Source: Flavobacterium sp.
Lineage (GTDB): Bacteria; Bacteroidota; Bacteroidia; Flavobacteriales; Flavobacteriaceae
Length of the DNA: 37,923 nucleotides
Reading direction: 5' to 3'
NCBI GenBank assembly: GCA_024644805.1
Contig: JAHEHC010000005.1
Coordinates: forward strand, 1-37,923
Shown here: in pieces, positions 1 through 37,923 of the stretch
How the letters are laid out: each line of letters starts with the position of its first letter
Position numbering within the stretch: the first letter of the stretch is position 1
The notes under the pieces: model-generated
What the model saw: the letters and a program-made list of their open reading frames with translations, nothing else
Database searches by the model: none
Told to the model about the DNA's origin: nothing
Program-made: the position numbers and the translations under genes

Positions 1-167
1 AAAATGAATACTGGTTATTGCAAACCATAGAATCTACATTGAAAAGACAATTCTTCAACGATCCGAAAGTTAAAGATGAATTGGAAAAACAGCTTGAGCT
101 GTTGAATGAGAATAAGACCAGTCCATTTGAAGCAGCTAATCAATTGCTCAATTTAAAGAAAAGCTAA
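1..167 (+). CDS. meaB: C-terminal end of MeaB-like methylmalonyl-CoA mutase G-protein chaperone (partial)
   Basis: An open frame enters from the left edge (first full codon at 3) and stops with TAA at 165-167, giving 54 residues. It is helical and charged: a YWLLQTIE stretch, then FFNDPKVKDELEK and a final NKTSPFEAANQLLNL. This resembles the C-terminal helices of the MeaB/ArgK family, which ends in a similar 'TP..AA..LL' helix. MeaB is a P-loop GTPase that protects and reloads the adenosylcobalamin-dependent methylmalonyl-CoA mutase. The GTPase core lies outside the window, so the call rests on the tail only. The stop overlaps that of the convergent PAP2 gene by four bases. An icmF gene, with its own built-in G domain, lies at 29067-32519. 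Confidence 0.6.
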   Translation, partial: NEYWLLQTIESTLKRQFFNDPKVKDELEKQLELLNENKTSPFEAANQLLNLKKS

Positions 168-697
168 AAAGTAAAGGTAAATCCTATCAAATGATCGCCA
201 TTCGAACCTGAATAGGTTAGTTCCATGTGTTCCTGCAGATACGGTGTGGTAAACAGATAACTGCTTCCTACCCCAATAATGGCTCCTGCAATTACATCCC
301 AACCATCGTGTTTATTGGACTTAAGCCTCGTAAATGCGGTAAAGCCAGCCAATGCATATGCAGGTATACTGTATTTGAATCCATATCTAAAATGGACAAA
401 TGATGCACTTTGAAAGGTGGTTGAAGTATGACCTGAAGGAAATGAGTTTTCATTACTGCCATCGGGTCTGGTCTTATTCACAGTTAACTTTAAACCGTAG
501 GTCATGGCCTCATTCAGTAATAATCCTTTTATAAATTGCCAACTTCCATCACCATCACCAACTATAAATGTGGTGGTTAGTGTGGCAACCGGCAGTGTAA
601 AGAGAATTACATCTCCGCTGGTTTCCAAGGCTTTCTTTTGAGCTCCTGAATTAAAATAAATAAAAAAGAGAATTACTAGGAGAACGACCCTTTTCAT
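164..697 (-). CDS. PAP2-family phosphatase, secreted or membrane-anchored
   Basis: This 177-residue protein carries the three type 2 phosphatidic acid phosphatase motifs. Numbered from an alternative upstream ATG at 712 they are K75-x6-R82-P83, P92-S-G-H95, and R129-x5-H135-x3-D139. The two histidines and the aspartate are the usual catalytic set for removing phosphate from lipid phosphates or isoprenyl pyrophosphates. I chose the ATG at 697 because it gives a conventional signal peptide (MKRVVLLVILFFIYF, then a small residue before Q), whereas the start at 712 only adds MILLK. The protein has fewer hydrophobic segments than typical six-helix PAP2 enzymes, so it may be mainly periplasmic. The substrate is unknown. 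Its stop overlaps the convergent meaB-like gene. Confidence 0.85.
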   Translation of the reverse strand: MKRVVLLVILFFIYFNSGAQKKALETSGDVILFTLPVATLTTTFIVGDGDGSWQFIKGLLLNEAMTYGLKLTVNKTRPDGSNENSFPSGHTSTTFQSASFVHFRYGFKYSIPAYALAGFTAFTRLKSNKHDGWDVIAGAIIGVGSSYLFTTPYLQEHMELTYSGSNGDHLIGFTFTF

Positions 698-728
698 TTT
701 CAGGAGTATCATAAAACCACTTTTTTAA

Positions 729-1667
729 TTAGAACGTTTCTTTAAACCATTTAACCTGGGCCTCAATACCCTCGGTTAAGCTGGTTCTCGGATCATATCC
801 CAGGATTCTTCTGGCCTTATCGATATTGGCCTTGGTCCTGTTCTGATCTCCCGGTCGTGCCGGATGCTCTTCAATTTCTATTTTCTTCTGAAGTACGGTT
901 TCGACCGTTTCGATTCCAATGGCCGTTGAATTCTCTTCTTCAGTACCCAAATTGAAGATCTCGCCATTGCATTCTTCTTCTTTGCCTATCACACTCATGA
1001 TCCCATCAATGATATCCTGAACATAGGTGAAGCTTCTAAGGTGTTTCTCGCTTCCTTTATACAGAGGGAAGTGTTTGTCATTCAATCCGCAGTCAATGAG
1101 TCGGGTATACAGTTTATCGGGACGCTCTCTTGGGCCATAGACCGAATACAAACGCAAGGATGTGCCCTTCAAAAGATTCCTTCTGGAATAGGCGAGAACC
1201 AATTGTTCTGCTGCCAGTTTGGTCACACCATACCAGGAAGCAGGAAAAGGTGCCTGATCCTCTCTTAAAGTTGCCTCCAGACCATAGATGGACGAGGTAG
1301 CAATGTTCACAAAATAGGGTTTCTTATTCAAGGATTCGATGGCATCCAATATACGTTGGGTTCCTATTACATTGTTGGTATGGTAATCCTCGAAAGTACA
1401 GACAGATGAAATCCCCGGTTGGGCAGCGAAATGAAAAATATGATCTACTTCTTCTGTGATGACCTCTGCAAGATCGTTGTATCTCAGATCGATATCCAAT
1501 ACCTTGATTCCCTTTTTCAGCAAGGCCAACTCATTCAACTTCTTGAGTGAAAGATCGTAATAGGGAGAGTAATTATCGATTCCAATTACCTCAATTCCGT
1601 TTTCCATAAGTCGTTCGGCCATATGGGATCCTATAAATCCTGCTGCTCCGGTTACAATTGCTTTCAT
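729..1667 (-). CDS. NAD-dependent sugar-nucleotide epimerase/dehydratase (UDP-glucuronate/UDP-glucose 4-epimerase type)
   Basis: This 312-residue extended short-chain dehydrogenase has an N-terminal Rossmann motif GAAGFIGS (7-14), a conserved ATSSIYG region with S125/S126, and the catalytic pair Y146-xxx-K150 in WYGVTK. The C-terminal half has the family's substrate-domain features (SVYGPRERPDK, LRSFTYVQDI, IFNLG, RPGDQNRT). The closest subgroup by eye is UDP-glucuronate 4-epimerase-like, but UDP-GlcNAc or UDP-Glc epimerase activity cannot be excluded. It would supply a UDP-sugar for surface glycan or lipid modification, matching the divergent GT2/LAB_N/GT39 genes. The ATG at 1667 fits the Rossmann start, with a TATTTTTG promoter element about 20 bases upstream. 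Confidence 0.88.
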   Translation of the reverse strand: MKAIVTGAAGFIGSHMAERLMENGIEVIGIDNYSPYYDLSLKKLNELALLKKGIKVLDIDLRYNDLAEVITEEVDHIFHFAAQPGISSVCTFEDYHTNNVIGTQRILDAIESLNKKPYFVNIATSSIYGLEATLREDQAPFPASWYGVTKLAAEQLVLAYSRRNLLKGTSLRLYSVYGPRERPDKLYTRLIDCGLNDKHFPLYKGSEKHLRSFTYVQDIIDGIMSVIGKEEECNGEIFNLGTEEENSTAIGIETVETVLQKKIEIEEHPARPGDQNRTKANIDKARRILGYDPRTSLTEGIEAQVKWFKETF

Positions 1668-1687
1668 TAAGTCTATTTATTTATCAA

Positions 1688-1695
1688 CAAAAATA
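1688..1695 (-). promoter_or_regulatory. Candidate -7 promoter element of the epimerase gene
   Basis: Read on the minus strand the bases are TATTTTTG, an exact match to the Bacteroidota -7 consensus TAnnTTTG, 21-28 bases before the ATG at 1667. I see no clear TTG -33 element, so this is a sequence match only. Confidence 0.4.
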
Positions 1696-1788
1696 ATTAT
1701 TTAGTGACAGTTAACGGAGATTGTTCTTAAAAGATTTATTTCAGTTGAATTAAAAACTCTGTTCGCCATCTAAATAGAGCTCGATCTG

Positions 1789-1817
1789 TTGATTTCTTGA
1801 AAAAAGGAATACTTTTG
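1789..1817 (+). promoter_or_regulatory. Candidate promoter of the GT2-LAB_N-GT39 operon
   Basis: TTG at 1789-1791, an 18-base spacer and TACTTTTG at 1810-1817 match the Bacteroidota pattern TTTG-N17-23-TAnnTTTG. The GT2 ATG follows at 1837, giving a predicted leader of roughly 12-15 bases. Confidence 0.6.
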
Positions 1818-1836
1818 CATAAATACAATTTCAAAA

Positions 1837-2547
1837 ATGTACGAGTTTACCATAGTCGTCCCGGTTTATAATGAGGAGGAGAACCTGGATCGGGTTGAAA
1901 AAGAGTTGCTTTCCTATATGGAAATAGCCAGTAAAAAGACCTGTATCCTATTTGTAAATGATGGCTCAACCGATAAGAGTCAGATCTTATTGGAGGACAT
2001 GTGTAAACGGAATGAAGGATTCAACTATATCGTATTCAAAGAGAATCGTGGGCTTAGTGCTGCCATAAAAGCTGGATTTGACCATGTTAACACTACCTAT
2101 CTGGGCTATATCGATTCCGACCTGCAAACCGACCCAAAGGATTTCAACCTGTTGTTGGAAAAGATCGGTGAGTACGATCTGGTTACGGGAGTGCGCTCCA
2201 ACCGAAAGGATTCCTTTGTGAAGAACATGTCATCAAAGATCGCCAATGGAATTCGACGCGCCTTCACCCATGATGGCATGGATGACACAGGCTGTCCGCT
2301 AAAGGTGATCAAAACCGAAAAGGCAAAAAGAATTCCCATGTTCAAAGGTTTACACCGATTCCTTCCAGCTATGATATTGCTTCAGAATGGTAGCATTATT
2401 CAAATCCCGGTAAAGCATTTTCCCAGAATTGCAGGAAAAGCCAAATTTGGACTTTGGAACCGACTGTTGGGGCCCTTATCAGATTGTTTTGCCTACTTAT
2501 GGATGAAACGAAAATACATCAACTACGAAGTTAAAGACAAAGGGTGA
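1837..2547 (+). CDS. Family 2 glycosyltransferase (dolichyl/undecaprenyl-phosphate sugar transferase-like)
   Basis: This 236-residue GT-A fold protein has the nucleotide-binding start VVPVYNEEENL (7-17), FVNDGSTDKS (39-48), ENRGLSAAIKAG (69-80) and the metal-binding D93-S-D95 in YIDSDLQTDP. That layout is typical of the DPM1/ArnC/FlmF group, which moves a sugar from a nucleotide donor to a polyprenyl phosphate. It lacks the two C-terminal membrane helices of ArnC/GtrB, so it is probably peripheral. It is the first gene of a tightly coupled trio: its TGA (2545-2547) overlaps the GTG start of the next gene as GTGA. A polyprenyl-phosphate sugar made here would be the natural donor for the GT39 enzyme two genes downstream. 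The exact sugar is unknown. Confidence 0.88.
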   Translation: MYEFTIVVPVYNEEENLDRVEKELLSYMEIASKKTCILFVNDGSTDKSQILLEDMCKRNEGFNYIVFKENRGLSAAIKAGFDHVNTTYLGYIDSDLQTDPKDFNLLLEKIGEYDLVTGVRSNRKDSFVKNMSSKIANGIRRAFTHDGMDDTGCPLKVIKTEKAKRIPMFKGLHRFLPAMILLQNGSIIQIPVKHFPRIAGKAKFGLWNRLLGPLSDCFAYLWMKRKYINYEVKDKG

Positions 2548-3173
2548 GTGATTGGATCGTATATACTATAGGTTTTACCGCTCAGATCCTTTTTTCAGGA
2601 AGACTGTTGGTACAATGGATCCTTTCAGAAAAAAGCAAAAGGGTCATTACCCCATCGCTCTTCTGGAAGCTTAGCTTATTGGCATCATTTCTTCTTTTTG
2701 TATATGGCTATCTGAGAGACGATTTCGCCATTATGCTGGGGCAATCATTGACTTATTTTATCTATATCAGGAATCTCCATCTTCAAGGAGAATGGCAAAG
2801 AACTCCGGTATGGATCAGAATATTTTTAATCATCTTTCCCATACTGATCGTGATCTATGCCTACAATAATGGTGAATATGACATCTACAAATTGTTCAAT
2901 AATGAGGATATCCCAATGTGGTTATTGATCCTGGGGGTTGTTGCACAGATCATCTTTACATTCAGATTCATCTATCAGTGGCTCTATTCTGAAAAAACAA
3001 AGATCTCACAGCTCCCCATCGGGTTTTGGAGATTAAGTGTACTGGGAGCTTCACTGATTCTCACCTACGCTATATTCAGACTGGATCCGGTATTGTTCAT
3101 CGGGCATGGAGCCGGTCTGATCATCTATATCAGGAATATATTTATTTGGAGAAAACAGGAACATGAACATTAA
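2544..3173 (+). CDS. Membrane protein with two tandem lipid A biosynthesis N-terminal (LAB_N) domains
   Basis: The 209 residues consist of two homologous halves of about 70 residues joined by a short linker. Both halves carry the same skeleton: AQI.F..R...QW..SEK, then a P, FW.LS..., AS, a Y, R.D, a G, and finally IYIRN. This is the LAB_N domain, named from the N-terminus of some LpxB proteins and also found alone. Each half has about three hydrophobic helices, giving a small multi-pass inner-membrane protein. The role of LAB_N is not well defined; association with lipid A and GT-C genes suggests handling of lipid-linked sugars. The start is GTG at 2544 overlapping the GT2 stop, and its own end overlaps the next start (3163) by 11 bases, so translational coupling is likely. 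Confidence 0.88.
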   Translation: MSDWIVYTIGFTAQILFSGRLLVQWILSEKSKRVITPSLFWKLSLLASFLLFVYGYLRDDFAIMLGQSLTYFIYIRNLHLQGEWQRTPVWIRIFLIIFPILIVIYAYNNGEYDIYKLFNNEDIPMWLLILGVVAQIIFTFRFIYQWLYSEKTKISQLPIGFWRLSVLGASLILTYAIFRLDPVLFIGHGAGLIIYIRNIFIWRKQEHEH

Positions 3174-4791
3174 GAACAACCATACGATCATTTTGATCAT
3201 TTCCTGTTTGGCCATTTTCTTTGTCAATCTGGATGCCATGTATGTGAATATCATGGAGGCCAGAAATTTCATAACAGCCAGAGAGATGCTTCACGATGGA
3301 AACTGGATCCTAACCACTCTGAATGGAGAACCTCGATATCAGAAACCACCACTTCCCACATGGATCACTGCTTTCTCGGCCATGCTATTTGGCTTGAAAA
3401 GTCTTATTGGCTTGAGGATCCCGGCCGCTTTGATGGCTACAGTTCTTATAGTCTCCACCTACCGTTTAGGTCACTCCCTGTCTGAGAATAAGACCTTTGC
3501 CCTGATCAGCTCTCTTATCCTATCGACCTCTTTTTACATCATTTTTGCCGGCAGGAACGGACAATGGGATATTTTCACGCATGCCTTTATGATGGTAAGC
3601 ATCTATCAGCTCTATTTATTCTTCACCAGGGGAAACCACCGATATAAATATGCTATCATCGCCTCGATCTTCTTTGGTTTATCCTTTATGAGCAAAGGCC
3701 CGGTATCCTTATATGCCTTATTACTCCCCTTCTTGATCGCCTTTGGTCTTAGCTATAAGTACCATTCTTTAAAAAAACGCATAGTTCCATTGATCCTGTT
3801 TCTTGTACTGGGCTTGATCCTTTCTGGGTGGTGGTATTACTATACCTATATTTTTGATCCTCAGACCGTTTCCGAGATCACCCAAAAAGAAACCGGAAAC
3901 TGGAATAGTTACAATGTTAGGCCATTCTACTATTACTGGAGCTTTTTCACACAAAGTGGAATCTGGACGATCCCGGCATTTGTCGGCCTGCTCTATCCCT
4001 ACTTGAAAAACAGGGTTTCCGATAAGAAAGCCTATACATTTACCTTTCTGTGGACCATCCTTTCGGTGATATTATTATCGATCATTCCGGAGAAAAAATC
4101 ACGATATCTGTTGCCGGTTTTGATCCCATTGGCTCTGAACACCGGTTTTTATATTGAATATTTATTCAACCATTTCAAAACGATCCGAGATAAAAGAGAA
4201 ACCATTCCGATCTATTTTAATTTTGGACTCATTGCATTGATCGGAATTGTATTTCCAATAGGTGGCTTTCTTTATCTGGGTGATAATTTAAGTGGAAATT
4301 GGTTCTGGTTCACCCTATTATCGATCACTCTCTTCGGAACTGGAGTTTATATGATTACCATGCTATTCAAAAAGAGGATCGAGATCGTTTTCTATTGTAC
4401 CATCCTGTTTATTGCTTCGATCATGGTATTAGGAATGCCCATGGCCAAAACTTTTTCGAACAACCCTGAATATAAGAGTCTGAATGAGCTCCATGCTTGG
4501 CAGGATGAAACACAGCTTAAGGTATATGAATACAGAGGATTCACGCCTGAAATGATCTGGGCCTATGGAAAGTCCATACCAATGATCGAAAAAAATGGAA
4601 AGGTCAGTGTTCCACCTGAAGACACCTTTGCAGTGCTGATCTCCGAAGAGAATCTCAAGCCTTTTAAAAGAACCTTTGAAGGATATACCATTGAGAAGAT
4701 CACTCGATACGACATGAATCCAAAAGGAAAGGAAAGTCGTTCCCATCGTCCACGGTTATGGAGGGATCTTTACCTGGTCAGTAAGCCTTAA
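3163..4791 (+). CDS. ArnT/PMT-like GT-C glycosyltransferase (GT39/GT83 type), lipid modification
   Basis: This 542-residue polytopic membrane protein has an N-terminal helix followed by a periplasmic loop with the acidic catalytic region YVNIMEARNF (E32 the likely conserved acid) and the family signature ending NGEPRYQKPPLPTW (54-67). About ten hydrophobic helices follow, then a soluble C-terminal domain from about residue 430. These are marks of the dolichyl-phosphate-mannose-mannosyltransferase/ArnT superfamily, which takes a sugar from a polyprenyl-phosphate donor on the periplasmic face and places it on lipid A phosphate or protein. With the GT2 and LAB_N genes in the same operon, transfer to lipid A or a related glycolipid is the best inference. 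Protein O-mannosylation is the alternative. Its stop overlaps the convergent PAP2 gene. Confidence 0.87.
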   Translation: MNIKNNHTIILIISCLAIFFVNLDAMYVNIMEARNFITAREMLHDGNWILTTLNGEPRYQKPPLPTWITAFSAMLFGLKSLIGLRIPAALMATVLIVSTYRLGHSLSENKTFALISSLILSTSFYIIFAGRNGQWDIFTHAFMMVSIYQLYLFFTRGNHRYKYAIIASIFFGLSFMSKGPVSLYALLLPFLIAFGLSYKYHSLKKRIVPLILFLVLGLILSGWWYYYTYIFDPQTVSEITQKETGNWNSYNVRPFYYYWSFFTQSGIWTIPAFVGLLYPYLKNRVSDKKAYTFTFLWTILSVILLSIIPEKKSRYLLPVLIPLALNTGFYIEYLFNHFKTIRDKRETIPIYFNFGLIALIGIVFPIGGFLYLGDNLSGNWFWFTLLSITLFGTGVYMITMLFKKRIEIVFYCTILFIASIMVLGMPMAKTFSNNPEYKSLNELHAWQDETQLKVYEYRGFTPEMIWAYGKSIPMIEKNGKVSVPPEDTFAVLISEENLKPFKRTFEGYTIEKITRYDMNPKGKESRSHRPRLWRDLYLVSKP

Positions 4792-5351
4792 TTCAATTTA
4801 TTTATCGCCTTCTTCTGGATCAGGTAGAACAGCCATCCGAAGAATCCTCCAACGATCATACCGGTCAATACATCCAACGGGTAATGAACTCCAACGTATA
4901 TTCTGCTATAACCGATCATAAAGGCCCAGAACAGTAATATGAATGACAGATAGTAGTATTTATGCTTCAAGGTCAGCCCAATGAATACAGCCGTGGCCAT
5001 AGAACTCACGGCATGTCCAGAAAAATAGCCATATCTGCCACATCCATCCGCAACGAAACGCATCAAGGTCTTTAGGTTCTCTTCTCCACAGGGCCTTGGT
5101 CTTTGTAGTGTGTGTTTTACAAAATAAGATAGTTGATCGGTTGCCGTGATCATCAATGCAGCACAAAAAATAATAATAAGTAGTCCTTTTGTGCCCAGGT
5201 TCTTATAGACCAGATACAGCAACACAATATAAAGTGGAATGGATGAGAACTTATTGGTTACGAAAAGCCACAATCCATCCCAAGTCTCATTTCCGAGGTT
5301 ATTCAGAAAAAGGAACAGATCGGTGTCGTATTTCAACAATTCTTCAATCAT
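4788..5351 (-). CDS. Integral membrane PAP2-family lipid phosphatase
   Basis: This 187-residue six-helix protein carries all PAP2 motifs: K79-x6-R86-P87 (KHTLQRPRP), F110-S-G-H113, and R150-x5-H156-x3-D160 (SRIYVGVHYPLD). The family includes undecaprenyl-pyrophosphate phosphatases and the lipid A 1-phosphatase LpxE. I chose ATG at 5351 (MIEELLKYDTDLFLFLN) over an in-frame ATG at 5378: the upstream gene's TGA sits 3-8 bases inside this start (ATGATTGA), a GAAG precedes it, and related proteins begin at this point. Position next to lipid-glycosylation genes suggests dephosphorylation of lipid A or recycling of the isoprenyl carrier; the sequence alone cannot decide. Probably cotranscribed with the small gene upstream. 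Confidence 0.9.
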   Translation of the reverse strand: MIEELLKYDTDLFLFLNNLGNETWDGLWLFVTNKFSSIPLYIVLLYLVYKNLGTKGLLIIIFCAALMITATDQLSYFVKHTLQRPRPCGEENLKTLMRFVADGCGRYGYFSGHAVSSMATAVFIGLTLKHKYYYLSFILLFWAFMIGYSRIYVGVHYPLDVLTGMIVGGFFGWLFYLIQKKAINKLN

Positions 5352-5580
5352 CTTCGTAACGGGCCACTTCCCTATCATAGAATTCAGAGGCTTCCTTGAT
5401 CATATTCTGAGTCTCAGTCTCCAGTTCCTTCTGATCCTGTGCATCGAAATCCTCCAGCCATTCTATCTCATCATTCTGCAGATCTATAATACATCTGGGA
5501 AATTCGGTATGAATTATAAAAATAGTATCCGGGTAATCGGTATTATCTCCTAACAGGAATTTTGGGAAGATCATTATCAA
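5344..5580 (-). CDS. Small acidic conserved hypothetical protein
   Basis: This encodes 78 residues without signal peptide or membrane segment. The N-terminal half looks like beta strands (MIMIFPKFLLG, TIFIIHTEFPRCIIDL). The second half is strongly acidic and helical (EIEWLEDFDAQDQKELETE), ending EDD. I recognise no domain, though short acidic proteins of this shape occur next to PAP2 genes in Flavobacteriaceae as far as I recall. The evidence that it is real is its coupling to the next gene: its TGA (5346-5344) overlaps the PAP2 ATG (5351) in an ATGATTGA arrangement. No function is proposed. Confidence 0.7.
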   Translation of the reverse strand: MIMIFPKFLLGDNTDYPDTIFIIHTEFPRCIIDLQNDEIEWLEDFDAQDQKELETETQNMIKEASEFYDREVARYEDD

Positions 5581-5662
5581 TCAATTTATTTAGTAAAACA
5601 AATCTACAAATTAAATATTGAGCAGGAACAAAGGGGCTCATTTTCCACTTTCAGTACCCTGT

Positions 5663-7090
5663 TCATTCTGTCACTGTAGTCTCATTTTCCACTATCAATC
5701 TCTTAGACAGGTAGGCAAATCGAAGCATGAGCATAATAGCACAGGAGGTGAGTCCTGCTAAAAGACCGATCCATATACCTGAAATTCCATATTCGGTATG
5801 CATACTCAGATAATAGGAGACCGGGAAACCGATCAGCCAGTACCCAATAAAGGTGATCAAGGTGGGTATCTTAACATCCTGCATCCCCCTCAAAGCCCCA
5901 AGAACGACCACTTGCAAGGTATCGGATATCTGAAAAACAGCAGCTATCAATAATAATTTGGATGCCATAGACCACACCTCATAATTATCGGTGAATTTAG
6001 TTGGATCGTTATAATCCAGATAGATCTTTGGCAAACTGGTATTGAAAATAAAGAACAATATTCCAAATACAATGGCAAAGCAGGTCGCCAACATGAAGAT
6101 CGAAAATGCAATTCTACGCAATTCGTTGAACCGTTTCAATCCTTTTTGATTTCCAATTCGGATCATAGCAGCCACACTAAGTCCTATCGCAACCATAAAT
6201 GTCATGGATGACAGGTTCAGTGCGATCTGATTGGCGGCCTGTGGATTTTTACCCAGTATACCGGATAGCCATATAGCAGCAGTGAATATGGCAACTTCAA
6301 AGAACATCTGCATGGCCGAAGGGAATCCCAGTCCAATGATCTTATTCATCATTTTTTTAGAAAGTTTGAATTGCTTGATATTCAAAACATAATCTCTTGT
6401 TCGATAGTGCTGAGATAACAGATACCATAGATAGATTAGCATGATGATCCTGGAGGCCAATGTGCCAATTGCAGCACCAACGATACCCAGTTGTGGCATA
6501 CCAAACTTACCAAAGATAAATATATAGTTGAGGATCACGTTCACTACATTGGCTATCAGGGTGGCATACATCGGATACCTGGTTATGGACATCCCATCAC
6601 TGAATTGCTTGAAGGCCTGAAATATGACCAATGGGATCAGCGAAGCTGCAACAAGATTCAGATAGGGAATTGCCAGTTCCACCACTTCCTCAGGTTGATC
6701 CATATAATGCAATATGGGCTCGGCGGTAAATACGCCTAAGAACAATATGACCCCCAAAAAGGTACATAAAAAGAGTCCGTGTTTAAAGGATTCCTTTCCT
6801 TTCTCAAAATTCCCTTCGCCATCAGCCTCTGCAATCAATGGTGTGATCGCTGTTGAAAACCCAATTCCCAACGACATCGCTATGAACATAAAACTATTTC
6901 CAAGGGAAACAGCTGCGAGTTCTGCGGTTCCCAACTGTCCAACCATGATGTTATCGACAAAAGCCACTAAGGTGTGCCCCAACATACCCAGTATCACCGG
7001 GGTCGCCAGGGTAATATTGTATTTGAACTCTTTAGTATATTGAGATAGCAGCACAGTTAAAGAAAATAGGAATGCTAAGTTAAAAAACAC
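5663..7090 (-). CDS. MATE family multidrug/Na+ antiporter
   Basis: About twelve hydrophobic helices in 475 residues, with MATE hallmarks in the first bundle: PVILGMLGHTLVAFVDNIMVGQLGTAELAAVSLGNS and later FSTAITPLIAEADGEGN. The two-fold related halves are visible, the second beginning near FPSAMQMFFEVAIF. MATE proteins export cationic drugs or metabolites using Na+ or H+ gradients. The start is uncertain. Homologues generally begin just before SQYTKEFKYN, so the GTG at 7054 (VLLSQYTKEF) may be the true start and the first twelve residues an over-extension. It is the only gene in its transcription unit; the downstream small gene is 82 bases away. The substrate cannot be read from the sequence. 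Confidence 0.92.
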   Translation of the reverse strand: MFFNLAFLFSLTVLLSQYTKEFKYNITLATPVILGMLGHTLVAFVDNIMVGQLGTAELAAVSLGNSFMFIAMSLGIGFSTAITPLIAEADGEGNFEKGKESFKHGLFLCTFLGVILFLGVFTAEPILHYMDQPEEVVELAIPYLNLVAASLIPLVIFQAFKQFSDGMSITRYPMYATLIANVVNVILNYIFIFGKFGMPQLGIVGAAIGTLASRIIMLIYLWYLLSQHYRTRDYVLNIKQFKLSKKMMNKIIGLGFPSAMQMFFEVAIFTAAIWLSGILGKNPQAANQIALNLSSMTFMVAIGLSVAAMIRIGNQKGLKRFNELRRIAFSIFMLATCFAIVFGILFFIFNTSLPKIYLDYNDPTKFTDNYEVWSMASKLLLIAAVFQISDTLQVVVLGALRGMQDVKIPTLITFIGYWLIGFPVSYYLSMHTEYGISGIWIGLLAGLTSCAIMLMLRFAYLSKRLIVENETTVTE

Positions 7091-7203
7091 ATTTACTTAA
7101 TACCGTTAATCTTTATTATATTTAGTTAAAATTAAAGTAGGTTCGATCTGATATTTTTTAACTTTTGTTAAGTGCTATATCAATAAAACCAATAATAGTC
7201 GCC

Positions 7204-7264
7204 TTGAGCGCAGTCGAAAGGTATTTAAAGTAATGCAATCTTAGAAGGTTTCGACTGCGCTCAA
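7204..7264. repeat. Inverted repeat of the common TTGAGCGCAGTCGAAA element
   Basis: The arms 7204-7219 (TTGAGCGCAGTCGAAA) and 7249-7264 (TTTCGACTGCGCTCAA) are perfect 16-base complements separated by 29 AT-rich bases. They lie in the 252-base gap between the divergent MATE and DUF1801 genes. The motif is familiar to me as an intergenic repeat in Bacteroidota genomes. No run of Ts follows either arm, so it is not a standard terminator. Confidence 0.8.
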
Positions 7265-7342
7265 CCTGACATCAATTGTAAACCAGCTGATAACCTGATT
7301 CAACAATATAATTAATGTCGAACTACACTAAAATTATATAAC

Positions 7343-7810
7343 ATGAAATACCAGGCCAAAACGCCAGAGGAATATATATCGCAGATCCCTGAAGAAAGAA
7401 AGGAGCCTTTCAGAAAACTAAGAAAGGCTATAAAGGCCAACATCCCAAAAGGATTTGAGGAAGTCATCGGATATGGCATGCCCGGATTTGTTGTTCCCCA
7501 TTCGATCTATCCGGACGGGTATCATTGCGACCCAAAGACTCCCCTGCCATTTGTAAACATAGCCTCTCAAAAGAACTTCATTGCAGTTTATCATTCAGGC
7601 ATCTATGCCGATCCTGATCTTCTATCCTGGTTCACAGCTGAATACCCAAAGCACGTTACGACCAAACTGGATATGGGAAAAAGCTGCATTCGTTTTAAAA
7701 AGATGGATCAGATCCCCTTTGAATTGATCGGTGAACTCATGACCAAAATGACAGTGGACGATTGGATAGATACCTATGAGAAGACCATTAAGAATAAGAA
7801 AAGAAATTGA
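7343..7810 (+). CDS. DUF1801 (YdhG-like) domain protein
   Basis: A cytoplasmic protein of 155 residues. The N-terminus (TPEEYISQIPEERKEPFRKLRKAIKANIPKGFEEVIGYGMPGF) and the following PLPFVNIASQKNFIAVYHSG, then DMGKSCIRFKKMDQIPFELIGELM, match the DUF1801/YdhG fold: an alpha-beta domain related to frataxin-like proteins and often annotated 'iron chaperone' by similarity. The biochemical role of most members is unproven. It stands alone, with the divergent MATE gene upstream and the 7TM-AraC regulator convergent downstream. The ATG at 7343 is the first in frame with the domain. The C-terminus is lysine-rich (TIKNKKRN). Confidence 0.85.
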   Translation: MKYQAKTPEEYISQIPEERKEPFRKLRKAIKANIPKGFEEVIGYGMPGFVVPHSIYPDGYHCDPKTPLPFVNIASQKNFIAVYHSGIYADPDLLSWFTAEYPKHVTTKLDMGKSCIRFKKMDQIPFELIGELMTKMTVDDWIDTYEKTIKNKKRN

Positions 7811-7923
7811 CAACCTCTAAAGCTTGTAAGACGAGTAGATCCTAAAAAAACCAAACCAATTTAAATTATGATGAAACAATTACTCATTGGATCTCTGTCA
7901 AACAAGCTTTAGCTACAGGTTGT
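7810..7923. repeat. Imperfect inverted repeat structure with a short open remnant
   Basis: Arms ACAACCTCTAAAGCTTGT (7810-7827) and ACAAGCTTTAG plus AGGTTGT (7902-7923, with four inserted bases CTAC) are complementary. A second internal pair follows, AGATCC (7837-7842) with GGATCT (7889-7894). The whole could fold into a long bulged hairpin of about 114 bases just after the DUF1801 stop. A frame without a good start codon (7870-7989) reads ...VKQALATGCDIKELKRRKK..., which may be a gene fragment or chance. It could be a worn miniature element; neither a transposase nor target duplications were seen. Confidence 0.45.
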
Positions 7924-7996
7924 GATATAAAGGAATTAAAAAGACGTAAAAAAAGGGGTAATGCCCATAAAAGTTCACCATACCGATGAATTTTTA

Positions 7997-9487
7997 CTAA
8001 AAGGATCCTCTTAGAGCATTCAAATATTGGGTTGGGGTCTGGGCCAGTATCTTCTTGAATGATTTGTTGAAGGTCACCTTATTGTTAAAGCCCACTTCGT
8101 AGGCCACATCGATGATATTCAAGCGTTTTTCGGTATCGTTCTTTAAGATCTCTTTAGCTTCCTCGATCCGGAATTTATTGATCAGTTCAAAAAAATTCAA
8201 ATTGAAATGTTCGTTGATGACCTGAGAGGTATTATGTCTGGTGGTGCCCAGTCTTTCAGAAAGTTCTTCAAGATTGATATCATTTTTTCTATAGATCTTC
8301 TCTTCATTCATTAGAAACAATAGATGCTCCTTCAACTCCTCAGAGAAACGTGGAGTCAATCCCGATTTCTTATACTTGTACAAATGGGTCTCAAAATAAT
8401 CGCTTTTAAAGATATTGGGTCTTAAATAGGCCATAAAACCAATATACAATACCATGAGTGCCATAAAGAATATCTGTAAATGATACAGGAATTCGATCCT
8501 GGGGATCACATCAACTATTATCAACCCGTATATGGCATAGGAGATCACATATCCTGTACCTAACCAGATAATACTCTTCTGCCATCTGATATTCATAAAA
8601 TTGATCTTAGGATTGTTCTTGATGTATTTGAAATAGATCCTCAATAACAGGAATCCATAGACTGCCAATGACACCAGTTTGGCAATGAACGTGTAATTTA
8701 CATAGGCCTGTCTGTCGATCTCACCTGCCTGAAGCATGACCATCAGTTTATCTTCTGCCGACAACATATAAATAGGTATAACAGCAATGATAATGATAGC
8801 GGTAGGGATCAGATGTAAGAGATCGATCCATTTGAAAACATGTTGCAAAACGATCCTCTTGAAATAGAAATAGATCAGAGGCCCATACAGAAAGGAAAAG
8901 ATTATGGACATGAACAAAGTATGCGGATATCTGAATTGCAGTCTGGACAGGAATAAGAAAATATGAAATATGAATATGGAATGGATCAGAACGAAAGAAC
9001 TAATAAGTATTACCGATCGATTATCCGATTTCCTCTTCAAATTCAAAATGATCACAATGAATATTCCGATCACCGAGGAAAAGAGATAAAACAAGTTGAT
9101 AAAGCTAAAGTTCAACTCATACTTATCAGATACCTCCTCAAATGCCTCGGTCTTATTAATAGAAGAAAATGCTTCATCATTGATAAAATGAGTGTTCAAA
9201 GAAGCCTTGATATATTTATCGATAAATAGTGATGCTTTCTCAGAATCCTCTTCCTGAGCATACTCGATCGCCAATCGTTTATAATCTTGAATAGAATCCC
9301 GATCTATGATCTGATCCACAGGATCAATAGCCATATCAGTTGTAATTAGAATCTCATTTGGTAAAAATATATCGGGAGAAGAGTAAACTTTGTCGGCAAG
9401 GAATGGACTCAACAAAATACCAAATATCAATACCACATGCAAAACCATGTGTTTTGGGGCATTCAATATTTTGGAGAGATCATACAT
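7997..9487 (-). CDS. Membrane-spanning AraC-family transcriptional regulator (7TM-HTH)
   Basis: In 496 residues the order is an N-terminal hydrophobic signal/anchor (VVLIFGILLSPFLA), an extracytoplasmic segment of roughly 100 residues, seven or so hydrophobic helices between about 125 and 350, and a cytoplasmic AraC domain. The AraC domain has two helix-turn-helix units: LEELSERLGTTRHNTSQVINEHF and the family signature region IIDVAYEVGFNNKVTFNKSFKKILAQTPTQYL. The architecture fits a one-piece sensor-regulator that binds DNA at the membrane, common in Flavobacteria. The N-terminal part contains helical stretches like short repeat domains rather than a known ligand-binding fold. The next gene upstream, the M28 peptidase, is on the same strand but 127 bases away; no target is implied. 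Confidence 0.9.
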   Translation of the reverse strand: MYDLSKILNAPKHMVLHVVLIFGILLSPFLADKVYSSPDIFLPNEILITTDMAIDPVDQIIDRDSIQDYKRLAIEYAQEEDSEKASLFIDKYIKASLNTHFINDEAFSSINKTEAFEEVSDKYELNFSFINLFYLFSSVIGIFIVIILNLKRKSDNRSVILISSFVLIHSIFIFHIFLFLSRLQFRYPHTLFMSIIFSFLYGPLIYFYFKRIVLQHVFKWIDLLHLIPTAIIIIAVIPIYMLSAEDKLMVMLQAGEIDRQAYVNYTFIAKLVSLAVYGFLLLRIYFKYIKNNPKINFMNIRWQKSIIWLGTGYVISYAIYGLIIVDVIPRIEFLYHLQIFFMALMVLYIGFMAYLRPNIFKSDYFETHLYKYKKSGLTPRFSEELKEHLLFLMNEEKIYRKNDINLEELSERLGTTRHNTSQVINEHFNLNFFELINKFRIEEAKEILKNDTEKRLNIIDVAYEVGFNNKVTFNKSFKKILAQTPTQYLNALRGSF

Positions 9488-9614
9488 TCTTAATCTACCT
9501 TTTTATTTTAAAGATACAAATTGTTTTTAATAAATGACATTTTAGAGTGTCCCCCGATAATAATTTACTATCTAAAATTATTAAAATTGATCTAATTCAC
9601 CTTTGAAAATTGAA

Positions 9615-11000
9615 TCAATCTATGTATTTGTCGATCATATAGATCAAACCTGTCATAGCAGCACCACCTAGTTCCAGTTCTCGTTTGTTGATGGCATCAA
9701 ATGTATCATTGTCTGAATGGTGATGATCGAAATAACGCTGATTATCGGGTCGAAGTCCGGATAGAATTATTCCTTCTTTCTTAAGCGGACCAATATCGGC
9801 TCCTGAACCTCCCCTATAGAATTGATGGATCAGATAGGGCTCGAAAAGAGATTCCCAATTTTTAATTGTATTGAAGTATTCATCGTTGGTATCGAAAGAA
9901 AAACCTCTTGGCGTAAAACCACCGGCATCACTTTCCAAAGCGAAGATATGCTCTTCATTCTTTTTATCGGCCTCAGCTGCATATTTTCTTCCTCCACGCA
10001 ATCCGTTTTCTTCATTCATGAACAATACGACACGGATGCTGTATCTCGGTTGGTAATTGATCTTTTTCAGAATCCTCAACACTTCCATCGATTGCACACA
10101 ACCAGCACCGTCATCATGGGATCCGTCGCCAAGGTCCCAGGAATCAAGATGTCCGCCAACAAGAATGTATTTATTTGGATAGACATTTCCCTTTATCTCC
10201 CCGATCACATTATAGGATTGTACATCGGGATGGGTCTTACAACTCTGATTAAAGTAGAATTTTAATTTTGGCTGTAGCTTTAACGTATTACTCAGGTAAT
10301 TGGCACCATTGGTACTAATGGCACAGGCAGGGATCTTCAAATGGTCATCAAGGTCGCCATAGCTCATGGAACCGGTATGGGGGAAATCATCCTTACTCAA
10401 TGTCATGGAGCGAACGATCACACCAACAGCTCCATAATTTGCTGCTTCCTTAGCACCGGCCCACCTTTGACCCACACAACCTCCATAAGCTTTGAAGGTA
10501 TTGATCAGGTTGGCTTGCATGGGGCGATTGTAAAACACGATCTTTCCTTCGATCTTTTCTCGGCCCAATGCCGCTAACTCCTCTATCCCATTCACCTCAA
10601 CGACCTCAGCCTTTAAGCCACCATAAGGAGTAGGGACCGATCCCCCCAGGGCACAAACATTGGTAGTTGTCGATTCTCCAGGAGCTGTTTCTATGTAGGC
10701 ATATTCCTTAACACCGCGAGTCCATCTTGGCACCATGACCGGTTGTAACCATACCTTATCCAATCCCAATTCGTTGAGCTTTTCCTGGGTATAAAGAACC
10801 GCCTGCTCTGCTCCATATGAACCGGAAAGCCGACTCCCAATTTCATTAGAAAGATCATCCAGCCAATCATAGCTCATACCTTCCAGCAAAGCAGTGTCAA
10901 ATATCTTTCTAAGTGTAATGGAATCCTCTTTTGCGGTAACTTGAGAATTAGATTCAAAACAGATCAATAAAATGATCATAATAGACCAGGTTCTTTTCAT
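9615..11000 (-). CDS. Secreted M28-family zinc metallopeptidase (carboxypeptidase Q-like)
   Basis: From the ATG at 11000 the protein has 461 residues and a signal peptide (MKRTWSIMIILLICFESNSQ); an upstream ATG at 11015 would add five residues and spoil the signal. The M28 metal ligands are all visible: H284 in VGGHLDSWD, D297 in GSHDDGAG, the E330-E331 pair in MNEEN, D358 in ESDAGG, and H428 in FDHHHSDND. A PA-like insert (130-240) sits between the N-terminus and the catalytic core, as in carboxypeptidase Q/plasma glutamate carboxypeptidase relatives. It likely trims peptides in the periplasm or outside the cell. It is the last gene of a six-gene minus-strand unit, 22 bases after ppk2. Confidence 0.92.
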   Translation of the reverse strand: MKRTWSIMIILLICFESNSQVTAKEDSITLRKIFDTALLEGMSYDWLDDLSNEIGSRLSGSYGAEQAVLYTQEKLNELGLDKVWLQPVMVPRWTRGVKEYAYIETAPGESTTTNVCALGGSVPTPYGGLKAEVVEVNGIEELAALGREKIEGKIVFYNRPMQANLINTFKAYGGCVGQRWAGAKEAANYGAVGVIVRSMTLSKDDFPHTGSMSYGDLDDHLKIPACAISTNGANYLSNTLKLQPKLKFYFNQSCKTHPDVQSYNVIGEIKGNVYPNKYILVGGHLDSWDLGDGSHDDGAGCVQSMEVLRILKKINYQPRYSIRVVLFMNEENGLRGGRKYAAEADKKNEEHIFALESDAGGFTPRGFSFDTNDEYFNTIKNWESLFEPYLIHQFYRGGSGADIGPLKKEGIILSGLRPDNQRYFDHHHSDNDTFDAINKRELELGGAAMTGLIYMIDKYID

Positions 11001-11022
11001 AATTATAAATACCAATAGATTA

Positions 11023-11901
11023 TTATTCGTTCTCCAGTTGTTGTTTGTATTCAGATATCTTATTTTTTATATCCTCTTCCAATTCCGGTTCTTTAATATC
11101 CTTAAATTGTCTTAACTCTTCCAATAATATCGAGGCCACGATCAGTCTGGCAGCAGGTTTATTGTCGGCAGGAACAACATACCATGGAAATTCGGGTTTT
11201 GAGGTCCTGTTAATGGCGTCCTCATAGCATTCCATATACCGATCCCATAATTTTCTTTCATCGAGATCACCCGGTGAGAATTTCCAATTCTTTTCAGATT
11301 TATTCAATCTTCTCAGTAATCTGTTCTTCTGCTCTTCCTTTGACAGGTTCAAAAAGAACTTATAGATCAAGGTCCCATTTTGTGCAAGGGTTCTTTCAAA
11401 TGCATTGATCTGTTCAAATCGTTTATTCCAAAAAGATTCATTAACATCGTCAATATGATTCACATTGGGCAGTTGCTCTCCTAAAATATAATTGGGATGC
11501 ACCCGGGTCACCAATACATTTTCATAATGGGTTCTGTTGAAAACTCCAACTGTTCCACGCCGGGGCAAGGCTATATAGTGACGCCATAAATAGTCATGAC
11601 TTCGTTCAAGGTCGGTTGGCACTTTAAAACTGTGGACCGTTACTCCACTGGCGTTAAAATCCTTGAATACCTCTCGGATCAGGCTATCCTTTCCGGATGT
11701 GTCCATCCCTTGCAAACAGACCAAGACGGCATATTTATCATGGGCATACAGTGTGTTCTGTAATTCCCCTAATTTCTTGCGGGTCTTTTTAAGATGCTTT
11801 TCTAATTTTTTCTCCTTAAGATCAAAATCCTCGTAGGTCGATCTTTCCGACAATCCAACCTGATCAACTATTTTGTAATCTGAGATTTTAATTCTTTCCA
11901 T
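11023..11901 (-). CDS. Polyphosphate kinase 2 family protein (polyphosphate:nucleotide phosphotransferase)
   Basis: A protein of 292 residues with the PPK2 P-loop kinase fold. Walker A is GMDTSGKD (65-72), the Walker B region is GVFNRTHYENVLVTRVHP (119-136), and a lid module follows (NKSEKNWKFSPGDLDERKLW). The phrase DYLWRHYIALPRRG and FNRTHYEN-type Walker B resemble class III enzymes such as that of Cytophaga hutchinsonii, which phosphorylate both AMP and ADP, but class assignment from memory is tentative. It would regenerate nucleotides from polyphosphate in the cytoplasm. It lies 12 bases after the response-regulator gene. Neither a PPK1 nor a PPX gene is in the window. Confidence 0.9.
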   Translation of the reverse strand: MERIKISDYKIVDQVGLSERSTYEDFDLKEKKLEKHLKKTRKKLGELQNTLYAHDKYAVLVCLQGMDTSGKDSLIREVFKDFNASGVTVHSFKVPTDLERSHDYLWRHYIALPRRGTVGVFNRTHYENVLVTRVHPNYILGEQLPNVNHIDDVNESFWNKRFEQINAFERTLAQNGTLIYKFFLNLSKEEQKNRLLRRLNKSEKNWKFSPGDLDERKLWDRYMECYEDAINRTSKPEFPWYVVPADNKPAARLIVASILLEELRQFKDIKEPELEEDIKNKISEYKQQLENE

Positions 11902-11913
11902 AAGACCATTTCA

Positions 11914-13080
11914 TTATTTACTGGCAAATAGCTTTACATCGTTCTCATTGACCTCTTTATTGCTTAATATGATCAACCGTTCCACTACATTTCTTAGCTC
12001 TCTGATATTACCGGTCCAGTCATAATCCTGTAACATCTTTATCGCTTTAGGGGAGAATGGTTTTTGGACCGTTCCGTGCTCCACTGCTATTTTTTTACTG
12101 AAATGCTCTATAAGAAGAGGAATATCCTCTCTGCGTTCATTCAATGGAGGAACATTTATAAGGATCACCGCCAATCGATGATAGAGATCTTCCCGGAACT
12201 TACCCTCTTCGATCTCCTTCTTGAGATCTTTATTGGTCGCAGCGATCACCCTGACATTGATCTTTATATCGTTGTCACTTCCAACCCTGCTGATCTTATT
12301 TTCCTGAAGGGCCCTCAACACTTTGGCTTGAGCAGACAGGCTCATATCACCGATCTCATCCAGGAAAATGGTTCCATTATTGGCAGCTTCAAATTTCCCG
12401 GCCCGATCTTTACTGGCTCCGGTAAAACTTCCTTTCTTATGACCAAACAGTTCACTTTCTATTAATTCGCTGGGAATGGCTGCACAATTAACCTCGATCA
12501 TGGCTCCTTTGGATCGTTCGCTCTTCTGATGCAACCAATGGGCTACGATCTCCTTACCGGTACCATTGGCTCCTGTTATAAGAACTCGAGCTTCAGTTGG
12601 AGCCACCTTTTCAATCATTTCCTTGATCTGCATCATTGATGGGGATTCCCCGATCATTTCGTATTTCTCACTGACCTTCTTTTTCAACCGGGTATTCTCG
12701 ACAACCAATTCCTTACTATCCAAAGCAATTCGAGTGGTATTGAGCAATCGGTTCAGATCGGGCGGTTTGGATATATAATCAAATGCTCCCAATCTCATGG
12801 TGTTGACCGCAGTATCCAGATCGCCATGGCCCGATATCATGACTATAGGTATTTCAGGCTTGATCTTTTTGGAAGCCTCCAATACTTCCACACCATCCAT
12901 TTTAGGCATTTTAATATCACAAAGAACCAGATCGAAATCTTCTTTCTTAATCATTTCTATACCACTAAGTCCATCCTCAGCTTCAAATACCTGGTAGGAA
13001 TCATTCTCCTCAGACAGGATTTTAACCAATACTCTACGGATGGCTGCTTCATCTTCAATGATCAGTATCTTATGCATCAA
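11914..13080 (-). CDS. NtrC-type sigma-54 response regulator lacking the C-terminal HTH
   Basis: Residues 1-120 form a receiver domain with acidic residues E9-D10, phosphoacceptor D55 (LCDIKMPKMDG), S83 and K105. Residues about 140-370 are the AAA+ sigma-54 interaction domain: Walker A GANGTGKE (170-177), the sigma-54 loop GSFTGA (217-222, normally GAFTGA), Walker B GTIFLDE (236-242), arginine fingers in FREDLYHRL (295-303), and sensor II GNIRELRN. The protein stops at residue 388, directly after EVNENDVKLFASK, so the usual Fis-type DNA-binding domain is absent. It may activate from solution or bind DNA through a partner. No histidine kinase is adjacent. It lies three bases after the mscS gene within the operon. 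Confidence 0.93.
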   Translation of the reverse strand: MMHKILIIEDEAAIRRVLVKILSEENDSYQVFEAEDGLSGIEMIKKEDFDLVLCDIKMPKMDGVEVLEASKKIKPEIPIVMISGHGDLDTAVNTMRLGAFDYISKPPDLNRLLNTTRIALDSKELVVENTRLKKKVSEKYEMIGESPSMMQIKEMIEKVAPTEARVLITGANGTGKEIVAHWLHQKSERSKGAMIEVNCAAIPSELIESELFGHKKGSFTGASKDRAGKFEAANNGTIFLDEIGDMSLSAQAKVLRALQENKISRVGSDNDIKINVRVIAATNKDLKKEIEEGKFREDLYHRLAVILINVPPLNERREDIPLLIEHFSKKIAVEHGTVQKPFSPKAIKMLQDYDWTGNIRELRNVVERLIILSNKEVNENDVKLFASK

Positions 13081-13083
13081 CTA

Positions 13084-13977
13084 TTATTTTTTTTCGTTAG
13101 GAAATAAATGAACATCTCTTTGAGGGAACGGAATTCTAACATTATTATTTCGAAATAGCTCATCTATTGAAAATCGAATGGTGCTTTTAATAAAAGGTGC
13201 TCTAAAGCTGTCCTTTATATAGAAATAGACATTGAACATCAATGCTGAATCCCCGAAATCCTCGAAAAAGACATAGGGTTTGGGGTTTTTCAAAATATCA
13301 TTATTGGAAGTAACACTTTGCAAAAGTAGTTTTACCACCAAGTCAACATCACTTCCGTAGGCCACACCTACACTTACATTCTCTCTTGTAGTCTTTTGGT
13401 TTTGTGTAAAATTATAAATGCTATCCGTCAAAAACTTATGATTGGGAATGATGATGATCTTATCGTCTTGTGTGATCGTACGAGTGGTTCTTAGTTGAAT
13501 CTCCATTACACGTCCCACTTTACTATCAACCTCAATGATATCCCCAACTGAAAGTGATTTGTCTAAAATGATGAAAACGCCACCTAAGATATCCTGGAAG
13601 AGGTCCTGCAAAGCCAGACCAATACCAACCAGTAAGAATGCTGAAGCAGCCAGTATGGGGGTAATATTCACCCCGGCAGTTCCCAGGATAATGAATAAAA
13701 CAACGATATAGATAACATACTTGATAAATTTAAAGACACTGATGAATTTCAATTTATCGAGCTCATCCAATTTCTTGGTATAAAGTACGCGTATTGATCT
13801 TAAAATAAAACTGACTCCCAGTAATGTGAAAACAACAAGAAGTAGAAGACCTATGGTAATATTTATTTTATTCTCGCCACTTCCCAACTGAAATCCCCAA
13901 CTAAGAATTTCTTTTATTGAGTCCCAAATTTCATACTTAACTACATCTTTAATTTTTTCAGAAATTTCTTCTTGCAC
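13084..13977 (-). CDS. MscS-family mechanosensitive ion channel
   Basis: This 297-residue protein has an N-terminal amphipathic stretch, three hydrophobic helices (about 40-62, 80-103, 108-130) and the MscS pore-lining and beta domain signature. The third helix region runs ILAASAFLLVGIGLALQDLFQDILGGVFIILDKSLSVGDIIEVDSKVGRVMEIQLRTTRTITQDDKIIIIPNHKFLTDSIYNFT. The alanine/glycine pattern of the pore helix and the GDII.V....G.V..I..R.T.......IIPN motif are diagnostic. The C-terminal alpha-beta domain ends near IPFPQRDVHL, also typical. It would open on osmotic downshock. It lies five bases after the ABC permease and three bases before the response regulator, clearly inside the operon. Confidence 0.94.
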   Translation of the reverse strand: MQEEISEKIKDVVKYEIWDSIKEILSWGFQLGSGENKINITIGLLLLVVFTLLGVSFILRSIRVLYTKKLDELDKLKFISVFKFIKYVIYIVVLFIILGTAGVNITPILAASAFLLVGIGLALQDLFQDILGGVFIILDKSLSVGDIIEVDSKVGRVMEIQLRTTRTITQDDKIIIIPNHKFLTDSIYNFTQNQKTTRENVSVGVAYGSDVDLVVKLLLQSVTSNNDILKNPKPYVFFEDFGDSALMFNVYFYIKDSFRAPFIKSTIRFSIDELFRNNNVRIPFPQRDVHLFPNEKK

Positions 13978-13982
13978 TTTTT

Positions 13983-15293
13983 TTAATATTTAAGCCATTT
14001 AATGATTTCCTTATAACTTGCCTTTTTACCATACATCAATATTCCAATTCGATATATTTTTGCAGCAAACCAAACCGTGGCTATAAATGTAGCAAATAAA
14101 ATGGCTAATGATAAAATTTGTTGCCATAAAGGAACGCCAAAGGGTATGCGCATTAACATGACAATAGGAGATGTAAATGGGATGTATGAAAAAATTTGTG
14201 AGACCGAGCCATGAGGGTTCTCAATTACAGTAAAAAAACCTACGTACATCCCGAGGATCAGGGGCATTAATATGGGAAAAATAAACTGTTGGGTGTCTGT
14301 CTCACTATCTACCGCCGCTCCAATAGCTGCGTAAAGTGAGCTGTACAACAAATAGCCTCCGATAAAGAATAATATGAACATAATGATGAGGTTTGTCAGA
14401 GGCAGATTATAGATCTCCATCATTACTTCTGTTAGCATTTCCTGAGATCCCATATCTTGAGCTTGACCAACCATTTCCTGTTGTTGAAGTTGCATGGTTG
14501 TTGTTTCTACGCCAAAGACAGAGCTTACCACCGTGCTAAGAACAATAAGCAGGATGATCCAAACCAAGAACTGTGTGACTCCCGCAAGTGAAGTACCAAT
14601 GATCTTTCCCAACAGTAATTTAATGGGTTTCACCGATGATATGATCACCTCTATGATCCTACTGGTCTTTTCTTCGATAACACTTCTCATGATCATATTT
14701 CCATAGATGATTATGAACATAAAAAGTAAATACCCGGCAATTCCTCCAAAGGCCAATTTCAATCCTGACCCTAACTTGGATGTCTTCTCTCCTTCAAATG
14801 TTTCCAGTCTTGCACTGACATCAATTCTTAGTTCATCGATCCTGTTTGCATCGATCCCTTCACTTTGAAATTTTAGTATATTGATCTTCCGCTCGATCGT
14901 CCGTTCGATGGTACTCATTACAGTAAGGGATGGTGAATCCTCGGAATAGAAGACAATATTGCTAGAAAAATCATCTATCTGGTCTACTCGGGGAATGTAT
15001 AGTAGTCCGTATTGCTCAGAATTCTCTACCAGCAATTTGGCATCTTCTACTGAATTGACTGTAAGCATTTGAAATTGAACATTCTCACTGTCTTCGAAGT
15101 AATCATTGAAATACCCGCTTTGATCCAAAACAGAGATAATATGGATCTTATCATTGTTCAGTTGTGATAAATAGGCTACCAAGGCAAATATTGCGACCAT
15201 AATGATCGGACTCAGGAAGGTCATGATGATAAATGACCTGTTCTTGATCTTATTCAAATATTCTCGCTTTATGATCAGTTGTAAATGATTCAT
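13983..15293 (-). CDS. ABC-2 type transporter permease (NatB/YhaP-like exporter)
   Basis: At 436 residues it begins with the family's cytoplasmic start MNHLQLIIKREYLNKIKNRSF and a first helix (IIMTFLSPIIMVAIFALVAYL). A large extracytoplasmic domain (about 45-175) follows, then five or six helices starting near GGIAGYLLFMFIIIYGNMIMRSVIEEKTSRIIEVIISSVKP. The EEKTSR..E...SS..P motif is the coupling region of NatB-type exporters. It forms the membrane part of the exporter with the ATPase encoded six bases upstream. Substrates of this group include Na+, drugs and peptides; this one's is unknown. The helical insert rich in Q and M (TTMQLQQQEMVGQAQDMGSQEM) is not something I recognise. Confidence 0.93.
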   Translation of the reverse strand: MNHLQLIIKREYLNKIKNRSFIIMTFLSPIIMVAIFALVAYLSQLNNDKIHIISVLDQSGYFNDYFEDSENVQFQMLTVNSVEDAKLLVENSEQYGLLYIPRVDQIDDFSSNIVFYSEDSPSLTVMSTIERTIERKINILKFQSEGIDANRIDELRIDVSARLETFEGEKTSKLGSGLKLAFGGIAGYLLFMFIIIYGNMIMRSVIEEKTSRIIEVIISSVKPIKLLLGKIIGTSLAGVTQFLVWIILLIVLSTVVSSVFGVETTTMQLQQQEMVGQAQDMGSQEMLTEVMMEIYNLPLTNLIIMFILFFIGGYLLYSSLYAAIGAAVDSETDTQQFIFPILMPLILGMYVGFFTVIENPHGSVSQIFSYIPFTSPIVMLMRIPFGVPLWQQILSLAILFATFIATVWFAAKIYRIGILMYGKKASYKEIIKWLKY

Positions 15294-15299
15294 GGATCC

Positions 15300-16229
15300 C
15301 TATAGATTATTTTTAACGGTTTGAATAAAAATATCGTTAGCTGTTGGTACGACTTCAGTAAAATGGGTAATCTGACCCAAGCTGGTTGCAAATTGAATTA
15401 ACTCGTTAGCAGACTCAGTTGAAGGTATCTTCACCCTGAACTGCAAGTCGTTGTTGATACTCTTAAAATTTGCTTGGCTGACCTCATATCGGTCACTGAG
15501 CTTAGCTTCAATATTGTAATTGTCAAAAGGATCCAATCCAATTTCAAAGGTATTCGATCTATAGGCTCTCTTGATATCCATCAGGTTCCCATCCAGGATC
15601 TTATTCGATTTGTTGATCAATGCGATATGGTCGCACATTTCCTCGACCGATTCCATTCGATGTGTTGAGAATATGATCGTTGCACCCTGGTCCCTTAATA
15701 ACAGTATCTCATCTTTGATCAGATTGGCATTGATTGGATCAAAACCACTGAATGGCTCATCGAATATCAATAGTTTGGGATTGTGAATAACAGTTACCAC
15801 AAACTGGATCTTTTGTGCCATCCCTTTGGATAATTCCTGGATCTTCTTATTCCACCAATCACCAATTTCCAATCTTTCGAACCAATATTTAAGTTTGTTT
15901 TTAGCATCCTGCTTCGACATTCCCTTCAATTGAGCAAGATAGATGGCCTGTTCACCCACTTTCATCGATTTATACAATCCGCGTTCTTCGGGCAGGTATC
16001 CTATATCCTGAATATCATTTGGATGTAATGGATTTCCATCAAGATAGATCGCTCCGGAATCGGGCATCGTGATCTGATTGATTATCCGAATCAGTGTGGT
16101 CTTTCCAGCACCATTGGGCCCCAACAGACCAAACACACTCCCCTTGGGCACTTTGATCGAGATCTCATTCAATGCTTTGAAATCGCCAAAGGATTTTGAT
16201 ACTTCATTAACTTCGAGAAGGGTATCCAT
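15300..16229 (-). CDS. ABC transporter ATP-binding protein (NatA-like)
   Basis: From ATG 16229 the protein is 309 residues: Walker A GPNGAGKT (37-44), Q-loop region GYLPEERGLY (78-86), signature LSKGM (133-137, a LSGGQ variant common in this group), Walker B LLIFDE (153-158), and switch histidine in FSTHRME. The C-terminal 80 residues are the extra domain of NatA/YhaQ-type ATPases. The frame is open up to 16367, but the extension is low-complexity and contains the predicted promoter, so the start MDTLLEVNEVSKSF at 16229 is preferred. First gene of the six-gene minus-strand unit; it pairs with the permease six bases downstream. Confidence 0.94.
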   Translation of the reverse strand: MDTLLEVNEVSKSFGDFKALNEISIKVPKGSVFGLLGPNGAGKTTLIRIINQITMPDSGAIYLDGNPLHPNDIQDIGYLPEERGLYKSMKVGEQAIYLAQLKGMSKQDAKNKLKYWFERLEIGDWWNKKIQELSKGMAQKIQFVVTVIHNPKLLIFDEPFSGFDPINANLIKDEILLLRDQGATIIFSTHRMESVEEMCDHIALINKSNKILDGNLMDIKRAYRSNTFEIGLDPFDNYNIEAKLSDRYEVSQANFKSINNDLQFRVKIPSTESANELIQFATSLGQITHFTEVVPTANDIFIQTVKNNL

Positions 16230-16255
16230 AGTTGAATTTAGTTGAGTAAATATAT

Positions 16256-16286
16256 TGAAAGTATTTAGACTTCCTTCAGTTACAAT
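16256..16286 (-). promoter_or_regulatory. Candidate promoter of the ABC-mscS-RR-ppk2-M28 operon
   Basis: On the minus strand ATTG (16286-16283), a 19-base spacer and TACTTTCA (16263-16256) closely match the Bacteroidota consensus TTTG-N19-TAnnTTTG; the last base of the -7 element differs. The spacing to ATG 16229 gives a leader of about 20 bases. This placement also argues against translation starting at 16367. Confidence 0.55.
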
Positions 16287-16360
16287 AACGACTTTGTTAG
16301 TATTTATAAACGCACAGATGTTACATAATTGAAAGGAAATCAGATTAAAAAATCTTCCTA

Positions 16361-16397
16361 AAAACAAAACCCACCCTACAATGAATTGAAGGGTGGG
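16361..16397 (-). terminator. Intrinsic terminator after grpE-dnaJ
   Basis: Perfect 8-bp stem CCCACCCT (16370-16377) with AGGGTGGG (16390-16397) around a 12-base loop. On the minus strand it is followed by TTTTGTTTT. It lies about 90 bases past the dnaJ stop, as expected for a rho-independent terminator. The flank on the plus strand is A-rich, so it acts in the minus direction. Confidence 0.85.
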
Positions 16398-16484
16398 AAA
16401 AAATTGCTATGAAAAAGAAAAATTATCACTAAATAGCATTAGCGATTCTCAAATATAAATAAAATTAATTAATAAAAAAGTTTT

Positions 16485-17603
16485 TTAAGAAAACATATCT
16501 TTTACTTTCTCAAAAAAGGATTTCTCTTCTTTTTCAGGGTTTGGTCGAAAGTTATCATCTTCACTCATCTTTGTGAAAAAGTCTTTTTGTTCCTTATTCA
16601 ATGTTTTGGGTGTCCAAACATTGACATGCACCAATAGATCTCCTTGACCATATCTGTCTATACTGGGGATTCCCTTATTTCGTAATCTTAATATCTTTCC
16701 ACTTTGTACTCCCGGTTCGATCTTGATCCTCACCTTACCACTTACAGTATCAATTTCCTTACTGGTTCCCAAAGCAGCTTCAGAAAAACTGATATAAAGA
16801 TCATGATGAAGATTATCTCCTTCCCGTTGCAGACTGGGGTGTTTCTTCTCTTCAATGGCTACCAATAGATCTCCTGAGATTCCATTTCCAGGCGCCTCAT
16901 TTCCTTTTCCGCTCACCTTTAACTGCATGCCTTCCACGACCCCTGCCGGAATCTTAATAGATACGGTCTCCTCGTTTACGATCATACCTTGCGCATCGGC
17001 ATTGGTAGGTTTTTTATCAATGGTCTGTCCTTGTCCGCCACACACATTACAAGGTGCAGAAGTTTGCATTCGACCAAGGATGGTATTCTGTATACGTGTT
17101 ACCTGCCCTTGTCCATTACAAGTAGAACAGGTTTTATAGGTAGTTCCCTGAGCCACTTTCTTTCTCTTGACCTTGATCTTCTTTTCAACTCCATTGGCGA
17201 TCTCTTCAAGGTTGAGCTTCACCCTAATCCTGAGATTACTTCCTTTTACCCGTGATCGGGATCCGCCAAAGCCACCGAAACCACCTCCGCCAAAAGCACC
17301 ACCGAAAGCACCACCGAAGATATCTCCAAACTGACTGAATATATCCTCCATATTCATTCCTCCTCCGCCAAATCCACCTCCTTCAAATGCTTGATGTCCG
17401 AAACGATCGTATTTTGCTCTCTTATCTGCATCACTAAGAACCTCATAGGCCTCAGCAGCTTTCTTGAACATCTCCTCTGCTTTTTCATCACCCGGGTTCT
17501 TATCCGGATGAAATTCTATGGCTTTCTTGCGATAGGCCTTTTTGATCTCAGATTCTGAGGCGTTTTTTGATACCCCTAATATTTCATAGAAATCTTCTTT
17601 CAT
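16485..17603 (-). CDS. dnaJ: Chaperone protein DnaJ with a single zinc centre
   Basis: At 372 residues the order is a J domain (1-70, HPD at 32-34), a Gly/Phe region (74-115), a shortened cysteine-rich region, and the C-terminal substrate-binding domains ending [10 protein letters not shown]. DnaJ stimulates DnaK ATPase and delivers unfolded clients. Only two of the usual four CxxCxGxG motifs remain: CSTCNGQG (C159, C162) and CNVCGGQG (C185, C188). By position they correspond to canonical motifs 2 and 3, which together make one zinc site; where motif 4 should be, the sequence reads [10 protein letters not shown] believe this short form is common in Flavobacteria. The grpE stop lies one base before this ATG, so the two are one operon. 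Confidence 0.96.
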
Positions 17604-17604
17604 A

Positions 17605-18153
17605 TTATTTTCCTATTACTACTTTCGGATATCGGATGATCTTTTCTCCAAGTACGTATCCAAATTCGATCACATCAACGATCTTTCCTTTTAGGTCCTT
17701 GCTTGGTGATGGGATCTGTGTTACCGCCTCATGATCATCAGCATTGAACTGATCTCCTTGTTTGGTACCAATTTTTTCTAATCCTTTTGCTTTGAGAATC
17801 TCTTTCAATTTATTGTTGATCAATTCAACCCCATTGAACAATTCATCATCTTCGGCCTTTTTAATTTCATTGAGTGCTCGGTCAAAATCATCCAGGACCG
17901 GCAATAATGAGATCATTACATCCTCACTGGCAGTCTTGAATAATTCAATCCGCTCACGGCCGGTTCTTTTTTTGAAATTCTCAAATTCAGCAAACAAACG
18001 CAGATTTCTATCTTTTTCCTTTTGCAGTTCTTCCTGCAAGCTTTCCAATTGATCCACTTCCTTTATATCCTGCTTGTTATCAGCTCCCTTCTTATCTTTG
18101 CTGATCACTTCAGCTTCTTCGTTGTTATCCTTAGTCTTTTTCTTTTTGCTCAT
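17605..18153 (-). CDS. grpE: Nucleotide exchange factor GrpE
   Basis: This 182-residue protein has a charged, disordered N-terminus ([13 protein letters not shown]), a long coiled coil ([36 protein letters not shown]), the four-helix region ([11 protein letters not shown]) and the C-terminal beta wing that contacts DnaK ([20 protein letters not shown] ... [18 protein letters not shown]). GrpE releases ADP from DnaK. The EFENFKKR and ILRPAKVVV-like ending (here [10 protein letters not shown]) are diagnostic. It is directly upstream of dnaJ; dnaK is not in the window, as is often so in this group. A good TAnnTTTG promoter lies 34-41 bases upstream, and no CIRCE element is visible. Confidence 0.96.
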
Positions 18154-18186
18154 TGGTCGAGTGTCATTTTAATTTTTCAGAAGGTG

Positions 18187-18220
18187 CAAAAGTACTGCCA
18201 TTTATTGTATAATGTCAAAA
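18187..18220 (-). promoter_or_regulatory. Candidate promoter of grpE-dnaJ
   Basis: On the minus strand TTTTG (18220-18216), a 21-base spacer and TACTTTTG (18194-18187) match the Bacteroidota housekeeping pattern. A short direct repeat, AATGTCA twice (plus-strand sequence), spans the -33 element and could be an operator; no CIRCE-like inverted repeat is seen. Confidence 0.6.
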
Positions 18221-18258
18221 TGTCATTGTATTTTTTTAATGGAAAAGCGGTTCTTGAA

Positions 18259-18927
18259 CTAGGGTTTTGTAGCTCTTAGCATTTCTCTCTTTCCGGGGGG
18301 TCCGGGCAATCGTTCCACAATGAAACCAACTTCCATCATGGCCCTTCGTACACTTCCCTTAGCGGAATAGGTCACCAATACCCCATCGTTCTTCAATGCC
18401 TCATACATGCGTTCAAATATTGCAATGGTCCAAAGTTCCGGCTGAACACGGGCTCCAAATGCATCGTAATAGATGAGATGAAATTCATCTTGAAAAGCCA
18501 CTTTTTCAAAATGTGTTTTGAACTTGGTCAAATAGAAATGATCGGATAACTGATTCTTAACCTCCCAGGATGCAGTGTGTATATCTACAAATTGTGATTT
18601 CGGATCTTTCAGGAGATCCGGATAATTGAGTTTTTCGATGACCCCCATGTCTACTGGAAAAGCTTCAATTCCCGTGTAGATTATGGCCTTGTTCAATTTA
18701 GCCGATTCGATGGAGGTGATCCATGCATTCAATCCCGTGCCAAAACCCATTTCCAATAGGTGTATAGGCTGGTCTGGGAATTTTACAAAGATCTTTTTCA
18801 GGCCGTTCCTGATGAAGACATGCTCTGCCTCCTGAATGGCACCATGCTTGGAATGATAGTATTCATTCCATTCTGGCAGATGAATGGTATTGGAACCATC
18901 CCCGGTCTTAATGATCTTACGTTCCAA
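18259..18927 (-). CDS. mnmD: tRNA (5-methylaminomethyl-2-thiouridine)(34)-methyltransferase MnmD
   Basis: A protein of 222 residues of the DUF752/MnmD group. The N-terminus GDGSNTIHLPEWNEYYHSKHGAIQEAEHVFI is the family hallmark (the methyltransferase half of MnmC), followed by the SAM-binding loop LLEMGFGTGLNAW (58-69), LIYYDAFGARVQPELWT and the C-terminal TYSAKGSVRRAMMEVGF..ERLPGPPGKREMLRA. It transfers the last methyl group to the wobble uridine of certain tRNAs. The MnmC-type FAD oxidase half is absent, so this is the stand-alone form. It lies three bases after the haem-motif lipoprotein gene and is probably the third gene of the DUF4920 unit, a linkage with no obvious functional logic. 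Confidence 0.92.
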   Translation of the reverse strand: MERKIIKTGDGSNTIHLPEWNEYYHSKHGAIQEAEHVFIRNGLKKIFVKFPDQPIHLLEMGFGTGLNAWITSIESAKLNKAIIYTGIEAFPVDMGVIEKLNYPDLLKDPKSQFVDIHTASWEVKNQLSDHFYLTKFKTHFEKVAFQDEFHLIYYDAFGARVQPELWTIAIFERMYEALKNDGVLVTYSAKGSVRRAMMEVGFIVERLPGPPGKREMLRATKP

Positions 18928-18930
18928 AGA

Positions 18931-19365
18931 TCAACGAATTAATAGTTTTTCGATCTTTGGGATCGGGCCGACACATTCGGTCTTATGACAAGCAAGGCAG
19001 GTATTGATGGTGTTGTTATACTTATCGACCAAAGGAACAGCGACATCGGTGTCGAACAGATCCTTTTGGTTGTCTATCAATACTTTCGAATAGGCATCAA
19101 ATATTTCAGTTCGAAATTTTGTGTCGGTCATAACAGCCGTGTCAATGGCCAAAAATTCCTTGGGAAAATCCTGTGGGATCTCACCGGCGATGATCTGTTT
19201 CTTGATACTGTCGTTCACCAATAGCATGTGATTCATCAACAATGACATCTCGGAAGGATGATAGAGGTCGTATTCGAACTTCTCACTTTCGGAATTATCG
19301 CCCGAGGAGTTACAGGACCCTAAGATAAGTATCAGGCCAATACATATCAGTATTCTCATACTCAT
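18931..19365 (-). CDS. Small lipoprotein with a CxxCH haem-binding motif
   Basis: The 144 residues start with a lipoprotein signal (MSMRILICIGLILILGSC, C18 in the LGSC lipobox). A helical middle follows (SLLMNHMLLVNDSIKKQII ... FDAYSKVLIDNQKDLF), and then a C-terminal N-T-C123-L-A-C126-H127-K-T-E-C131 motif. CxxCH is the attachment site of c-type haem. The four-helix arrangement and C-terminal CxxCH resemble class II cytochrome c' proteins, although the fit is only by shape. It could be a haem protein on the outer face of the inner membrane or inner face of the outer membrane. Its start overlaps the DUF4920 stop as ATGA, so the two are translated together. Confidence 0.78.
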   Translation of the reverse strand: MSMRILICIGLILILGSCNSSGDNSESEKFEYDLYHPSEMSLLMNHMLLVNDSIKKQIIAGEIPQDFPKEFLAIDTAVMTDTKFRTEIFDAYSKVLIDNQKDLFDTDVAVPLVDKYNNTINTCLACHKTECVGPIPKIEKLLIR

Positions 19366-19844
19366 TCTTTTACAAGTACACCATCTGCCTCAAAGGAAAG
19401 TGTTCTCTTAACTTCAGTGATCGCTTCAATCTCTTCCGGGGTCTTACCGGCATCTTCAGCATAGTGTCTTTGATCTTCAACAGACATTTCTGAAACATAG
19501 GCCTTTCCATTTACAATGACCTCTCTATCTGCTATATTCTTAGGCATGAAAAATCCATAATCCTTAAATCGAACCATGGCCTCATCTTCGCCAAGATCTA
19601 ACTTCATCCAACATCCTTTTGTTTGGCAAACTTCGTTCACTTTAGAGGTAAATTTCACAAAGGCTGTGTCACCCGATTTCAGGGTTTTATATTTTTCAAT
19701 GATCTCGTCCATGGTCAGAGCTTCTTCATCGGTGATCTTTTCACCGAACGAAGCATAGGCTACTTCTGCAGTACTTTCTTTGGTTTCATTCTTACAGGAG
19801 ATAATCACTAAGGATGCGATAAGTAAAAGGGCTAATTTTTTCAT
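19362..19844 (-). CDS. DUF4920 lipoprotein
   Basis: This 160-residue protein has a lipoprotein signal (MKKLALLLIASLVIISC, C17). The mature part matches what I know as DUF4920: YASFGEKITDEEALTMDEI, then TAFVKFTSKVNEVCQTKGCWMKL, then MVRFKDYGFFMPKNIADREVIVNGKAYV. The C-Q-T-K-G-C-W segment with two cysteines could bind a metal or form a disulphide; similar VCxxxGCWM sequences occur in envelope proteins that I associate with copper or redox handling, but no function is established. It is the first gene of the unit with the haem-motif lipoprotein and mnmD, and is divergent from ilvE, with a TAAATTTG element upstream. Confidence 0.85.
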   Translation of the reverse strand: MKKLALLLIASLVIISCKNETKESTAEVAYASFGEKITDEEALTMDEIIEKYKTLKSGDTAFVKFTSKVNEVCQTKGCWMKLDLGEDEAMVRFKDYGFFMPKNIADREVIVNGKAYVSEMSVEDQRHYAEDAGKTPEEIEAITEVKRTLSFEADGVLVKE

Positions 19845-19890
19845 GTTTTTGACAATTTTTTAATAATTAGATCAATCTGATAATATACGA

Positions 19891-19898
19891 CAAATTTA
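19891..19898 (-). promoter_or_regulatory. Candidate -7 element for the DUF4920-mnmD unit
   Basis: Minus-strand TAAATTTG, an exact TAnnTTTG match 47-54 bases upstream of ATG 19844. No convincing -33 TTG is present. It lies back-to-back with the ilvE promoter. Confidence 0.45.
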
Positions 19899-19934
19899 TG
19901 TTTTTTATACGTTTTAATTACTCTAATTTTTGAG

Positions 19935-19942
19935 TACTTTTG
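19935..19942 (+). promoter_or_regulatory. Candidate -7 element of ilvE
   Basis: TACTTTTG is an exact TAnnTTTG match 17 bases before the ilvE ATG (19959). TTTT at 19912-19915 sits 19 bases further upstream, where a TTTG -33 element is expected. Confidence 0.55.
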
Positions 19943-19958
19943 TAAAAAATTACATCCC

Positions 19959-21029
19959 ATGAGCTTAATTTCACAACAAAATCTTACCGTTATAAAAAAG
20001 GAAACTTCAAGAGTAAACGACGTTGATTTCAGCAATCTTACCTTCGGTAAAGAATTTACCGATCATATGTTTGAATGTGATTACAAGGATGGAACCTGGC
20101 TTGAACCGACCATCAGGCCATTTGGTCCATTGACCATCTCTCCAGGAGCAAAGGTCTTTCATTACGGACAGGCTGTTTTTGAAGGCATGAAAGCCTACAA
20201 GGATGATCAGGGAAAAGTTTGGATGTTTCGCCCTCATGAAAACATCAAAAGGATGAACAGATCGTCCAAAAGATTGGCCATTCCTGAATTTCCGCCAGAA
20301 ATCTTCCTGGAAGCATTAAACACCATCTTAAGAATGGATAGTGAATGGATAAAACCGGGTTTTGGAAATTCATTATATATCAGACCATTTGTCATTGCCA
20401 CTCAAAGTGGTGTGGCAGCTTCTGAATCGACTGAATATAAATTCATGATCCTCTTATCCCCAGCTCAGGCCTATTATAAAGGAGAGGTCAGGGTTGTTAT
20501 TGCTGAGCATTACAGCCGGGCTGCCGATGGTGGAGTTGGTGCAGCAAAAGCTGCTGGAAACTACGGTGCACAGTTCTATCCAACCAATCTTGCCAAAGAA
20601 AAAGGATTCCAGCAGGTGATCTGGACCGATTCCAACGAGCATAAGTATTTAGAGGAAGCCGGGACGATGAATGTATTTTTCAGGATCAATGACACCTTGA
20701 TCACGGCACCTACCAGCGATCGGATCTTAGATGGGGTTACCCGTAAAAGCGTGATTGCTCTTGCTGAAAGAAATGGGATCAAAGCTGAAGTAAGAAAGAT
20801 CACCATTGATGAACTATTAGCTGCATCAAATGAAGGTTCGCTAATGGAGATATTCGGTGCAGGTACTGCTGCAGTGATTAGCCCGGTGACCGCATTCAGC
20901 TATAAGGATCAGGTTAGGCAACTACCTCAATTGGAAGATAGTTTTGCCATGCGATTTAAAAATGAATTGATGGGCATTCAATACAATAAGGCTGAAGATC
21001 CTTTTGGATGGCGATATGAGGTTCACTAA
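19959..21029 (+). CDS. ilvE: Branched-chain-amino-acid aminotransferase
   Basis: This 356-residue fold-type IV PLP enzyme transfers the amino group between leucine, isoleucine or valine and 2-oxoglutarate. Family markers are FHYGQAVFEGMKAY (67-80), YIRPFVIAT (140-148), the PLP lysine K197 in GAAKAAGNYGAQ, and YLEEAGTMNVFF with the PLP glutamate. The C-terminal EIFGAGTAAVISPV holds the phosphate-binding GT. Length and layout match the BCAT eukaryote-like group (about 355 residues). It stands alone with its own promoter. Its stop overlaps that of the convergent pyrophosphohydrolase by four bases. No other ilv/leu genes are in the window, so it may serve both synthesis and catabolism. Confidence 0.95.
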   Translation: MSLISQQNLTVIKKETSRVNDVDFSNLTFGKEFTDHMFECDYKDGTWLEPTIRPFGPLTISPGAKVFHYGQAVFEGMKAYKDDQGKVWMFRPHENIKRMNRSSKRLAIPEFPPEIFLEALNTILRMDSEWIKPGFGNSLYIRPFVIATQSGVAASESTEYKFMILLSPAQAYYKGEVRVVIAEHYSRAADGGVGAAKAAGNYGAQFYPTNLAKEKGFQQVIWTDSNEHKYLEEAGTMNVFFRINDTLITAPTSDRILDGVTRKSVIALAERNGIKAEVRKITIDELLAASNEGSLMEIFGAGTAAVISPVTAFSYKDQVRQLPQLEDSFAMRFKNELMGIQYNKAEDPFGWRYEVH

Positions 21030-21415
21030 TCAATTTCTAAGATAGAAGCTATATCGGGTTTAAAGTAATTCGGGCCTTTGAGTACTTTTCCGTCCTCACG
21101 ATAGATGGGATTTCCGTCTGCATCCAATTTACTCATATTACTGCGTTGTATTTCTTCAAAAACCTCCTCTATCTTATGTTGTAAACCATGTTCAATTATG
21201 GTTCCGCATAATATATAGAGCATATCTCCCAATGCGTCGGCCACTTCAACAAGATCATTATTATTTGCCGCCTCGAGATACTCTTCATTCTCTTCCCGCA
21301 TCAATTTATAACGCAACAGATTCTTGGGCTCTCCAAGATAGGCAGTGGGACTTAATTCGTAATCCAATCCAAACGCTTTGTGAAATTCCAGTACAGCATT
21401 TATTTTATTCTTCAT
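21026..21415 (-). CDS. MazG-like/PRA-PH type nucleotide pyrophosphohydrolase
   Basis: The 129 residues form the all-alpha NTP pyrophosphohydrolase fold. The metal-binding set is in the two-helix motif: E41, E42 and E45 (REENEEYLEAA), then E57, D60 and D64 in LVEVADALGDMLYI. This ExxE...ExxD pattern is characteristic of MazG, HisE and dUTPase-like enzymes that hydrolyse NTPs or PRPP derivatives to monophosphates and pyrophosphate. The N-terminus VLEFHKAFGL is common to the single-domain 'phosphoribosyl-ATP pyrophosphohydrolase-like' group. The likely role is house-cleaning of nucleotides; the substrate is not determined. The ATG at 21415 is 46 bases from the divergent small membrane gene. Confidence 0.85.
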   Translation of the reverse strand: MKNKINAVLEFHKAFGLDYELSPTAYLGEPKNLLRYKLMREENEEYLEAANNNDLVEVADALGDMLYILCGTIIEHGLQHKIEEVFEEIQRSNMSKLDADGNPIYREDGKVLKGPNYFKPDIASILEID

Positions 21416-21461
21416 ATATAACTTTTAGGTTGTAAATTTGCTGACATAAATCTACAAATTT

Positions 21462-21650
21462 ATGTTTAGCACAGGACAGTTGATCTTTGTTATTTTCTTT
21501 GTATTGGTATTTGCCGGAATATTGATCATGAGTTACAGAAAAGACAAAAAACTACACAATCGATACTATAAAGGAAGCCTCTGGATATTACTGGGATTTA
21601 TAGCTTTTATTATCCTACTGTTTCTATTGAAAGATTGGCTGAAACCATAA
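21462..21650 (+). CDS. Small two-helix membrane protein
   Basis: 62 residues consisting almost only of two hydrophobic helices (about 6-23 LIFVIFFVLVFAGILIMS, and 43-59 ILLGFIAFIILLFLL) joined by a basic cytoplasmic loop YRKDKKLHNRYYKG. The short C-terminus is KDWLKP. The positive loop puts both ends outside the cytoplasm. I recognise similar tiny proteins in Flavobacteriaceae but no domain or function. The gap to the convergent DPP III gene contains a terminator hairpin. The clean topology and single ATG near a divergent gene support it being real. Confidence 0.72.
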   Translation: MFSTGQLIFVIFFVLVFAGILIMSYRKDKKLHNRYYKGSLWILLGFIAFIILLFLLKDWLKP

Positions 21651-21682
21651 AAAAAGTGCTTCCTACCTTAGCAAGAAGCACT
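21649..21682 (-). terminator. Intrinsic terminator after the DPP III gene
   Basis: AGTGCTTC (21655-21662) pairs with GAAGCACT (21675-21682) around a 12-base loop. On the minus strand a run of seven Ts follows, 22 bases after the DPP III stop. The plus-strand flank (CTCCATTTTA) is a weaker U tract, so it may also end the small membrane gene's transcript. Confidence 0.85.
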
Positions 21683-21704
21683 CTCCATTTTAAATTTCAA
21701 TTAT

Positions 21705-23753
21705 TTAGTTAACCTCTGGTAAGAAATTATATTTCTTAGTGTAATTCAGCATTTGTTCCTCAAATGAAGCAGGTTGCGTAATATTGAATCCTGATATCTC
21801 TCCGGCATCATCCATCACAGGTTCTATTACCGGATTAACAAAACCACTATAAGGAGCTGATGTAAATTGTTCATTACGCTCAAGTACCTCCTTGTGGATC
21901 TCCTGGTCGACTTTCACACCATATCCCTCTACCAATGCCTGTACAGCCTCATAATCTCCTTCAGATTTAATTCGCTGAGTCTCTCTCAATAATTGTCCGA
22001 ACAGTTCATGCAATTTCTCATAGTCATTAATATTGAAATAGGTCTTACCATCCCGGGTCACTTTTTCAATGACCTTATCCGCTTTCCCTTTATCATAGAC
22101 CCAAGCTGCAACAAATTGTCTGTTTCTCATATGGGACTGTTCTACATCGTCCCCTAATTCCAGTCTAATCAATTGCATCATCAGACCATTTCTGATGTAT
22201 CGGTCATAAGCTGCCATACCTACACCTTTCCAATCGTCAACCAGCCCCAACTCCTGTAATTTTGGGGTGTATAGATAATATAAGCCCACCAGGTCAGCCC
22301 TACCTTCTTCCAAAGTTGAAGCATAATTCTTCAGGGTTTCCTTGGTCTCTCCAACGCCTTCATTTAGCTGTCCGGAAGCATGGCCGATAACCTCATGTAA
22401 TGCTGTATGTAACTTTCCGGATAATTGTCCGTATTTAGTAGCCAGTTCGAATTCCTCATCATCATGAACAAATTCTTTCAATCTTCCACTTCCTCTTGAA
22501 TTATTATAGGACTCGATGATATTCCCAAGGGAGACCGATTTACTACCGACTTCTTTTCTGATCCAGCTGGAATTTGGCAAGTTAACCCCAATGGGGGTAC
22601 TTGGGGATGCATCGCCTGCTTCACCCGCTACAGTAACCACTTTATAGGTCACTCCCACAACATTCTTTTTCTTATGCTCTTCCTTTAAAGGAGAGTTATC
22701 CTCAAACCATTGTGCGTTTTCCGATACGACTGCCATTCTCTCAGACATCTCAAAATCTTTGATCTGGACAATGGTCTCATAAGAACCTGTATACCCTAAT
22801 GGGTCGTTATAGACCTCGATAAAACTGTTTATATAATCTATATTTCCTTCAGTAGCTTTGGTCCAGGCAACGTTATAATCGTCCCAGGTTTGAAGATCGC
22901 CTGTCTTATAATATTCGATCAACAATCCCAATGCATTTCCCTGTGCTTCATTCTCAGCAACTCCTTGGGCCAATTCAAGCCATTTTACGATCTCATCGAT
23001 TGCTGAACCGTACAGGCCACCAGATCTGTAGACACGTTCTTTTAAAGTTCCGTTTTCTTTTACCAATTGAGAGTTCAATCCGAATGAGAAAGGTTTATCA
23101 GGATTGGGGGATTTCATTTTCGAATAGAATCCTACCACATCGTCATTCGTGACGTTGGGTCCGTATAAATTCACCGCACTCATCAGTACATTATCCATGT
23201 CCTTGCTACGATCAACTTTCTTAGAATCTACTTCATTGAATATCACATCAAAGGCTTCTCCTTCAAGAGTTGTATTGGTGTCTGACAGCAATTGTTTCAA
23301 GTAATCGTTTGAGAACTCTGGAACAAACTTAGCATTTGAATAATGATGGTGTATTCCGTTGGAGAACCATACTCTTTTTAAATAGATCTCGAAATTCTTC
23401 CAGTCCTCCGATTCCTTATCGCCATCATAGTTGGTATATATATTTTCAAGGGCTTTTCTGATAGTCAGATTATGACGATAGTTTTGATCCCAAATGATAT
23501 CTCTTCCAGACAATCCAGCTTGGGTCAGGTAATACACTAATTTTTGCTCTTTTAATGTTAATTCTTCCCAACCATTGATCTGATATCTCAGAATCTTAAG
23601 ATCGGCAAATTGGTCTACATTGTATTCGAAATTTCCATCTTCTGAAACCGCCTCAGTTGAATCGGCATTCATTTCTGAATCTTTCTTTTCATCTGCACAG
23701 GAAAAACTAATAAATGCAGCAATTGTTAAGAATAATAAATACTTGATCTTCAT
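21705..23753 (-). CDS. Dipeptidyl peptidase III-like zinc lipoprotein (M49)
   Basis: A protein of 682 residues with a lipoprotein signal ending in C19 (FISFSCADE). The M49 zinc motif HEVIGH is at 453-458 (consensus HEXXGH, one residue longer than the usual HEXXH), and the second motif EEGRAD (482-487; EECRAE/D in the family) supplies the glutamate ligand E483. Substrate-pocket segments are also present, such as YGSAIDEIVKWLE and the ending NPVIEPVMD. DPP III removes dipeptides from the N-terminus of oligopeptides; here the enzyme is surface- or periplasm-anchored rather than cytosolic, suggesting nutrient peptide processing, like the M28 peptidase at 9615-11000. Monocistronic, with promoter and terminator. 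Confidence 0.93.
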   Translation of the reverse strand: MKIKYLLFLTIAAFISFSCADEKKDSEMNADSTEAVSEDGNFEYNVDQFADLKILRYQINGWEELTLKEQKLVYYLTQAGLSGRDIIWDQNYRHNLTIRKALENIYTNYDGDKESEDWKNFEIYLKRVWFSNGIHHHYSNAKFVPEFSNDYLKQLLSDTNTTLEGEAFDVIFNEVDSKKVDRSKDMDNVLMSAVNLYGPNVTNDDVVGFYSKMKSPNPDKPFSFGLNSQLVKENGTLKERVYRSGGLYGSAIDEIVKWLELAQGVAENEAQGNALGLLIEYYKTGDLQTWDDYNVAWTKATEGNIDYINSFIEVYNDPLGYTGSYETIVQIKDFEMSERMAVVSENAQWFEDNSPLKEEHKKKNVVGVTYKVVTVAGEAGDASPSTPIGVNLPNSSWIRKEVGSKSVSLGNIIESYNNSRGSGRLKEFVHDDEEFELATKYGQLSGKLHTALHEVIGHASGQLNEGVGETKETLKNYASTLEEGRADLVGLYYLYTPKLQELGLVDDWKGVGMAAYDRYIRNGLMMQLIRLELGDDVEQSHMRNRQFVAAWVYDKGKADKVIEKVTRDGKTYFNINDYEKLHELFGQLLRETQRIKSEGDYEAVQALVEGYGVKVDQEIHKEVLERNEQFTSAPYSGFVNPVIEPVMDDAGEISGFNITQPASFEEQMLNYTKKYNFLPEVN

Positions 23754-23782
23754 AGTAATTGTTTTTAATTTTTAAAGTGTCA

Positions 23783-23790
23783 CAAAATTA
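23783..23790 (-). promoter_or_regulatory. Candidate -7 element of the DPP III gene
   Basis: Minus-strand TAATTTTG, an exact TAnnTTTG match 30-37 bases before ATG 23753. No clear -33 element. Confidence 0.45.
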
Positions 23791-23926
23791 ATAAATATGC
23801 ACTTCTTATCTAAATTAAACTGTAAAATATCGCCTTGGAAATCAATTTAATTGATACCCGTTTGAATGCTGTTAAATCTTCTTTGAAATTGTTATCTTAG
23901 CATACAATCAATTTTTTATAGAATCC

Positions 23927-24994
23927 ATGAAACTATTAAAATACCTTGTATACATAATACTTGTTCTATTGATCGGCGGTGCTATCTATTTTGGGATCAA
24001 GGACGGAAAGTTTGATGTCTCATCTTCAAAGGAAATGGATGCTCCATTGGGAATGATCTACCAAACGGTAAATGAATATAGAACCTGGCAGGAATGGGGA
24101 CCCTGGATGGAATTGGATCCCGATGTGAAATTAACCTATGCTGACACGACCTATGGGGTTGGAGCCTCATACAGTTGGGATAGCGAACATCCCGAAGTGG
24201 GTAAAGGGTCCATGCGAACCCTCTCTGTAGAAGAGAATCGGGCTATCGATCAGGAGATCGTTTTCGGAACACCATTGGGAGATTCGAAAAGCGATGTATA
24301 TTGGAATTTCGAACCCGTTGAGAATAGCACAAAGGTGAATGTGACCTGGGGAATGAAAGGTGAACAGACCTTTCTCGAAAAGGTCTTTATGGCATTTCAA
24401 TCGGAACCATTTGACCAATCCTTGAAATCCATGTTCGATAAAGGCCTTAACAACTTAGACAACCGGGTTCAAAATGAAATGAATAAATACAGTATCGTGG
24501 TAGAAGGGGTCAAACAGCATGGAGGAGGATACTACATGTATACGACCTCCGCTTCAAAGATCGGTGAGATCGGGTCAAAGATGGCTCCAATGTTTGGAAT
24601 GGTGAGCGATTTTATGAACAAGAATAACATCACATTTGCCGGTATGCCCTTTACCATTTACAATCAGATAGATGATGTGAATGGAACTGTTATATTTTCA
24701 ACCAGTATCCCTGTCAATGAACGGGTGATCACTCCTAAGGGAAGTTCTGTGTTCTGCGGCTACTTAGAGCCTTCCCGAGCATTGAAGACCACATTGAGTG
24801 GGAATTATAATTATTTGGATGAAGCCTATGAAAAAGCTAGGTCATTCATGTTGGAGAATGATCTTACTGCTGACGTTTCTGCTCCGATGTTTGAGATCTA
24901 TGCCAATGATCCGGGTATGGTCCCTAACCCTGCAGAATGGATCACCGAGATTTATATTCCACTAAGAGACCCCTTAAATATCAATGCCCAATGA
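23927..24994 (+). CDS. Membrane-anchored SRPBCC plus GyrI-like ligand-binding protein
   Basis: 355 residues: an N-terminal helix (LKYLVYIILVLLIGGAIYFGI), a SRPBCC/polyketide-cyclase-type domain (about 30-185: MIYQTVNEYRTWQEWGPWMELDPDVKLTY...SWDSEHPEVGKGSMRTLSVEEN), and a GyrI/AraC-effector-type domain (about 190-355) with GMPFTIYNQID, a central GSSVFCGYLEPSRALKTTLSGNY, and the end NPAEWITEIYIPL. Both folds bind small hydrophobic or cationic ligands. The pairing is seen in Bacteroidota and often annotated 'SRPBCC family protein'; no enzymatic role is known. Its stop overlaps the ATG of crcB (ATGA at 24991-24994), so the two are translationally coupled. Confidence 0.82.
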   Translation: MKLLKYLVYIILVLLIGGAIYFGIKDGKFDVSSSKEMDAPLGMIYQTVNEYRTWQEWGPWMELDPDVKLTYADTTYGVGASYSWDSEHPEVGKGSMRTLSVEENRAIDQEIVFGTPLGDSKSDVYWNFEPVENSTKVNVTWGMKGEQTFLEKVFMAFQSEPFDQSLKSMFDKGLNNLDNRVQNEMNKYSIVVEGVKQHGGGYYMYTTSASKIGEIGSKMAPMFGMVSDFMNKNNITFAGMPFTIYNQIDDVNGTVIFSTSIPVNERVITPKGSSVFCGYLEPSRALKTTLSGNYNYLDEAYEKARSFMLENDLTADVSAPMFEIYANDPGMVPNPAEWITEIYIPLRDPLNINAQ

Positions 24995-25362
24995 AGCAGC
25001 TATTGTTAGTGTTTCTTGGAGGTGGTTTCGGAAGCTCTTTAAGATATTTTATTAGTAAATATCTGAATGATTCTCAACTTGGTGTTCCCTATGGGACTTT
25101 TTTTGTAAATATCCTTGGTAGTCTGATTATCGGTTTTTTATTGGGGCTGGCATTTAAATACAAATCCATATCCAATGAGACTATGTTACTGCTAGCCACC
25201 GGATTTTGTGGTGGGTTCACAACCTTCTCTGCATTTGCCTATGAGAATTATATCTATTTCCGTTCTGGTGATTACTTCACACTGGGTGTTTATACGATTC
25301 TCAGTCTTATCTTCGGAATAGCAGCTGTTATGGTTGGAATCTGGTTGGTTCGTTTTACTTAA
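24991..25362 (+). CDS. crcB: CrcB/Fluc fluoride channel
   Basis: From ATG 24991 this is a 123-residue protein with four membrane helices. Hallmarks are the N-terminal GGGFGSSLRY (10-19), GTFFVNILGS with the pore asparagine N40, and GFCGGFTTFSAF (71-82) containing the central Na+ site residues and the phenylalanines of the F- pathway. Fluc proteins form dual-topology dimers exporting fluoride. The frame is open back to 24937, but that would add 18 residues unlike the family and ignore the ATGA overlap with the SRPBCC gene. No fluoride riboswitch is recognisable upstream. The stop overlaps that of the convergent DUF1684 gene by four bases. Confidence 0.95.
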   Translation: MKQLLLVFLGGGFGSSLRYFISKYLNDSQLGVPYGTFFVNILGSLIIGFLLGLAFKYKSISNETMLLLATGFCGGFTTFSAFAYENYIYFRSGDYFTLGVYTILSLIFGIAAVMVGIWLVRFT

Positions 25363-25997
25363 TGATGACCAAAATCCTTAACTCCGGCCTCGATTCGAAT
25401 TAGAAGATCGTTTTCCTTTGGGGGGATCGGACATGAATACCGTTTGTTATAGGCACAATAGGGATTGTACGATTTATTGAAATCGATGATCAGGGCCTCA
25501 CCTTGTGGTACATCAAGGTCAATATATCTGCCTCCGCCATAGGATCCATCCCCAGAGGTCAGATCTGTAAAGGGGAGAAACACATAGTCATCTTCCGGAT
25601 CTTCTACCGGTTTTGTGCTTTTGTACACATTCAGTTTTAACTTCTTGCCATCAATTTCAAAATGAGCCTCACCGTATTTAACATATTCGGGTAAGCGATC
25701 GGTGGTGGTCTTCATTAAAAAAGGTTTTTCATTTGGTGTTCGTATAAAGGAAGCTTCCACATAGAATTTCAGTTCGATTGGATAGAATTCAAGGGATTCG
25801 AATTCTTCAAAATCCTCTGGATCCAAGATGGTTGTATCTTCATTTCTGAAATTTTCATTTAATGATTGTTGATATTCATAGATATCTAATATAATGACTC
25901 CCTTGTCTTTATCTCCAATTCTGGTATCATCTTGTGGAAATGCATGAATTGTCGAAAGTAAGAGCAGAGCAATAATGTATCTTGAAAGTGGTTTCAT
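25359..25997 (-). CDS. DUF1684 family secreted protein
   Basis: At 212 residues it has a signal peptide (MKPLSRYIIALLLLSTIHAFPQ). The mature part is recognisable as DUF1684: LKFYVEASFIRTP, GEAHFEIDGKKLKLNVYKS, DDYVFLPFTDLTSGDGSYGGGRYIDLDVP, DFNKSYNPYCAYNKRYSCPIPPKENDLLIRIEAGVKDF. The C-terminal block with NPYCAYN.RYSCP.PP.EN is the strongest family mark and holds two cysteines that could form a disulphide. The function of the family is unknown. It is monocistronic, divergent from the MFS leader region, with a TAAATTTG element upstream. Confidence 0.9.
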   Translation of the reverse strand: MKPLSRYIIALLLLSTIHAFPQDDTRIGDKDKGVIILDIYEYQQSLNENFRNEDTTILDPEDFEEFESLEFYPIELKFYVEASFIRTPNEKPFLMKTTTDRLPEYVKYGEAHFEIDGKKLKLNVYKSTKPVEDPEDDYVFLPFTDLTSGDGSYGGGRYIDLDVPQGEALIIDFNKSYNPYCAYNKRYSCPIPPKENDLLIRIEAGVKDFGHH

Positions 25998-26022
25998 GGA
26001 ATTGTTTAATTATATTCAATAG

Positions 26023-26030
26023 CAAATTTA
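26023..26030 (-). promoter_or_regulatory. Candidate -7 element of the DUF1684 gene
   Basis: Minus-strand TAAATTTG, an exact TAnnTTTG match 26-33 bases before ATG 25997. It sits where the -33 element of the opposing leader promoter would fall, so the two promoters may interfere. Confidence 0.45.
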
Positions 26031-26045
26031 GTTAAGTTTTTTCAC

Positions 26046-26053
26046 TAGATTTG
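26046..26053 (+). promoter_or_regulatory. Candidate -7 element of the MFS leader transcript
   Basis: TAGATTTG matches TAnnTTTG exactly and ends five bases before the ATG of a 24-codon ORF (26059). The transcript would therefore begin at or very near that ATG (leaderless). No clear TTG -33 element is seen 17-23 bases upstream. Confidence 0.45.
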
Positions 26054-26058
26054 CCAAT

Positions 26059-26133
26059 ATGAAAAATAACGCATACATCTGTTTACCAATAACTGACTTT
26101 TCAGGTTTGAAATGCCAGCGATGTATGTATTGA
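26059..26133 (+). CDS. Putative 24-residue leader peptide of the MFS gene
   Basis: ATG at 26059 and TGA at 26131-26133 give 24 codons, beginning MKNNAYICLPIT and ending LKCQRCMY, with three cysteines (C8, C19, C22). I recognise no homologue. Its position suggests a leader peptide: a promoter element directly upstream, a strong terminator 28 bases after the stop, then the MFS start. The RNA of codons 5-8 (26072-26079, CATACATC) is perfectly complementary to that of codons 21-23 (26120-26127, GATGTATG). The adjacent TGCCAGCG (26113-26120) can pair with the left arm of the terminator. Translation therefore could switch the fold of the downstream RNA. It might instead be chance within a small RNA gene. 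Confidence 0.45.
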   Translation: MKNNAYICLPITDFSGLKCQRCMY

Positions 26134-26160
26134 TTATTAGCAATAAATTAAATCTATATA

Positions 26161-26196
26161 AAAACGTCTGGCAATACTGCCAGACGTTTTATTTTT
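26161..26196 (+). terminator. Strong hairpin terminator or attenuator in front of the MFS gene
   Basis: AAAACGTCTGGCA (26161-26173) and TGCCAGACGTTTT (26178-26190) form a perfect 13-bp stem with a four-base loop ATAC, followed by ATTTTTAT. It ends within about ten bases of the MFS start, with no second promoter visible between them. It must therefore either end a small upstream transcript or be conditionally read through. CTGGCA (26168-26173) is also complementary to TGCCAG (26113-26118) in the leader ORF, a possible antiterminator. Confidence 0.88.
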
Positions 26197-26205
26197 ATGC
26201 CAACC

Positions 26206-27447
26206 ATGAAGAATATCTATCTAAATTACATCAGCTCATTTAAGGGACTCTCTAAAGAGATCTGGCTCTTAGCATTTGTGACTTTCATCAATCGTGCTGG
26301 AACCATGATATTGCCTTTTCTAAGTCGGTACCTTAATGAAGAGTTGATGTTCACTCTGGAAGATGTGGGGATCATTCTATCATTTTTCGGAATTGGATCC
26401 TTGGTTGGTCATTATCTGGGAGGTAAGCTCACCGATAAGATCGGTTTCTACAATGTGATGGTAAGGAGTTTACTGACTACTGGTTTCTTGTTCATAGGCT
26501 TACAATTCGTTACCACATTCTGGGGCTTATGTCTAAGTGTCTTTTTTATTATGAGTATAGCCGATATGTTCCGGCCGGCATTATTTGTTTCACTAAAGGC
26601 CTATAGTAAACCGGAAAATCAAACTCGTTCACTGGCTTTAGTAAGACTGGCTATCAATCTTGGATTCATATTTGGTCCTATCGTTGGAGGTTTGCTTATT
26701 GTCAATAATGGTTATGTTTCGTTGTTCTGGATCGATGGACTAACCTGTATCATATCTACCTTGTTATTCGTGATGTTGGTGAAGAAGAAAGAACTTCATG
26801 ATAAAGATGAAGAACATGAAGAGCAACCTGAAGAAATGAAATTTTCAATATTTAGAGACAAACCCTATCTGATCTTCTTAGGCATCAGTTTTCTAATGGG
26901 TATGGTGTTCATGCAATTGTTCTTTACCATGCCTACCTATCATTATTTCCAGTTTGGTCTATCCGAGGATTATACCGGATTGTTATTGCTATTGAATGGG
27001 GTGATCATCGTGCTTTTGGAAATGCCCATCGTGCATTGGCTGGAGATAAAAAAATCGTCGTATCCAAAGCTCTTTCTATATAGTTCGTTCCTCATGGCTA
27101 TTAGTTTCTTATTCCTGTTGTTTGATGCACATTGGGAGATCCTGATATTACAAATGGTCTTGATCACCGTAGGTGAAATGATCGCTTTCCCATTCACCAA
27201 TACATTTGCAATTAATCGGGCTAAAAAAGGATCTGAGGGGATCTATATGGCCTGGTATTCCATAGCTTTCTCATTTGCACATATTCTTTGTCCGGTAATA
27301 AGCTTTGCCATCATTGAAAAATTTGGTTATAGAACCAATTGGACCATTACTGCAATCTATGGTTTCATCGCAATGTTTTTATCTTTTTGGCTGTATATAA
27401 AACTGAAAAGATCAACTAAATATACCGTAGCTAAAACTGCGTCATGA
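26206..27447 (+). CDS. Major facilitator superfamily transporter (DHA1-like exporter)
   Basis: From ATG 26206 this gives 413 residues (an ATG three codons upstream at 26197 lies in the terminator U tract and is less likely). There are twelve hydrophobic helices with the MFS loop 2-3 motif GGKLTDKIGFYNVMVRS, and the antiporter-type helix 5 region RLAINLGFIFGPIVGGLL. An unusual acidic central loop lies between the two halves (KKKELHDKDEEHEEQPEEMK). The helix 5 'motif C'-like GFIFGPIVGG suggests drug or metabolite export. It has no promoter of its own that I can see, so expression probably depends on the upstream leader. The stop (TGA 27445-27447) overlaps a short decayed frame. Confidence 0.88.
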   Translation: MKNIYLNYISSFKGLSKEIWLLAFVTFINRAGTMILPFLSRYLNEELMFTLEDVGIILSFFGIGSLVGHYLGGKLTDKIGFYNVMVRSLLTTGFLFIGLQFVTTFWGLCLSVFFIMSIADMFRPALFVSLKAYSKPENQTRSLALVRLAINLGFIFGPIVGGLLIVNNGYVSLFWIDGLTCIISTLLFVMLVKKKELHDKDEEHEEQPEEMKFSIFRDKPYLIFLGISFLMGMVFMQLFFTMPTYHYFQFGLSEDYTGLLLLLNGVIIVLLEMPIVHWLEIKKSSYPKLFLYSSFLMAISFLFLLFDAHWEILILQMVLITVGEMIAFPFTNTFAINRAKKGSEGIYMAWYSIAFSFAHILCPVISFAIIEKFGYRTNWTITAIYGFIAMFLSFWLYIKLKRSTKYTVAKTAS

Positions 27448-27576
27448 AAATTTTAGTGTTGTCATACTTTTTATTGCATTTGTATCCTTTAATAATACGA
27501 ATCAGGATAGCAAATCGAAGGAGATTGGGATCTTGAAGAGGTCCATTATTGGATCGTTGATGGATCCGACAAATAG
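27444..27576 (+). pseudogene. Possible frameshifted remnant of a small secreted peptide gene
   Basis: ATGA at 27444 overlaps the MFS stop. One frame-shift after the start gives NFSVVILFIAFVSFNNTNQD, a convincing signal peptide followed by a polar stretch. A second shift near 27517 gives GDWDLEEVHYWIVDGSDK and then TAG (27574-27576), a good C-terminus. None of the three frames encodes both parts. A short gene with two indels, one in an A run, is the simplest reading, but chance or sequencing errors are possible. I recognise no family. Confidence 0.3.
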
Positions 27577-27578
27577 TA

Positions 27579-28016
27579 TCATTTTTTCAACACTTTATTC
27601 TCTACGACATGGGATAAAACGATCTGGGTCTTGGTCTCACCATAACTGATCAGTTGATCGATAAAAGCCTCCAGGTGTTTCTGGTTCTTTAAGACCACTT
27701 CCATGACAATATTCTCGTTTCCGGTGATCCTATAGCAATTCAAAACTTCATCATAGGTCTTGACTATTTGAAGGAATGGTTTTAGTTTACCCATAAAGGC
27801 ACGTAAGGTAATGATTGCCTTGAGTTGATATCCCAAATCGAATGGTGATATCTTTGTGGTATATGCGGTTATGACACCCATATCTTCCATCTTTCTAATA
27901 CGTTCCGAAACAGCCGGTGAACTTATTCCGACCTTCCTGCCAATATCCGTATTTGTTTGTCGGGCATTCTCTTGTAAACATTGTAATATTTTCCAATTTA
28001 AAGCGTCCAATAACAT
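27579..28016 (-). CDS. Lrp/AsnC family transcriptional regulator
   Basis: The 145 residues match the family: an N-terminal winged HTH (LDALNWKILQCLQENARQTNTDIGRKVGISSPAVSERIRKMEDMGVITAYT) with the recognition helix SSPAVSERIRKME, then the RAM ligand-binding domain (LKAIITLRAFMGKLKPFLQIVKTYDEVLNCYRITGNENIVMEVVLKNQKHLEAFIDQLISYGETKTQIVLSHV). The GN.N. motif sits at ITGNENIVM, where amino acid effectors bind between subunits. The ligand cannot be predicted. It converges with the MFS gene, so it is a possible but unproven regulator of that exporter. A TATATTTG promoter element lies 38-45 bases upstream. Confidence 0.95.
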   Translation of the reverse strand: MLLDALNWKILQCLQENARQTNTDIGRKVGISSPAVSERIRKMEDMGVITAYTTKISPFDLGYQLKAIITLRAFMGKLKPFLQIVKTYDEVLNCYRITGNENIVMEVVLKNQKHLEAFIDQLISYGETKTQIVLSHVVENKVLKK

Positions 28017-28053
28017 ATTAAATTTTTTAGATGAAAAAAATCATTAATTAAAG

Positions 28054-28061
28054 CAAATATA
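28054..28061 (-). promoter_or_regulatory. Candidate -7 element of the Lrp/AsnC gene
   Basis: Minus-strand TATATTTG, exact TAnnTTTG match 38-45 bases before ATG 28016. AT-rich near-palindromic stretches around 28071-28090 (TTTAAATATTAAT) could be an autoregulatory site. Confidence 0.5.
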
Positions 28062-28105
28062 CTGATATGCTTTAAATATTAATGATAAATACGGTGTTTT
28101 GTAGC

Positions 28106-28113
28106 TAATTTTG
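28106..28113 (+). promoter_or_regulatory. Candidate -7 element of the hypothetical gene at 28145
   Basis: TAATTTTG, exact TAnnTTTG match 32-39 bases before ATG 28145. It opposes the Lrp promoter in the same 128-base intergenic region. Confidence 0.45.
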
Positions 28114-28144
28114 GATTATTCTTTAATTGCCCTTAAGAATTGTT

Positions 28145-28540
28145 ATGATACCTAATTTTACTAATAACCTACATGGGTCACCTATATATAAAAAGGCTTT
28201 GGAAATCTTCCATCTTTCCAGAAGCATTTCGCACTATATGGCTACCGACCTATCTCCACTTCAAGGAAATGGAAATGAAGACCCAAATATCTATTTTACC
28301 GGAGACATCATTCAACAGTCGGTCTCACTTGCACCGGAAATATTAAAAGCTGAAAGCAAAACATTTTCAGAAGAAAAATACAAGCATACTATTTCCATCA
28401 ACAGACTGACCAATGGGTTGTATAAAAACTGCGAAAGACTTGAAAGGGTCAATAGCAATGGCAAGGATTTCCTTTACTTACTTAGAAATGAGATCAAGAA
28501 GTTCAAAGATCTGCAAAAGAACTGGATGCTAACTCTATAG
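28145..28540 (+). CDS. Hypothetical helical protein, unknown family
   Basis: From ATG 28145 it has 131 residues (a TTG at 28127 would extend it by six). There is no signal peptide or membrane segment. It appears mostly alpha-helical: SPIYKKALEIFHLSRSISHYM (8-28), a polar loop with LQGNGNEDPNIYFTGD, then EILKAESKTFSEEKYKHTISINRLTNGLYKNCERLERV and a basic C-terminal helix LRNEIKKFKDLQKNWML. The length and the helical up-down pattern, with a TGDIIQQS segment, suggest a small helical bundle. I recall similar unnamed proteins in Flavobacteriaceae but assign no function. It is divergent from the Lrp/AsnC gene and followed by the tandem repeat array. Confidence 0.72.
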   Translation: MIPNFTNNLHGSPIYKKALEIFHLSRSISHYMATDLSPLQGNGNEDPNIYFTGDIIQQSVSLAPEILKAESKTFSEEKYKHTISINRLTNGLYKNCERLERVNSNGKDFLYLLRNEIKKFKDLQKNWMLTL

Positions 28541-28670
28541 CAGATCTCATAAGCTGATTTTTGATTTCTTTAAAGATAATAAAAACTGAAGAATAGGAAT
28601 AATAATTCAGATTTTACAAAGATATATTCCATGCTGAATTGTAAAACTAAAAGTGTTCTTGGTGAAAACC

Positions 28671-29061
28671 TGCGACAAGCTCAGGGTAAGCGATTCACAC
28701 ACTTTTCATTACTGAAAAGTGGTTCCTTGAACTATTCCATCATTGAGGAGACCCTGCGACAAGCTCAGGGTAAGCGATTCACACACTTTTCGTAACTGAA
28801 AAGTGGTTCCTTGAACTATTCCATCATTGAGGAGACCCTGCGACAAGTTCAGAGTAAGCGATTCACACACTTTTCGTAACTGAAAAGTGGTTCCTTGAAC
28901 TATTTCATCATTGAGGAGACCCTGCGACAAGCTCAGGGTAAGCGATTCACACACTTTTCATTACTGAAAAGTGGTTCCTTGAACTATTTCATCATTGAGG
29001 AGACCCTGCGACAAGCTCAGGGTAAGCGATTCACACACTTTTCATTACTGAAAAGTGGTTC
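28671..29061. repeat. Tandem array of 84-bp direct repeats, five copies
   Basis: The unit starts at 28671, 28755, 28839, 28923 and 29007, exactly 84 bases apart; the fifth copy is cut after about 55 bases. Each unit begins TGCGACAAGCTCAGGGTAAG and contains CTTTTC/GAAAAG separated by six bases (a small hairpin) and CCCTG/CAGGG around CGACAAGCT. Copies differ at few positions: CATTACTG in copies 1, 4 and 5 against CGTAACTG in 2 and 3; AAGTTCAGAG only in copy 3; TATTTCATC in 3 and 4. The GACAAGCTCAG core is a common Bacteroidota intergenic repeat. No variable spacers exist, so this is not CRISPR. The rest of the 526-base gap (28541-28670) is AT-rich with nothing recognisable. Confidence 0.95.
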
Positions 29062-29066
29062 TCTGC

Positions 29067-32000
29067 TTACATATTTCGTCTGTACTGACCCCCCACTTCA
29101 AATAAAGCATTGGTAATTTGTCCTAAGGTACATTTCTTGCAAACCTCCATCAGGGACTCAAAAATATTCTCATTATGGATGGCCTTTTGCTGCAATTCTT
29201 CGATCAATCTCTCAGTCTTGTCCTTATTAGCTTGATGAAGATTTTCGATCACTTGAATTTGGATCTTTTTCTCCTCCTCTGTGGCTCTTATCACCTCTCC
29301 CGGAATAATGGTTGGAGAGCCCTTACTACTCAGAAATGTATTGACCCCAATTATTGGAAATTCTCCATTGTGTTTTAGGGTTTCATAATACAGGCTTTCT
29401 TCCTGGATCTTGCTACGTTGGTACATGGTCTCCATGGCACCCAGAACGCCTCCGCGCTCCGTGATCTTGTCAAATTCCTCAAGGACTGCTTCTTCAACCA
29501 GATCGGTCAGCTCTTCGATAATGAACGAACCCTGGATCGGATTCTCATTCTTGGCCAATCCCAATTCTTTGTTGATGATCAATTGAATGGCCATGGCCCT
29601 TCTAACACTTTCCTCGGTTGGGGTCGTAATGGCCTCATCATAGGCATTGGTATGCAGCGAATTGCAATTGTCATAAATCGCATATAGAGCCTGCAAGGTG
29701 GTTCGAATATCATTGAAATCAATTTCCTGAGCATGCAAGGACCTACCTGAAGTCTGAATGTGATATTTCAGCATTTGTGCTCTTGGATTAGCACCATATT
29801 TGTACTTCAAGGCCTTGGACCAGATCTTACGTGCAACCCGCCCTATGACCGAATATTCTGGATCGATCCCATTGCTAAAGAAAAAAGATAAGTTGGGTCC
29901 AAATTTATTGATGTCCATCCCTCTGGACAAATAATATTCTACATAGGTGAATCCGTTGGCCAGTGTGAATGCCAATTGAGTAATTGGATTGGCGCCGGCT
30001 TCTGCAATATGATATCCAGAAATGGATACTGAATAGAAATTCCTGACCTGATTCTCTATGAAATATTCCTGAACATCACCCATCAATCGCAAGGCAAATT
30101 CAGTTGAGAATATACAGGTGTTTTGAGCCTGGTCCTCTTTTAAGATATCCGCCTGAACGGTACCACGAACCTGTTTCAAGGTCTGGTATTTGATTTTATC
30201 ATAGACCTCTTTGGGCAATACTTCATCTCCTGTAACTCCTAACAACATCAACCCCAATCCATCATTCCCCTCAGGGATCTCACCATGATAGCGAGGAGGC
30301 TCTACTCCCTTGTCTTTATAGATCTTTTTGATCTTGGAATTGACCTTTTTTTCTAACCCGTTCTCCTTAATGTACTTTTCACAATTCTGATCGATAGCCG
30401 CATTCATGAAATATCCCAACAACATGGGGGCTGGCCCATTGATGGTCATACTCACTGAGGTCATGGGATCGCTGAGATCAAATCCAGAATACAATTTTTT
30501 AGCATCATCCAGGCAACATACCGATACTCCGGCATTACCGATCTTTCCGTAGATATCCGGTCGATGATCGGGATCGTTCCCGTATAGCGTGACACTATCG
30601 AATGCGGTTGAAAGACGCTTAGCTGGCATTTCCAAACTCACATAATGAAATCGTCTGTTGGTTCTTTCCGGTCCGCCTTCACCGGCAAACATCCTTGTTG
30701 GATCTTCCCCGGTCCTCTTAAAGGGATACAATCCGGATGCATAGGGGAACTCACCCGGAACATTCTCTTGTAATATCCATTGCAGAATATCACCCCAGGC
30801 ACGATATCTGGGCAATGAGACCTTGGGTATCTGCAAATGCGATAAGGATTCGGTATGGGTCTCTATATTCAGCTCCTTGCCTCTTACCTCAAATGAATAC
30901 ACAGGTTCCTTATACCTTTTTATAGTATCCTTCCAGTTAATGATCTTATCCCAATTATAAGGGTCCAGATCTTTTTTCATTCCATCGAACTCAGCGAACA
31001 ATAGTTTTAGGAAATCTTTATTTTCTTCTTTTTCGACACGATCATAGATGGCATTTTGATCTATCCCATTGTCATCAATGAAACTCATCTCATCATGGTC
31101 TTTGGGTATATTGACCACAGTACAAATCGTTTTATAGATGGCATACAGTTTTTGGGCCACCTCAACCTGATCGATCGATCGTGAATCATAATTTCTGTTG
31201 TTCTCTGCTATCTCAGACAGATATCTGGTTCTTGCAGGAGGGATCACAAAAACCTTTTCAGACATTTCATTTCCAGTACTGAAATTGCTTTTCAAACTGG
31301 TCTCGGTCTTTTCAACCAATAGTTCCATGACCGATTTATATAAGCGATTCATTCCGGGATCGTTGAATTGAGAGGCAATAGTTCCAAATACAGGCAATTC
31401 ATCTTGCGGGGTATCCCACAAATTGTTATTTCGCATGTATTGCTTCTTAACATCCCTTAAGGCATCTTTGGCTCCTCTTTTATCAAATTTATTGATGGCG
31501 ACCAGATCAGCAAAATCCAGCATATCGATCTTCTCCAACTGAGTAGCTGCACCAAATTCCGGGGTCATCACATATAGAGAAACATCACTGTGATCCAAGA
31601 TCTCTGTATCACTCTGACCAATTCCGGATGTCTCCAGAATGATCAGGTCGTAATCTGCAGCCTTTAAAACCTCAACTGCCTCGGCAACATTCTTCGAAAG
31701 TGCCAGATTGCTTTGTCGGGTTGCTAAACTTCTCATATAGACTCTGGGCACATTGATCGAATTCATACGAATTCGGTCTCCCAGCAGTGCTCCACCCGTC
31801 TTTCTCTTAGAAGGATCGACCGATATGATCCCAATGGTCTTATCTTTAAAATCGATCAGGAATCTTCGTACCAGCTCATCGACCAAAGAAGATTTTCCTG
31901 CTCCACCTGTCCCCGTAATTCCAAGAACCGGAGTTTTTGAGGAGCTATTCATCTTTTTGATCGTATCGATGAAACCCTTTGAAACATCTGGAAAATTTTC

Positions 32001-32519
32001 AGCAGCAGAAATGATACGGGCAATAGCTCCCACATCCTTGGCTTTAAGATCTTTCAGATCTCCATTTATTGTATCTCCAATGGGAAAATCGGATTGTTCT
32101 ACCAGATCATTGATCATGCCCTGCAAACCCATTTCCCTACCATCATCAGGCGAATAGATCCTGGTGATCCCATAATCCATCAGCTCTTTGACCTCAGTAG
32201 GTAAAATAACTCCTCCCCCTCCTCCGAAAATCTTTATATGAGTGGCTCCTCTTTCCTTCAACAGATCGTACATGTATTTAAAATACTCGTTATGTCCCCC
32301 TTGGTAGGATGTTAAAGCAATGGCATTGGCATCTTCCTGAATTGCAGTATTCACCACTTCTTCGACACTTCGATCATGTCCCAAATGAATCACTTCCACC
32401 CCGGTAGCCTGTATTATTCTCCTCATGATGTTTATGGAGGCATCATGGCCGTCAAAAAGAGAGGCGGCTGTTACAATTCTTACCTTATTCTTGGGTTTAT
32501 ATACTGCTATTTTATCCAT
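29067..32519 (-). CDS. icmF: Fused isobutyryl-CoA mutase IcmF (B12 domain, G-protein, mutase)
   Basis: A protein of 1150 residues with three parts in one chain. The N-terminal B12-binding domain has D23-G-H25-D-A-S (H25 the cobalt ligand). A MeaB-like P-loop GTPase has GTGGAGKSS (203-211) and later NKFDKRGA. The C-terminal mutase TIM barrel shows [19 protein letters not shown] and [22 protein letters not shown]. This order (B12-G-mutase) is that of IcmF, which interconverts isobutyryl-CoA and n-butyryl-CoA with adenosylcobalamin; some members also act on isovaleryl- or pivalyl-CoA. The built-in G-protein replaces a separate chaperone. It is monocistronic; the tandem repeats start six bases beyond its stop. 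It is often annotated simply as methylmalonyl-CoA mutase family protein. Confidence 0.92.
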
Positions 32520-32595
32520 TCGGACAGGTCTTATTATTTGATCTGCAATTTAAGGAATATTCAAACTATATGATAGAAATTATTAGGCATAATAA

Positions 32596-32627
32596 TTGAA
32601 CGAATATCCACACATCTTTTATCTTTG
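32596..32627 (+). promoter_or_regulatory. Candidate promoter of the DUF4197 gene
   Basis: TTG (32596-32598), a 21-base spacer and TATCTTTG (32620-32627), an exact TAnnTTTG match. The ATG follows at 32649. Confidence 0.55.
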
Positions 32628-32648
32628 TTAAATATAAACAAATGATCT

Positions 32649-33353
32649 ATGCTTAGAAAAATATTCGCATTTATAGTAGTATTCAACCTCACAGCTTGTG
32701 ACGAAATGCAAGATATAGTAAACACCATACCGGGACAGACCGGAATGGACCCAACAATGATCGGCAATGGTTTACGTCAGGCACTGGATTTTGGAATTCA
32801 GAAACAGGTCAGCAAACTGACCAAGAAAGATGGTTACTATAAGAACCAATTGGTGAAAATCCTCCTTCCAAGTGAACTACAGAAGGTCGATCAGACTCTA
32901 AGGGATATAGGTTTGGGCAATCTGGCCGACGAAGGGATCAAGATACTCAATAGAGCTGCAGAAGATGCTGTGAAAGAAGCCACTCCTATTTTTGTTAATG
33001 CGGTCAAGGAGATCACGTTCAACGATGCTAAGAACATACTCTTGGGCAATGATAATGCTGCTACAGATTACCTAAGAGGGAAGACCAATCAGGAGTTGTA
33101 TAACAAATTCAATCCGGTGATCCAGAATTCATTTAGCAAGGTAGGTGCCGATCAGATATGGACCAATATCATCAATAAGTACAATTCAATCCCATTTGTT
33201 GACAAAGTGAATCCTGATCTTACCGATTATGTGACCCATGAAGCCCTGAAAGGAGTCTATAGAATGATCGCAGTTGAAGAGAAGAACATCAGAACGAAGT
33301 TCTCATCCAGATCGACCGATCTGTTGAAACAGGTCTTTGCTTTACAGGATTAA
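32649..33353 (+). CDS. DUF4197 domain lipoprotein
   Basis: At 234 residues it starts with a lipoprotein-like signal (MLRKIFAFIVVFNLTAC, C17 in the LTAC lipobox). The mature protein is helical and matches DUF4197: IGNGLRQALDFGIQKQVSKLTKKDGYYKNQLVKILLPSELQKVDQTLRDIGLG, then FNDAKNILLGNDNAATDYLRGKT and the end YVTHEALKGVYRMIAVEEKNIR. The family is widespread in Bacteroidota and Proteobacteria with unknown function. It is a single gene; its TAA (33351-33353) is followed at once by the pyrF stop on the other strand (33354-33356). Confidence 0.92.
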   Translation: MLRKIFAFIVVFNLTACDEMQDIVNTIPGQTGMDPTMIGNGLRQALDFGIQKQVSKLTKKDGYYKNQLVKILLPSELQKVDQTLRDIGLGNLADEGIKILNRAAEDAVKEATPIFVNAVKEITFNDAKNILLGNDNAATDYLRGKTNQELYNKFNPVIQNSFSKVGADQIWTNIINKYNSIPFVDKVNPDLTDYVTHEALKGVYRMIAVEEKNIRTKFSSRSTDLLKQVFALQD

Positions 33354-34172
33354 TTAAGTATTATCCAGAATATCACTCATTTGAGATTGTAGTGTGGTTG
33401 CTGCTTGTCTTGCGGCTTCAGCATAATCCTGATCTTTTGAGGCATAGATGATCCCCCGCGATGAATTGACCAGCAAACCAATATTCTTATTCAGACCATG
33501 CTTACAGACTTCCTCCAAGCTTCCCCCCTGTGCTCCCACTCCAGGAACCAAGAGGAAACTATCGGGGAGTATCTTTCTGATCTCAGAAAGATATTCGGCC
33601 TTTGTAGCTCCCACTACGTACATCAGGTTCTCAGAATGATCCCAGGTCTTTGATGTTATGATAACCGATTTATACAATTCATTTCCATCAAGTAATCTGG
33701 TTTGGAAATCGGTTGATCCAGCATTGGAGGTCAGTGCTAACAATATGGTATGTTTCCCTTTAAATTGCAGGAAGGGTTCTACGGAATCCTTTCCCATGTA
33801 GGGTGCTACTGTAATGGCATCAAAATCAAGATCTTCAAAGAAAGCCTTTGCATAACGACTGGAGGTGTTCCCTATATCACCTCTTTTCGCGTCTGCAATG
33901 GTGAAGATCTCCGGAAAGTTTGTGTTCAGATAATCAATGGTCATGCTTAACGATTCCCATCCTTTCAAACCATAGGCCTCATAAAAGGCAGTATTGGGTT
34001 TATAGGCCACTGCCAGATGATGGGTAGCATCGATGATCGCCTTATTGAACTCAAATATGGGATATTCCATCTCCAATAAATGAGATGGTATCTTTTGAAG
34101 ATCGACATCCAGTCCGATGCAAAGAAATGACCGTTTCCTTTTTATTTCCGAAATTAAATGCTCTTGGGTCAT
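33354..34172 (-). CDS. pyrF: Orotidine-5'-phosphate decarboxylase (type 2)
   Basis: A protein of 272 residues with the catalytic D-A-K-R-G-D motif ([13 protein letters not shown]94, K96, D99), CIGLDVDL at the N-terminus, [12 protein letters not shown], and the phosphate-binding VPGVGAQGG. The length and YKPN.AF.E..G pattern are those of the longer type 2 PyrF group found in Bacteroidota, Actinobacteria and Myxococcota. It catalyses the last step of UMP synthesis. It starts four bases after the prfA stop, so it is the second gene of a prfA-pyrF unit, an arrangement I believe is common in Bacteroidota. Confidence 0.95.
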
Positions 34173-34176
34173 GATC

Positions 34177-35253
34177 TTAAAAAGTATCTCCTGCTTCTTT
34201 CAATTTTTCGGTGTTGTTCACCAACTGCAATTCATCGATCAGTTTTTGTATATCTCCATCGATTATATTGCTTAGGTCGTATAAGGTCAGATTAATCCTG
34301 TGATCGGTCACTCTTCCCTGAGGATAATTATAGGTTCTGATCTTAGCACTTCGATCGCCACTTGTCACCATCGATCCTCTTTTCTCGGCATCCTCGGCTT
34401 GTTTTTTAGCCAACTCGAGATCATAAAGTCGGGAACGAAGCACTCTAAATGCTTTGTCCTTATTCTTATGCTGTGATTTCTGATCCTGACATTGAGCCAC
34501 TATTCCCGTGGGCTCGTGAGTTAATCGTACAGCCGAGTAAGTTGTATTCACCGATTGTCCTCCCGGTCCGGATGAACAGAAATAATCGATACGAACATCT
34601 TTCGGGTCGATCTCGATATCAAATTCCTCAGCTTCAGGAAATACCATGACCGTAGCAGCACTGGTATGGACCCTACCCTGTGTCTCGGTCTGAGGTACCC
34701 GTTGCACTCTATGTACACCAGCTTCAAATTTCAATATCCCATACACATCATCTCCGGTGATCTCAAACTGAATTTCTTTAAAACCGCCACTGGTACCTTC
34801 ATTGAAATCGATCATACTGGTCTTCCAGCCCATGCTGTCACAATATTTGGTATACATTCTATACAGGTCACCTGCAAAGATACTGGCTTCATCACCCCCG
34901 GTTCCTGCTCGGATCTCCATGACTGCATTCTTAGCATCTTCGGGATCTTTTGGAACCAGTAGAAATTTGATCTCCTCCTCCAGTATGGGAATGCGTTCGT
35001 TAGCACTTTCCAACTCCAATTTTGCCATCTCAACCATTTCCTCATCAGATCCATCGGAGATGATCTCTTCTGCTTCATTGATCGAATTAATCAATGTCTG
35101 GTATTCCTCTCTTTTATCCATCAACAACCTCAGGTCCTTATACTCTTTATTGAGTTGGATATATCTTTTTTGGTCGGAAATGATATCGGGTTGAATAATG
35201 AGATCGCTTACCTCATCGAATCGTTGTTTTACTATTTGGAGTTTTTCTAACAT
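34177..35253 (-). CDS. prfA: Peptide chain release factor 1
   Basis: At 358 residues it has the full RF1 layout: an N-terminal coiled coil, the release motif GGQ at 231-233 ([10 protein letters not shown]), and the codon-reading tripeptide position P187-Q-T189 ([17 protein letters not shown]), the PxT form of RF1 rather than the SPF of RF2. It terminates translation at UAA and UAG. The ending ([28 protein letters not shown]) is also characteristic. The methyltransferase PrmC gene is not adjacent. The stop lies four bases before pyrF. A TAAATTTG element sits 17-24 bases upstream. Confidence 0.97.
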
Positions 35254-35269
35254 ACTGATAATGATCCTG

Positions 35270-35277
35270 CAAATTTA
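35270..35277 (-). promoter_or_regulatory. Candidate -7 element of prfA-pyrF
   Basis: Minus-strand TAAATTTG, an exact TAnnTTTG match 17-24 bases before ATG 35253, in the 72-base gap after purM. Confidence 0.45.
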
Positions 35278-35325
35278 CGATAAATTAGCATATGAAGAAT
35301 TTAGCAATAATGAGGCTATACAAAG

Positions 35326-36504
35326 CTAATAATGAAAGGTTCCAAACTCACTTTTGATGGTGAGTTTCCTGGTGACAGATCCCTCAACACGACCAATGAT
35401 CTTAGCATCTACATCGAATGACCTAGAGATCTCTATGATATCCGAGGCAATTTCTTCAGATACATATAGCTCCATCCTGTGGCCCATATTGAATACCTGA
35501 TACATTTCCTTCCATTCGGTCTTGCTCTCTTCCTGTATGAGTCGAAATAATGGAGGAATATCAAATAATGAATCCTTTATAACATGAAGGTCATCGATAA
35601 AATGAAGGATCTTGGTCTGTGCTCCACCACTGCAATGCACCATACCATGGATATCGGTATTGGAATAGGTGGACAGTATCTTTTTAATGATCGGTGCATA
35701 GGTCCTTGTTGGCGATAAAACCAATTTTCCGGCATCCAATGGGCTTCCGCTTATGGGCTCTGTCAATTTTCTTGATCCGGAATAGACCAGATCTTCTGGC
35801 ACTTCATGGTCATAACTTTCAGGGTATTTTTTAGCAAGGATCTTATTGAAAACATCATGACGTGCCGATGTTAACCCATTGCTTCCCATTCCTCCATTAT
35901 ACTCCGATTCATAAGTCGCTTGTCCATACGAGGCCAATCCAACTATCACATCTCCGGACTGAATATTCGCATTGTCTATAACATCAGTTCGTTTCATTCT
36001 GGCAGTAACTGTTGAATCAACGATTATGGTCCTAACCAGATCGCCAACATCGGCAGTCTCCCCACCAGTTGATTTTATCGAAACACCAAAATCATTCAGG
36101 TCTTCAATGAGCTCTTCGGTTCCATTGATCAGGGCAGAGATCACTTCTCCGGGGATTTTGTTTTTATTCCTGCCAATGGTAGATGATAGCAAAATATTTT
36201 CAGTAGCCCCAACACAAAGTAGGTCATCGATATTCATGACCAAGGCATCCTGCGCTATTCCTTTCCAAACCGATATATCTCCGGTCTCTTTCCAATACAT
36301 GTAGGCCAATGATGACTTTGTTCCGGCCCCATCTGCATGCATCACCAAACAATAGTCCTCATTGCCGGTCAGATAATCGGGTACGATCTTGCAAAATGCC
36401 TTTGGAAATAATCCTTTATCCACATTCTTAATAGCATTGTGCACATCATCTTTTGAAGCAGAGACACCTCGTTGACTATATCGTTTACTAATATCTTGGC
36501 TCAT
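35326..36504 (-). CDS. purM: Phosphoribosylformylglycinamidine cyclo-ligase (AIR synthase)
   Basis: This 392-residue PurM/PurL superfamily protein has the N-terminal start SQDISKRYSQRGVSASKDDVHNAI, HADGAGTKSSLAYMYWKETGD (the ATP and metal loop), AQDALVMNIDDLLCVGA and STGGETADVGDLV. The C-terminal half contains SPTRTYAPIIKKIL and VHCSGGAQTKILHF. It converts FGAM to AIR in purine synthesis. The length, longer than the approximately 345-residue E. coli enzyme, matches the Bacteroidota form. A TATATTTG promoter lies just upstream, so it is probably independent of the glutamine synthetase gene; the prfA unit follows 72 bases later. Confidence 0.92.
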   Translation of the reverse strand: MSQDISKRYSQRGVSASKDDVHNAIKNVDKGLFPKAFCKIVPDYLTGNEDYCLVMHADGAGTKSSLAYMYWKETGDISVWKGIAQDALVMNIDDLLCVGATENILLSSTIGRNKNKIPGEVISALINGTEELIEDLNDFGVSIKSTGGETADVGDLVRTIIVDSTVTARMKRTDVIDNANIQSGDVIVGLASYGQATYESEYNGGMGSNGLTSARHDVFNKILAKKYPESYDHEVPEDLVYSGSRKLTEPISGSPLDAGKLVLSPTRTYAPIIKKILSTYSNTDIHGMVHCSGGAQTKILHFIDDLHVIKDSLFDIPPLFRLIQEESKTEWKEMYQVFNMGHRMELYVSEEIASDIIEISRSFDVDAKIIGRVEGSVTRKLTIKSEFGTFHY

Positions 36505-36521
36505 GGATCTGGATTCTGTTG

Positions 36522-36529
36522 CAAATATA
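36522..36529 (-). promoter_or_regulatory. Candidate -7 element of purM
   Basis: Minus-strand TATATTTG, exact TAnnTTTG match 18-25 bases before ATG 36504, within the 64-base gap after the glutamine synthetase gene. Confidence 0.5.
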
Positions 36530-36568
36530 CATAGAATAACGCCTTTAAATTTGTTGGCCTTTATTTGT

Positions 36569-37923
36569 CTATTTCGTGAACAGCAGCTCTCTGTATTTGG
36601 TCAATGGCCACAATTCATCATCTACAAGCAGTTCCAGTTTATCACAATGATATCGGATAACATCAAAATAAGGCTTCACCTTATTGCAGTATACTGATGC
36701 CCGCTTTTCAGCATCTTCTATCTTATTGGCGATCTTTCGTTCGTTGATCATATCGGTAATTCCAGTGTTGATCTTGGCGATGTGTTCTGATATTTGTTGA
36801 ATAAGTACCATTTGTTCTTTTGCCAGCTTCTTAAAATCATTCCCATAGATATCTTTTAAACCTTGTACATTCTCGATGAGTATGTTTTGATACTTGATCG
36901 CTGTTGGGATCACATGGTTCCTGGCAATATCTCCAAGCACTCTTCCTTCGATCTGGATTCTCATGGCATATTCCTCAACTCTGATCTCATATCGTGCTTC
37001 GATCTCCACCTTGCTCATAATATCAAGATCTTCGTATAAAGCGATCGTCTTTTTGGAAACCTTTTCTCTCAATGCTTCCGGAGTACTTTTATTATTGCTG
37101 AGCCCCCTTTTCTTTGCTTCTTTTTCCCAGGCATCTCCATAACCATCTCCTTCGAACCGAATTCGTTTCGAGTCTTTGATGTATTCTCTTAGAATATTGA
37201 ATATGGCGTCATCCTTTTTCATTTTCTTATCCTTGATAAGCGCATCAACACTATTCTTGAAATCGATCAATTGCCTAGTTACGATAGCGTTAAGTACTGT
37301 CATTGGAGTGGCACAAGTCGCCGATGATCCTACCGCACGGAATTCAAATTTATTTCCGGTGAAAGCAAATGGGGATGTCCTGTTCCTGTCGGTATTATCC
37401 AGCAATATTTCCGGAATTTTACCAACTACATTCAATTTCAGTTCGGTCTTCTCCTGGGGTGAAAGCTTTCCGTTGGTCACCTTTTCCAATTCATCCAGAA
37501 CTGCGGTGAGCTGTGATCCGATAAATACGGAGATAATCGCCGGAGGTGCCTCATTGGCTCCCAAACGATGATCGTTATGGGCACTGGCAATTGATGCTCT
37601 CAACAGGGCCTCATAGTCATTAACGGCTTTTATGGTGTTGATGAAAAAGGTCAGGAATTGAAGACTTTTCATCGGAGTACTCCCCGGACTTAGTAGATTC
37701 ACTCCCGTATTCGTGCTTAAAGACCAGTTATTATGCTTGCCACTTCCATTGATATTTGCAAATGGTTTCTCATGGAACAACACCTTGAAATCATGACGCT
37801 CAGCCACTTTTTCCATAATATCCATCAGCAAGGAATTATGATCGACTGCCAAGTTGGCCTCCTCAAATATTGGAGCAAGTTCAAATTGATTGGGAGCTAC
37901 TTCATTGTGTCGGGTCTTTACAG
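36569..37923 (-). CDS. glnA: Type III glutamine synthetase (GSIII/GlnN), C-terminal part, partial
   Basis: The frame runs to the right edge (about 450 codons). Just inside the edge is KTRHNEVAPNQFELAPIFEEANLAVDHN, then FHEKPFANINGSGKHNNWSLSTN, the ATP- and glutamate-binding block of type III glutamine synthetases, followed by LGANEAPPAIISVFIG. The remaining C-terminal region (RNRTSPFAFTGNKFEFRAVGSS, then the long helical tail) is specific to the roughly 730-residue GSIII form; types I and II lack it. GSIII is a dodecamer that makes glutamine from glutamate and ammonia. The N-terminus lies outside the window. A start codon at 37852 would only be internal. Confidence 0.95.
   Translation of the reverse strand, partial: VKTRHNEVAPNQFELAPIFEEANLAVDHNSLLMDIMEKVAERHDFKVLFHEKPFANINGSGKHNNWSLSTNTGVNLLSPGSTPMKSLQFLTFFINTIKAVNDYEALLRASIASAHNDHRLGANEAPPAIISVFIGSQLTAVLDELEKVTNGKLSPQEKTELKLNVVGKIPEILLDNTDRNRTSPFAFTGNKFEFRAVGSSATCATPMTVLNAIVTRQLIDFKNSVDALIKDKKMKKDDAIFNILREYIKDSKRIRFEGDGYGDAWEKEAKKRGLSNNKSTPEALREKVSKKTIALYEDLDIMSKVEIEARYEIRVEEYAMRIQIEGRVLGDIARNHVIPTAIKYQNILIENVQGLKDIYGNDFKKLAKEQMVLIQQISEHIAKINTGITDMINERKIANKIEDAEKRASVYCNKVKPYFDVIRYHCDKLELLVDDELWPLTKYRELLFTK

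Follow-up and report, generated by a model that had tools for sequence, protein, structure and literature searches.

Leader elements and the MFS gene

At this locus in Flavobacterium sp., a gene for an MFS transporter is preceded by a short leader that carries a promoter box, a 24-codon ORF and a terminator hairpin (Table 1). Coordinates refer to the window, by which we mean the whole 37,923-nt stretch of DNA that was analysed. The original prediction placed a ribosome-dependent attenuator at 26046-26206, and a check of the sequence found all of its elements there, with small corrections. The proposed segment 1, CATACATC (26072-26079), pairs with GATGTATG (26120-26127), and the predicted stem is longer than claimed (26071-26079 with 26120-26128). 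The proposed segment 2, TGCCAGCG, pairs with CG (26165-26166) and CTGGCA (26168-26173) of the terminator left arm, with one base bulged. The terminator itself was confirmed as a perfect 13-bp hairpin (26161-26190) followed by a U tract, but the claim that it ends at the MFS start probably does not hold. The more likely start codon is the ATG at 26209 rather than 26197, because the window gene and 13 relatives, with starts chosen by script, align at the M-K of this ATG (one relative has GTG); the end of the hairpin would therefore lie 18 nt upstream of the start codon.

Table 1. Features of the leader and the MFS gene in the window
Feature	Position	Strand	Basis
-7 promoter box TAGATTTG, Bacteroidota TAnnTTTG type	26046..26053	+	sequence
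leader peptide ORF, 24 codons, MKNNAYICLPITDFSGLKCQRCMY and stop	26059..26133	+	sequence; residues common to same-genus L002, L003, L006
protector stem 5' arm (segment 1), codons 5-7	26071..26079	+	pairs with 26120-26128; family co-variation
antiterminator strand (segment 2) TGCCAGCG, codons 19-21	26113..26120	+	pairs with terminator left arm, -11.8 kcal/mol
protector stem 3' arm	26120..26128	+	predicted stem; co-variation
terminator left arm (segment 3)	26161..26173	+	perfect 13-bp stem
terminator right arm (segment 4, 26178-26190), then U tract (26191-26196)	26178..26196	+	sequence, predicted fold
MFS transporter gene (PF07690)	26209..27447	+	Pfam MFS_1 E 1.3e-57; ORF opens at 26197

TAnnTTTG is given as the promoter -7 consensus in PMC7366714. 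In the window, this box lies 5 nt from the ORF start, which is the smallest spacing found (median 20 nt, IQR 19-21), so the window transcript may be nearly leaderless. Consistent with the earlier claim that no other promoter is visible, no TAnnTTTG box was seen by eye between 26134 and 26200. The nearest similar stretch, TATTTTTA at the terminator tail 3' of the hairpin, was considered as a second promoter and set aside as part of the U tract, because its final G is missing and inspection by eye revealed no -33 element.

The sequence matches of the MFS protein to structures were headed by SLC37A4, which is not a drug exporter, followed by NorA, 3wdo and, weakly, LmrP, and none of the 25 NCBIfam models among the matches listed reached its cut-off. 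We infer that the protein exports drugs. Two minus-strand genes lie nearby. A homolog of the DUF1684 gene (25359-25997) was found in the MFS flank in at least 39 of 53 larger loci and at least 56 of 80 named loci, and a homolog of the Lrp/AsnC gene (27579-28016) in at least 16 of the same 53 and at least 23 of the same 80.

We then compared the window sequence with shuffled sequences. The whole leader folded better than 200 of 200 dinucleotide shuffles (z -4.78), but without the terminator 56 of 200 shuffles folded equally well (z -0.50), and single-sequence folding was dropped as evidence for this part. The folding excess of the whole leader in the window comes mostly from the terminator. Comparison with 2000 mononucleotide shuffles gave p 0.027 for the best protector duplex and p 0.0075 for the antiterminator duplex. 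Taken alone, the window makes a moderate, suggestive case for an attenuator, and it is the relatives that settle the matter.

Conservation of the leader ORF and the three helices

Matches to the MFS protein at E <= 0.001, weak paralogs included, were found in 34 of 59 related genomes and in 11 of 19 genomes of the genus. At E <= 1e-60, the protein was present in 230 of 397 family genomes, representing 147 of 231 genera; the named genomes with this protein family are Flavobacteriaceae (Algibacter, Tenacibaculum, Polaribacter, Bizionia, Lacinutrix, Formosa, Winogradskyella, Olleya and others). We analysed 155 loci, consisting of 55 loci and 100 fetched regions picked by score order from 230 genomes' worth, after ten truncated or distant paralogs (L025, L028, L029, L030, L031 and L033-L037) had been excluded from 165. 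A hairpin with a U tract was found less than 130 nt upstream of the MFS start in 128 of the 155 loci. Six of the 155 come from other families of the order, where the terminator was found in 4/6 and the ORF in 1/6 (L017). Among 80 loci from named genomes, 24 of which duplicate sequences of the first set, 71 carried the terminator and 67 the ORF; the terminator rule here was 140 nt, and at least six of the nine loci that fail it show a hairpin by eye (L170, L193, L198, L204, L219 and L223).

The leader ORF was sought with a rule that was fixed after a first look at the loci, namely an ATG, a length of 20-30 codons, a start 85-125 nt and an end 14-46 nt before the terminator. The results showed that 114 of the 128 terminator loci carry such an ORF, compared with 6.7 ± 3.1 (maximum 15) in 40 rounds of dinucleotide shuffles, 7/128 in the reverse complement and 4/99 in a window 140 nt upstream. 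Conservation of the ORF in orthologous loci, on which the original prediction had hung, was thereby borne out. A TAnnTT[TC]G box stands at the matching place in 105 of the 114 leaders, against a mean of 4.8 (maximum 11) in 100 rounds of mononucleotide shuffles.

The peptides share the consensus M[RK]NNVTI[YC][KR][QK]QxTS, a variable basic stretch and R[SC][WR][TA]CY[IV]L(W) before the stop codon. Asp and Glu make up less than 2% of the residues, with at least one present in 37 of 118 deduplicated peptides. Three peptides searched against NCBIfam at E up to 5 matched no family. Among single-base codon changes in codons 2-16, counted over pairs that are not independent, the synonymous fraction in the ORF frame was 0.348 against 0.221 expected, while the other two frames showed no excess (0.192 against 0.262 and 0.229 against 0.237). 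The second codon position changed most (1051, 1828 and 1669 changes at positions 1-3), unlike in a typical gene. Overall, the comparison of sequences indicates that the leader ORF is under coding constraint, with signs of translation. The peptides of the window's genus (L001, L002, L003 and L006) have diverged from the consensus, with the same length and a similar end; L003 has a further in-frame ATG upstream of the 24-codon ORF.

When MAFFT alignments of 58 or 114 leaders were folded with RNAalifold, only the terminator was recovered, and the 20 leaders of 27 codons yielded a 6-bp protector as well. We therefore used cross-pairing tests, in which an arm is paired with its own partner or with a permuted one. 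The protector joins the first codons to the last codons and the bases just 3' of the stop. It was more stable with its own than with permuted partners (-12.31 vs -9.45 kcal/mol, 0/5000 permutations), with z -11.9, a value that, like the other permutation z values here, is not a probability and overstates independence because the loci are related. In 87 deduplicated leaders the value was -12.8, and three control pairings gave z -0.86, 0.29 and -1.28. Codons 9-18 paired with the segment-2 window at z -5.2, indicating that the inner part of the protector reaches segment 2; the innermost protector pairs, which share bases with segment 2, were each formed in only 23-33 of 42 aligned leaders. An unpredicted pairing of codons 9-17 with the last codons was worse than permuted (z +4.3) and was rejected. 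The antiterminator also favoured its own arms (-10.41 vs -8.59 kcal/mol, z -9.3, 0/5000). Over 79 unique arms it gave z -7.5 (0/20000), with z 0.1 for a control window. The two mutually exclusive helices, protector and antiterminator, thus both co-vary across the family.

We also examined an alignment of 42 leaders, hand-picked from the 114. The terminator stem was paired in 98.6% of cells, with compensatory changes. The antiterminator was paired in 89.0% of cells, against 25-53% in slid versions; its co-variation in this alignment was weak, shuffles being as high in 91/500 for paired cells, in 25/500 for the covariation score and in 8/500 for pairs changed on both sides. For the protector and terminator together, paired cells came to 87.3%, against 84.7 in shuffled and 37-48 in slid versions, the latter comparison favouring the protector because its structure was taken from one member (L010); the covariation score was 0.170 against 0.135 (0/500).

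The position of segment 2 was nearly constant in the 114 leaders: its median start is codon 19 (IQR 18-19), and 13 nt (IQR 10-14) separate its end from the stop. It lies inside the ORF in 112 of 114, which is a weak fact because the segment-2 window lies mostly within the ORF by construction; this window was set after the antiterminator pairing in the window leader was known, and the narrow spread of codon positions is more telling. The geometry of segment 2 has a clear meaning for ribosome control. Conservation of the leader ORF together with the alternative 1:2, 2:3 and 3:4 folds in orthologous loci supports the attenuator reading; because ORF and alternative stems were both found in relatives, a lack of conservation does not count against it.

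Association of the leader with the MFS gene

To compare like with like, terminators before MFS genes were set against other terminators in the same DNA, pooling named and unnamed loci, some of them from one genome. The ORF accompanied 89% of 118 terminators before MFS genes, with a mean segment-2 energy of -9.7, against 6.8% and -5.0 for 73 other terminators. The sole other terminator with both an ORF and strong pairing belongs to L194 (Confluentibacter), where repeated stretches stand directly before the MFS gene (about 1000-1200) and a leader-like terminator with an ORF lies elsewhere in the locus; it is probably the MFS leader pushed upstream.

We constructed a covariance model (R1) from the 42 leaders, all of other genera, with the window's genus excluded. 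R1 matched the window leader at 50.4 bits, the single match at E <= 0.1 in its genome, and also matched the opposite strand of the window hairpin weakly (26.2 bits). At E <= 0.1 it matched 106 of 149 genomes, many of them weakly. At E <= 1e-5, the matches listed for the 149 genomes comprised 52 places, 51 of which lie before this MFS gene, as judged from match coordinates and from fetched DNA. The remaining one (L256:501-638, genome G164) is an apparently intact leader, with the peptide MRNNVTIYRMQKTSFKERNWAYYILC and a terminator, that has no MFS gene behind it. The next gene there is the Lrp/AsnC gene, which in the window comes after the MFS gene, and the orphan leader would be explicable if the MFS loss were recent. 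Weaker R1 places were also sampled: of 20 places fetched, 7 lie before the MFS gene, 1 is L256 again, and the other 12 show no such gene in the roughly 2 kb covered. The 12 were considered as copies before other genes and rejected, since by eye they look like ordinary gene-end terminators.

Proposed attenuation mechanism, alternatives and known systems

At the level of sequence, the comparisons establish that the leader has an ORF and three alternating helices of fixed geometry, and that it is tied to the MFS gene. On this basis we consider it probable (about 0.87) that the leader is a cis-acting, ribosome-controlled transcription attenuator that turns the exporter on when ribosomes are slowed, with stalling presumably acting as the switch and induction as the outcome. 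Transcription would begin from the TAnnTTTG promoter, and the leader ORF would be translated during synthesis. If the ribosome is absent or finishes quickly, the early codons would pair with the ORF end to form the protector and the antiterminator strand would be withheld; part of this strand would moreover be masked by a ribosome at the stop codon. The terminator would then form, and transcription would stop before the MFS gene. A ribosome held at about codons 5-15 would instead cover the 5' arm of the protector and leave the strand at about codon 19 free. The free segment 2 would pair with the emerging left arm of the terminator, and RNA polymerase would proceed into the exporter gene.

As to the trigger, we infer a translation-slowing compound, possibly a natural product that targets ribosomes, which the exporter would expel, and not a shortage of a single amino acid; translation-inhibiting compounds are favoured over starvation as the signal with moderate confidence. 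Since the conserved core VTI..QxTS falls in the stall window, peptide-dependent arrest is possible. We tentatively suggest, at somewhat less than even odds, that the core VTI[YC][KR][KQ]QxTS (about codons 5-14) acts as a nascent chain, stopping the ribosome only when a particular compound is bound, and so serves much of the family as a sensor of the exporter's substrate. The Ser/Thr richness of the core would fit phenicols, oxazolidinones and similar inhibitors, with which arrest is strongest when the penultimate residue is Ala and weaker when it is Ser or Thr (PMC8987054). An MRLR-like stall motif of the Mef(E)L/ErmDL type was sought in the 181 peptides, and RLR occurred in none; a macrolide-type [KR]x[KR] at codons 4-15 occurred in 20 of the 181.

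The alternative that survives best is an attenuator of the amino-acid type, in which the ribosome lags at control codons when a charged tRNA, such as that for threonine or lysine, runs short, and an amino-acid transporter is switched on. It has in its favour that 97% of the 118 deduplicated peptides have a Thr and 96% a Lys at codons 4-15, that a homolog of the Lrp/AsnC gene recurs in the MFS flank (at least 16 of 53 larger loci), and that there are clues to leader-peptide attenuation before amino-acid operons of Flavobacterium psychrophilum (PMC9723704). However, 67% of the 118 peptides have two or more Thr at codons 4-15, the same codons of the window peptide hold one Thr and no Lys, and runs of three or more of a single residue were found in only 15 of 181 peptides, mostly Arg, Lys or Asn/Ser in the variable parts. 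An exporter induced by starvation also makes little sense, although export is itself our reading of the MFS protein. Taken together, we regard control by a scarce amino acid as unlikely.

A trans-acting small RNA or microprotein with its own terminator, the MFS gene having another promoter, would agree with the leader without an MFS gene in L256 and with the gap of at least 140 nt that sometimes separates leader and MFS start (L170, L193 and L198, by eye). It is made improbable by 51 of the 52 strongest listed R1 matches standing before the MFS gene, by the absence, by eye, of a TAnnTTTG box 3' of the terminator in the window, and by the co-variation of the antiterminator strand with the terminator arm, which a plain terminator would not need. 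Still less probable is a riboswitch made of RNA alone, or a protein-bound leader, with the ORF as a by-product: alternation of terminator and antiterminator is a riboswitch trait too, but the ORF has a fixed place and length and shows coding constraint, the stems are made from both ORF ends, and the alignment showed no compact conserved aptamer. A search of 25900-26400 against Rfam 15 gave nothing at the gathering score, the best match by bits being the trpB motif (25.3; threshold 59). Finally, an ordinary terminator of the upstream unit next to a random short ORF would fit the unremarkable folding of the window leader minus its terminator (z -0.50), but ORF conservation, co-variation and the comparison of MFS with other terminators contradict chance almost completely.

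Under the attenuator reading, many genomes gain a gene of about 25 codons, and a short terminated transcript of about 130 nt is predicted to be visible in RNA-seq. If the switch is family-wide in Flavobacteriaceae, translation slow-down would be a routine export signal there. The leader could be a guide to natural inhibitors encountered by these bacteria, and the 118 deduplicated peptides offer more than 100 natural variants for finding which peptide and compound together stall these ribosomes. If the arrest-peptide reading is true, much of one bacterial family would use a peptide to sense the very substrate that the exporter handles.

Drug-responsive attenuator leader peptides are best known from Gram-positive resistance genes. 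In amino-acid attenuators of the trp/his type, the 1:2, 2:3 and 3:4 helices exclude one another, the leader ORF lies over segment 1, and segment 2 lies near the end of the ORF. The flavobacterial leader shares these three helices, with its ORF over segment 1 and segment 2 near the ORF end, but it differs in lacking a run of any one control codon and in preceding an MFS transporter gene rather than a biosynthesis gene. The mef(E)/mel system of Streptococcus pneumoniae (PMC4335068) is similar in that a short leader ORF within a stem, an anti-attenuator and a Rho-independent terminator precede an MFS exporter gene controlled at transcription. Mef(E)L itself has 8 residues (MTASMRLR), lies in a leader of 327 bases that includes a consensus ribosome-binding site, and responds to macrolides (PMC4335068), whereas the flavobacterial leader has 20-30 codons in about 135 nt, belongs to Flavobacteriaceae and has no related peptide.

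Closer relatives and other genes offer partial parallels. Leader-peptide attenuation has been proposed in Flavobacterium psychrophilum (PMC9723704), which is of the same family and concerns the same mechanism class; that proposal is about amino-acid biosynthesis, and the term MFS is absent from the paper's main text. The present leader is possibly among the 64 structured 5' regions of its Table S7, unremarked. In Bacteroides thetaiotaomicron, of the same phylum and another order, sORFs in 5' UTRs were described as resembling leader peptides and attenuation was suggested (PMC7366714), with a hypothetical protein gene and no exporter named in the portion of that source consulted. The uORF of E. 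coli topAI-yjhQ (PMC12121999) senses ribosome stalling by several classes of ribosome-targeting antibiotics, in another organism and before another gene. A survey of premature terminators (PMC2965389) names neither Flavobacterium nor Bacteroidetes in its main text, and PMC10197871 proved a false lead. No report of the leader was found in the titles and abstract openings of the open-licence papers listed. The mechanism class is thus known, from amino-acid attenuators and from mef(E)L for an MFS pump, and this leader is without a description that we could find.

Within the family, 14 of the 128 terminator loci fail the ORF rule. The leader ORF is absent from the same-genus homologs L004, L005 and L032, and L007 has no ATG, indicating that the switch is dispensable. 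By eye, L005 and L032 retain a hairpin upstream of the MFS gene, and the hairpin of L004 has decayed. In L007 (about 1325-1410) the leader end is conserved and ATT stands at the matching place, which would be either a rare start codon or a sign of a dying ORF. One locus counted among the 114, L019 (1348-1481), carries an unrelated leader ORF, MRNKNYITIKPVLRCPWILLGDL, with its own terminator; its MFS protein is a more distant same-genus homolog, 47% identical. In two genomes (L024 and L028/L032), stops or a change of frame disrupt the MFS homolog, and the leader of L024 looks intact.
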